A stretch of 39,584 bases of DNA from positions 1 to 39,584 of the forward strand of contig JANYJH010000046.1 in the NCBI GenBank assembly GCA_025361865.1, read 5' to 3'. This document shows positions 1-39,584 of this stretch, piece after piece (positions within the stretch are counted from its first letter, which is position 1; each line of letters begins with the position of its first letter). Both the position numbers and the translations under genes were made by a program. The stretch is from Phragmitibacter sp. GTDB lineage: Bacteria; Verrucomicrobiota; Verrucomicrobiia; Verrucomicrobiales; Verrucomicrobiaceae. The notes beneath the pieces were generated by a model, which did no database searches, had not been told where the DNA came from, and worked only from the letters and a program-made list of their open reading frames with translations.

Positions 1-80
1 CTTCCATCGCGCCATACAGCGTGCTATAACGTGTGCCTCACCCCGTCTCTTTAACTTGAATCAGGCCTTTTGCGACATCC

Positions 81-671
81 TCAACTTAGGGCTGCATCCC
101 AAGTGCCTAAGCGGACACTTTCCAGCCGCCAACCAATATCAGTTTTAACTGTTCGGAACGTAAGAGGGAATGGCACAGCAGTTGGATATTGGGCATAGTA
201 TACATAATCGTCCTCATTAATTTTCCACGCCCCGATAATAATTAGGCTTTGTAATGATAATTGTATAGCTTCCCATTGTTTGCGGACGGCTGAATCGTTC
301 GCGAAAAATTCTAGATTCTTCTTTTGCGATTCTATTGTATAAAGACCAAGAAGTTCTTCAAAACGGCCAGTTGAGGCATATGTGAGATATTCTCTTAATA
401 GTTTACCCGATCCAGTTTTGAAAAACGCAGCTTCATTTTGAAGTTTAAAGTTGTAGGGCACACTAGGAATCCAGATGTCAAGGTCGAATATTTTGGCATC
501 CTCAGTTATATTAAGTTTTTTTGTAAGCAATAACCCGTCAGCCCAGGCCTTTGTAACGCGAATTTGTTTAGTTAGGAAGACTGGGTCTGTTTCATTTGCG
601 GGTTCAGTTGCTGCAAGTGCTAGAACACCAAAGAAGTTTACCAAATTAATTGCCAATAGTTTTCGTTTCAT
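81..671 (-). CDS. Exported protein of unknown function
   Basis: I do not recognise the family. The start at 671 is chosen because it gives a basic n-region (MKRKLLA) and a hydrophobic stretch ending near ALAATEP, a typical signal peptide, and because its ATG overlaps the stop of the upstream gene in an ATGA, which suggests translational coupling. An upstream start at 704 would only add eleven residues without a signal. The mature part of about 175 residues has no visible motif; it contains a Trp/Tyr-rich stretch near the middle to end. The gene is visibly AT-richer than most of the window, like its partner upstream, so the two were probably acquired or inherited as a unit. Function unknown. 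Confidence 0.7.
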   Translation of the reverse strand: MKRKLLAINLVNFFGVLALAATEPANETDPVFLTKQIRVTKAWADGLLLTKKLNITEDAKIFDLDIWIPSVPYNFKLQNEAAFFKTGSGKLLREYLTYASTGRFEELLGLYTIESQKKNLEFFANDSAVRKQWEAIQLSLQSLIIIGAWKINEDDYVYYAQYPTAVPFPLTFRTVKTDIGWRLESVRLGTWDAALS

Positions 672-1891
672 AAGCCATCTGTAATTACCCATACATATTT
701 CCATCCTGCCAGGTCACCAGCTATTTTAACTTCTACTCCCGCTTCAACTTTGCCAAGTTTTACATCTTGCATATCAATTGCCCAATCAGGAGAGCATGCT
801 TTGAATTTGCCACTCGTGGATAATGAACCGACAACCCCGACTGAAACAATGTTAAAATATGCATTACATGCTAATTTAGCATTGGCAGCTAATTTCCAGT
901 CTACGGAACCACAATTCTTATCTTCATCACATGTTTGTTCCGAAGAAATACCAAAGGCTACATTAAATGTAACGCCAAGACTGCCCGACAAGACGAGCCC
1001 TGTCATTATTGGCACATTTATCTGCCCTTCGAATCCTAGATCATCAAGTTTTACTGATCCTTCGCATTGATTTTTCTCAATATATTCACCTTTGCAGCAT
1101 TTATGTTTTTTTGTTATTTTTACTACCGGACGTCCGTTAAATTTCGGTTCTTTAATCTTCACTTCTATTGGAGCCAAGGGCATAGAATTCATTGTTGAAT
1201 TAAGCGCCTTGGAAATAGCGAGCGCCTTTTCAATGGACTTTGGACCAATATCAAGCTGATGCTCAAGCACCTCATCAAATATGCGATCTATCAACTTATC
1301 ATCACAGCAAACTTTTTGAGCGCGCAAAAAGCTATCTCCCTTACAACAACCAGTGCCAACGTCTTTGCCTTCATTTGCCTTTTCATTGCGTAAAACACGA
1401 GAAGAGCCGCAACATATGTCCCACAGTGGGTTATATTTTGTTTCACCACCACAACAGTCCTCTGTTGCATTTCTTGTCAGCACCTCATTTGCACAGCATA
1501 CTTTTTTCGGATCACTCTTCTTCAGCACTTCCTTCCCGCCACAGTATTCCTTATCTGGATCAGTCTTGGAGAGAATCTCCATGTTGCAACAGACCTCGGT
1601 GTCCTTGAGGTATTTCTTTTCCTTCCCGCCGCCCATGTAGCAGCATTGGTATGTGCTGGAATCCGCCGTGCCGCCTTCTCCCTGACAGCAGACTTTTTCG
1701 GTGGGTTTATAGACTTCCTTGTCGTTGCAGCAGGATTCATTCGCTGACATCGTCTTACCCCCGCAACAAGCGGTAGGGTCACCACCAGATTCTGCATTGA
1801 CGAACCATGCTCCGATAGCCAGCGCGAGAACGAGGGCGGTGGAGAGGAGCGGGCCTGTATGGGAACGGAGGCTATGGAGACGGGAAAGCAT
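668..1891 (-). CDS. Secreted Cys-Cys repeat protein (galaxin-like repeats)
   Basis: A protein of 407 residues with an N-terminal hydrophobic signal segment (about residues 15-33, ending near VNAESG). Residues 40-275 carry eleven adjacent Cys-Cys pairs and one decayed unit with a single Cys (EYCGG), spaced about 12-30 residues apart, in units such as TKYNPLWDICCGSS and TEVCCNME. This resembles galaxin repeats, first described in coral skeleton matrix proteins; that link is by pattern only. The C-terminal 130 residues have four to five scattered Cys and look beta-rich. Disulfide-stabilised extracellular or envelope protein is the likely role; metal binding is an alternative. It is followed by an overlapping exported protein and preceded by a small secreted peptide, all on the same strand. 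The coding DNA is AT-rich compared with the rest. Confidence 0.75.
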   Translation of the reverse strand: MLSRLHSLRSHTGPLLSTALVLALAIGAWFVNAESGGDPTACCGGKTMSANESCCNDKEVYKPTEKVCCQGEGGTADSSTYQCCYMGGGKEKKYLKDTEVCCNMEILSKTDPDKEYCGGKEVLKKSDPKKVCCANEVLTRNATEDCCGGETKYNPLWDICCGSSRVLRNEKANEGKDVGTGCCKGDSFLRAQKVCCDDKLIDRIFDEVLEHQLDIGPKSIEKALAISKALNSTMNSMPLAPIEVKIKEPKFNGRPVVKITKKHKCCKGEYIEKNQCEGSVKLDDLGFEGQINVPIMTGLVLSGSLGVTFNVAFGISSEQTCDEDKNCGSVDWKLAANAKLACNAYFNIVSVGVVGSLSTSGKFKACSPDWAIDMQDVKLGKVEAGVEVKIAGDLAGWKYVWVITDGL

Positions 1892-1973
1892 GAGGGATTA
1901 ACAGGATAGCCCGCATACTGTGTGTGCGGTTCTCAGGATTCTGCACCACGGAGGATGCGTGCTACATTCTGGC

Positions 1974-2114
1974 TTACTCGGGATTCTCGTCACCGGGGTC
2001 TTCGTCATCTGGGCAGGGATTATCCTGCACTGGATGAACGGGGCGGAGGGCGGCACTGACGGGGACGGCATCTGCCCAAAGGGCAACGGCGAGCAGTAAA
2101 ATCAGTTTCTTCAT
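1974..2114 (-). CDS. Small secreted peptide (46 aa), putative
   Basis: A short frame starting MKKLILLLAVALWADAV, with a textbook Lys-Lys n-region and hydrophobic core ending near VSAA, followed by an acidic and Pro-rich tail (CPDDEDPGDENPE) that contains one Cys. It lies 82 bases upstream of the Cys-Cys repeat gene on the same strand, so it could be the first gene of that module. No clear Shine-Dalgarno is seen. It could instead be the truncated start of a larger gene. Mature peptide would be only about 25 residues. Confidence 0.4.
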   Translation of the reverse strand: MKKLILLLAVALWADAVPVSAALRPVHPVQDNPCPDDEDPGDENPE

Positions 2115-2200
2115 ACAGGAATGTTTTTTTTGATTTGACTATGGAGAATACCCTCCCCCATAGCATGTTAGTCAAACGAAAAAGTATTTTTATTCTTTTC

Positions 2201-3175
2201 ATGTCCATTAGAGCAGTTTCAACTCATAGGAAAAAGCATGACTTGAGGTCTGCCATCCTCTGGTTATTGGCTGTCGTGGCGCTCCTGGCTCCTGTGGGTT
2301 TGGAAGCGCAGATCATCATCAGGGAAACCTTTGCCACGCACGCGGTCAGTCAGAAGGAGATCACTTTTCTGCTGCGCCTGCCGATGGCCCCTGAGAAGGG
2401 GGACTACCGACAGAAAAATGTGCTGCCCGCCTTCGTGCTGTGGCATACGGACCCGGACAAACTGGAGATGCTTCTGAGAGGGATGGAAAAGAATGCGTTG
2501 GTGGATTACCTTCTGGCGGCGGCAGATGCAGAACAGCTCCCCGTGCTCTGCTGGACGCGCGGTGGCAGATGGAACAAGACGGCTTCCAGGGAGGAACTGG
2601 ACAAGAAGGAGGCGCGGGTTTCTGACCGTGAGTTCGATGAAATCTCCCGAGAATGGAAGGCCGCAGTGGGAAAGCTGGCGGAGAAATACCGTCTGCCGCT
2701 GGGTCGCATGTATCTGATGGGCATGTCTGCGGGCGGGCAGTATGCGCACAGGCTGGCCCTGCGGACGCCGGAGAGTTTTTTAGGCGTGCATATTCATATC
2801 CCGAGCAGCTTTGACAAACCTGTCCCAGCGGGTGCTTCGCTCTTATGGCTGATCACGACGGGGGAGAGGGAGCCGGGGGCGCTACGGGCGGCAGATTTCT
2901 ACCACGAATGCGTAACGGCTGGTTACCGCGTGGTGTTCAAGATGGTTCGTGACGTGGGCCACGGCATGGGTGTGGAGCCACCGAAGCTGGGGGCTCTCTT
3001 CCTGCAATACGCCCGCACACCGCAGGCGATGGTGCGGCAGCCTCCGCCCTACATCGGTGACTTCGTGAATCACAAGGTTTATCCAAGTGCTAGGGCGCAA
3101 TGGCTGCCCCGTGAGCAGATGGTGGCGCTACCGACGAAGGAGATCGCCGCTGCGTGGGGGGCGATGGCAGAATGA
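2201..3175 (+). CDS. Secreted alpha/beta hydrolase
   Basis: The protein has an N-terminal signal segment (RSAILWLLAVVALLAPVGLEA) and an alpha/beta-hydrolase nucleophile elbow GMSAGG, with the putative Ser at residue 176 and a C-terminal His in DVGHGMG (about residue 255), the usual order of a Ser-His catalytic pair. Polyhydroxybutyrate depolymerase/feruloyl-esterase-like enzymes have this layout, but the substrate cannot be told. The start at 2201 is one option; TTG at 2243 is preceded by AGGAAAAA and gives a cleaner signal peptide; an ATG at 2135 adds 22 residues. It is the first gene of a + strand group with an O-antigen-ligase-like protein, a rhodanese and a MauE-like protein. Confidence 0.7.
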   Translation: MSIRAVSTHRKKHDLRSAILWLLAVVALLAPVGLEAQIIIRETFATHAVSQKEITFLLRLPMAPEKGDYRQKNVLPAFVLWHTDPDKLEMLLRGMEKNALVDYLLAAADAEQLPVLCWTRGGRWNKTASREELDKKEARVSDREFDEISREWKAAVGKLAEKYRLPLGRMYLMGMSAGGQYAHRLALRTPESFLGVHIHIPSSFDKPVPAGASLLWLITTGEREPGALRAADFYHECVTAGYRVVFKMVRDVGHGMGVEPPKLGALFLQYARTPQAMVRQPPPYIGDFVNHKVYPSARAQWLPREQMVALPTKEIAAAWGAMAE

Positions 3176-3177
3176 AA

Positions 3178-3198
3178 AGTCAGAAGATAGAAGAAAGG
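3178..3198 (+). repeat. Three AGNNAGN-like heptamers in a gene gap
   Basis: Three consecutive seven-base units (AGTCAGA, AGATAGA, AGAAAGG) fill nearly the whole gap between the hydrolase stop and the next ATG at 3200. The last unit also supplies an AAAGG Shine-Dalgarno-like sequence. Short enough to be chance, but it matches the seven-base phasing of the longer arrays near 12.7-13.2 kb and 20.2-20.4 kb. Confidence 0.3.
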
Positions 3199-3199
3199 C

Positions 3200-4516
3200 A
3201 TGGATGAAATTCTGACACAGCGCTGGGATCTAGGGCTGGGGAATCCGAACAAGGCGGGGGCCGTGCTGGCCTGTGCTCTGGTGCTGATCTGGCTGGGTGC
3301 GGTCAAGTGGAGAAATGCGATGACGGTTGCAGGCTTTGCGCTGGCAGGGTTGTTGGCGCTCACGGGTTCACGCGGAGGGCTGGTGGCTTCGCTGGCAGGG
3401 CTGGCGGTGGTGGCAAGTGTGGCTTGGTGGAAGGCAGATCTCTCGCTCAGTCTGCGAGTGGCAGGTGTGATGGGAATATCCGTCGTTTTATTCCTGTTCA
3501 TGCCACAGACGGACAGGCCCAAACCTTTCGGCGGGCGAGAGGATACCAATGCGGAAGACTACTCGCTGACGAATCGCTGGAGCATCTACCGCAAGGTGCC
3601 AGCGATGATCGCCGCCGCACCACAGGGCTGGGGTTGGGGACGCAGTGGAGATGCCTACATGCAGTGGTTTCAGGAACTAGGCAGGCTGGAGAACTATCGC
3701 TCGCTGGTGAGCACTCATGCCACAGTTTTGGTAGAAGGTGGCTGGATGACGCGCGCGACATATACAGCACTCTGGGCCTGTGCCCTGACGCTGGCGGCAA
3801 CAGGCATCAGCGGTGAAACACGCACGGCACTGACTGCGGCGGCGCGACTGGGCTGCCTTGTTGCGTTTGGCGTGGCTTGCACGTTTTCCACCGTGGGTGA
3901 GGCGATCTGGTGCTGGGGATTGCCTATCATCGCTCTGGCTTCAGCGATCTATATCGCCTTACGCAGAATCAACTTAGCTGTGATCTGGAGAAGAATGGCG
4001 GTTTCGTCCACAGGAGCTTGTTTGCTGCTTCTCGCGCTCGCCCTAGTGGGCATGATTGCACACGCAGAAGTTTCCTGCCCATCACCGGGCCTCGTGGTGA
4101 TCGGCTCTGGTGCTCCAAAGCTGGCTTTGATTCAGCCGGATCGTATTGTCCTAGGGGATCATTATGGGCAAGTTCTCCGCGCTTGGTGTGCGCGCACGGG
4201 CCATGCGGCTTTGGTGGTGAATGATATTACAATGTCTTCTTGGAACTGCCCGCTGAGCGTGGTTTCAGGTGCGCTACCAAAAGACAGCTCATCCACGGGG
4301 CGGCGGCTCCTGCTCAATCCTCCTCTGCCAAATGCCCGCACGGCGGAGATACTTCGCGCCTTCCCCGATTGGAAAGCGGTGATTGGAGAGCATGAGGAAT
4401 GGCGCGCGAATCAAGCGTGGCAAGCTCTCGCTACACACCCTGATCAACTTCACGAAGCTCCCGGCTGTGCCCATTACCTGCGGGACTGGACACCTTTTCT
4501 TGACCTATGGAAATAA
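3200..4516 (+). CDS. O-antigen-ligase-like membrane protein, short form, with unknown C-terminal domain
   Basis: About seven hydrophobic helices in residues 15-290, with the LTGSRGGLVA motif near residue 55, followed by a soluble stretch with the pattern GWGWGRSGDAYMQW and LVSTHATVLVEGG, both reminiscent of the large periplasmic loop of WaaL/Wzy O-antigen ligases. The SRGG motif normally sits after several N-terminal helices, so this looks like a form lacking the first half; no missing part is visible upstream. Residues 295-438 form a soluble domain I do not recognise. The stop overlaps the rhodanese start by ten bases. It may act in transfer of a surface glycan or another lipid-linked substrate; this is inference from motif shape only. 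Confidence 0.55.
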   Translation: MDEILTQRWDLGLGNPNKAGAVLACALVLIWLGAVKWRNAMTVAGFALAGLLALTGSRGGLVASLAGLAVVASVAWWKADLSLSLRVAGVMGISVVLFLFMPQTDRPKPFGGREDTNAEDYSLTNRWSIYRKVPAMIAAAPQGWGWGRSGDAYMQWFQELGRLENYRSLVSTHATVLVEGGWMTRATYTALWACALTLAATGISGETRTALTAAARLGCLVAFGVACTFSTVGEAIWCWGLPIIALASAIYIALRRINLAVIWRRMAVSSTGACLLLLALALVGMIAHAEVSCPSPGLVVIGSGAPKLALIQPDRIVLGDHYGQVLRAWCARTGHAALVVNDITMSSWNCPLSVVSGALPKDSSSTGRRLLLNPPLPNARTAEILRAFPDWKAVIGEHEEWRANQAWQALATHPDQLHEAPGCAHYLRDWTPFLDLWK

Positions 4517-5097
4517 CCATCAAACTCGACGATAACGGGCCTGCGCTCAGGCTTTGGCGCATGGCTAAATTCGCCTTCACTTTGCTTGCTTTCAGTGTCC
4601 TGATCGGCACCACGCTCAATCATCTGCGAGAGCATCCTCTCGAAGTCCGATATGTGCCAAAAGCCGAGCGCAACGCCGCCTTGACCGTAGCAACAGCGGG
4701 TGCAAAATCGACAAGTCTCACAGTGCCGAAAGCATCTTCATCCCTAATGCCTGAAGTAACGCCAGTGGAGGAAATAGATTTCGCCAGGTTCGAGGAAGTT
4801 CTCAAGACCTCCAGCCCCTTGCTGGTAGATGCGCGCTCAGGCGAGGCTTTTGCGTCGGGGCACGCTCCGCAATCCCTGAATCTAAACATGAACAGCTTCG
4901 ATAAGGATTTTCTACGGGAGCAACCCCGTTTGCAACAGGCTCGTGGCAGTGATGTCGTCGTGTATTGCTCCGGCGAGACTTGCGGGGCCAGTATCATGGT
5001 CGCCCGCTCCCTGGCGCTGTTTGGCTTTCACAAACTGTATGTATTCAAAGGAGGATGGAATGACTGGATCAAACACGACATGCCCGTCACCCGCTAA
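4507..5097 (+). CDS. Membrane-anchored rhodanese-domain protein
   Basis: One transmembrane segment (about residues 22-38) is followed by a linker and a single rhodanese domain (about 90-196). The domain shows LLVDARSGEAFASGHAPQSLNL, typical of the family, here cited by its key parts: VDAR at 107-110 and the active-site loop CSGETCG with the candidate catalytic Cys at 154. Single-domain rhodaneses move sulfane sulfur or act in redox relay. The second Cys in the loop (159) is unusual and could form a disulfide. It overlaps the upstream gene by ten bases and the downstream MauE-like gene by 38 bases, so the three are certainly co-transcribed. Orientation of the domain (periplasmic or cytoplasmic) cannot be settled from sequence. 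Confidence 0.8.
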   Translation: MEITIKLDDNGPALRLWRMAKFAFTLLAFSVLIGTTLNHLREHPLEVRYVPKAERNAALTVATAGAKSTSLTVPKASSSLMPEVTPVEEIDFARFEEVLKTSSPLLVDARSGEAFASGHAPQSLNLNMNSFDKDFLREQPRLQQARGSDVVVYCSGETCGASIMVARSLALFGFHKLYVFKGGWNDWIKHDMPVTR

Positions 5098-5545
5098 GCG
5101 CTGGGTGGATCATATTCGTTGGATAGCAACACTCGCTCTGGCGGGTGTCTTTGCCTATGCCGGAACGTCAAAAATGGCCGCACCATGGTCGTTTGCCGAT
5201 AGCATCGCGGACTACCATGTTTTCCCAGAGCGGTGCATCAACCTGATCGCGCTTTCTTTGCCACCGCTGGAACTGCTCTGTGGACTCGCTCTCCTGTGGC
5301 CTCCACTGCGACGTGAAGCTGCGGCTGTGATACTCGGACTCTGCGGAATATTCCTGATGCTTCTGGGACAAGCCTGGGTGCGTGGCATCTCCGTGGACTG
5401 CGGCTGTTTCGGGGAGGGAGACGCGAGAGTAGGCGCGGCACTATGGGTTCCACTAGCTCGGGACGTGGCCATCGCAGCCGTGGCAGCTTGGCTTTATTTG
5501 AGGCCAGATAAAGAGGCATTGATAATGCAAGAAAGTAAGGAATAG
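5060..5545 (+). CDS. MauE/DoxX-family redox-associated membrane protein
   Basis: The start at 5060 is preceded by AAAGGAGGA at 5047-5055, one of the best ribosome binding sites of the window, although this places the first 38 bases inside the rhodanese gene. The protein of 161 residues has four hydrophobic helices and the signature VDCGCFGEG after helix three, the Cys-x-Cys motif of MauE-like proteins. MauE is needed for maturation of methylamine dehydrogenase, and relatives are thought to pass electrons or support disulfide formation in the envelope. Coupling with a rhodanese suggests thiol/disulfide or sulfur handling at the membrane. No methylamine dehydrogenase genes are nearby, so that specific role is unlikely. 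Confidence 0.8.
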   Translation: MTGSNTTCPSPAKRWVDHIRWIATLALAGVFAYAGTSKMAAPWSFADSIADYHVFPERCINLIALSLPPLELLCGLALLWPPLRREAAAVILGLCGIFLMLLGQAWVRGISVDCGCFGEGDARVGAALWVPLARDVAIAAVAAWLYLRPDKEALIMQESKE

Positions 5546-5561
5546 AAGGTTCACCCCCCAT

Positions 5562-7628
5562 TTATCGGGGTGCGAAGTCCAGTTTCGATTTACTGACATC
5601 CCTGAAGTAGCGGACCTCCAACAGCTTTCCTTTGGGTCCGCCGGGCATCATCCGGCCTTCGACATCGAACTCATCTACACGGTCTCTGCTAATCCGTGTC
5701 CAACCTATGTAAGCTCCGCCCTTTCCGTAGCGATAAACATCACGCCAGGGCTTCGGCGTCGTGAGTCGTGGGTCCACGAATAATGGCGCGGGAACACGAT
5801 CCAGAAACTCCGGTAGCAGCGTCTCACTCAGCAGCGTGAGATGGAACTGCCGCAGGTGATAGCGTTCGCCTTGGGTGAGGTCGGCGGTCTTGAAACAAAG
5901 CGCAAACTGCCCCGGTGTCACGGCTCGCAGAATCTGAAAGTCCAGCAGGCGCTGCCGGGCAGTGACGGCTTTCCCTTCGAGCTTGAGAGTGTCTTGAAAC
6001 GCGGGATACAGATCAGGATCATCGGCAATTTTTGAGATCGCCATCTCAACGGCTCGGCATAGGGGCGGCCCGTCTTTTGTGATGGGTCGCACTAGCCGCT
6101 CACGGATGCGGCCCATCATCAGCGTGTGCAACTCATCCGCGTCCTTTTTCGTGATCTCTTCCGCACTGAGCTCACGCCATTGAGCTTGCAACTTCGCTAG
6201 TTCGTCAGCGAGGTCTTTAAGCAGGGGCACGCAGTCTTTGGGAAGCGTTTGGCGCAGCAGTTTAATGCCTAGGGAGGGATCATTCATGGCGAGCTTGCGG
6301 CCCAGCGTGAGCCAGCGCAGATCTTCCAACGCTGGCACGCCGACATCAGGATTCTCCGCTTCATAAGAGATTTCTTCCAAGCGACCTTTCGCATCGTAGA
6401 AGCGGGCTTCATTCGGCAGCATGTAGAACGTGACAAACGACGGCGCAGACCAGGTGGCACCGTTGAAAGCGAACACACCGATCTCCACGCGGTTGGAGAT
6501 GAGGCCGCTCTCCAGCGTGATGCCCGGATGCCACGCGACGGTCAGCTTCGCCTCCTGACCTCCCCATTGCGGCTCGATCTTAACGCGCTGGGGATCGCCT
6601 TGCAGGAGCACCCATTTATAGGTCAGCGTCCGGCCCATCAAGTCCGTGGATTTATGCGCCGTGACGTTCAGCTCACGCTGGTAAGCACTGCCCCGGAAGA
6701 TGCGGGAAATGGAGCAGGGAGTGTCTGCCAGCCGCTCGGTGATCTGCTCATTCGCCTCAAAGAAATCCACGCCGGATCGCGTCCCAGTTTCCTTGTCAGC
6801 AGACAGCACCACCACGGGAGGAATGGCCGCAAGGGTCATCTCATGGGCCAGCCGCACCATTCGTTCTTCATTAATCTGCGTTCCTTCAAAGACCACGGGA
6901 TGCGCCTTTCCCGTGAAGTAATCCGCTTCAGATTTCACCATTTGGTTACAATGACGGAAGAGGCTCTGAAGCGTGGGCATGAGCATTCGCGTCTTGATCA
7001 GACGGTCACGAACCGCAGGCTGCAAGGCGGCGGTGGCGCTGATGAAGGCTTGTAAAAAGGGCTTGTCCGTAAACGAGGAACCCTGCGAGATCACCAGATA
7101 AGGCGTGTTCGTCGGATACATATCCCCCCAGCCACCGCGACCATTAAAACCCGCATCATGATCTTGATGCTCAGGATAGAAAAAGAGGTTATCCCCGAGG
7201 TATTGATTCGAGAGGAACCGCAGCCCATTGGGGTCGATGTAGTAGAAGCGCGGCAGGCTTCCGCCCTTATCTGCCGGAGCGGCCATTGAGCAGTTCCCGA
7301 AGGTCGGCTCATGCCGCAGCTCAGCGGCGGGACCGATGTTTTTCTTAGCCGCTTTCTCTGCCTCGCTCGGCACGTAACGGTGGAGTTGCGGGAACAAGCT
7401 GACATCGAACAGCGAGTGCTCACCGTCCCTGTTTTCATAAGTGATGCTGTCCAGTCCTGCCGCCTCTTTTGCCGTAGCCCATCGGTTGAGCAGAGTGCCC
7501 ACCGCATCCGTTCGCGTAGTGATCTGCGCCATCGCGGAGAGCGGGCCGCCAATCCAGAACAAGACCAGCCAAACACCGCGCCATGCCGCTAAGATGGAGG
7601 CTGGGCGTGGTGACGGAGCGGGCTTCAT
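5562..7628 (-). CDS. Large exported protein of unknown function
   Basis: The start at 7628 gives a signal peptide (MKPAPSPRPASILAAWRG, then a hydrophobic core ending LSAMAQ) and a protein of 688 residues; in-frame starts at 7694 and 7739 would add 22 or 37 residues, the latter encoded by a repetitive 7/8-mer stretch. The N-terminal half contains many His/Tyr/Trp/Asp residues (YFYPEHQDHDAG-like region) and the conserved-looking YLVISQGSSFTDKPF. A central stretch with TYKWVLLQGDPQRV and a following beta-rich segment looks like an Ig/PKD-type fold, as found in secreted proteins of Planctomycetes and Verrucomicrobia. No catalytic motif is certain. It is convergent with the MauE-like gene and divergent from the lipid kinase gene. 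Confidence 0.7.
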   Translation of the reverse strand: MKPAPSPRPASILAAWRGVWLVLFWIGGPLSAMAQITTRTDAVGTLLNRWATAKEAAGLDSITYENRDGEHSLFDVSLFPQLHRYVPSEAEKAAKKNIGPAAELRHEPTFGNCSMAAPADKGGSLPRFYYIDPNGLRFLSNQYLGDNLFFYPEHQDHDAGFNGRGGWGDMYPTNTPYLVISQGSSFTDKPFLQAFISATAALQPAVRDRLIKTRMLMPTLQSLFRHCNQMVKSEADYFTGKAHPVVFEGTQINEERMVRLAHEMTLAAIPPVVVLSADKETGTRSGVDFFEANEQITERLADTPCSISRIFRGSAYQRELNVTAHKSTDLMGRTLTYKWVLLQGDPQRVKIEPQWGGQEAKLTVAWHPGITLESGLISNRVEIGVFAFNGATWSAPSFVTFYMLPNEARFYDAKGRLEEISYEAENPDVGVPALEDLRWLTLGRKLAMNDPSLGIKLLRQTLPKDCVPLLKDLADELAKLQAQWRELSAEEITKKDADELHTLMMGRIRERLVRPITKDGPPLCRAVEMAISKIADDPDLYPAFQDTLKLEGKAVTARQRLLDFQILRAVTPGQFALCFKTADLTQGERYHLRQFHLTLLSETLLPEFLDRVPAPLFVDPRLTTPKPWRDVYRYGKGGAYIGWTRISRDRVDEFDVEGRMMPGGPKGKLLEVRYFRDVSKSKLDFAPR

Positions 7629-7687
7629 GCTGAGGCTGAAGCATTGCGCGAAAAGGCCTAAAGGCAACCTCCACAAAGCCGGAATCA

Positions 7688-7739
7688 GTTTCATACTTTG
7701 CGCCTTGATGCCTGTGGCCTTTGTGCCTTGATGTTTCAT
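7688..7739 (-). repeat. 7/8-mer array between two GTTTCAT copies
   Basis: On the - strand the stretch 7732-7695 is built from units such as ACAAAGGC, CACAGGC and ATCAAGGC, alternating seven and eight bases. It is bounded by an exact seven-base direct repeat, GTTTCAT, at 7688-7694 and 7733-7739 (ATGAAAC on the - strand, carrying in-frame ATG codons). The layout looks like a small insertion that duplicated its target, placed exactly in the divergent start region of two genes. Confidence 0.5.
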
Positions 7740-8619
7740 GCCTTTCCCCATCATCCTTAACCCTGCTGCCCGCAGCACGCGCGCCAGTTCCTTGGAGCAG
7801 CGCATCCGTTTCTTGCAGCCAGCGGCGGAAGTGCATCTGACCACGATACCCGGTGAGGCGGAAGACATGGCCTTTGCATTGGCGGAGGCAGGCCACGCGG
7901 TCGTCGTAGCAGCAGGCGGAGACGGCACGGTGAATGAGGTCATTCATGGGCTCGCCCGACACAACGCGAAGCTCAGCGATACAGCTCAACACACCGCGCT
8001 CGGCGTATTGCCCGTCGGCACCATGAACGTCTTCGCCTATGAAATGAAACTGCCAGGACGCGATCTTGAAGCGTGCTGGCAAATCATCACCAGCGGCAAA
8101 CGACGCGAGATCGACCTTTGGAAAGCGAATGAGGAATACTTCGCGCAGCTCGCTGGTGTGGGCTTGGATGCAGAGATCGTCGAGGCTACAACTTGGGAGA
8201 TGAAGAAGCGCTTTGGCCCGTTGAGCTATGCCATTTCTGCGACCAGTGTCCTATCCCGCGAAGCCCCCCAACTCCAAGTGCTGCTGGATGACCGCCCACC
8301 TCTGCATGGCTCCATCGTCCTCGTCGGCAATGGCCAGCACTACGGCGGTCCAGTGCCCGTGTTTCCTCAAGCGAAGAACGATGACGGCCTGCTGGACATC
8401 ATCCTCTTTCACGGTCGCGGCCCGCTGGAAGTCTTTCAATTTCTCAGCTCCATCGCCAGCGGAGACTTCAGCGACTGCAATGATCTCGACTACCTTCAAG
8501 CGAAGTCCTTCCGTGTGGAATCCGCCAGCATCGTTCCCTTTGAAGTGGATGGGGAACTGGGCAAGACTACGCCTGTGCTCTTTCAGCCTGCGCCCTTCAA
8601 GTTGATCGTGGCGGCCTGA
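7738..8619 (+). CDS. Diacylglycerol/sphingoid-base kinase family lipid kinase
   Basis: The protein of 293 residues starts with PIILNPAAR, the family's N-terminal nucleotide-binding strand, and has the hallmark GGDGTVNEVIHGL near residue 60 and LPVGTMNVFAYEM near 98, which corresponds to the LGTxNDFA motif of DagK/YegS/LCB5 enzymes. Length agrees with DagK/YegS (about 290-320). The reaction is ATP-dependent phosphorylation of diacylglycerol or a related lipid on the cytoplasmic face of the membrane. The first codons overlap the alternative upstream starts of the divergent exported protein. An upstream start is not needed. The 3' end faces a convergent membrane-protein gene 14 bases away. Confidence 0.9.
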   Translation: MPFPIILNPAARSTRASSLEQRIRFLQPAAEVHLTTIPGEAEDMAFALAEAGHAVVVAAGGDGTVNEVIHGLARHNAKLSDTAQHTALGVLPVGTMNVFAYEMKLPGRDLEACWQIITSGKRREIDLWKANEEYFAQLAGVGLDAEIVEATTWEMKKRFGPLSYAISATSVLSREAPQLQVLLDDRPPLHGSIVLVGNGQHYGGPVPVFPQAKNDDGLLDIILFHGRGPLEVFQFLSSIASGDFSDCNDLDYLQAKSFRVESASIVPFEVDGELGKTTPVLFQPAPFKLIVAA

Positions 8620-8633
8620 GACGAGGCTCGCCG

Positions 8634-9536
8634 CTATTTCCCCCGTGCCGCGAGCAGTGATTGCAAAATCTTCACCGCATCCTCCCACGGACGCTTGAGC
8701 ATGCAGATGGCATAGTCCACGCGGCTGCCGTCCTTGAGGACGAACTGCGCCGTCGTTGATGCGCCAAATTTCTTCGTGCGGTTGACGACGAGTTCGAGCG
8801 CCACCACCTGATCCCAGCGAAATTTCTGCTCCCGCCGCCACCAGGCGCGACCACGCGTGAGGGTGGCGGTCCAGCCCTTCACTTGTAAACAAGCGCGGCC
8901 ACATAGCGAATCGACAGCGAAGGGAATGAGCAGCCGGCCAAACAGCGCGAGGCCGCCGAGGCCGAGAAGAAAGAACAGCCAGTTCCCTTGCCGCCAGCCA
9001 TCGAGGAAGGGCATCAACACGAACGAGATCATCAGCGCGAAGAGCAGCACGATGAAGGGAATGAGGAGCAGGCTCTGCGCCCCGCTGCCCTCGGGCAGTT
9101 CGAGCGTGAAATTGCCCATACGATGCTCAAAGCGCACGCGGGGATCAACGGGTTGATGCAGATGCGGCGGCAACTGTTTCACATACGGATCAGGGCCGAG
9201 GCGCTCACGCAATTGAGCGAGCAGTTCGTCGCGTTCGCATTCATGCACGACCGTCTTGCCCGCATAGCTGGCCATGCCCACGCTGCCTGCGTCCTGCCAC
9301 ACTTCCACTGGCGTCTCCTGCAACTCAAAGCGCCCGTTCTTAAGCGGGCTGAGCACCCAGTCCACATGCGAGCCATCCGGTTCATACGTCTGCATCTCAA
9401 TGGCAAAACCGTCCATCAGCGCGCGATGCAGATTCGAGAGACTGTTGTCGGGCGGGGTATCCATGAGATGAGCTTTGCGCTTTGCAGAGGCAAGCGTTCT
9501 GCCATATTTCACCCACATCAGCAACACATCATCCAT
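8634..9536 (-). CDS. Membrane protein of unknown function
   Basis: The start at 9536 is favoured by GAGGAG just upstream; a second start at 9464 (MDTPPDNS) would remove 24 residues. The protein has a soluble N-terminal half of about 145 residues, two adjacent transmembrane helices (SLLLIPFIVLLFALMISF and NWLFFLLGLGGLALFG), and a C-terminal soluble domain of about 90 residues rich in Trp/Arg/Lys (WWRREQKFRWDQVVALEL) that could be a small beta-barrel such as a PH-like domain. No enzyme motif. Family not recognised. Confidence 0.7.
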   Translation of the reverse strand: MDDVLLMWVKYGRTLASAKRKAHLMDTPPDNSLSNLHRALMDGFAIEMQTYEPDGSHVDWVLSPLKNGRFELQETPVEVWQDAGSVGMASYAGKTVVHECERDELLAQLRERLGPDPYVKQLPPHLHQPVDPRVRFEHRMGNFTLELPEGSGAQSLLLIPFIVLLFALMISFVLMPFLDGWRQGNWLFFLLGLGGLALFGRLLIPFAVDSLCGRACLQVKGWTATLTRGRAWWRREQKFRWDQVVALELVVNRTKKFGASTTAQFVLKDGSRVDYAICMLKRPWEDAVKILQSLLAARGK

Positions 9537-9802
9537 TCACTCCTCGTCGTTGGCGGACCTGCCGTCGGCTACACACGCCTGGCTCGCTGGCCGTGCCGCG
9601 GATATGCCGCGTCAGCGTTCATGGCCGTGGCTGCAAATGTTCATCGTGGGCGTGCGCCTCGCTAAGATGACGCTGAATAAATCATGCACACCCACGGTTT
9701 GTCATGGGGTGGACCTTGGCCCACACCCACCACGGACCCTCCTATGCCTTACTCGCAACTCCTGATCTCACGCCGCCGCAGGAAGTAACTGCTGGTTTTT
9801 GC
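9537..9802. other. Gap without a convincing gene
   Basis: This 266-base gap between two - strand genes has no frame with credible protein features. It holds a small perfect hairpin (CGCGG/CCGCG, 9597-9611). Promoter for the downstream membrane-protein gene should lie near 9560-9640. Confidence 0.4.
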
Positions 9803-10684
9803 TTACCTCTCTGCCGCCAGCTTCGCCTTGCTCCGCTCCATGCCTGCTTTGGCCTCAGCCCCTACATCGGGCCACGCCAGCTTTAGCGTCTGAAGTTCTT
9901 CCAACAAGATGGACGCCACCAGCAGGCGCATCGTCCGCTTGTCATCGGCGGGAATCACATACCACGGGGCCTTCTCAGTCGCGGTTTCATTGATCGCTTC
10001 TTCATAGGCTTCCTGATAATCATCCCAGTGCTCACGCTCGGCGAGGTCCGCTTCATTGAACTTCCAGTTTTTGGAAACGTCATCAATGCGATCCAGAAAG
10101 CGTTTCGCCTGCTCTTCCTTTGAGACATTCAGGAAGAACTTGATCACGCGCGTGCCGTTGGCCACGAGGTGCTGCTCGAAATCACAGATGCTTTTGTAGC
10201 GCTGCTTAAAGAGCTTCTCCATATCCTTGGTCGTTTCGCTGGGCAGGTGCTGATACTTCTCGATGATCTCGGGGTGGACTTTGCAGATGAGCACTTCCTC
10301 GTAGTAGCTCCGGTTGAAGATGCCGATGTGCCCGCGCGCGGGTAGCTTCACGGTGCTGCGCCAAAGGAAGTCGTGATCCAGTTCATCCTCGCTCGGACGC
10401 TTGAAGGAATGGACCTCCACGCCCATCGGGTTCACGCCCGTGAAGACATGCTCCACGGTGCTATCTTTCCCCGCGGCGTCCATTGCCTGAACGATGACGA
10501 GCACACTGTAACGGTGATGCGCATACATCTTGTCCTGAAGCTCATTGATGTCCTCCCGCAGCTTCGTGATCTGCGCCTCGTAGTCATCCTTGTCAGCATA
10601 AACGTCAGCGACCTTTGTCTTCGTCTTTTTGATGTCGAACTTCCTCTTCTGAGGCTGGCGGAAATCGGAGAGGTCGGTTTTCAT
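9803..10684 (-). CDS. ppk2: Polyphosphate kinase 2 family enzyme
   Basis: PPK2 enzymes transfer phosphate between inorganic polyphosphate and nucleotides. The 293-residue protein has the family Walker A AMDAAGKDST (residues 67-76), the lid/Walker B block GIFNRSYYEEV (121-131) and a conserved block KFFLNVSKEEQAKRFLDR in the second half, matching the one-domain PPK2 length of about 270-300. The ATG at 10684 (MKTDLSD) is chosen over an in-frame TTG at 10711 which would overlap the toxin gene stop. Whether it makes ADP/ATP from polyphosphate (class I or III) cannot be decided reliably. It follows the MazF-type gene on the same strand by 23 bases. Confidence 0.9.
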   Translation of the reverse strand: MKTDLSDFRQPQKRKFDIKKTKTKVADVYADKDDYEAQITKLREDINELQDKMYAHHRYSVLVIVQAMDAAGKDSTVEHVFTGVNPMGVEVHSFKRPSEDELDHDFLWRSTVKLPARGHIGIFNRSYYEEVLICKVHPEIIEKYQHLPSETTKDMEKLFKQRYKSICDFEQHLVANGTRVIKFFLNVSKEEQAKRFLDRIDDVSKNWKFNEADLAEREHWDDYQEAYEEAINETATEKAPWYVIPADDKRTMRLLVASILLEELQTLKLAWPDVGAEAKAGMERSKAKLAAER

Positions 10685-10707
10685 ATTGGAGCGAAGAGTA
10701 AGTGTGT

Positions 10708-11028
10708 TCAATGCAGAGCAAAAGCGTGTTTCAGCGCTGCCTTGATCTTGGCCAGATCATCCACAGGAAGCACACCGAGGCGACTCTCGAATCTTGTCCG
10801 CGGAAGTGAGCCAATAGCTTGAATATTCGCAACGGATTCGGGTGTAAGAAACCTCAGATGCCCCAGCGGAACTTCCAGCGCCGTGCCGCGATTTTGCGAA
10901 GTTACAGGGACATGAACGAGAAGTGCGCGTTCGACGCTCACATTTTCATCAAGCACGATTACTACGGGCCGAACCTTCCCTGCGATTCCCATGTCTGCTA
11001 GCCAGACTTCGCCAAGTCGTGGGTTCAT
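10708..11028 (-). CDS. mazF: MazF/PemK-type toxin
   Basis: This 106-residue protein has the family pattern: GEVWLADMG near the N-terminus, KVRPVVIV, HVPVTSQNRGT and EVPL in the middle, and ANIQAIGSLPRTRFESRLG in the C-terminal part. MazF/PemK proteins are ribosome-independent endoribonucleases neutralised by a paired antitoxin. The ATG overlaps the antitoxin stop in an ATGA at 11025-11028, as usual for such modules. Catalytic residues of MazF (an Arg after the first strands and a Thr/Ser in the PVTS block) are present by position. Cleavage specificity unknown. Confidence 0.85.
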   Translation of the reverse strand: MNPRLGEVWLADMGIAGKVRPVVIVLDENVSVERALLVHVPVTSQNRGTALEVPLGHLRFLTPESVANIQAIGSLPRTRFESRLGVLPVDDLAKIKAALKHAFALH

Positions 11029-11201
11029 GGGGCGTCGATGAGATCAAGAATTTCCTGTTCTACATCTCGGCTGGGCAGGACATCGTTCCATTCAGCTTGT
11101 TCGCGCTGTCGTGCTACGAAACGGATGAAATGAAGCGCTTCAATCAGCACTGGTTCAGGCTGTTGCTCAATTTCGGCAAGCAATGTGTCTCGTGCTGACA
11201 T
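11025..11201 (-). CDS. Antitoxin partner of the MazF-type toxin
   Basis: A 58-residue protein starting MSARDTLLAEIEQQPEPVL, with LIEALHFIRFVARQRE and an acidic tail ending EQEILDLIDAP. This is the look of short DUF2281-like antitoxins. The start at 11201 is chosen because the upstream codons do not fit this family. Overlap of four bases with the toxin gene indicates translational coupling; together with the toxin it would be autoregulated, though no operator is clear upstream. Confidence 0.75.
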   Translation of the reverse strand: MSARDTLLAEIEQQPEPVLIEALHFIRFVARQREQAEWNDVLPSRDVEQEILDLIDAP

Positions 11202-11249
11202 AGTTGGAGAATACGGTTCTGACACAAATGATGCAAGGCTGGGTTCAGT

Positions 11250-11287
11250 AAAATAAAAACGCGGATGGCCTTTCGACCATCCGCGTT
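11250..11287 (-). terminator. Rho-independent terminator after ahcY
   Basis: Perfect 11-bp stem (AACGCGGATGG at 11258-11268 with CCATCCGCGTT at 11277-11287) and an eight-base loop; on the - strand it is followed by TTTATTTT. It lies 37 bases downstream of the ahcY stop. Confidence 0.9.
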
Positions 11288-11324
11288 GGGTGTTCAAATC
11301 ATCACGCAGAGCGTGATGGCTACT

Positions 11325-12728
11325 TTAGTAACGGTAGTGATCCGTCTTGTAAGGGCCTTCAACGGGCACGCCGATGTAGTCGGCTTGGTCTTTGCTGAGC
11401 ACGGTGAGCTTCACGCCGATCTTGTCTAGGTGGAGTCTCGCGACTTCTTCGTCGAGCTTCTTCGGAAGCACGGTGACGCCGATGGCTCGGGTTTCGCGGG
11501 TTTCCCAGAGTTCGATTTGAGCCAGCGTCTGGTTGGTGAAGCTGTTGCTCATGACGAAGCTCGGGTGGCCTGTGGCGCAGCCGAGGTTCACGAGACGGCC
11601 TTCAGCGAGCATGTAGATGCTGTTGCCAGCAGGGAACGTGTATTTGTCCACCTGGGGCTTGATGTTGAGCTTCTTGATGCCAGCGAGCTTCTCCAGCTTG
11701 TCCACTTGGATTTCGTTGTCGAAGTGACCGATGTTACAAACGATGGCCTGATCCTTCATCTTCACCATGTGTTCGACGGTGATGATGTCCTTGTTCCCGG
11801 TGGTGGTGACGTAGATGTCGCCCGTGCCGAGGGTGTCTTCGATCGGCATCACGCGATAGCCTTCCATCGCCGCTTGCAAGGCGCAGACAGGATCAATTTC
11901 CGTGACAATGACCTGAGCGCCCATGCCGCGAAGAGCCGCAGCGCAGCCTTTGCCCACATCGCCGTAGCCGCAGACGACGCCGACCTTGCCGGCGATCATC
12001 ACGTCAGTGGCGCGCTTGATACCGTCGAGCAAGGATTCACGGCAGCCGTAGAGGTTGTCGAACTTGGACTTCGTGACGCTGTCGTTCACGTTGATGGCAG
12101 GGAAGAGGAGCTTGCCTGCATTGGCCATTTCATAGAGGCGATGAACGCCCGTGGTGGTTTCTTCGGAGACGCCCTTCAAGTCCTTCACAATGGTGTGGAA
12201 GATGCCGGGCTGGTCTTTCGCGATGTCCTTCAAGAGGTCCTTGATGACTTTCACTTCATGGTTGTCGGACGGGGAATCTACCCACTTGTCACCGTTCTCC
12301 ATTTCGTAGCCTTTGTGGATGAGCAAGGTCACGTCACCACCGTCATCAACGATAAGTTCTGGTCCTTTGCCACCAGGGAAGATGATGGCCTTCCAAGTGC
12401 ACCACCAATACTCTTCCAAGGTCTCGCCTTTCCAAGCAAACACCGGCGTGCCTGAAGCTGCGATGGCGGAGGCGGCGTGGTCTTGCGTGGAGAAGATGTT
12501 ACAGGAAGCCCAGCGCACATCGGCACCGAGTTCCTTCAAGGTCTCAATCAACACACCCGTCTGGATGGTCATGTGGAGGGAACCTGTGATGCGCACGCCA
12601 TTGAGGGGCTTCTTCGGGCCATACTTCTGGCGCGTGGCAACCAAGCCGGGCATCTCATGCTCAGCGATGTCGAGTTCCTTGCGGCCAAATTCGGCCAGGG
12701 CGATGTCTTTAACTTTGTAGTCGGTCAT
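11325..12728 (-). CDS. ahcY: S-adenosylhomocysteinase
   Basis: AhcY hydrolyses S-adenosylhomocysteine to adenosine and homocysteine, removing the product inhibitor of methyltransferases. The 467-residue protein has the expected [16 protein letters not shown], the substrate region around [14 protein letters not shown]-like residues, the NAD-binding GYGDVGKG, and the conserved C-terminus PYKTDHYRY. Length matches bacterial enzymes with the extra internal segment (about 460-475). The start at 12728 sits only two bases from a heptamer array that ends the S23 cassette, and there is no Shine-Dalgarno in front of it. It is downstream of metK and probably shares its transcript; a strong terminator follows. 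Confidence 0.98.
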
Positions 12729-12730
12729 AG

Positions 12731-12766
12731 AGATATAAGATTCAAGATTTGAAGATACTAGATGGG
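12731..12766 (+). repeat. Left AGATNNN heptamer array
   Basis: Five units beginning AGAT at 12731, 12738, 12745, 12753 and 12760 (for example AGATATA, AGATTCA); the spacing is seven bases except one of eight. The array fills the gap between ahcY and the end of the S23 gene. A matching array on the - strand lies at 13118-13153. Confidence 0.8.
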
Positions 12767-12768
12767 GT

Positions 12769-13122
12769 TTAGTCGTTGGGCAGTGAGCGGATCAAGCCTT
12801 GCAGCATGGCTCCGATTTCTTTGAGTTCCTTGATGTGGGTGTTTGCGATGTCTGGGTTGATGATACCGGCTCTAACTCCGAGATAAAACTGGGTGCGGAG
12901 TTCACCGGCTGAGCCTTTAGCTATTCGGAGAAAGCGAGCAAATTCACGCTCACCATCTCTCTCAGCACCCTCTGCGATATTCGAAGGCACCGAGATAGCG
13001 GCACGAGCCATCTGGTCTTTGAGTGAGTAGAGCTTGATGCTATCAACCAATTTCAAAACTTCGACGGCCAGTCGTGCAGCTCTTTTCCAGACTTCAAGAT
13101 CCTCGAATTGATGGCTTGGCAT
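12769..13122 (-). CDS. Four-helix-bundle protein, S23/IVS family
   Basis: The 117-residue protein has the S23 signature: [17 protein letters not shown] at the start, then [39 protein letters not shown], here recognisable by SVPSNIAEG and [12 protein letters not shown]23 proteins were first found in 23S rRNA intervening sequences; the accessory protein Avd of diversity-generating retroelements belongs to the same fold family. Free-standing copies have no settled function. Here there is no rRNA or retroelement. The gene fills the space between metK and ahcY, enclosed by inward-facing heptamer arrays; its own ATG is inside the last repeat unit. This suggests a self-contained cassette. Confidence 0.9.
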
Positions 13123-13153
13123 CTTGTCTCTTGAATCTTGAAGTCTTGTATCT
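13118..13153 (-). repeat. Right AGATNNN heptamer array
   Basis: Read on the - strand from 13153, five units start AGAT/AGAC/AGAG (AGATACA, AGATTCA, AGAGACA and similar), with one unit of eight bases. The last unit contains the S23 start codon. It ends six bases short of the metK stop codon and mirrors the array at 12731-12766. Confidence 0.8.
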
Positions 13154-13158
13154 GGCCC

Positions 13159-14334
13159 CTACTTCACCGCCTTCTGGAGGGCCGCGACCTTATCCGTAGT
13201 TTCCCACGTCAGGTCTTTGTCGTTCTTGCCGAAGTGACCGTAGTTAGTGGTCTTGGAGTAGATCGGACGAAGCAGGTTCAGGTGCTTCACGATGTCGGCT
13301 GGCTTGAAGCTGAAGACCTTGTTCACCGCTGCGATGATGGAGTCTTCGGACTTCTTGTTGGTGCCGAAAGTATCCACATGAACGCTCACGGGATTCGGGT
13401 GACCGATGGCGTAGGCGAACTGCACTTCGCAACGATCGGCGAGGCCAGCAGCGACCACGTTCTTCGCGACCCAGCGGCCCATGTAGGCGGCGCTGCGGTC
13501 CACTTTGGAAGGGTCTTTGCCAGAGAAGGCACCGCCACCGTGACGGCCCATGCCGCCGTAGGTATCCACGATGATCTTGCGACCCGTGAGGCCAGTGTCG
13601 CCTTGAGGACCGCCGACGACAAACTTACCCGTGGGGTTGATGAGGAACTCGGTGTCCTTCGTGAGCATGTTCTTCGGAAGCTGCTTCTTGATGATCTGCT
13701 CGATGCAGAACTTCTCGATCTCGCTGTGCTTCACGCCCTCAGCATGTTGCGTGGAGATGACCACGTTCACGATGCGCGTCGGGATGCCGTCCACGTATTC
13801 CACGGAGACCTGGCTCTTCGCGTCTGGGCGCAGCCATTTCGCGGCTTTGCCAGCCTTGCGGATTTTGGTCAACTCACTGCCGAGGCGGTGCGCATACATG
13901 ACAGGTGCGGGCATGAGCTCAGGAGTCTCATTGCAAGCGTAACCGAACATGAGGCCTTGATCGCCAGCACCTTGTTCAGCAGTCTTCTTGCCTTCGGCCT
14001 TCTTCGCATCTACGCCTTGCGCGATGTCCGGGCTCTGGGCGGTGATGATGTTCATAACGAACACTTTGTCCGCGTGGAAAACATCGTCATCATTCACGTA
14101 GCCGATCCCACGGATGGCATCGCGGACGATCTTCACGTAGTCGAGCTTCGCCTTCGTGGTGATCTCACCGCCAACGATGGCGATATTGCTTTTCACGTAG
14201 GTTTCACAGGCCACGCGGCTGTTTTTGTCCTGAGCAAGGCAGGCGTCGAGCACGGCATCGGAGATGGTGTCAGCGACCTTGTCGGGATGGCCTTCGCCAA
14301 CGGATTCTGAAGAGAAGATGTAACTCTTGGGCAT
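13159..14334 (-). CDS. metK: S-adenosylmethionine synthetase
   Basis: MetK makes S-adenosylmethionine from methionine and ATP. The 391-residue protein has the N-terminal [11 protein letters not shown], the hexapeptide GAGDQG in the segment [12 protein letters not shown], and the glycine-rich P-loop-like [16 protein letters not shown], all diagnostic; length is normal (380-400). The start at 14334 gives [11 protein letters not shown], as in relatives. It is divergent from an ArsR-type regulator fused to a methyltransferase domain, with 61 bases between the starts. ahcY lies downstream, separated by the S23 cassette. Together metK and ahcY cover two steps of the methyl cycle; methionine synthase is not in the window. 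Confidence 0.98.
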
Positions 14335-14347
14335 AGTGTGTTCTGGT

Positions 14348-14379
14348 TTGATATGGACAGATAATGATGCGTTGATATG
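14348..14379. promoter_or_regulatory. Candidate operator, paired TTGATATG
   Basis: The eight-base sequence TTGATATG occurs at 14348-14355 and 14372-14379, 24 bases apart, in the 61-base divergent region between metK and the ArsR/methyltransferase gene. Direct repeats in this location are good candidates for the regulator's binding site and overlap where both promoters must be. Not proven; the spacing also allows a TTGATA -35 element. Confidence 0.45.
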
Positions 14380-14395
14380 TTTACTGATTTAAACC

Positions 14396-15337
14396 GTGTC
14401 GTCAATTCTCAAATCATTCGCTCTACTGTCTGATGCCAACCGGGTGCGCATCCTGGCTTTGCTGCGTCACGAAGAACTCTCCGTTGCAGAGCTTCAGGAG
14501 ATCCTCGCGCTCGGTCAGAGCAATATCAGCGCGCAACTCTCGAAGCTCAAAGAGGCGGGCTTGGTGACGGATCGGCGCGCGGGTAAAAACCGTCTCTATC
14601 GTCTGCATCCCCCGACCAGCAAGGAACAAGAGACACGGAATCACCTACTGGCGCTGCTGGATGCGGCTACACTGGAGATGCGTGAGGCGAAACGCGACCT
14701 CACCGCGCTAAAGCTGATTCGTCACAAACGAGCGGATACCGCGCGGAATTACTTTGATGCGCTAGCGGGGAAGTTCGGCAAGCAATACATCCCGGGCCGC
14801 TCGTGGAAAGGTTTGGGCGAAACGCTTTTCCATCTCATACCGCCAGTCGTCGTGGCCGATCTTGGAGCAGGTGAAGGGACGCTTTCCCAGATGCTCGCGA
14901 AGCATTGTCAGAAGGTCATCGCCGTGGACAACTCATCAAAGATGGTCGCTTACGGCACGAAACTGGCCAAGCAGCATGGCTTCGCGAATCTCGACTATAG
15001 GCTAGGGGACTTGGAAGAGCCGCCGATTGACGCTGGCACGGTGGATGTCGCCTTCTTCAGCCAAGCGTTGCATCATGCGCAAAATCCCGCCAACGCCGTG
15101 GCCGCAGCGCATCGTATCCTGAAGCCCGGTGGCCGATTGGTGATCCTTGATTTGATGAAGCACACCTTTGAAAAAGCGAGAGCGCTTTATGCGGATGTGT
15201 GGCTCGGCTTCTCGGAAGTGGAACTGCATGAAATGCTGGAAGAGGCGGGCTTTGAACAGATCGAAGTGCGCGTGGTGGATCGCGAGAACCGCAGTCCTTA
15301 TTTCCAAACGGTGCTCGCGGTCGCGGTGAAGGCTTGA
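14396..15337 (+). CDS. ArsR-type HTH fused to SAM-methyltransferase-like domain (SahR-like)
   Basis: Residues 1-70 form an ArsR winged helix (SDANRVRILALLRHEELSV, QSNISAQLSKLKEAGLV, then a wing with GKNRLYRL). Residues 120-313 form a Rossmann methyltransferase-like domain with motif I DLGAGEG (155-161), acidic residue D178 after strand two and a LKPGGRLVILD motif. This is the architecture of SahR, an ArsR-family repressor of the SAM cycle in Proteobacteria whose methylase-like domain senses S-adenosylhomocysteine. Its position divergent from metK-ahcY supports the same role. No metal-binding Cys pair of classical ArsR/SmtB is visible in the HTH. GTG start at 14396. An alternative is a real methyltransferase with its own HTH. 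Confidence 0.85.
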   Translation: MSSILKSFALLSDANRVRILALLRHEELSVAELQEILALGQSNISAQLSKLKEAGLVTDRRAGKNRLYRLHPPTSKEQETRNHLLALLDAATLEMREAKRDLTALKLIRHKRADTARNYFDALAGKFGKQYIPGRSWKGLGETLFHLIPPVVVADLGAGEGTLSQMLAKHCQKVIAVDNSSKMVAYGTKLAKQHGFANLDYRLGDLEEPPIDAGTVDVAFFSQALHHAQNPANAVAAAHRILKPGGRLVILDLMKHTFEKARALYADVWLGFSEVELHEMLEEAGFEQIEVRVVDRENRSPYFQTVLAVAVKA

Positions 15338-15387
15338 CGGTTTCAGCGGAAATCTCTAGCGTGTCGGGAGTTCAAAACACCCACGCT

Positions 15388-16194
15388 ATGGATTATAATC
15401 TCGCCAGAAACGGTCAGCAGCTCGGAGTCATGTCCGAAGCCCAAGTTCAACAAGGTCTCGCCGATGGGTCCGTTCTTCCCACTGACATTCTTTGGTGTGA
15501 AGGCATGACGGATTGGAAGCCAGTCTCAGAGGTGTTCAATGCCAATGTCGCGCCCCCCGCATTACCGTTCGTGCCAGTGATGACGAGACCCGTAGCAGTG
15601 CCGATGAGCACGTCCACACCGCCAGCCAGCGGACTCGCCATTACCTCTTTAGTCATGGGCATACTAAGTTTCGTAACGTGCGGAGCGACGGGGATTATTG
15701 CCATCATCTGCGGTCACATTGCGAAAGCCAGAATCAATGCATCTGGCGGAACCATCGGCGGGGCAGGTATGGCCCTCGCAGGATTAATCATGGGCTACAT
15801 CGGCTTTTTCCTGATAGGGTTTTCCGTTTTGGCAGCACTCGCCTTGCCCGCCTTTAATGGCATTCAGCAGCGCGCAATGCTCACCAAATCAATCAGCAAT
15901 GCACGACAGATTGTCTTGGCTTGTAAGATATATGCGTCTGACCACGAAGGGAAATACCCCGGCGATCTTGATGTCTTGATCAAGGAGGGCATCCTTTCTG
16001 ATGAGCGTGTTCTCCATGATCCGCTCTCCAAAGACGCTTCCGCCATTGGCTACGACTACCTCGGAGCTGGGATGAAGGACAACGATCCACCTGATAAAAT
16101 CCTCCTCCAGAGCAAAAGCCTCTCCATGGGCAAGCGGGTCATTGGCTACAACGACGCCTCAGTGCAGGCGGTGAGAGAGAAGCCTGCGAACTAA
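15388..16194 (+). CDS. GYF_2/DUF4190 membrane protein with pilin-like C-terminal part
   Basis: The 268-residue protein starts MDYNLARNGQQLG; residues 1-55 resemble the GYF_2 domain (LPTDILWCEGMTDWKPVSEV). A Pro/Thr-rich linker leads to two transmembrane helices with LAITSLVMGILSFVTCG, as in DUF4190. After the second helix the sequence LALPAFNGIQQRAMLTKSISNAR is like the start of type IV pilin/pseudopilin proteins, and YASDHEGKYP fits the same family in Verrucomicrobia. The start at 15388 is chosen over an upstream one at 15334 that overlaps the regulator gene. Function unknown; a membrane-anchored protein with an external C-terminal domain is likely. Confidence 0.8.
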   Translation: MDYNLARNGQQLGVMSEAQVQQGLADGSVLPTDILWCEGMTDWKPVSEVFNANVAPPALPFVPVMTRPVAVPMSTSTPPASGLAITSLVMGILSFVTCGATGIIAIICGHIAKARINASGGTIGGAGMALAGLIMGYIGFFLIGFSVLAALALPAFNGIQQRAMLTKSISNARQIVLACKIYASDHEGKYPGDLDVLIKEGILSDERVLHDPLSKDASAIGYDYLGAGMKDNDPPDKILLQSKSLSMGKRVIGYNDASVQAVREKPAN

Positions 16195-16207
16195 GAAGCG
16201 GCATTGT

Positions 16208-16380
16208 GTAGCAGCCGACGTGAGGAGGCTCTGAAGTTCCTCCAAGGACATCCAAGACGCTTAGAAACTCCGTCGTTACTTGTTCGTGTGGCCAGCGACG
16301 CGAACAAGCACGTTCGATTCACTCTTCAGCCATTGGGCATTGTTGGCCTTTAGTTAGAGCCTCCTTACGTCGGCTTCTAC
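16208..16380. repeat. Intergenic element with 27-base inverted ends
   Basis: Left end 16208-16234 and right end 16354-16380 are inverted copies matching at 24 of 27 positions, with the core AGCCGACGT(G/A)AGGAGGCTCT. Between them, a perfect 8-bp stem CTTGTTCG/CGAACAAG (16279-16286 and 16301-16308) makes a further hairpin. No coding frame. The layout is that of a MITE or other small palindromic intergenic element, sitting between two convergent genes. Confidence 0.75.
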
Positions 16381-16387
16381 TTTTGGA

Positions 16388-18880
16388 TCACTTCGCCTTA
16401 AAGCCCGGATACTTGCTGGCCAACTGACTTCTGAGCGCCGCTGCTTTCGCTTTTTCACCGAGCTTATCCAGCGCCTTGGCGGCCTTCTCAGCTGCTTCTG
16501 GCGTGATCTCGGGATCGACGAAAATCTGGCTGATGACCACATAGTTGCTAGCGGCGAGTTGCCATTCCTTGGTCGCTCCAGCCTTGTCATCATTGGCCGC
16601 CAGGGCATCTCCATGAGCCATGCTGATGTCGCCTTCGAGGATTTGGAGCTGCGCGTGGAGCTTACCTTCGCGGGCGATTTCTAGTCCTTCCTTCGCGCCT
16701 TTCTCGGCGTCATCAAATTTCCCGAGCGCGAGCAAAGCCCTTCCCTTGCTGAGCAGTGCCTTCGCACGCCCTGCGCCTTCTGGGGTCTGCGCGAGGTAGT
16801 TGTCTAACGCCTTGATCGCCGCCTCATAATGGTTTGCTTCCAGTTCAGCGAGGCCGAGGTAATTCCAAACCATCGCCTGTGTGTTGCCGGGTTCATCAGG
16901 CGTGGTGGCCTTGGTCAAATAGCGGGCACTGGCACTGTAGTTCCCGGCATCGTAATAGCGCTTACCCATGTAGGTGAGGATGGCGGGCGAGATGCTTCCA
17001 TCCTTCTTAACGGCGAGGTAGGCGTCCACTTCCTTCGTGAGTCCATCAAGGTCTTCGCGAAGATATTGGCAGGAAATCATCAACTGGCTGGATTTGTCCA
17101 AGTATTGCACCGGGTCTGCGGAAATGGACTTCCGCAGCGGCTCGATGGCCTTCGCATAAGTCTCCTTCTGCTTCTGATCAAAGTAGCCACGACCGATCCG
17201 ATACCAGGCTTCACCAGCGGCAGCGCTCTTTGGGAACTTGGTCACCAGAGCTTCAAAGTCCGCGATCATACCTGGAACGTCCCGCGTCTCAGCCTTGATG
17301 AGCGCGCTTTGATAGTAGGCCATCTCCGCCGCCGCATGTTCCGGGTGCTCCTTGATGATGAGACCGAAATCCGTAAGCGCATTCGGAAAATCATGCACGG
17401 CTTTCCGACAAACACCACGCTGAGCGAGCGCGAGCGGCATGTTATCATCTTTCGGGTAGTCCGTGATGAAAGTCGTTAGCGTGGAGATACCATCGTTATA
17501 GATACCGGATTCGGCTTCGGCGAAGCCTTTCTTATACAGCACGCTGGAGCGCACTTTCTCCGGCACCTTCGTCATCGAGACTCCCGCATAAGCCTCAGCC
17601 GCTTTCTTGTAATCTGTTTTTCCAAACCACCAATCCGCGCGGATGAGACGGGACATGGTAAGGTATTCGTGGTCCTTGTGACCACTTGCATAACGGCTCT
17701 CGAAGCGTTCAGCGAACTCGATGATGTCCTTGTCTGCGAGCTGGAAAAAGCACAGCAGCTTATGATAGCCCGCCTCGAAGGCTTCAGGTGCATCGGGGTA
17801 ATTCTTCTCCAGAGTCAGGAAGATCTCGACTGCGGAGCGGTAGGACTGCTGATGCTTCTGCGCGAGGCCGATGAGCAGCAGCTCCTTCGGGCGCACATCC
17901 TCCGGGGCTAGGGATGTGGGATTGGCATTGTAAGTCTTCACCGCCGTGGCGTAGTCACCTTTGGCAAAGGCGGCTTGGATCAAACCGAATACGGCGATGC
18001 CTCGCTTATCAGCAGGTAAATCTCTGAGCGCCAGTGCCTGTTGGAAGCTCTTGATGGCGAGGTCTCCTTTGCCCTGTTCATTCTGGATCAGGCCCGCTTT
18101 GATCAAGGCATCACCGAGCACGGCGTTGTCCTTGGTCATGCCGATGATTTCCGTGAAAGAAATGAGCGCTTCCTCTTTTTTACCCGCTTCCAGCAAGCCT
18201 GTGGCGACTTCCACCAGCGCGGCTTCGCGGTAGGGATTGTCGGTCTTGATTGCGGCCAGTCCTTTATAAGCGGCGAGCGCTTTCGTTTTCAAGCCGGCGA
18301 CTTTCAGCGAGAGCGCTTTGTTGTTAATGGCTACGAGCTTGATGTCTTGGGAACTGATGCCTCTCTCGCAGATTTCAAAATACTGCGCTGCCTGTTCAAA
18401 ATCACGCCTGTTGTAAGCGAAGGCTCCCATGCGATACGCGGAACTGGCCGCGCTTTCCGTTCTAGGAAAGCGTTTCAGGCACTCAAGGTAGGCGCGTTCA
18501 GCGTCTTCACTCTGACTGGTTTTCAGATTCGATTCACCGAGTCGGAACCAGACTTCAGGCGCGTGCGAGCCCTGCGGATAAGCGCGGAGGTAGTCGCTGA
18601 AGGGCTTGATGGCGAGCTGATAATCCTTCTGCGAGTAACACAGAATGGCGTAGTCATAGAGGTCTTCATCCGGCCCTTTGGAGATGGGCGCTTTTGGCTT
18701 CGGCGGATCTTCCACGGGCATAGCCCTCGGCGGCGCTTTCTCATCCACTGGTTCCGCGATGGGAACCGCCTTCGGAACCTGTTGGGCGCTAGCGCTGACG
18801 ACTCCCAGCATCACTGCTGCTGCTGTCACCGCACACATCATTCCACACCTTGATCTCGAAGCCTTCATCACTCTGTCCAT
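16388..18880 (-). CDS. Exported TPR-repeat protein
   Basis: Residues 1-33 make a signal peptide (hydrophobic core TAAAVMLGVVSASAQ), followed by a Pro-rich acidic linker and then tetratricopeptide repeats over nearly all of the remaining 780 residues, visible as spaced blocks such as YDYAILCYSQKDYQLAI, EVWFRLGESNLKTSQSEDAERAYLECL and AEAWYRIG-like units. TPR arrays are protein-interaction scaffolds; with ExbB/ExbD just upstream the role is probably envelope organisation, similar in place to YbgF/CpoB beside Tol. The start at 18880 is eleven bases after the exbD stop; 18868 (MKASRS) is also possible. Probably periplasmic. Confidence 0.85.
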   Translation of the reverse strand: MDRVMKASRSRCGMMCAVTAAAVMLGVVSASAQQVPKAVPIAEPVDEKAPPRAMPVEDPPKPKAPISKGPDEDLYDYAILCYSQKDYQLAIKPFSDYLRAYPQGSHAPEVWFRLGESNLKTSQSEDAERAYLECLKRFPRTESAASSAYRMGAFAYNRRDFEQAAQYFEICERGISSQDIKLVAINNKALSLKVAGLKTKALAAYKGLAAIKTDNPYREAALVEVATGLLEAGKKEEALISFTEIIGMTKDNAVLGDALIKAGLIQNEQGKGDLAIKSFQQALALRDLPADKRGIAVFGLIQAAFAKGDYATAVKTYNANPTSLAPEDVRPKELLLIGLAQKHQQSYRSAVEIFLTLEKNYPDAPEAFEAGYHKLLCFFQLADKDIIEFAERFESRYASGHKDHEYLTMSRLIRADWWFGKTDYKKAAEAYAGVSMTKVPEKVRSSVLYKKGFAEAESGIYNDGISTLTTFITDYPKDDNMPLALAQRGVCRKAVHDFPNALTDFGLIIKEHPEHAAAEMAYYQSALIKAETRDVPGMIADFEALVTKFPKSAAAGEAWYRIGRGYFDQKQKETYAKAIEPLRKSISADPVQYLDKSSQLMISCQYLREDLDGLTKEVDAYLAVKKDGSISPAILTYMGKRYYDAGNYSASARYLTKATTPDEPGNTQAMVWNYLGLAELEANHYEAAIKALDNYLAQTPEGAGRAKALLSKGRALLALGKFDDAEKGAKEGLEIAREGKLHAQLQILEGDISMAHGDALAANDDKAGATKEWQLAASNYVVISQIFVDPEITPEAAEKAAKALDKLGEKAKAAALRSQLASKYPGFKAK

Positions 18881-18890
18881 GCTCAATGAC

Positions 18891-19337
18891 TTACTTCGGG
18901 GCTGCGGGTGCTTTGGCTCCATCTTCTGGGGGCCGGGTGGCGAAGGATACATTCCAGATGCCAGCCTTCTGACAGATGTTCAGCACATTCATGGTGAATT
19001 TATAAACGCTGTTCTCATCACTCCGCAGAATGACGGCGATGTCCTTGTGAACGCTGCCGATGATCTGAAGCTTCGCGAGCAACTGCTCCTCTGTGAGCTT
19101 CTCACCTTCCACGACGATCTCGCCACCTTTACGGACATTGACGATGATTTCTCCAAGATCACGCTGGGCGCTTTTCTTGCCTTCATCCGCCGCCGGGACG
19201 CTGATTTCAATCTCCGTTTCCCGACGTGCGTAGTTCCAAGTGATGATGAAGAAGAGCAGCAATAGGAATAAAATATCGATCATCGGTGCCAACTGCATCG
19301 GCACCGGTTCGATCTGGCTTAGCTTGCGGAACTTCAT
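18891..19337 (-). CDS. exbD: ExbD/TolR-type biopolymer transport protein
   Basis: The protein of 148 residues has one N-terminal transmembrane helix with the conserved Asp at residue 20 (LAPMIDILFLLLLFFI), followed by a periplasmic domain including VPAADEGKKS and VILRSDENSVY. ExbD/TolR pairs with ExbB/TolQ to use the proton gradient for work on the outer envelope. It lies 12 bases after exbB and just before the TPR gene. An Ala/Pro-rich tail ends the protein. A second ExbD copy, usual in some Verrucomicrobia operons, is not present here. Confidence 0.92.
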   Translation of the reverse strand: MKFRKLSQIEPVPMQLAPMIDILFLLLLFFIITWNYARRETEIEISVPAADEGKKSAQRDLGEIIVNVRKGGEIVVEGEKLTEEQLLAKLQIIGSVHKDIAVILRSDENSVYKFTMNVLNICQKAGIWNVSFATRPPEDGAKAPAAPK

Positions 19338-19349
19338 GCAGGGAAAGGA

Positions 19350-20195
19350 TTAGTGATCCATCTGACCTGGGTTCCGGCTTGCTGCTGCACGGGCCGCGCG
19401 CTTGTATTGAGCGGAGAGCAGCGCCATCAAATGCGTGGAAGCGGACTCCAGTTCTGAGATGAGCCGTTGCACCTTGCCGCGATAAATGGCGTAAACCATG
19501 AGGCACGGAATGCCGATGCTCAGCCCGCCTGCCGTATTGAAGAGCGCCTCGAAGACACCGCCTGCAACGCCCATCTGCTGGTTCCCGGAGAACGTGTCAG
19601 GATTGGCAATGTCTTTAAACGAAGTGATCAAACCGATGACCGTCCCGAGTAGTCCGAGCATGGGAGCCATCGAGCCGATGTCCGCCAGATAAACCACGCG
19701 ACCAAGAAGCATGGAGGACTGACGGCTACCTTCCGCTTCGGTCACTTCCCGCACTTCATCAAAGCTGGCCGTGGGGTTTTTCGTCGCGAAGTCGAGCGCC
19801 TTCGCCGTGATGTGCGCGATGCATTCATTACGCCGCGTGCAGACGGCGAGCAGTCCCAGATAGTCCTGCTTTCGGATCAAGGCGTCTGCGGAATTCATGA
19901 ACGCATCACTCACCACCGTGCCCTGTCGGATAGTGAAGACCACGAAGAAGACCATGATCATGGCGAAGATGGACAGGCCGATCATCGGATAGGCGAGGAG
20001 GCCCATCTTGTGAAAAATCTCCTCGGGAGTCAGCGCGGCGGCTGGCTGCGTTTTGGAAACCGCCCGTGGAGCAGGCGTGGTCATGGCCGCAGCCGTAGCT
20101 GTATCAGCAGCGGGTGCTTGTTGAGCTAGCAGCGTGGTGTTCGCACATCCGAACACGAGCATAAGCGCGGCAGAGAAAAGAAGGGTCAAGCGCAT
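19350..20195 (-). CDS. exbB: ExbB/TolQ/MotA-family proton channel protein
   Basis: The protein of 281 residues starts MRLTLLFSAALMLVFGC with a signal sequence (possible lipobox-like LVFGCAN) and has an Ala/Pro-rich linker, then three transmembrane segments. Diagnostic blocks are the C-terminal helices: LADIGSMAPMLGLLGTVIGLI and ALFNTAGGLSIGIPCLMVY, typical of ExbB/TolQ. The start at 20195 is preferred; an upstream in-frame start at 20351 would add 52 residues encoded by the repetitive intergenic array, which reads as YSLLTTAYLQL and is not protein-like. Periplasm-linked energy transduction with the ExbD just downstream is expected. Confidence 0.92.
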   Translation of the reverse strand: MRLTLLFSAALMLVFGCANTTLLAQQAPAADTATAAAMTTPAPRAVSKTQPAAALTPEEIFHKMGLLAYPMIGLSIFAMIMVFFVVFTIRQGTVVSDAFMNSADALIRKQDYLGLLAVCTRRNECIAHITAKALDFATKNPTASFDEVREVTEAEGSRQSSMLLGRVVYLADIGSMAPMLGLLGTVIGLITSFKDIANPDTFSGNQQMGVAGGVFEALFNTAGGLSIGIPCLMVYAIYRGKVQRLISELESASTHLMALLSAQYKRAARAAASRNPGQMDH

Positions 20196-20230
20196 CGGGC
20201 GCGAGTCTAGTAGAGGAATGCGGAGTTGCA

Positions 20231-20279
20231 AGTAGGCAGTAGTCAGGAGCGAGTAGATAGGAGTCAGTAGCCAGTAGCA
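20231..20279 (+). repeat. AG[T/G]AGNN heptamer array, left, + strand
   Basis: Seven consecutive seven-base units; each has A at position 1, G at 2, A at 4 and G at 5 (for example AGTAGGC, AGTAGTC, AGGAGCG). It lies 36 bases upstream of the exbB start. A matching array of five units lies on the other strand at 20397-20431. Confidence 0.85.
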
Positions 20280-20324
20280 AAGGCTTCCCTCTAGCAATCC
20301 TTTGAGCCTTGTTGGATCTTCGTC

Positions 20325-20345
20325 CGGCATTCGGAATTCATCATT
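20325..20345. repeat. Three CGGAATT-like heptamers
   Basis: CGGCATT, CGGAATT and CATCATT follow one another in the spacer between the two larger arrays. A different heptamer family in the same gap; three units only, so weaker. Confidence 0.5.
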
Positions 20346-20396
20346 TCCCATACTTTCCCACCCACCACGTCGTAACTACCTTACAGCACCTTCCCA

Positions 20397-20431
20397 TACT
20401 ACTGCCTACTCGCTACTGACTACTGACTCCT
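20397..20431 (-). repeat. AG[T/G]AGNN heptamer array, right, - strand
   Basis: Five seven-base units in inverted orientation relative to 20231-20279 (on the - strand AGGAGTC, AGTAGTC and so on). It ends seven bases before the uvrC start codon, so uvrC's promoter or ribosome binding site must overlap or lie within the array. Confidence 0.85.
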
Positions 20432-20438
20432 CCCACCC

Positions 20439-22082
20439 ATGTCCTTCCGGCGCGAAAAACCTGATTTGAACGCGAAGCTCCATGATGTGCCCCATCAGCC
20501 GGGCTGCTACATCATGCGGGATCGTTTGAATCGCGTCATCTACGTGGGCAAGGCGCGTGATTTGCGGAAGCGTCTCAGCAACTATTTCACCGCCTCCCGC
20601 ACGAAGCACGCGGATCAAAAAACGCGCGCGCTCATCGAGAGCATCTGGGATTTCGACATCCACATCGTGCGGAATGAAGGCGAGTCGCTCATCCTGGAAA
20701 TGCGGCTCATCAAGGACTTCCGCCCGAAATACAACATCAGCTTCAAGGACGACAAACGCTACCTGCTCGTGAAGGTGCAGATGGCAGATCCCATGCCGCG
20801 CTTCATTCTGACGCGCGTGAAGAAGGAGGATGGCGCACGGTATTTCGGCCCTTACGCCCACAGCGGTGCTTTGCGCACCACGCTGAACTGGATGAACCGC
20901 GAGTTCGGCCTGCGCATCTGCCGACCGCATAATCCCGATGGCAATGACTATATTCATTGCCACAACGACATCATCAAGAACTGCTCCGCGCCATGCATCG
21001 GTCGCGTGAGCTTGGACGAGTATCGGGCGAAGATGGACCTCGCTTGTGACTTCCTTGCAGGCAAGTCCAACCAGCTCATTCCCGCCTTGGAAGAGGAGAT
21101 GAAGAAGGCCGCGAAGAAGCTCGATTTCGAGCGCGCCGCTGAGTTGCGGGACATGATCGAATCCTTCAAGACGACGCTCAAACCGATGCGCACCTTTGAG
21201 CGCGGGTCGAACCGCCGCGTGGCCAGCACGCTCGACCCGATGGCGGATGTGAAAGAGCTTCAGGAACTGCTGCACCTAGAGCGTCCGCCGCTGGTCATGG
21301 AGTGCTTTGACATCGCGAACATCGGCCTCGCCCACTGCGTCGCCAGCATGGTGCGCTTCAACAACGGCGTGCCCGACAATTCCAACTACCGCCGCTATCG
21401 CATCAAGATCGTGAGTGGTCAGAACGACTTCGCCGCCATGAGTGAGGTGGTGCGTCGGCGTTACAGCCGTGTCCTCTTGGAAGGCCGGAAACTCATCAAT
21501 GCTGAAGACCTCGACATCTCCCAGGAAGGCCCGCTTGAAGCCATGCGGAGACTGGAAGCCTTAAACGATGAAGAACCCTTTGAAGACGAATCTGGTGAAG
21601 GTCCAAACCCCTCACCCCAAAGCCCAAAATCAACCTTCATCCGCCTGCCAGACCTCGTGATCGTTGACGGTGGGAAAGGTCAGCTCTCCTCAGCGATGGA
21701 AGAGCTGCAACGCCTCGGCCTGCATGACTTGCCGCTCATCGGGTTGGCTAAGGAAAACGAAGAAGTGTATCGCCCTCATCAAAGCGAACCCGTCATCATT
21801 CCGCATGATCGCGGCGCTTTGAAACTGCTCCAGCGCATTCGCGATGAAGCGCACCGTTGGGCTAATGGCTATCATCAATTGTTGATGAAACGACGCATCG
21901 CCGAAAGCCTCTTGGATGAATGCCCCGGCGTCAGCGCCTTGCGCAAAGCCGCGCTGCTTCGCGCCTTTGGTTCCGTGGCTCAGTTGCGCAAAGCGGGCGT
22001 GGAAGAGATCGCCGCCGTGCCCGGCATCAGTCATGCGATCGCCGAGACGGTGCAGAAGTTCCTCGCCGAGCGTGGGGCATAA
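20439..22082 (+). CDS. uvrC: Excinuclease subunit C, shortened middle
   Basis: UvrC makes both incisions around DNA lesions in nucleotide excision repair with UvrA and UvrB. The GIY-YIG domain is at residues 18-95 (GCYIM, VIYVGKARDLRKRL), the UVR helix pair near 214-249 (LEEEMKKAAKKLDFERAAELRD), the RNase-H-like nuclease from about 285 (ECFDIAN with D291; VIVDGGKGQL with D410), and helix-hairpin-helix motifs at the C-terminus (PGVSALRKAALLRAFGS). Only about 40 residues separate the UVR domain from the nuclease Asp, against about 160 in E. coli UvrC, so the central segment is missing; and residues 360-398 form an acidic/Pro-rich insert. Total 547 residues, a bit short. The start at 20439 is preceded by the heptamer array. 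Confidence 0.95.
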   Translation: MSFRREKPDLNAKLHDVPHQPGCYIMRDRLNRVIYVGKARDLRKRLSNYFTASRTKHADQKTRALIESIWDFDIHIVRNEGESLILEMRLIKDFRPKYNISFKDDKRYLLVKVQMADPMPRFILTRVKKEDGARYFGPYAHSGALRTTLNWMNREFGLRICRPHNPDGNDYIHCHNDIIKNCSAPCIGRVSLDEYRAKMDLACDFLAGKSNQLIPALEEEMKKAAKKLDFERAAELRDMIESFKTTLKPMRTFERGSNRRVASTLDPMADVKELQELLHLERPPLVMECFDIANIGLAHCVASMVRFNNGVPDNSNYRRYRIKIVSGQNDFAAMSEVVRRRYSRVLLEGRKLINAEDLDISQEGPLEAMRRLEALNDEEPFEDESGEGPNPSPQSPKSTFIRLPDLVIVDGGKGQLSSAMEELQRLGLHDLPLIGLAKENEEVYRPHQSEPVIIPHDRGALKLLQRIRDEAHRWANGYHQLLMKRRIAESLLDECPGVSALRKAALLRAFGSVAQLRKAGVEEIAAVPGISHAIAETVQKFLAERGA

Positions 22083-22083
22083 A

Positions 22084-22114
22084 AAAGCGGGGACGGAATA
22101 ACCGCCCCCGCTTT
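22084..22114 (-). terminator. Terminator hairpin between convergent genes
   Basis: A 13-base stem with one mismatch (22084-22096 and 22102-22114), five-base loop. On the - strand it is followed by a T run, so it best terminates the small YHS-like gene; it may also act for uvrC. Confidence 0.8.
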
Positions 22115-22131
22115 AAAACAGTGTGTGTCGC

Positions 22132-22335
22132 TTACTTCGCGAACTTGGCTGGATCAGCGTCGAACTTGGCTTTGCACTTCGCGCAGCAGAGGCCGTAGTC
22201 CTTGCCTTGGAATTTGCTGACGATACCCGCTTTGACGGGCTTACCACTGACTGGGCAGGCGGTGTTTTCTGGCGCTGCGTTCATGGAAGAGACAGCAATA
22301 AAAGCTAAGGCGAGGGCAGCGAGCAATGTTTTCAT
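22132..22335 (-). CDS. Small exported YHS-like protein
   Basis: A 67-residue protein with signal peptide (MKTLLAALALAFIAVSS, then AAPEN) and a short YHS/TRASH-like domain: CPVSGKPVKA, FQGKDYGLCCAKCKAKF, then DADPAKF. These domains carry Cys residues suited to metal binding; the two Cys of CPVSG/CCAKC could hold Cu, Fe or Zn. Common as a single small exported protein in Verrucomicrobia and Planctomycetes. Its only close neighbours are uvrC, convergent, and a methyltransferase gene on the same strand. Confidence 0.8.
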   Translation of the reverse strand: MKTLLAALALAFIAVSSMNAAPENTACPVSGKPVKAGIVSKFQGKDYGLCCAKCKAKFDADPAKFAK

Positions 22336-22424
22336 AGGATTGAGAATTGAGCGGATGATATTTTGAAGATCACGAATAGACGATTCTTAGAATGCGCAAA
22401 TTACAGAACTTGTCGATGCCAAAA

Positions 22425-23036
22425 TTAGCTTCCGGGCCCGATCTTCTGGGCAATCACATAGAGGTGCTTTTCCGGGAACTGATCAAATTCCAAATGGCGA
22501 CAGACGCAGTCACTCTGCTCAAGGCAACGCAAGAGATCAGGCACACTCCACCCGGCATGGTAAAGAGGCTGTCCGAGAAAGGGATTGGTGATATGATCTG
22601 GCCGATCAAGACCGCCTGTGGAGTAGATCAAAATACCTTTAGGATTGAGCGCACCGCAAAGCTTCCGCAAGACGTTCTCCTGTTCATCTAACGGCACATG
22701 CCAAACACTGTCCCAGGCTGAGATGAAGTCATAGCAATGCGGCGGATTCCACTCGCAGACATCCGCTTGATGGAAGAGGACATCGGGATGCCTCAGTCGC
22801 GCGAGGCGGATCATCTCGGTGGAAATGTCCAGCCCTTCGACGTTGAAACCAACTTCGAGCAGCAGCTCAATGAGGCGTCCGCTGGAGCCGCAACCGACAT
22901 CGAGGGCTGGGCCTTTTTCCGAACTGAATCGGAACGCGCGCTGGTGCTGGCTGATGCCGTTTTCACGGTTGAACTCATTACTGTTCCAATGCGCGGCGAG
23001 TTGATCATAGCTGGCTGCGGTTTGCTGAGGAGTCAT
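22425..23036 (-). CDS. Class I SAM-dependent methyltransferase
   Basis: The 203-residue protein has motif I ALDVGCGSSGRLIELLLEVG, with acidic residue in EGLDIS after it, HQADVCEW and the LNPKGILIYST block: the layout of class I methyltransferases. Substrate not predictable. It lies 14 bases downstream of the Ser/Thr kinase gene on the same strand and may be co-transcribed with it. Start MTPQQTAASYDQLA fits the family (AxxYDxLA before the motif). Confidence 0.85.
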   Translation of the reverse strand: MTPQQTAASYDQLAAHWNSNEFNRENGISQHQRAFRFSSEKGPALDVGCGSSGRLIELLLEVGFNVEGLDISTEMIRLARLRHPDVLFHQADVCEWNPPHCYDFISAWDSVWHVPLDEQENVLRKLCGALNPKGILIYSTGGLDRPDHITNPFLGQPLYHAGWSVPDLLRCLEQSDCVCRHLEFDQFPEKHLYVIAQKIGPGS

Positions 23037-23050
23037 GATGGGAGGCCTGA

Positions 23051-25327
23051 TTATTTCCGTGATCCTTCATCAGACACATTTCCTTGCAAGGCGATGTCTG
23101 CTGCCGCAGCCTCCTGAGCCACGCCGCTGAGATTGTTCCCTTGCGCGGTGTTGTCTCGGATGAACCCGCTCACGCCTTCGGTCGCTAAGATGCCGTGTTG
23201 ACCATTCTTCTCGGAGAGGTTGCTCTCGATGGTTGGCTTAAAGCCTGTGCCAAAAACGAGGATACCGTTGAAGCCGTTGAAGCGTGATTTATTAGCCGTG
23301 ACCAGGACCGTCGCGCCCGTTTCACCCGTGAGCATCAGGCCATCAAACTTGGACTTCTCGACGGTGTTGCCCGTCACTTCGGAACCGCTCGCCGCGCCAT
23401 CGAAATGCAGGCCCGCTTCTTTGCTGTTCGTGATGGTGCTGTCCGCGATGCGGGCTTTCGCGCCTTTTTGAATGGTGATGCCGATCAAGTTTTCATCGCA
23501 GATCGCGCCCTCCACGATCACGCTGACGCCGACTCCCACGGCTGCGATTCCGGCTTCGGTATTGAGCGTCATTTGGTTCTTATCCGTGATGCTCGCGCTG
23601 GCTCCATCCTTCACGACGATGCCTGATCCGCCGTTATCCGCGCAGGTATTGCTCTTGAGCATCGGAGCCGTTCCGGTCAAACGAACCTCCATGCCGCTGC
23701 CGCCATTCTTGCGGGCTTCGCAGTCCGTCACGCTGGCGCTTGATCCGTTTTCTATGACCACGCCTGACTTCGCATTCTGTCGGAAGACATTCCCTTTGAT
23801 CATTGGCTTGCCTGCGCCGCTGAGCCATAAGCCATCGCCCACGCCGCTTTGCACGGTGTTCTCGGTAAACGCAATGCCGCTGGATTTGATGAGCACGACG
23901 GGCCATGAAACGTGCTCGACCACATCACTGCCCGTGTGTTGGAAAATGAAGCCGCTGATGCTGCCCGTCGCGCAGTTCTCCACGGACAAAGCAGGCCCCG
24001 CTTTGCCATCCGTTTGCACGCGGACTTGGCCCGCTTCTGCGGCCTTGAGATTCAGTCCTTCTTTGAACCGAATCTGCTCGTCATAGATGCCAGCGGGGAT
24101 GGTCACGGTGTCGCCCGGCTTGGCCTGATTGATGGCGGCTTGGATGGTCGTGAAGGCGGCTGGTTCTTCATAGACGACGGTGGTCATCACTTGCATTTCA
24201 TCGTCACCCGCTTCTCCCTTGGGTGTGGGAAGTCGGCTCCAGGAGAGTCGTCCGGTGCCTGATAAATAAGCCATGAGCAGGCCCGAAAGCACTAGGAGCG
24301 TGAGCCACAGAGTGCGGTTGCTATGCGACCAAGACTGAACCGCTGCCACGGGCTTGGCGGGTGCCGGAATCACCGTGGTCACCACCGGCTGCGTGATCTC
24401 TTTCTTCGGTAACGGCGTGGTCGGACGGAGGAGGCGCTGACGAATTTCGTCCATGCTCTGCGGGCGCTGTTCCGGCTCTTTGGCCAGACAGGCGAGCACG
24501 GTCTGCTCCCATTCAGGCGGCAGTGTCTCAGCACCTTGAATACCGAATTCCTGTCGGCGTTGCGTGACGCTGGCCACGGGTTCGTCCGTGAGCTGACGGG
24601 AGATATTTCCTGTGAAGAACGGCGGCTTGCCCGTGAGCAATTCATAGAGCGTGCTGCCCACCGCGTAGATGTCATCACTGGTGCTGGGCTTCTTCCCGGC
24701 GGCCTGCTGCGGGCTCATGTAGGCTAGCGTTCCCGTGGAAGCGCCGCCACCCATCGTCGCCCGGTCAAGCGCATCCGAAATACTGCGGGCAATGCCGAAG
24801 TCCGTGACGCGCAGTTGTCCATCCTGCTCCACCATTAAATTCGCGGGCTTCAGATCCCGATGGATGACCTTGGCGTTCCCATGCGCATACTCCAGCGCGT
24901 CCAGTAACTGAAGCACCCAGTGCCTGATTTGGCGGGGCTCGAAGATCTTGTTCGGTTCTTTCAGGCGCAGCGTGCTCAGCGTCTCGCCATCAATGAACTC
25001 CATGCTGATGGCCGCGTGTTCTTCATCCAGCAGGAAGTCGTAAGTCTTCACGATGTTCGGATGGGCGAGGTCGAGTCCCTTCCGCGTCTCCTCCTTAAGT
25101 TCTTCAATGGCCACGTCATCAAAGCGCACCACTTCCGGCGCGAACTTCAAGGCCACCTCACGTCCGAGCCGTTCATCCAGCGCCAACCAGACGACGCCCA
25201 TGCCGCCGCGCCCGAGCATCTTCTGCAAGAGGAAACGGTCAAAGACACGGTCTCCCTTCTGATGGCCACGCATGGTGTGACCAAAATCAAAGTCCGAGAG
25301 ATTAAAAGGCGGCTTAGCGTCTGACAT
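23051..25327 (-). CDS. Ser/Thr protein kinase with transmembrane helix and beta-helix domain
   Basis: Residues 32-300 are a Hanks-type kinase: glycine loop GRGGMG (39-44), catalytic Lys 61 in VALKFA, HRD at 156-158 in VIHRDLKPANLM, DFG at 176-178, followed by a GTLAYMSPQQA segment. A transmembrane helix follows at about 339-356, and residues 385-750 form a right-handed beta-helix with repeats of the NosD/pectate-lyase-like type (FTTIQAAINQAKPGDTVTIPAGIY, then short units such as GNVFRQNAKSGVVIENGS). The kinase should be cytoplasmic and the beta-helix outside, so it may sense a polysaccharide or envelope ligand. The gene is divergent from an ECF-type sigma factor 700 bases away, with a small membrane-protein gene between, a pairing that suggests signalling to transcription. 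Confidence 0.92.
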   Translation of the reverse strand: MSDAKPPFNLSDFDFGHTMRGHQKGDRVFDRFLLQKMLGRGGMGVVWLALDERLGREVALKFAPEVVRFDDVAIEELKEETRKGLDLAHPNIVKTYDFLLDEEHAAISMEFIDGETLSTLRLKEPNKIFEPRQIRHWVLQLLDALEYAHGNAKVIHRDLKPANLMVEQDGQLRVTDFGIARSISDALDRATMGGGASTGTLAYMSPQQAAGKKPSTSDDIYAVGSTLYELLTGKPPFFTGNISRQLTDEPVASVTQRRQEFGIQGAETLPPEWEQTVLACLAKEPEQRPQSMDEIRQRLLRPTTPLPKKEITQPVVTTVIPAPAKPVAAVQSWSHSNRTLWLTLLVLSGLLMAYLSGTGRLSWSRLPTPKGEAGDDEMQVMTTVVYEEPAAFTTIQAAINQAKPGDTVTIPAGIYDEQIRFKEGLNLKAAEAGQVRVQTDGKAGPALSVENCATGSISGFIFQHTGSDVVEHVSWPVVLIKSSGIAFTENTVQSGVGDGLWLSGAGKPMIKGNVFRQNAKSGVVIENGSSASVTDCEARKNGGSGMEVRLTGTAPMLKSNTCADNGGSGIVVKDGASASITDKNQMTLNTEAGIAAVGVGVSVIVEGAICDENLIGITIQKGAKARIADSTITNSKEAGLHFDGAASGSEVTGNTVEKSKFDGLMLTGETGATVLVTANKSRFNGFNGILVFGTGFKPTIESNLSEKNGQHGILATEGVSGFIRDNTAQGNNLSGVAQEAAAADIALQGNVSDEGSRK

Positions 25328-25333
25328 GGGGCG

Positions 25334-25348
25334 GTGTGACCATCACAC
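25334..25348. promoter_or_regulatory. Inverted repeat GTGTGA/TCACAC upstream of the kinase
   Basis: Perfect 6-bp arms with a three-base spacer, 7-21 bases upstream of the kinase start. Position allows an operator or mRNA hairpin that hides the start. The arms resemble CRP half-sites, but the spacer is three bases where CRP sites have six. Confidence 0.35.
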
Positions 25349-25386
25349 TGTCAGAGAGCGCGCCGCGTTTGCAAATGCTCGCTGCT

Positions 25387-25797
25387 TCATCTGCGCTTCA
25401 TTCCGAGGGCCACCGCCAGAATGGTGATGCCACAGAGCACGGCCACGGCTCCCGGTTTGATCGTGATGTCCCTGAGCGCCTGATTGATCACGTCTTCCGG
25501 TGCGCCCAGTTCCTTCAAATGCTGCACCCTCGCGATGAGCATGTAACACAGCGAGCATATCGCTCCGACAGCCGTTCCGAGCGCGGCCCAAGCCAGCCAG
25601 CGGGGTGGTAACACGCTGAAAACTACCGCGATGGAAGTGGCGCAGCAAAGCGTCCATGCCGCCGCTTTGTTCATCACAAAGAGGTTCAAATTACCCGTCA
25701 TCGGCATGAACAGAACGGCAGCCTTCGCGCCCCACAGCACCAGCGTCGCGCCCAGCAGAGCCAGCGCGAGTCGGTAGGGAGCGGTGCGGATATTCAT
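25387..25797 (-). CDS. Small membrane protein, four helices
   Basis: A 136-residue protein starting MNIRTAPYRLALALLGATLVLWG, with four predicted helices, the last near GAVAVLCGITILAVALGMKRR. No motif. Starts further upstream (25836, 25890) would overlap the region of the divergent sigma-factor promoter. Located between the kinase and the sigma factor, on the same strand as the kinase, so may be co-transcribed with it. Confidence 0.65.
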   Translation of the reverse strand: MNIRTAPYRLALALLGATLVLWGAKAAVLFMPMTGNLNLFVMNKAAAWTLCCATSIAVVFSVLPPRWLAWAALGTAVGAICSLCYMLIARVQHLKELGAPEDVINQALRDITIKPGAVAVLCGITILAVALGMKRR

Positions 25798-25868
25798 GAC
25801 CGGAGAGTAGTTCAGAATGAGCGTGCGCTGGGACATGGGCGGCGTCGTTGGCGGGTTGGGGAGGTTGC

Positions 25869-25892
25869 CGGTGCACCCCAAAGGATGCACCG
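25869..25892. other. Hairpin upstream of the sigma factor gene
   Basis: Perfect 7-bp stem CGGTGCA/TGCACCG with ten-base loop. A TTTTTT run follows nine bases later on the + strand, too far for a standard terminator. May be an attenuator or operator in the divergent region. Confidence 0.3.
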
Positions 25893-26044
25893 ACAGCGAG
25901 GGTTTTTTGTTGAGTGCCGAATCGAAAGCGGGGGCTGCCTTCTCCTCTTCCTCAAGAGGTGGATGGCGGTTGGTGAAGGATTGTGACAGACGATTTAAAG
26001 ATAATTTTCGCCTGCGGCACCCTTTTGGCTACGTTGAGCATTAC

Positions 26045-26809
26045 ATGGACGATCTCAGCAAAACCTCCCGCGATGCCGATGCCGTGCGCGTGGCCGATCC
26101 CAACTTCGTCACCCGCTGGGATGTGGTGAACCGTGCGAAAGAAGGAGGCAATGATCGCGAAGGCCGCAACGCCTTGGAAGAGCTCTGCTGCATCTATCGG
26201 CATCCGATCTACATCGCCCTTCGCTACAAGCACAACTACGCCCATCATGATGCGGAAGACCTCGCTCAGACCTTCATCACCTGGCTCATCCACGGAGGTT
26301 ACCTGCAACGCGCTGATCCCACGAAAGGCCGCTTCCGCACGTTCTTGTTGAGCTACCTCGATAACTTCGTGGCCAACCATCGCCGCAAACAATACGCGCA
26401 AAAGCGGGGTGGTCACGCCGTGCATGTGGCCGCAGAATTCCCCAGCGAGACGAATCGCGACGCCGTGGAACCGCGCGATGACAACACCCCTGACCGCGAG
26501 ATTGATCGCGCCTGGACCCTCGCGACTTTCCGTGAAGCGCTGGATCGTCTGCGCGCCAAGTTCACGGCTGAAGGCCGCGCGGAGGAGTTCGAGACGCTGC
26601 AAGACTTCCTTCTCCGCCAGCGCGATGATGGTGAGAACTACACCACTGCCGCCGCGAAGCTGGGCATCAATGAAGTCGCCCTCCGCCAGCGTGTCTCACG
26701 CTTCGCCAAGAAATTCCGTGAAACTCTGGAGGCCATCATCAAGCCGATGGTCACCGAGGATGAGCTGGATGATGAGATGAGCTATCTGTGGCGGTGCTTT
26801 GAGAAGTAG
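26045..26809 (+). CDS. ECF-type RNA polymerase sigma factor
   Basis: The start at 26045 (MDDLSKTSRDADAV) is chosen because earlier in-frame codons run through the non-coding divergent region. Region 2 is recognisable by ALEELCCIYRHPIYIALR and AHHDAEDLAQTFITWLI, followed by GRFRTFLLSYLDNFVANHRRK; region 4 by the helix-turn-helix NYTTAAAKLGINEVALRQRVSRFAKKFRE. The protein is 254 residues, longer than the usual 180-200 ECF factors because of an extended linker and C-terminus. Such sigma factors in Planctomycetes and Verrucomicrobia are often encoded near Ser/Thr kinases, and phosphorylation-controlled ECF factors are known elsewhere. No anti-sigma gene is seen; the divergent kinase may control it. 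Confidence 0.85.
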   Translation: MDDLSKTSRDADAVRVADPNFVTRWDVVNRAKEGGNDREGRNALEELCCIYRHPIYIALRYKHNYAHHDAEDLAQTFITWLIHGGYLQRADPTKGRFRTFLLSYLDNFVANHRRKQYAQKRGGHAVHVAAEFPSETNRDAVEPRDDNTPDREIDRAWTLATFREALDRLRAKFTAEGRAEEFETLQDFLLRQRDDGENYTTAAAKLGINEVALRQRVSRFAKKFRETLEAIIKPMVTEDELDDEMSYLWRCFEK

Positions 26810-26859
26810 GGCTTACTTCCGCGCTTTGCTATTTCATCAAATGACTTTACACTCTCGCT

Positions 26860-27099
26860 ATGAGCCTGATGACCATCGAAGTTGAGATTGATCACGGGAA
26901 GATCATTCCGAAAGGCGCTGATTTGTTACCGGATCATGCCGTGGGACTCCTCACGATTTTAGATGGCTCCAAGGACAGGGCTGAATGGAGTCCACTGGTT
27001 CAGAACCCTGCACTATGGGTCATCTCGCATGAAGACCCAACCGCACCGCTTCATCCCGAAGACTGGCCGGCAGCCTTCGAACCTGTCAGTGGGAAATGA
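26860..27099 (+). CDS. VapB-type antitoxin
   Basis: A 79-residue protein whose first half, MTIEVEIDHGKIIPKGADLLPDHAVGLLTIL, fits the short beta-rich antitoxins often paired with PIN toxins (seen here by IEVEIDHGKIIP). The C-terminal half is acidic and Trp-containing. Overlaps the toxin gene by four bases (ATGA at 27096). Confidence 0.7.
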   Translation: MSLMTIEVEIDHGKIIPKGADLLPDHAVGLLTILDGSKDRAEWSPLVQNPALWVISHEDPTAPLHPEDWPAAFEPVSGK

Positions 27100-27485
27100 A
27101 AGTGCTTTTGGATACTTGTGCCTTGATCTGGCTGGTTTCGGATCAAGCACAACTCTCACCCCGTAGTAGAGAACTTATCGTGACATGTGCGGATGAACTT
27201 TATGTGTCTGCGATCAGTGCTCTGGAGATTGGAATCAAATCCGCCAAAGGGCGTTTGGAATTATCATGTCCTCTAATGCAATGGTGGACCGTAGCCACTG
27301 AACAGCATGGTTTGATAGTCGTTCCGGTGGATGTTGATACCTTGATCGCCAGCACCGCTTTGCCCGCTATTCATAATGATCCTGCTGATCGAATCATTAT
27401 TGCTGCGGCATCAAATCTGGGAGCGACAATCGTTACTGCGGATCATCATATTGCCCAATATCCGCAGGCTAAAGTGGCGTGGTAA
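27096..27485 (+). CDS. vapC: PIN-domain toxin
   Basis: The 129-residue protein has all four PIN acidic positions: D6 in LLDTCAL, E44 in SALEIGIK, D95/D98 in HNDPADR and D116 in VTADHH. PIN toxins are Mg-dependent ribonucleases. It is translationally coupled to the preceding antitoxin gene. Target RNA unknown. Five bases separate it from the convergent aldo/keto reductase gene. Confidence 0.88.
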   Translation: MKVLLDTCALIWLVSDQAQLSPRSRELIVTCADELYVSAISALEIGIKSAKGRLELSCPLMQWWTVATEQHGLIVVPVDVDTLIASTALPAIHNDPADRIIIAAASNLGATIVTADHHIAQYPQAKVAW

Positions 27486-27490
27486 AGCAC

Positions 27491-28405
27491 TCACGGAATC
27501 TTCCGACCCTGCGCGGCTTCCCACAGCGCATACCAGTCCTGGCGCTCCAGCTTGATGTCTGCTGACTGCGCTGCACTGATGATGCGCTCGACCTTGTTCG
27601 TGCCGATCACGGGAATGGGCTGACTCGGATGCGCCATGATCCAGGCATAGGCGAGCTGCTCCAGCGTGGCGTTGTTGTAACGCTCGCCGATGACCAGCGC
27701 CGCTTTCTTCAAGCGCTGCCCAGCCTCATTGGCAGGATCAAAAAGCCGTCCACCTGCCAAGGGACTCCAGGCCATGGGCAGCACGCGCTGCTGCTGACAT
27801 TGATCGAAGGTGCCGTCTAAAATCGGGTCCATGTGCAGGAGGTGAAACTCAAGCTGATTGGTCGCGAGAGGCTGTTCCATCCGGCTGTTGAGCACGTTAA
27901 ACTGGGCCACATTGTAGTTGGAAACACCCGCGCTTCGGATCTTCCCATCGCGCATCAGTTGGTTCAGTCCTGCCGCCGTATCATCTGCGCTGGTCAGCCA
28001 ATCAGGCCGATGCACGAGAAACAATTCAAGATGATCCGTGCCGAGGAATCGCAGTGACTTCTCAGCGCTTTTGACCAAGCGAGCCGCTGTCGCATTGTAG
28101 TGCGCGGTGTGACGGTCAGGATGATACGAGCAAGGCACATAGATGCCCGCCTTGGAAACGATCTCCAGCTTGTCCCGAAGGCCGGGCGATAACGAGAGCG
28201 CTTTGCCAAGAGCTTCTTCGACTTCATAAAGGCCGTAGATTTCCGCCGTGTCGATGGTGGTCATGCCCTGCTCAACGCACACGTTCAGACGGCGATTGAT
28301 CTCCTGCGGTGAAGAGGCATCGGCATCGTCAAGGATGCGCCAGGTGCCATACACGAGGCGGGAAAACTCAGGACCGTTCGGGGAAATTCGACTGCGAGGA
28401 ATCAT
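27491..28405 (-). CDS. Aldo/keto reductase, YdhF-like
   Basis: Residues 1-304 form an AKR barrel with the catalytic tetrad visible: D52 and Y57 in TTIDTAEIYG, K85 in VSKAG, H132 in FLVHRPDW. The SNYNVAQFNVL and MAWSPLAGGRLF blocks are also typical. NADPH-dependent reduction of carbonyls is expected; substrate unknown. ATGA overlap with gluQ (28402-28405) indicates coupling. Confidence 0.9.
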   Translation of the reverse strand: MIPRSRISPNGPEFSRLVYGTWRILDDADASSPQEINRRLNVCVEQGMTTIDTAEIYGLYEVEEALGKALSLSPGLRDKLEIVSKAGIYVPCSYHPDRHTAHYNATAARLVKSAEKSLRFLGTDHLELFLVHRPDWLTSADDTAAGLNQLMRDGKIRSAGVSNYNVAQFNVLNSRMEQPLATNQLEFHLLHMDPILDGTFDQCQQQRVLPMAWSPLAGGRLFDPANEAGQRLKKAALVIGERYNNATLEQLAYAWIMAHPSQPIPVIGTNKVERIISAAQSADIKLERQDWYALWEAAQGRKIP

Positions 28406-29247
28406 GGTGGTGGACGAGGAAAGCCTATCTCTGCACGGACTCGCGTCGCTGTCCAGCCCTGCTCACGCAAGGTGCGGATGGCGCGAGCGTTGTCGCGCTT
28501 CGCCAGTCGTTTGCCGTGTTCATCAGCGATGAGGCGGTGATGCTTCCAAAGCGGAACGGGCAGCCCCAGCAGCTCTTGCAAGACTCGATGAAGATGGGTC
28601 GCGGGCAACAAATCCTCACCGCGTGTGACCAGCGTGATTCCTTGCGCGGCATCATCCACCACGACGGCGAGATGATAGCTGGTCGGCGTGTCTTTACGTG
28701 CCAGAACCACATCGCCAAGTGATGATGGATCAGCGATGAAACGGCCCTGCGCGAGGTCTTCCCAAGCCAATGCGTCACCAGCTAGCGACATCGCTTTGAT
28801 CAAGTCCAGCCGTAGCGCGTAGTCGCGTCCTTCGGCCATACGAGCCGCGACCTCATCAGCGGAGACCCGCTTGCAAATGCCGGGATATAAAACCCCTTCA
28901 GGCCCATGCGGCGCAGCACCTGCACGGGCGATCTCTTCTTGAATCTCCTTCCGCGTGCAGAAACAGGGATAGAGCAGGCCGAGCGCATTTAGCTTGTTCA
29001 AGGCTTCACGATACTCGCTGAGATGTTCGCTTTGTTTACGCACCGGAAGCTCCCATTCGAGGCCGAGCCAGTGCAGATCTTCATCAATGCCCAGTTCATA
29101 TTCAGGCCGCGAGCGGGTCTGATCAATGTCCTCCAAGCGCATGAGAAATCGTTCGCCGTGCTGCTGCGCAAACAGCACCGCATACGCATGACCCAGATGC
29201 AACCAACCCGTAGGCGATGGAGCGAAGCGGGTGATGTGCGCGGACAT
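28402..29247 (-). CDS. gluQ: Glutamyl-Q tRNA(Asp) synthetase
   Basis: A truncated glutamyl-tRNA synthetase of 281 residues with no anticodon-binding domain: HIGH-type motif HLGH (near residue 17-20), ITRFAPSPTG at the start, KRLAKRDNA for the KMSKS region and the zinc-binding pattern Cys-x-Cys (YPCFCTRKE) then Tyr-x3-Cys (YPGICK). GluQ attaches Glu to queuosine in tRNA(Asp). The start at 29247 follows nine bases after the small FeoB-associated gene and it overlaps the reductase gene, so it shares the feo transcript. Confidence 0.93.
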   Translation of the reverse strand: MSAHITRFAPSPTGWLHLGHAYAVLFAQQHGERFLMRLEDIDQTRSRPEYELGIDEDLHWLGLEWELPVRKQSEHLSEYREALNKLNALGLLYPCFCTRKEIQEEIARAGAAPHGPEGVLYPGICKRVSADEVAARMAEGRDYALRLDLIKAMSLAGDALAWEDLAQGRFIADPSSLGDVVLARKDTPTSYHLAVVVDDAAQGITLVTRGEDLLPATHLHRVLQELLGLPVPLWKHHRLIADEHGKRLAKRDNARAIRTLREQGWTATRVRAEIGFPRPPP

Positions 29248-29256
29248 GAGGCACGA

Positions 29257-29391
29257 TCATTTCTTCGGTTTCTCGCAGCCGCATCCTGCGCCACAGCCAG
29301 CGCTCTTCTTCCTCGTGGTGCGGACGATGAAGACCAGCGCGGTCAACAAGACCACACCGAGCGCGCCCCATGATTGCCAGTCGCCATTCAT
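29257..29391 (-). CDS. FeoB-associated Cys-rich membrane peptide (44 aa)
   Basis: A 44-residue peptide: one transmembrane helix (GVVLLTALVFIVRTT), then KKSAGCGAGCGCEKPKK with three Cys. This is the look of the small Cys-rich proteins encoded next to feoB. ATG is one base after the feoB stop (29393-29395) and the stop is nine bases before gluQ, so it fits precisely between them in the operon. Possible role: iron handling or stabilising FeoB; not shown. Confidence 0.8.
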   Translation of the reverse strand: MNGDWQSWGALGVVLLTALVFIVRTTRKKSAGCGAGCGCEKPKK

Positions 29392-29392
29392 A

Positions 29393-31501
29393 TCAGAGTC
29401 CGATAAATCTCCCCCCTTGATAGACGATCAGGCTCGCCAGATAAGCCGTGCCCGTCATGTAGAAGATTTGAAACAGAGGCCACTTCCAGCCGTTCGTCTC
29501 GCGTTTTACTACGGCCACGGTGCTCAGGCATTGCATCGCGAAGACATAGAAAACCATCAGGCTGATGCACACCAGCGGCGTGAAAATCGGTCGCCCATCG
29601 GGCCACTTGTCATCGTGCAGTTTTTCACGCAGCGGGGCCGTATCCTCTTTGTCGCCGTCCACCGCGTAGATGATGCTCATGGTGCTGACGAAGACTTCGC
29701 GCGCGGCGAAGCTCGATACCAAACCGATACCGATCTTCCAGTCGAACCCGAGCGGTTTGATGATCGGTTCAATGAAATGTCCCATGCGGCCCGCGATGGA
29801 ATGGGAGAGCTGCGTGGATTGATAGGCGGCTTTCGCAGCGGCTTCTGTAGGCTCGGGCTTGTCCAGCTTGGGATAAGTGTTTGCCGCCCAAAGCAGAATG
29901 GACAAACCAAGAATCACGGTGCCGGCGCGACGCAGAAATAACTTTGCCCGTTCCAGCATGAAGAGCGCGATGTGCCGCAGCGCAGGCATCTTGTAAGTCG
30001 GCATTTCCAGCACCATGAGACTGGTCTGGCCCTTCGCCATGGTCTTATGGAAAAGCCAGGCGAAGAAGAACGCGCCGCCTGTTCCCAAAGCATACATGGC
30101 CAACATGATCAGCGCTTTGTTCAAAGCGGAGACCTCGCTGGACGGAAACATGGCGGGGATCATGAGTGAATAGACGGGAAGCCGCGCGGAACAACTGGCC
30201 AACGGCGTGATCAGAATGGTGATGAGACGATCCTTCGGACTGGCGATGGTGCGCGTGGCCATGATGCCCGGAACGGCGCAGGCATAGGAGCTGAAGAACG
30301 GCACGAAGGAGCGTCCATTCAAACCGACGCGGCCCATGAGCTTATCCATGATGAAGGCCACGCGGGCCATGTAACCCGTGTCTTCCATGAGGCCGATGAA
30401 GCAGAACAATATCAGAATCTGCGGCAGGAATTTCACGATGCCACCGACGCCGGTGATGACGCCATTCACGATGAGATCACGCAAGTCGCCGTCCGGCATG
30501 TGCGCCTCCACCAGATGGCCCAGCCATGCGGTCAGTTGATCAATCGCGTCCATCGGCCCTTCGGCCACGCTGAAGATCATGTAGAACACCAGCACCATGA
30601 CGGCGACGAAGCACACGCCGCCCCATAGTGGATGCAGCAGCACATTGTCCAGCTTGTCCGTCAGTGTGGCTTCATCGCGCTCAGGCCGACGCAGCGTGTC
30701 CTTTAGCAAGTCCTCGATCAAGGCATAGCGCGCCGCTGCCAGTTCATCTTCCCAACCCGGAAACAGCTTCTCCAGATCCGTGCTCGCTTGATCAATACGG
30801 GCCAAGTGAGCGTTCTCGATGCCGTAATGCTCGGGGTCGTGATCGGAGACCAAATAGAGCGGCTCCAGCAGTGATGCCGCATCGTGAACCGCACCTGCCT
30901 TGACCAGATCGGCACAAATCTCACGCAAGGCCATGCGAATCTCTCCAGGGATGGGCGGCGCGACTTGGGTTGAAGCGACGAGCTTCCGGCTCATCGCCGC
31001 TTTCAATTCCGTGAGCCCCTTGCCCGCTGTAGCCTGCATGGGCACGATGGGCACGCCGAGTCGCGCGCTGAGCTTCTCCACATCCAGCCGCCATTGCTTG
31101 GCCTCAGCCACATCCATCATGTTCAGCACCAGGAGCGAAGGAAGTCCCAGCTCAAACACTTGCGTGGCGAGGTAGAGATTGCGCTCCAGATTGGAGGCGT
31201 CCGCGACGAAAACCACCGCATCAGGACGGGGTGTATCAGCACGCCGACCGAGCAACACATCACGCACCACCGCTTCATCTGGGGATCGTGCATTGAGGCT
31301 GTAAGCACCGGGCAGATCCAGCAGACGCATCCGCTTCCCATGCTGGCTGAAGCAGTAGCCCTCCTTCTTTTCCACGGTCACACCGGGGTAGTTCGCGACC
31401 TTTTGTTTCAGGCCCGTGAGCGCATTGAAGATGGTGGATTTGCCGCAGTTCGGATTCCCCACGATGGCGATCACCAGCTCTTTGGAGGCACCCTCATTCA
31501 T
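29393..31501 (-). CDS. feoB: Ferrous iron transporter B
   Basis: The 702-residue protein starts with a GTPase domain: GNPNCGKST (15-23), DLPGAYSL and NMMD, then a helical guanine-dissociation-inhibitor-like stretch and about eight or more transmembrane helices with two Gate motifs (RSFVPFFSSYACAVPGIMATR and a later LVSSFAAREVFVSTMSI). Uptake of Fe(II) across the inner membrane. Eight-base overlap with feoA upstream. Length normal for FeoB. Confidence 0.96.
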   Translation of the reverse strand: MNEGASKELVIAIVGNPNCGKSTIFNALTGLKQKVANYPGVTVEKKEGYCFSQHGKRMRLLDLPGAYSLNARSPDEAVVRDVLLGRRADTPRPDAVVFVADASNLERNLYLATQVFELGLPSLLVLNMMDVAEAKQWRLDVEKLSARLGVPIVPMQATAGKGLTELKAAMSRKLVASTQVAPPIPGEIRMALREICADLVKAGAVHDAASLLEPLYLVSDHDPEHYGIENAHLARIDQASTDLEKLFPGWEDELAAARYALIEDLLKDTLRRPERDEATLTDKLDNVLLHPLWGGVCFVAVMVLVFYMIFSVAEGPMDAIDQLTAWLGHLVEAHMPDGDLRDLIVNGVITGVGGIVKFLPQILILFCFIGLMEDTGYMARVAFIMDKLMGRVGLNGRSFVPFFSSYACAVPGIMATRTIASPKDRLITILITPLASCSARLPVYSLMIPAMFPSSEVSALNKALIMLAMYALGTGGAFFFAWLFHKTMAKGQTSLMVLEMPTYKMPALRHIALFMLERAKLFLRRAGTVILGLSILLWAANTYPKLDKPEPTEAAAKAAYQSTQLSHSIAGRMGHFIEPIIKPLGFDWKIGIGLVSSFAAREVFVSTMSIIYAVDGDKEDTAPLREKLHDDKWPDGRPIFTPLVCISLMVFYVFAMQCLSTVAVVKRETNGWKWPLFQIFYMTGTAYLASLIVYQGGRFIGL

Positions 31502-31745
31502 CGCTGCATCCTTCCTTCAAAACCTGAATCTGCACGGCTTCACTTCGGCGCATGGCCAAGCGCGAGCCCCGCACCGCGACCTCGATGGGATCACCCAATG
31601 GCGCACGCCGCACGAGGCGAATCTTCGTCCCCGGCACCAGTCCCAATTCGCGTAACCGAGTCAGCGAGTCCACCCCTAACGGCAAAGCGCTGATCACCGC
31701 CGTAGCGCCGACGGGCAATTGGCTGAGGGTGAGGTGAGGAGTCAT
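31494..31745 (-). CDS. feoA: FeoA domain protein
   Basis: An 83-residue SH3-like FeoA: LTLSQLPVGATAVISAL, LRELGLVPGTKIRLVRRAPLGDPIEV, RGSRLAMRRSEAVQIQV (recognised by its strand blocks). Binds and modulates FeoB. First gene of the operon; 102 bases separate it from the divergent dehydratase gene. I could not see a convincing Fur box in that gap. Confidence 0.93.
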   Translation of the reverse strand: MTPHLTLSQLPVGATAVISALPLGVDSLTRLRELGLVPGTKIRLVRRAPLGDPIEVAVRGSRLAMRRSEAVQIQVLKEGCSDE

Positions 31746-31847
31746 GTCGTGTGAACCGAGAACTTATTGAGATTGTGTCGCAAGAGCAACGGAAAAGAAG
31801 CGGCATTTCTTGCTTTAAGCCTTCGGCAACGCCGCGCATGATTCCTG

Positions 31848-33494
31848 ATGCACGCCGCACTTCGCCTTCATCCTGCTGATGACCTCATCGTCGCTTTGCG
31901 TCCGTTGAAGGCTGCCGAGGCCATCTCCGTGGACGGGCTGAGCTACACACTTCGTGAAGACATCGGCGCAAAGCATAAATTCGCCGCGAGGGATCTGACG
32001 GCTGATCAAAGGGTCATCATGTATGGCGTCACCGTTGGTCGGACCACGCAGGCCGTGAGCGCGGGCTCGCTGATCCACACGCATAATCTCAAGCACGCCA
32101 GCGATGGCTTTGGCGGGAAGCAGCGGGACATCGCGTGGACACCTCCAGAGGTCAACCGATGGAAGGCGCAGACCTTTAGCGGCTTCAAGCGTCCACAAGG
32201 CCCTGCTGGCACGGCGAACCACTGGCTCGTCATCCCACTCGTCTTTTGTGAGAACCGGAATCTCGCCTTCATGCGCGAGGCTTTGTTGAACGAACTCGGC
32301 TACCGCAAGACGGGCCCGTATCAAGGCTTCGCGCGTCGTCTGGCCGAGTTGCAGAAGCGTGGCGCATCCACAGAAGACATCGAAGCCGCTGCGCTCGATT
32401 TTGATGAAACCGATCAACCAACGCCGCTTTTTCCCTTCGTGGATGGCGTGCAGTTTCTGGAGCATGGTCTCGGCTGCGGCGGCACGCGACAGGACGCGGA
32501 GGCGCTCTGTGGGCTGCTCGCAGGCTACATCAATCATCCCAATCTCGCCGGGGCCACGGTGCTCAGTCTAGGCTGTCAGCACGCGCAAGTCAGTATCTTG
32601 GAACATGAACTGGCCAAGCGGAATCCGCATTTTTCCAAGCCACTCTACATCTTCGAGCAACAGAAATGCGCTAGCGAACGTGACATGATGGCCAAGGCGA
32701 TCAAAGCCACGTTCCTCGGCGTGGCGGCCGCGAACGATCTCCGACGCGAACCAACGCCGCTTAGCGAAATCATCCTCGGCCTCAACTGCGGTGGCAGCGA
32801 TGGCTTCTCCGGCATCTCCGCGAACCCCGCCATCGGCCATGTCACGGACCTTCTCGTCGCTCTGGGAGGAACCGTTGCGTTGCCTGAATTCCCCGAGCTG
32901 TGCGGCATCGAACAAGACCTGTGCGACCGATGCGTGAGCCATGAACTGGCGGACCGCTTCGTCCAACTCATGCGGGCCTATCAAAGCGCTGCCGAAGCCT
33001 GTGGCAGCGGCTTCGACGCGAATCCTTCACCGGGCAACATCCGTGATGGCCTCATCACTGATGCGATCAAATCCGCCGGAGCCGCGAAGAAAGGCGGCAC
33101 CTCGCCGATCACTGACGTGCTCGACTATCCCGAGCCACTCACCAAGTCCGGCCTCGCGCTCGTCTGCACGCCCGGCAACGATGTTGAAAGCACGACCGCC
33201 ATCACCGGCGCAGGCTGCACCGTCACCCTCTTCTCCACGGGTCTCGGCACGCCGACAGGAAATCCCATTTGTCCGATCCTCAAAATCAGCACTCACACAG
33301 ACCTTGCCGAGCGCATGAAAGACATCATCGACTTCGATACCGGCCCTATTATTACCGGTGAAAAAACCGTCGAGCAGATGGGCGAGGCCATGCTCAATCT
33401 CGTCATCGAAACCGCCAGCGGTCGTTACACGCCAAAGGCCGTATCACTAGGCCAGAACGACTTCCTGCCCTGGAAGCGCGGGGTGTCGTTGTAA
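31848..33494 (+). CDS. uxaA: UxaA-family altronate/galactarate dehydratase
   Basis: N-terminal SAF-like domain (about 1-95; ends with IHTHNLK) followed by the catalytic GD_AH_C part: GCGGTRQD, LSLGCQH, CSRSRD-like CASERDM and LNCGGSDGFSGISANPAIG. These are the conserved blocks of the altronate/galactarate dehydratases, which remove water from D-altronate or D-galactarate. At 548 residues the length fits both. Start at 31848. Divergent from feoA. Its 3' end nearly touches a secreted glycosidase-like gene, convergent, so the two are not co-transcribed; the local theme is still carbohydrate breakdown. Confidence 0.85.
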   Translation: MHAALRLHPADDLIVALRPLKAAEAISVDGLSYTLREDIGAKHKFAARDLTADQRVIMYGVTVGRTTQAVSAGSLIHTHNLKHASDGFGGKQRDIAWTPPEVNRWKAQTFSGFKRPQGPAGTANHWLVIPLVFCENRNLAFMREALLNELGYRKTGPYQGFARRLAELQKRGASTEDIEAAALDFDETDQPTPLFPFVDGVQFLEHGLGCGGTRQDAEALCGLLAGYINHPNLAGATVLSLGCQHAQVSILEHELAKRNPHFSKPLYIFEQQKCASERDMMAKAIKATFLGVAAANDLRREPTPLSEIILGLNCGGSDGFSGISANPAIGHVTDLLVALGGTVALPEFPELCGIEQDLCDRCVSHELADRFVQLMRAYQSAAEACGSGFDANPSPGNIRDGLITDAIKSAGAAKKGGTSPITDVLDYPEPLTKSGLALVCTPGNDVESTTAITGAGCTVTLFSTGLGTPTGNPICPILKISTHTDLAERMKDIIDFDTGPIITGEKTVEQMGEAMLNLVIETASGRYTPKAVSLGQNDFLPWKRGVSL

Positions 33495-33499
33495 GCGTA

Positions 33500-35125
33500 T
33501 TACTTGAGAGCGAGGTCAATGAAGACGATCTCCGCAGCACTTCCAGCCTCAAGCATCACGGCAAGCTGGTTCAAGCCATCGTGCGGAAAAGTCGCTGGGA
33601 CAAGCCACGCTCGCAAGGTCTGCGGCGTGCCGAGAAGGGATGGATAAGGATCAGGATAAGGCTCCGTGATGTCGCTCGTTGGGCTCAATGCCTTGCCGTT
33701 AAGAGAAACGATGAAGCGTTGATCCGTGATAGGCTCTGAGGTTTGTAAGCGCATCCGACCTCCGCTCTTCCAGCCATTCATGGGGGGAGCGAGATCAAGG
33801 ACGAACTTGGCAGTCTGACCCAGTGCGATCTTGCGCGGCACCGGAGTTGGCTTGGTGCCGGGTGCGCGCCAGCCGGGCGCGAGGAACCAATGCTGGGGCT
33901 GTTGGGCCAACCCTGAAGGATCACGCAGACGTTTGAAGACCTCGAACGGCGGCTCATGAAACGGGCCGCGATCAGCGCCACCATGCTCGCGATAGTAGGC
34001 GAAGTTAAAGAGGCTCATGCCGTCCGCACCGCGCGCATAGGCTTGATGGGCGGTGCTTTGGAACTGCTCTTGAGTCGTGCGCCGAAAGGGGAAGACATCG
34101 TAGCCTTCGCGAAGCTTCGGCCCATTCCAAGTCGAGTGACACATCTCAAAGTAGAGCGCAGCCTTGGGGACTTGTTGGCGAATGGTCGCGAGATCGTGAT
34201 GCTGTGTGGTGAAGTAGTGAGCTGAAGCATTCACCATGTCCAGGCCCGCAGCGATCATCGCAGGCAGGTCCAAACCCAAGAGATCCAACGTCTCAAGATA
34301 GCAGGGCACGCGGGCGCAGAGCCAACGTCGTTTGCCTTCGCGAGCAGTGCGATCCAACAGCAAACGCACCTCTTTCACGAAGCCAGTCATGATCGCACAA
34401 CGCTGCTCCCGTATGGTCTCGTCAGTTCGGAAGAAGCTGTAGAAGCGTAGAAAATCCAGCTCCAAGCCATCAAGGTCGTAGTTCTCACAGAGCTCCGTAA
34501 TGAGCGCTAGCTTCTGCGCACGAACCTCCGGCACAGCCCAGTTCTGCACGAGATCAGCCGCACGCTTAGAGCCGGGCTTGATGCGATACTCGGGATGCTC
34601 GCAGTAGAAGCGCGTGACGCTCATGCATATGCTGGAGCCCGGCTTATCACCGGGTGCGGGATCAGCGAATTCCTTGTGATGCGCATCATTGAGTCGGAAT
34701 GAAATGAACGCTGCCTGCCCACGGAGATGACAGCGCTCGATGAAGACCTTCACCACATCACCACCGTTGAGCACGTATTGACCAAACGAATCCGGCACTT
34801 GGGCATAGCGTTGCTTGATCCAGGCATAATGCTCTGCTAGCGGCAGCACCTTGCTCGGCCACATGGGCACCATGCCGAGACCGGGTTGCAGGAAATGAGC
34901 ATCAACACCGGTGCCTGCGACCTCATCAATCGTGACCTCTAAAGCCGCAGCCGTGAACGGCTCGCGTGCCTTATGAAATGGGCTGACACAGCTCGTGATG
35001 TTCGTGGTGTCATTGCTATAGATCAGCTTGAATGGAGCCTTGTCTTGGGCCTGTTCAGCACCACGCAAAGGCATCGCTGCAATCGATCCTACGGCGATAC
35101 GATGGAACTGCCTGCGGTTCATCAA
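33500..35125 (-). CDS. Tat-exported glycosidase-like protein
   Basis: The protein begins MMNRRQFHRIAVGSIAAMP, a twin-arginine signal (RRQF). The middle shows YDLDGLELDFLRFYSFF, like the Asp-rich strand in GHL10/TIM-barrel glycoside-hydrolase-like proteins, with LCARVPCYLETLDLLGLDL and MVNASAHYFTTQHHDL as further barrel-like strands. Residues 430-541 look like a beta-sandwich. Specific family unsure; substrate unknown. Three bases downstream of the large haem protein gene on the same strand, so probably one operon, which points to joint action on a polysaccharide. Confidence 0.6.
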   Translation of the reverse strand: MMNRRQFHRIAVGSIAAMPLRGAEQAQDKAPFKLIYSNDTTNITSCVSPFHKAREPFTAAALEVTIDEVAGTGVDAHFLQPGLGMVPMWPSKVLPLAEHYAWIKQRYAQVPDSFGQYVLNGGDVVKVFIERCHLRGQAAFISFRLNDAHHKEFADPAPGDKPGSSICMSVTRFYCEHPEYRIKPGSKRAADLVQNWAVPEVRAQKLALITELCENYDLDGLELDFLRFYSFFRTDETIREQRCAIMTGFVKEVRLLLDRTAREGKRRWLCARVPCYLETLDLLGLDLPAMIAAGLDMVNASAHYFTTQHHDLATIRQQVPKAALYFEMCHSTWNGPKLREGYDVFPFRRTTQEQFQSTAHQAYARGADGMSLFNFAYYREHGGADRGPFHEPPFEVFKRLRDPSGLAQQPQHWFLAPGWRAPGTKPTPVPRKIALGQTAKFVLDLAPPMNGWKSGGRMRLQTSEPITDQRFIVSLNGKALSPTSDITEPYPDPYPSLLGTPQTLRAWLVPATFPHDGLNQLAVMLEAGSAAEIVFIDLALK

Positions 35126-35128
35126 GGC

Positions 35129-38100
35129 TTACTTCTTCAACTCCTCGCCCGTCCAGAAAGTGGCACGCGCGCTGTTCGCATCACGCACGGCTTTGACTTC
35201 ATCAGGCTTCACCGCCGGGGCTTGGTTGCCGAAGTTGCTGCGCACATAACTCAGCACATCCGCCATCTGCTGATCGTTCAGACCCATCGGCGGCATGGGG
35301 ATGGGCGCGACTTGTTTGAAGTCTTCGCCTTTCACTTTGATGGGACCATTGAGGCCGTGCATGACGATCTTGCTCAGCGTCCCCGCATCGCCTGCAATCC
35401 AATCACTGGCTGCGAGCGGTGGATAGATGCCGGGCAAACCGAGGCCAGTGGGCTGATGGCAATTCAGGCAAAGCGCATCATAAACGGCCTTGCCCGGATG
35501 CTCGATCACGGGCGCCGCATTGGCGATCTTCTTCACGAAGACGAGCTGGGCATCGCTGAATTTCAATTGGCTCATCACCGGCAGGAACTGTGGCTTCAGG
35601 CTCTTCACGACTTGAGCCAGCGCGTAGTCGATGAACTTATCACGGGGACTGTCGAGCGCTTGAGCCGCCACCGCGATGGCCTCTGGCTTCAGCACATGCG
35701 CACAGGCCACGACGCTTTCCAAACGCACGCGCGGGTTTTCATCGTGAATGCTTTTGGTGAGCAAAGTAAGCACGTCGGGTAACCGATCTGCCCAGTTACC
35801 AGCAACGCGCGCGCCATAAGCGCGGACGCGGGCATCCTTGGCGGCGAGAAGCTTCGTCAGCAGCGCCGGACGTGGTGACTCATGCGCTTCAAAGATCCCA
35901 CATACTTCCATCAGAAGATGCTCGTCATTGATCTTGGTGATGAACGCATCCGCCGCTTTGAGCACCTCATCGCTGGGCGCATCGAAGAGCAGACGCTTGG
36001 CCTGATAGCAGGTCCAGCGCTCAGGGGAACTCAGTTGTTCGAGTAGCTTATTCGGCTTCATCGAAGCGAGATCAGGCTGCTTCACGCTGGCCCGTCCTTT
36101 GGCGGAGATGCGCCAGATGCGGCCATGCGTGCGGTCGCGCTTTGGATCGGCATAGCTGGCCTGATAATGGCCGATGACGGGATTGAACCAGTCCGCGACA
36201 TACATCGCGCCATCAGGACCGACGCTCACATCCACGGGGCGGAAGGCGGTGCTGGAGGAACGCACGAGCTTGGGCAACTGCTCGCTCTTGAAGCCTGAGC
36301 CGTCATCGCTCAAACGATGCAGCTCGACCACGTTGCCAAAGTAACCGCCGATCAAAGCGCAACCTTGAATGTCATCCGGCAGCGCACGGGTGCCGATGAA
36401 GTCGAGCGAGTTGGTCTTCGGATTGGTGAAGAACATATTGCCCACGCCGTGGTATTCATCGGGGTCCTTGATGCTGACCATGCCAGGAACCGTGTAGTAG
36501 CCATCGGGCCGGTCGCCGCTTTTATGGAAGACCTGATTGTAATCATCAAAGGCCACGCCCCAGCAGTTGTGCCCCGCTTTGCCGCCGTTGAAGTAGCCCT
36601 CGAGTTTCTGCGTGCGCGGGTTCAAGCGCCACACGCCCGCCTTCTCCAGCACCGCGAGACCATGCGCGCTCTCGACCCGCGAGAACGCATGAAGCCCTTG
36701 CGTGAACCACAGGCTGCCATCGGGACCATGCGTGATGCTGTTCGCTAGCTGATGCGTATCTCCAATGCCGAAGCCGCTGAACAGAACCCGCTTCGTGTCC
36801 GCTTTGCCATCGCCGTCTGTATCGCGCAGATGGATGATCTGATCAAAGTCGCACACGAACAAGCCGCCCTCACCGGGCTCGAGTCCTTCCACCATCGTCA
36901 GGCCTTCGGCAAACTTGTGAGACTTGTCAGCCTTACCGTCATGATCGGTGTCTTCGAGCACCAGAATGAAATCCGAGGGCTTCACGCCCGGAACGGTTTG
37001 CGGATAGGTTGAAGAACAGGCGACAAACATGCGTCCGCGCTCATCCCAGGTGATCTGCGTGGGTTTGGCGACGCCAAGTTCTTCGCTGGCAAAGAGGTTG
37101 ATTTCATAGCCCTCAGCCACGGTGAAGCTCGCGAGTTCATCCGCTGCGCTGATGACGGCGGGTGTGGCCACCGGCACCGGTGGCGACGACACGATAGGCT
37201 CGACTTTTTCACCGCGTGCGATGGCCTGGATGTTCGCGTCCAGCTTCGCCACCATCGGCTTGCGCGCTTCAAAGCTTTCCTTCAGCGAGGGTGCGATCTC
37301 GGAGGGCTTACCGAACTTCTGGGTCACGCGGTCGCCATAGACGAAAGACCAGTTCGCAGGCCGCCACGTATCAAAGAACAAACGGTTCTTCTCGACTATC
37401 GCGGTGCGCAAGGCGGACAAGTCATCGCCCTCGCTGAAGGAGGCACCGAGCTGTTGCGCGATGATCTTCGCCACCACTCGCAGGCCTTCTTCATTGAGAT
37501 GCAGGCCGTTGTCCGTGAGCCGTGGCAGCGAGGCATCACGCTTCGACAAAGGCGTGAACAGATCGACGAATACCGCGCCGCGATGCTTCGCGATTTCGCG
37601 CACGGCATCGGCATAAGCTTTCACGTCCGCGTTGCGCTGCGTGAGGTCGGGCGCATGAGAGGCCACAGGTTTCTCGAATGGCATTGGCGAGATCAAAACC
37701 AAGCGCTGCGTGCGTGATGAAAACTGATCGATCAAGCGATGATACGCGGAGGAGAACTGAGGCAACTTGGCCACGCCGTCAAAAGCTTCCACCTGTCCGA
37801 ACTGCGCCATCACGATGCTGGCCCCCGTGGCATCCAGTTGAGCCTTCCACTCGCCGAAGTTCAAGTCGCGCCACTGCTCATAAACGGTATCGCCTTCCCA
37901 GGCCATCGAACGGAAGCTCGGTGCCTTCTGCGCAAAAGCTGTGGCCAGGATCGACTCCAATTCACCGGCCTTCTGCTCGCGCGCCAGATTGGTTTGTCCG
38001 GCGAACACCACTACTTCATTTGGCTCCAGCGTGAACTTGCCGTCCTTGAACGCAGGCAGCGTCACAGCGGCATTGTCGGGATTACCGAAGCGATTCAGAA

Positions 38101-38752
38101 TCTCTTTTTCTTCCGGCACGAGGTCATCGGGCAGGGCTTCGATACGGATGTTCCGATAACTCACGATGGCCTTGTTCTTGCCGTGAATCTGGAGCGCGAT
38201 CACGCCATCTTTTTCAATAGCCGGGTCTGTCTCCGTGTAGTCCGCGGTCGGCTTGCCATTCACGAAAAGCTGGATGCGATTCGCTTCCGCCCGGATCTCA
38301 TAGGAGTTCCATTCACCGGGTTTCTCCAGCTTCTCCATCAACTCCTTGTTCGCGAGGAGAAGCATCTTCTTCCGTCGTGACTCATCATAGAGGCAACCGG
38401 AGTAACCCGCGCCGATGTCCGCCTGGAAGCCGCTCATTTCATTCGGCGGCTGCGGGATGCGCTTACTGCGGAACTGCACGCCGCCGTTCACGAAGCCCTC
38501 CGTGCCCACCAGTTTGTATTCCAGCTTGAGATGGAAATTGCGATAGCTCTTCGTCGTGGCTAGGAACTCGTTCTGCGGATTGCCTTCCATTGAGCCGCCG
38601 ACAAACGCTCCGTCTTCGATCCGCCAGACCTTCGTCGTCTCACCTTCCCAACCGTTGAAGGTTTTGCCATCAAAGATCGGAACGAGTCCCGCATGGGCCG
38701 TGATGGCAGTCAGGAACAACAGGGCGAGGGAAGGGAGAGGAATCAATTTCAC
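35129..38752 (-). CDS. Large secreted PVC-type haem protein, DUF1080/SGNH/beta-propeller/HEAT/cytochrome c
   Basis: From the GTG start at 38752 the protein has a signal peptide (KLIPLPSLALLFLTAITAHAG), a DUF1080 domain (3-keto-disaccharide hydrolase fold; about 22-204, LVPIFDGKTFNGW), an SGNH-like domain (244-434), a PVC-type propeller (534-884, with repeated DTDGDGKADT-type Ca-like loops), HEAT-like helices (904-1059) and a cytochrome c domain with CLNCH at 1095-1099 and a candidate axial Met in PPMGLND near 1156. The SGNH block I reads FAGQTN where active enzymes have GDS, while Asp 414/His 418 (DNGLHL) are kept. Family members in Planctomycetes/Verrucomicrobia are thought to oxidise sugars in the periplasm. 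Start uncertain: upstream ATG codons at 38935 and 38869 are in frame. Confidence 0.85.
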   Translation of the reverse strand: MKLIPLPSLALLFLTAITAHAGLVPIFDGKTFNGWEGETTKVWRIEDGAFVGGSMEGNPQNEFLATTKSYRNFHLKLEYKLVGTEGFVNGGVQFRSKRIPQPPNEMSGFQADIGAGYSGCLYDESRRKKMLLLANKELMEKLEKPGEWNSYEIRAEANRIQLFVNGKPTADYTETDPAIEKDGVIALQIHGKNKAIVSYRNIRIEALPDDLVPEEKEILNRFGNPDNAAVTLPAFKDGKFTLEPNEVVVFAGQTNLAREQKAGELESILATAFAQKAPSFRSMAWEGDTVYEQWRDLNFGEWKAQLDATGASIVMAQFGQVEAFDGVAKLPQFSSAYHRLIDQFSSRTQRLVLISPMPFEKPVASHAPDLTQRNADVKAYADAVREIAKHRGAVFVDLFTPLSKRDASLPRLTDNGLHLNEEGLRVVAKIIAQQLGASFSEGDDLSALRTAIVEKNRLFFDTWRPANWSFVYGDRVTQKFGKPSEIAPSLKESFEARKPMVAKLDANIQAIARGEKVEPIVSSPPVPVATPAVISAADELASFTVAEGYEINLFASEELGVAKPTQITWDERGRMFVACSSTYPQTVPGVKPSDFILVLEDTDHDGKADKSHKFAEGLTMVEGLEPGEGGLFVCDFDQIIHLRDTDGDGKADTKRVLFSGFGIGDTHQLANSITHGPDGSLWFTQGLHAFSRVESAHGLAVLEKAGVWRLNPRTQKLEGYFNGGKAGHNCWGVAFDDYNQVFHKSGDRPDGYYTVPGMVSIKDPDEYHGVGNMFFTNPKTNSLDFIGTRALPDDIQGCALIGGYFGNVVELHRLSDDGSGFKSEQLPKLVRSSSTAFRPVDVSVGPDGAMYVADWFNPVIGHYQASYADPKRDRTHGRIWRISAKGRASVKQPDLASMKPNKLLEQLSSPERWTCYQAKRLLFDAPSDEVLKAADAFITKINDEHLLMEVCGIFEAHESPRPALLTKLLAAKDARVRAYGARVAGNWADRLPDVLTLLTKSIHDENPRVRLESVVACAHVLKPEAIAVAAQALDSPRDKFIDYALAQVVKSLKPQFLPVMSQLKFSDAQLVFVKKIANAAPVIEHPGKAVYDALCLNCHQPTGLGLPGIYPPLAASDWIAGDAGTLSKIVMHGLNGPIKVKGEDFKQVAPIPMPPMGLNDQQMADVLSYVRSNFGNQAPAVKPDEVKAVRDANSARATFWTGEELKK

Positions 38753-38963
38753 GCGAAGGAAGAGACTTGGATTGGACGAAGGCTTGAATACGCGATGGAT
38801 GCGGCGGATCAATCGCGCTCTTGCAGGTGGAGAGGAAAGCAGGCGATCAAAGTAGCCATCAGCGCTCATCATGCAGAGTGATGATAGCCACTTTGCTTCG
38901 CGGAAGACGCGGGCAGGAAATGAAGCGTGTCCCACTTTTAATCAGTGCCGCCATTGAACGTGC

Positions 38964-38985
38964 TTTCAGGGGAGACAGCCTGAAA
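38964..38985. other. Perfect hairpin TTTCAGG/CCTGAAA
   Basis: Seven-base arms with an eight-base loop, in the non-coding stretch upstream of the haem protein. No T run follows, so not a standard terminator. Confidence 0.4.
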
Positions 38986-39041
38986 TCCCTGCTTCCGGCT
39001 TTCCAGATAGGCCTTTCACAGATCGTTCATCGCAAGACGCG

Positions 39042-39263
39042 TCAGAGCCGAGCACCGACGGCTAGGCGCGAGACAGACTGAGCGAAGCGAGACCCGCGGA
39101 GGAGGCGGGCGAAGTCCTTATACCAGCCCACATCAGTGGCCTCCGTTCTGAGGCTGTATGGTTTCCTGCGCAAGACCCCATGCAAGCGATCCTCCAGCTC
39201 ACCCGGAATGGTTGGGATGATGAAGGGGGCATTTTCCGTCCCTTCCGTGGACTTAGGTGTGTT
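39042..39263 (-). pseudogene. Integron-type integrase N-terminal fragment
   Basis: On the - strand this open stretch encodes IPGELEDRLHGVLRRKPY followed by SLRTEATDVGWYKDFARLLR. The pattern [KH]YSLRTE..YVGWY+.F is that of the N-terminal core-binding domain of tyrosine recombinases of the integron-integrase group. After this the frame loses similarity (expected a FHG..HP motif) and stops at 39042; no ATG precedes the motif. So it is a remnant of about 50 codons. The catalytic part is absent. Confidence 0.5.
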
Positions 39264-39374
39264 TTATCCCGTTTTTGAGGAAGTGGCCAACAATCCGGCC
39301 CGCTGCGACGAAATAGGTCGAGAAATGTTGTCTATAAAGCGAATCACTGACAAACTCACATTATTGTTAACGAT

Positions 39375-39563
39375 CTAACTGTTCGGGCAGGTAACAGAGT
39401 CCCCCGCCAATATCCATGAAGCATAGCCTACTGAAGAATGAATCAGCCGATTTGTGGCAAGGTCTTGGGCGTCTGATAAATGACTTCCTCCTGACGATAG
39501 CCCGGCATCGAAGCCGAGGATGAGATCGACCGCAGTGCGCAGCGCGGCGGCAAAATCATTCAT
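39375..39563 (-). pseudogene. Possible truncated tungstate/molybdate-type ABC permease start
   Basis: A frame opening MNDFAAALRTAVDLILGFDAG looks like the N-terminus of TupB-like ABC permeases, but after about 22 codons the sequence no longer resembles a permease (no transmembrane helix follows) and ends at 39375. The break near 39497 might be a deletion or insertion joint with the integrase remnant next to it. The match is short, so this is tentative. Confidence 0.3.
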
Positions 39564-39584
39564 GCCGCATCAATAGCATGGGTC

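Follow-up and report, generated by a model that had tools for sequence, protein, structure and literature searches.

A pair of inverted heptamer arrays between exbB and uvrC

Within the 39,584-nucleotide stretch of DNA analysed here (the window), two tandem heptamer arrays face one another between the divergent genes exbB and uvrC, across a spacer that carries no gene:

19350 to 20195, - strand: exbB (MotA/TolQ/ExbB family), real start at about 20195
20231 to 20279, + strand: left array, seven units of AG[T/G]AGNN (unit scan, TRF)
20280 to 20396, no strand: interior of the pair, 117 bp, without a gene
20397 to 20431, - strand: right array, five units of AG[T/G]AGNN, facing the left array (unit scan, TRF)
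20439 to 22082, + strand: uvrC, starting 7 bp beyond the right array

Our unit scan reproduced the positions, unit counts and 117-base spacer given in a first-pass annotation of this DNA, and TRF also calls both arrays. The left array reads, on the + strand, AGTAGGC, AGTAGTC, AGGAGCG, AGTAGAT, AGGAGTC, AGTAGCC, AGTAGCA; the right array reads, on the - strand, AGGAGTC, AGTAGTC, AGTAGCG, AGTAGGC, AGTAGTA. None of the 12 units departs from A1, G2, A4 and G5. That runs of this kind lie beyond chance, as the annotation had asserted, is borne out by simulation: AGKAGNN runs reached two units at most in 60 Markov-1 sequences as long as the window, and their period-7 scores peaked at 13, where the observed arrays score 18 and 16.

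The annotation had further held the arrays to be non-coding and the peptide YSLLTTAYLQL to be an artefactual extension of exbB. We agree on both counts. The open reading frame at 19350-20351 reads across the left array, giving YSLLTTAYLQL, and only residues 176-302 of its product match ExbB; relatives align from an internal start, MRLTLL, with an ATG at about 20195 on the - strand. As the likely start of exbB lies some 35 bp downstream of the array, the longer frame is a read-through artefact, and annotators should be warned that reading across such arrays makes false gene extensions.

The 117-bp interior has no significant similarity to S23 proteins (a four-helix-bundle family) nor to what lies inside the remaining gene-less pairs, described below, and comparison revealed neither a shared MITE interior nor an S23 remnant. 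No 5-mer is common to the two outer flanks, and no target duplication is visible. A scan of positions 12500-20700 against Rfam returned one sub-threshold chance match only, and thus no CRISPR or other known RNA family. In three more distant genomes that keep exbB beside uvrC, too diverged for base-exact comparison, the junction is free of arrays.

One heptamer family at 21 loci of the genome

Searching the 4.67-Mb source genome with the three-unit pattern AGKAGNNAGKAGNNAGKAG gave 31 + 34 matches, compared with 5 + 6 for a reversed control (65 against 11), so that the locus is not unique in the genome, which is the outcome the annotation had named as refuting its reading. The matches collapse to 21 loci, exbB-uvrC among them. 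Across 130 units the family can be written AG[T/G]AG[T/C][C/G], with A1 and A4 invariant and G2 nearly so, and the arms at different loci are different draws from this one degenerate unit (hereafter AGKAG). At all 13 two-armed loci the + arm precedes the - arm, the two being separated by about 12 to 376 bp; the paired, inverted arrangement proposed from a single locus is therefore general in this genome. The exbB-uvrC pair itself passes the inward-facing test, its inverted arrays being built from one heptamer family.

One AGKAG pair, on contig C67, has an S23 gene inside it, and the unit family at exbB-uvrC is the same as that of this S23-bearing element. Many of the gene-less pairs nearly fill the intergenic gap, often with arms a few bases from a stop or start codon; they frequently lie between co-directional neighbours, and the same family is found beside unrelated genes. 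The interiors of the 13 pairs are unrelated to one another. Furthermore, the arms of a pair fold together no better than arms swapped between pairs (-32.5 versus -33.5 kcal/mol), and on this ground we rejected arm-by-arm compensation or gene conversion within pairs. Shared flank 5-mers show no excess in the gene-less AGKAG family, giving no sign there of target duplications.

A motif-free scan of 230 kb recovered nine inverted pairs at period 7 and two at period 8; periods 5, 6, 9, 10 and 11 gave no pairs. The contigs scanned were partly picked for their AGKAG loci, so no density can be estimated from these counts.

Inverted arrays bracket S23 genes across many phyla

The source genome has ten S23 genes (PF05635, four-helix-bundle), one of them in the window, where the S23 cassette named in the first-pass annotation proves to be real:

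12731 to 12749, + strand: AAGATTC-type heptamer array, low side of the S23 gene
12781 to 13110, - strand: S23 / four-helix-bundle gene (PF05635, TIGR02436), between metK and ahcY
13122 to 13142, - strand: AAGATTC-type heptamer array, high side, inverted relative to the low-side array

On inspection, nearly all ten genes are flanked by arrays on both sides, the unit being specific to each: AGTGG, CTAAAGT, AGTAG, AAGATTC, AAGAATT, GGAGT (period 8), GAGTGAT, GGATTTT, TGGAAAA and GAACATT. Two S23 subtypes are present in the genome, a NIAEG type and an RSGTS...DFI type (L033, L035-L040), and since arrays occur at both, the association is not confined to one subtype. The geometry of the exbB-uvrC pair had been likened to that of an S23 cassette minus its gene. 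This comparison has stood up well, given that the AGKAG pair on C67 encloses an S23 gene and that all well-resolved S23 genes examined have such arrays. Close ahead of an open reading frame that starts at 7738, the window also contains a lone array of period 8, at 7696-7734 (reverse complement ...AAGGCACAAAGGCC...CAAGGCGCAAAG); this array is similar to 8-mer pairs at L202:15524 and L203:15573.

We extended the analysis to 118 S23 loci from the source genome, its relatives and 80 named genomes, spanning many bacterial phyla and some archaea. Not all of these are independent, orthologues being included (L048 and L103 are the same in sequence). Among 229 sides of 250 bp flanking S23 genes, the best period was 7 on 130, 14 on 30 and 8 on 24; among 211 control sides 1 kb away, period 7 was best on 10, period 14 on none and period 8 on one. 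The two arms of an element match as inverted repeats at 5.00 of 7 positions, compared with 3.32 +/- 0.07 when arms are permuted (82 elements with period 7 on both sides). A core of A-G-[T/G] is common to the units of different elements: after alignment by best cyclic shift its information is 2.87, against 2.03 +/- 0.06 for a null in which columns are permuted within each unit (62 elements).

Arm lengths, approximate because they were taken from score segments, cluster at four and five units (53 and 31 of 164 arms). The entries for two solved S23 relatives, XCC0516 (2gsc) and 2rld, contain five chains each; that one unit might be bound per subunit is, on these two observations, a suggestion only. 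The number of units differs between orthologous copies (L081/L092, L090/L096). Whether the period is 7 or 8 tracks the S23 tree in part, with 10 changes where 14.2 are expected (minimum 11 in 300 shuffles). The idea that S23 clade sets the period thus holds only partly, and the orthologous L081 and L086 differ. In phages, just two weak S23 matches were found.

Some S23 loci have other features. Three cassettes (L083, L088 and L094, at about 1300-2000) carry longer inverted repeats of TTGAGGCGCTGCGC / CCTAAACCAGCG type in place of 7- or 8-mers. The S23 genes of L215, L216 and L217 are 74-76% identical, with neighbourhoods that are unrelated (L215/L216) and 8-mer arrays that differ.

Residence and turnover at shared junctions

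Several S23 cassettes are old residents. That between metK and ahcY occupies the same place in 14 species from four families of the order, and its units drift from AAGATTC/AAGACTC to TTCAGTTT types, the two arms mostly agreeing within a species. At another site a whole cassette has been swapped: L082 has 8-mer arrays and L087/L093 have 7-mer arrays, with flanks up to 96% identical, arrays that differ and S23 genes that have diverged.

Two junctions connect the gene-less and gene-bearing forms. The lepA junction carries a gene-less AGKAG pair in the source genome; among relatives it carries S23 with 8-mer arrays in three genomes (G004, G002, G012) and single arrays of other units in two (G003, G013). 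At the gspE/gspF junction there are gene-less pairs in the source genome (AGKAG) and in G012 (CAGTAAT), S23 cassettes with other units in G001, G002, G011 and G018, and an empty gap of 27-34 bp in G005 and G009. Comparison of these junctions indicates that gene-less pairs occupy sites at which relatives have S23 cassettes.

At the L084 site, one genome has an S23 cassette and sister genomes (L230, L231) have other DNA between residual TTGGTGC arrays; these relatives were considered as empty sites and dismissed on that account.

Filled and empty sites in cyanobacterial plasmids

Evidence for insertion comes from cyanobacterial plasmids. In Trichormus (L213) and Scytonema (L214) the same site is filled by an array-S23-array unit with GTAAT at both ends; the empty counterparts in Nostoc linckia (L283) and Aulosira (L290) read AAAAAGTAATTAACAAATAA, and the surrounding sequence is about 97% identical. 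A Nostoc plasmid operon, a-b-c-d, is similarly informative: on pNsp_b the genes are separated by gaps of only 2-15 bp, on pNsp_c there is an S23 cassette between c and d, and on pNsp_a one separates b from c and is flanked on each side by TTCTA. Base-exact 5-bp duplications are limited to these two plasmid sites. A third candidate, TAATG/TTATG, has one mismatch, and base-exactness is likewise missing from sites A, C and D. Two more filled/empty sites confirm insertion between tightly packed genes, again not base-exact, and at a TraM-linked site about 40 bp has been replaced on one side. Across 93 S23 elements, 5-mers common to both outer flanks were found in 37, compared with 25.5 +/- 4.0 expected (p 0.003); 6-mers and 7-mers showed no excess in the same set. 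The target duplications and empty sites show a DNA insertion step for S23 cassettes.

The cassettes of L213 and L299 share 78% identity across 419 bp, arrays included, and have unrelated flanks. In the Nostoc edaphicum plasmid pNe_5, an S23 cassette with AGTAGGG units (L212), sharing the AGTAG core found at exbB-uvrC, lies between nrdB and nrdA; this site is empty in Calothrix NIES-4105. At the Trichormus-type site of Nostoc C052 (L284), only the left array and a fragment of the S23 gene remain. This is a shell in the making, and a direct view of how the gene-less form originates. L299, L300 and L301 (about 100-420) have one plasmid junction and the same outer heptamer arrays in common and differ in their interiors, as if these had been exchanged or deleted.

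Origin of the exbB-uvrC pair

For S23 cassettes as a class, inverted arrays of 7-mers, less often 8-mers, bracket the gene across many phyla; the cassettes lie between stop and start codons; sites that are otherwise near-identical either hold the entire array-S23-array unit, with 5-bp target duplications, or lack it; and gene-less forms are found at the same sites as S23 forms. We consider it likely, short of being established, that the exbB-uvrC arrays form the termini of a small mobile cassette without a gene, which would be either a deleted remnant or a non-autonomous copy. Insertion has been demonstrated for the class and not for this copy; that the pair is an S23-cassette shell is inferred from the identity of its unit with that of the C67 element, its geometry, the gene-less parallels at two junctions and the absence of arrays from three relatives. 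We call it a gene-less shell rather than a full member of the class on the grounds that its 117-bp interior has no S23 similarity.

Under this interpretation, the ends of the cassette would be terminal inverted repeats built from tandem heptamers, the gene-bearing form being array, S23 gene, inverted array. The S23 protein is inferred to recognise the units, as DNA or as RNA, in cis and in trans, perhaps with one unit per subunit. By the same inference, it is the C67 element whose S23 gene the AGKAG copies would need, or would once have needed. S23 is not known to carry a nuclease motif, so that one has to allow for a recombinase, from the host or acting in trans, or for an RNA step. Several observations count against the shell interpretation, the lack of such a motif among them. 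This copy has neither a target duplication nor a same-genus empty site to support it. The arms of an AGKAG pair match each other no better than they match those of other pairs, and the interiors are unrelated, unlike an ordinary MITE copied whole. Some S23 cassettes, that between metK and ahcY for one, are long-standing residents, and the base-exact duplications rest on just two plasmid sites.

Could the arrays instead act at the level of RNA, as a hairpin in intercistronic mRNA that is bound by S23 and/or cut by RNase III, as in the 23S intervening sequences, making up a genome-wide post-transcriptional network? Read as RNA the unit presents AG[G/U] every 7 nt, comparable with the (G/U)AG repeats recognised by TRAP. 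The placement of gene-less pairs, often between co-directional genes and within a few bases of stop and start codons, would suit such a role, as would the Coxiella intervening sequence, which has a 28-bp terminal stem and, directly ahead of its S23 ORF, GACAGAT heptamers (PMC4990558), and MacGregor's post-transcriptional proposal for TAACTGA arrays upstream of start codons (PMC4679880). When the exbB-uvrC region is folded as RNA, a check that the first-pass annotation had suggested, it does fold better than shuffled sequence on both strands (z -3.95 on +, -2.98 on -); as inverted repeats in general fold, however, this does not discriminate. The arms show no compensation for one another, and the target duplications and empty sites show insertion at the DNA level. 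We regard the RNA-level account as unlikely, while noting that it may be complementary to the mobile cassette and need not exclude it.

Simple repeats grown by slippage without any element, with inverted pairs arising through template switching at hairpins, would account for the differences in unit number between orthologous copies, and in many bacterial genomes no long simple repeat is commoner than the heptamer (cited in PMC4679880, PMC4692102). Yet such a process leaves unexplained the association with S23 across phyla, the common AG[T/G] core, the inward orientation of all 13 pairs, the recurrence of a single unit family at 21 loci, and the presence or absence of whole units with 5-bp duplications. 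The S23 association already largely refutes it, and we give it very little credence as an origin; slippage probably lengthens arrays already present. Hardest to credit is a classical cis-element serving exbB and uvrC, be it a bidirectional terminator, a G-quadruplex or an operator pair. The position between divergent genes would fit, and work on Xanthomonas and Nostoc has examined G-rich heptamers as G4 motifs (PMC4692102), but AGKAG has no G-runs, its family adjoins unrelated genes elsewhere, and the three relatives that keep the gene order have no arrays at this junction.

Returning to the mobile cassette, the evidence suggests that mobile elements of this kind are very widespread and have apparently gone undescribed. 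It is tempting to go further, and to envisage pan-bacterial transposon-like cassettes in which the S23 four-helix bundle is the sole protein, the ends serve as a 'ruler' of 7- or 8-nt units, built on an AG(T/G) core and offering one unit to each oligomer subunit, the unit co-evolves with S23, the same protein also works in trans on copies without a gene, and the known intervening sequences of rRNA are a branch that inserted into 23S rRNA. We put this forward tentatively, as a conjecture that may well fail.

Comparison with known systems

MITEs, and REPINs with their RAYT, are likewise short non-autonomous copies with a terminal inverted structure, many per genome and few carrying a gene. The present elements differ in that their ends are heptamer arrays unlike in every copy, their interiors are unrelated, and S23 is no known transposase. 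By the usual criteria for a MITE, end-to-end common sequence is not met by the AGKAG pairs, and a target-site duplication is found for their S23-bearing relatives and not in the gene-less AGKAG family. The Avd protein of diversity-generating retroelements belongs to a related four-helix-bundle family (a weak NF033474 match, E 1.8e-4); no reverse transcriptase and no template or variable repeat were seen in the loci examined, without a systematic survey.

Heptamer arrays have been described before. The GGGAATC repeats of Xanthomonas are degenerate intergenic heptamers in 70-75 convergent inverted pairs, and Nostoc has the heptamer GGGGA(T/C)T; the Xanthomonas pairs were treated as G4-forming repeats that keep their positions between two species and show no association with mobile elements (PMC4692102). 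In contrast to the arrays reported here, S23 goes unmentioned in their description; an S23 protein of solved structure, XCC0516, comes from X. campestris, where GGGAATC arrays are predicted on both sides of its gene. The TAACTGA repeats of Beggiatoaceae, cyanobacteria and Bacteroidetes are also intergenic tandem heptamers near start codons, and the reverse complement, TCAGTTA, contains the AGT core, but almost all are single arrays and S23 again goes unmentioned. They have been proposed as post-transcriptional binding sites for S1, Csp or CsrA, with a repeat-binding protein suggested as a possible mobile part (PMC4679880). A link between S23 and heptamer arrays was not found in the literature that we searched, mostly without subscription journals, which is not proof of novelty.

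Intervening sequences in rRNA have been known since 1990. Those in the 23S rRNA of Coxiella, Leptospira and others resemble the present cassettes in having one S23-family ORF between terminal inverted repeats, and have long been suspected of being mobile-element remnants. In Coxiella, tandem GACAGAT heptamers lie just upstream of the S23 ORF in strain-variable copy number (PMC4990558). The cassettes described here, in contrast, sit between protein genes, have 7- or 8-mer arrays with element-specific units, and are known with empty sites, a 5-bp duplication and many gene-less copies; the exbB-uvrC pair, too, is outside 23S rRNA. Heptamer repeats have so far had no accepted explanation, nor is any function known for the S23 or 'four helix bundle' family, which is annotated in very many genomes. 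If heptamer arrays and S23 are one mobile element, both puzzles become testable together with the origin of the rRNA intervening sequences.
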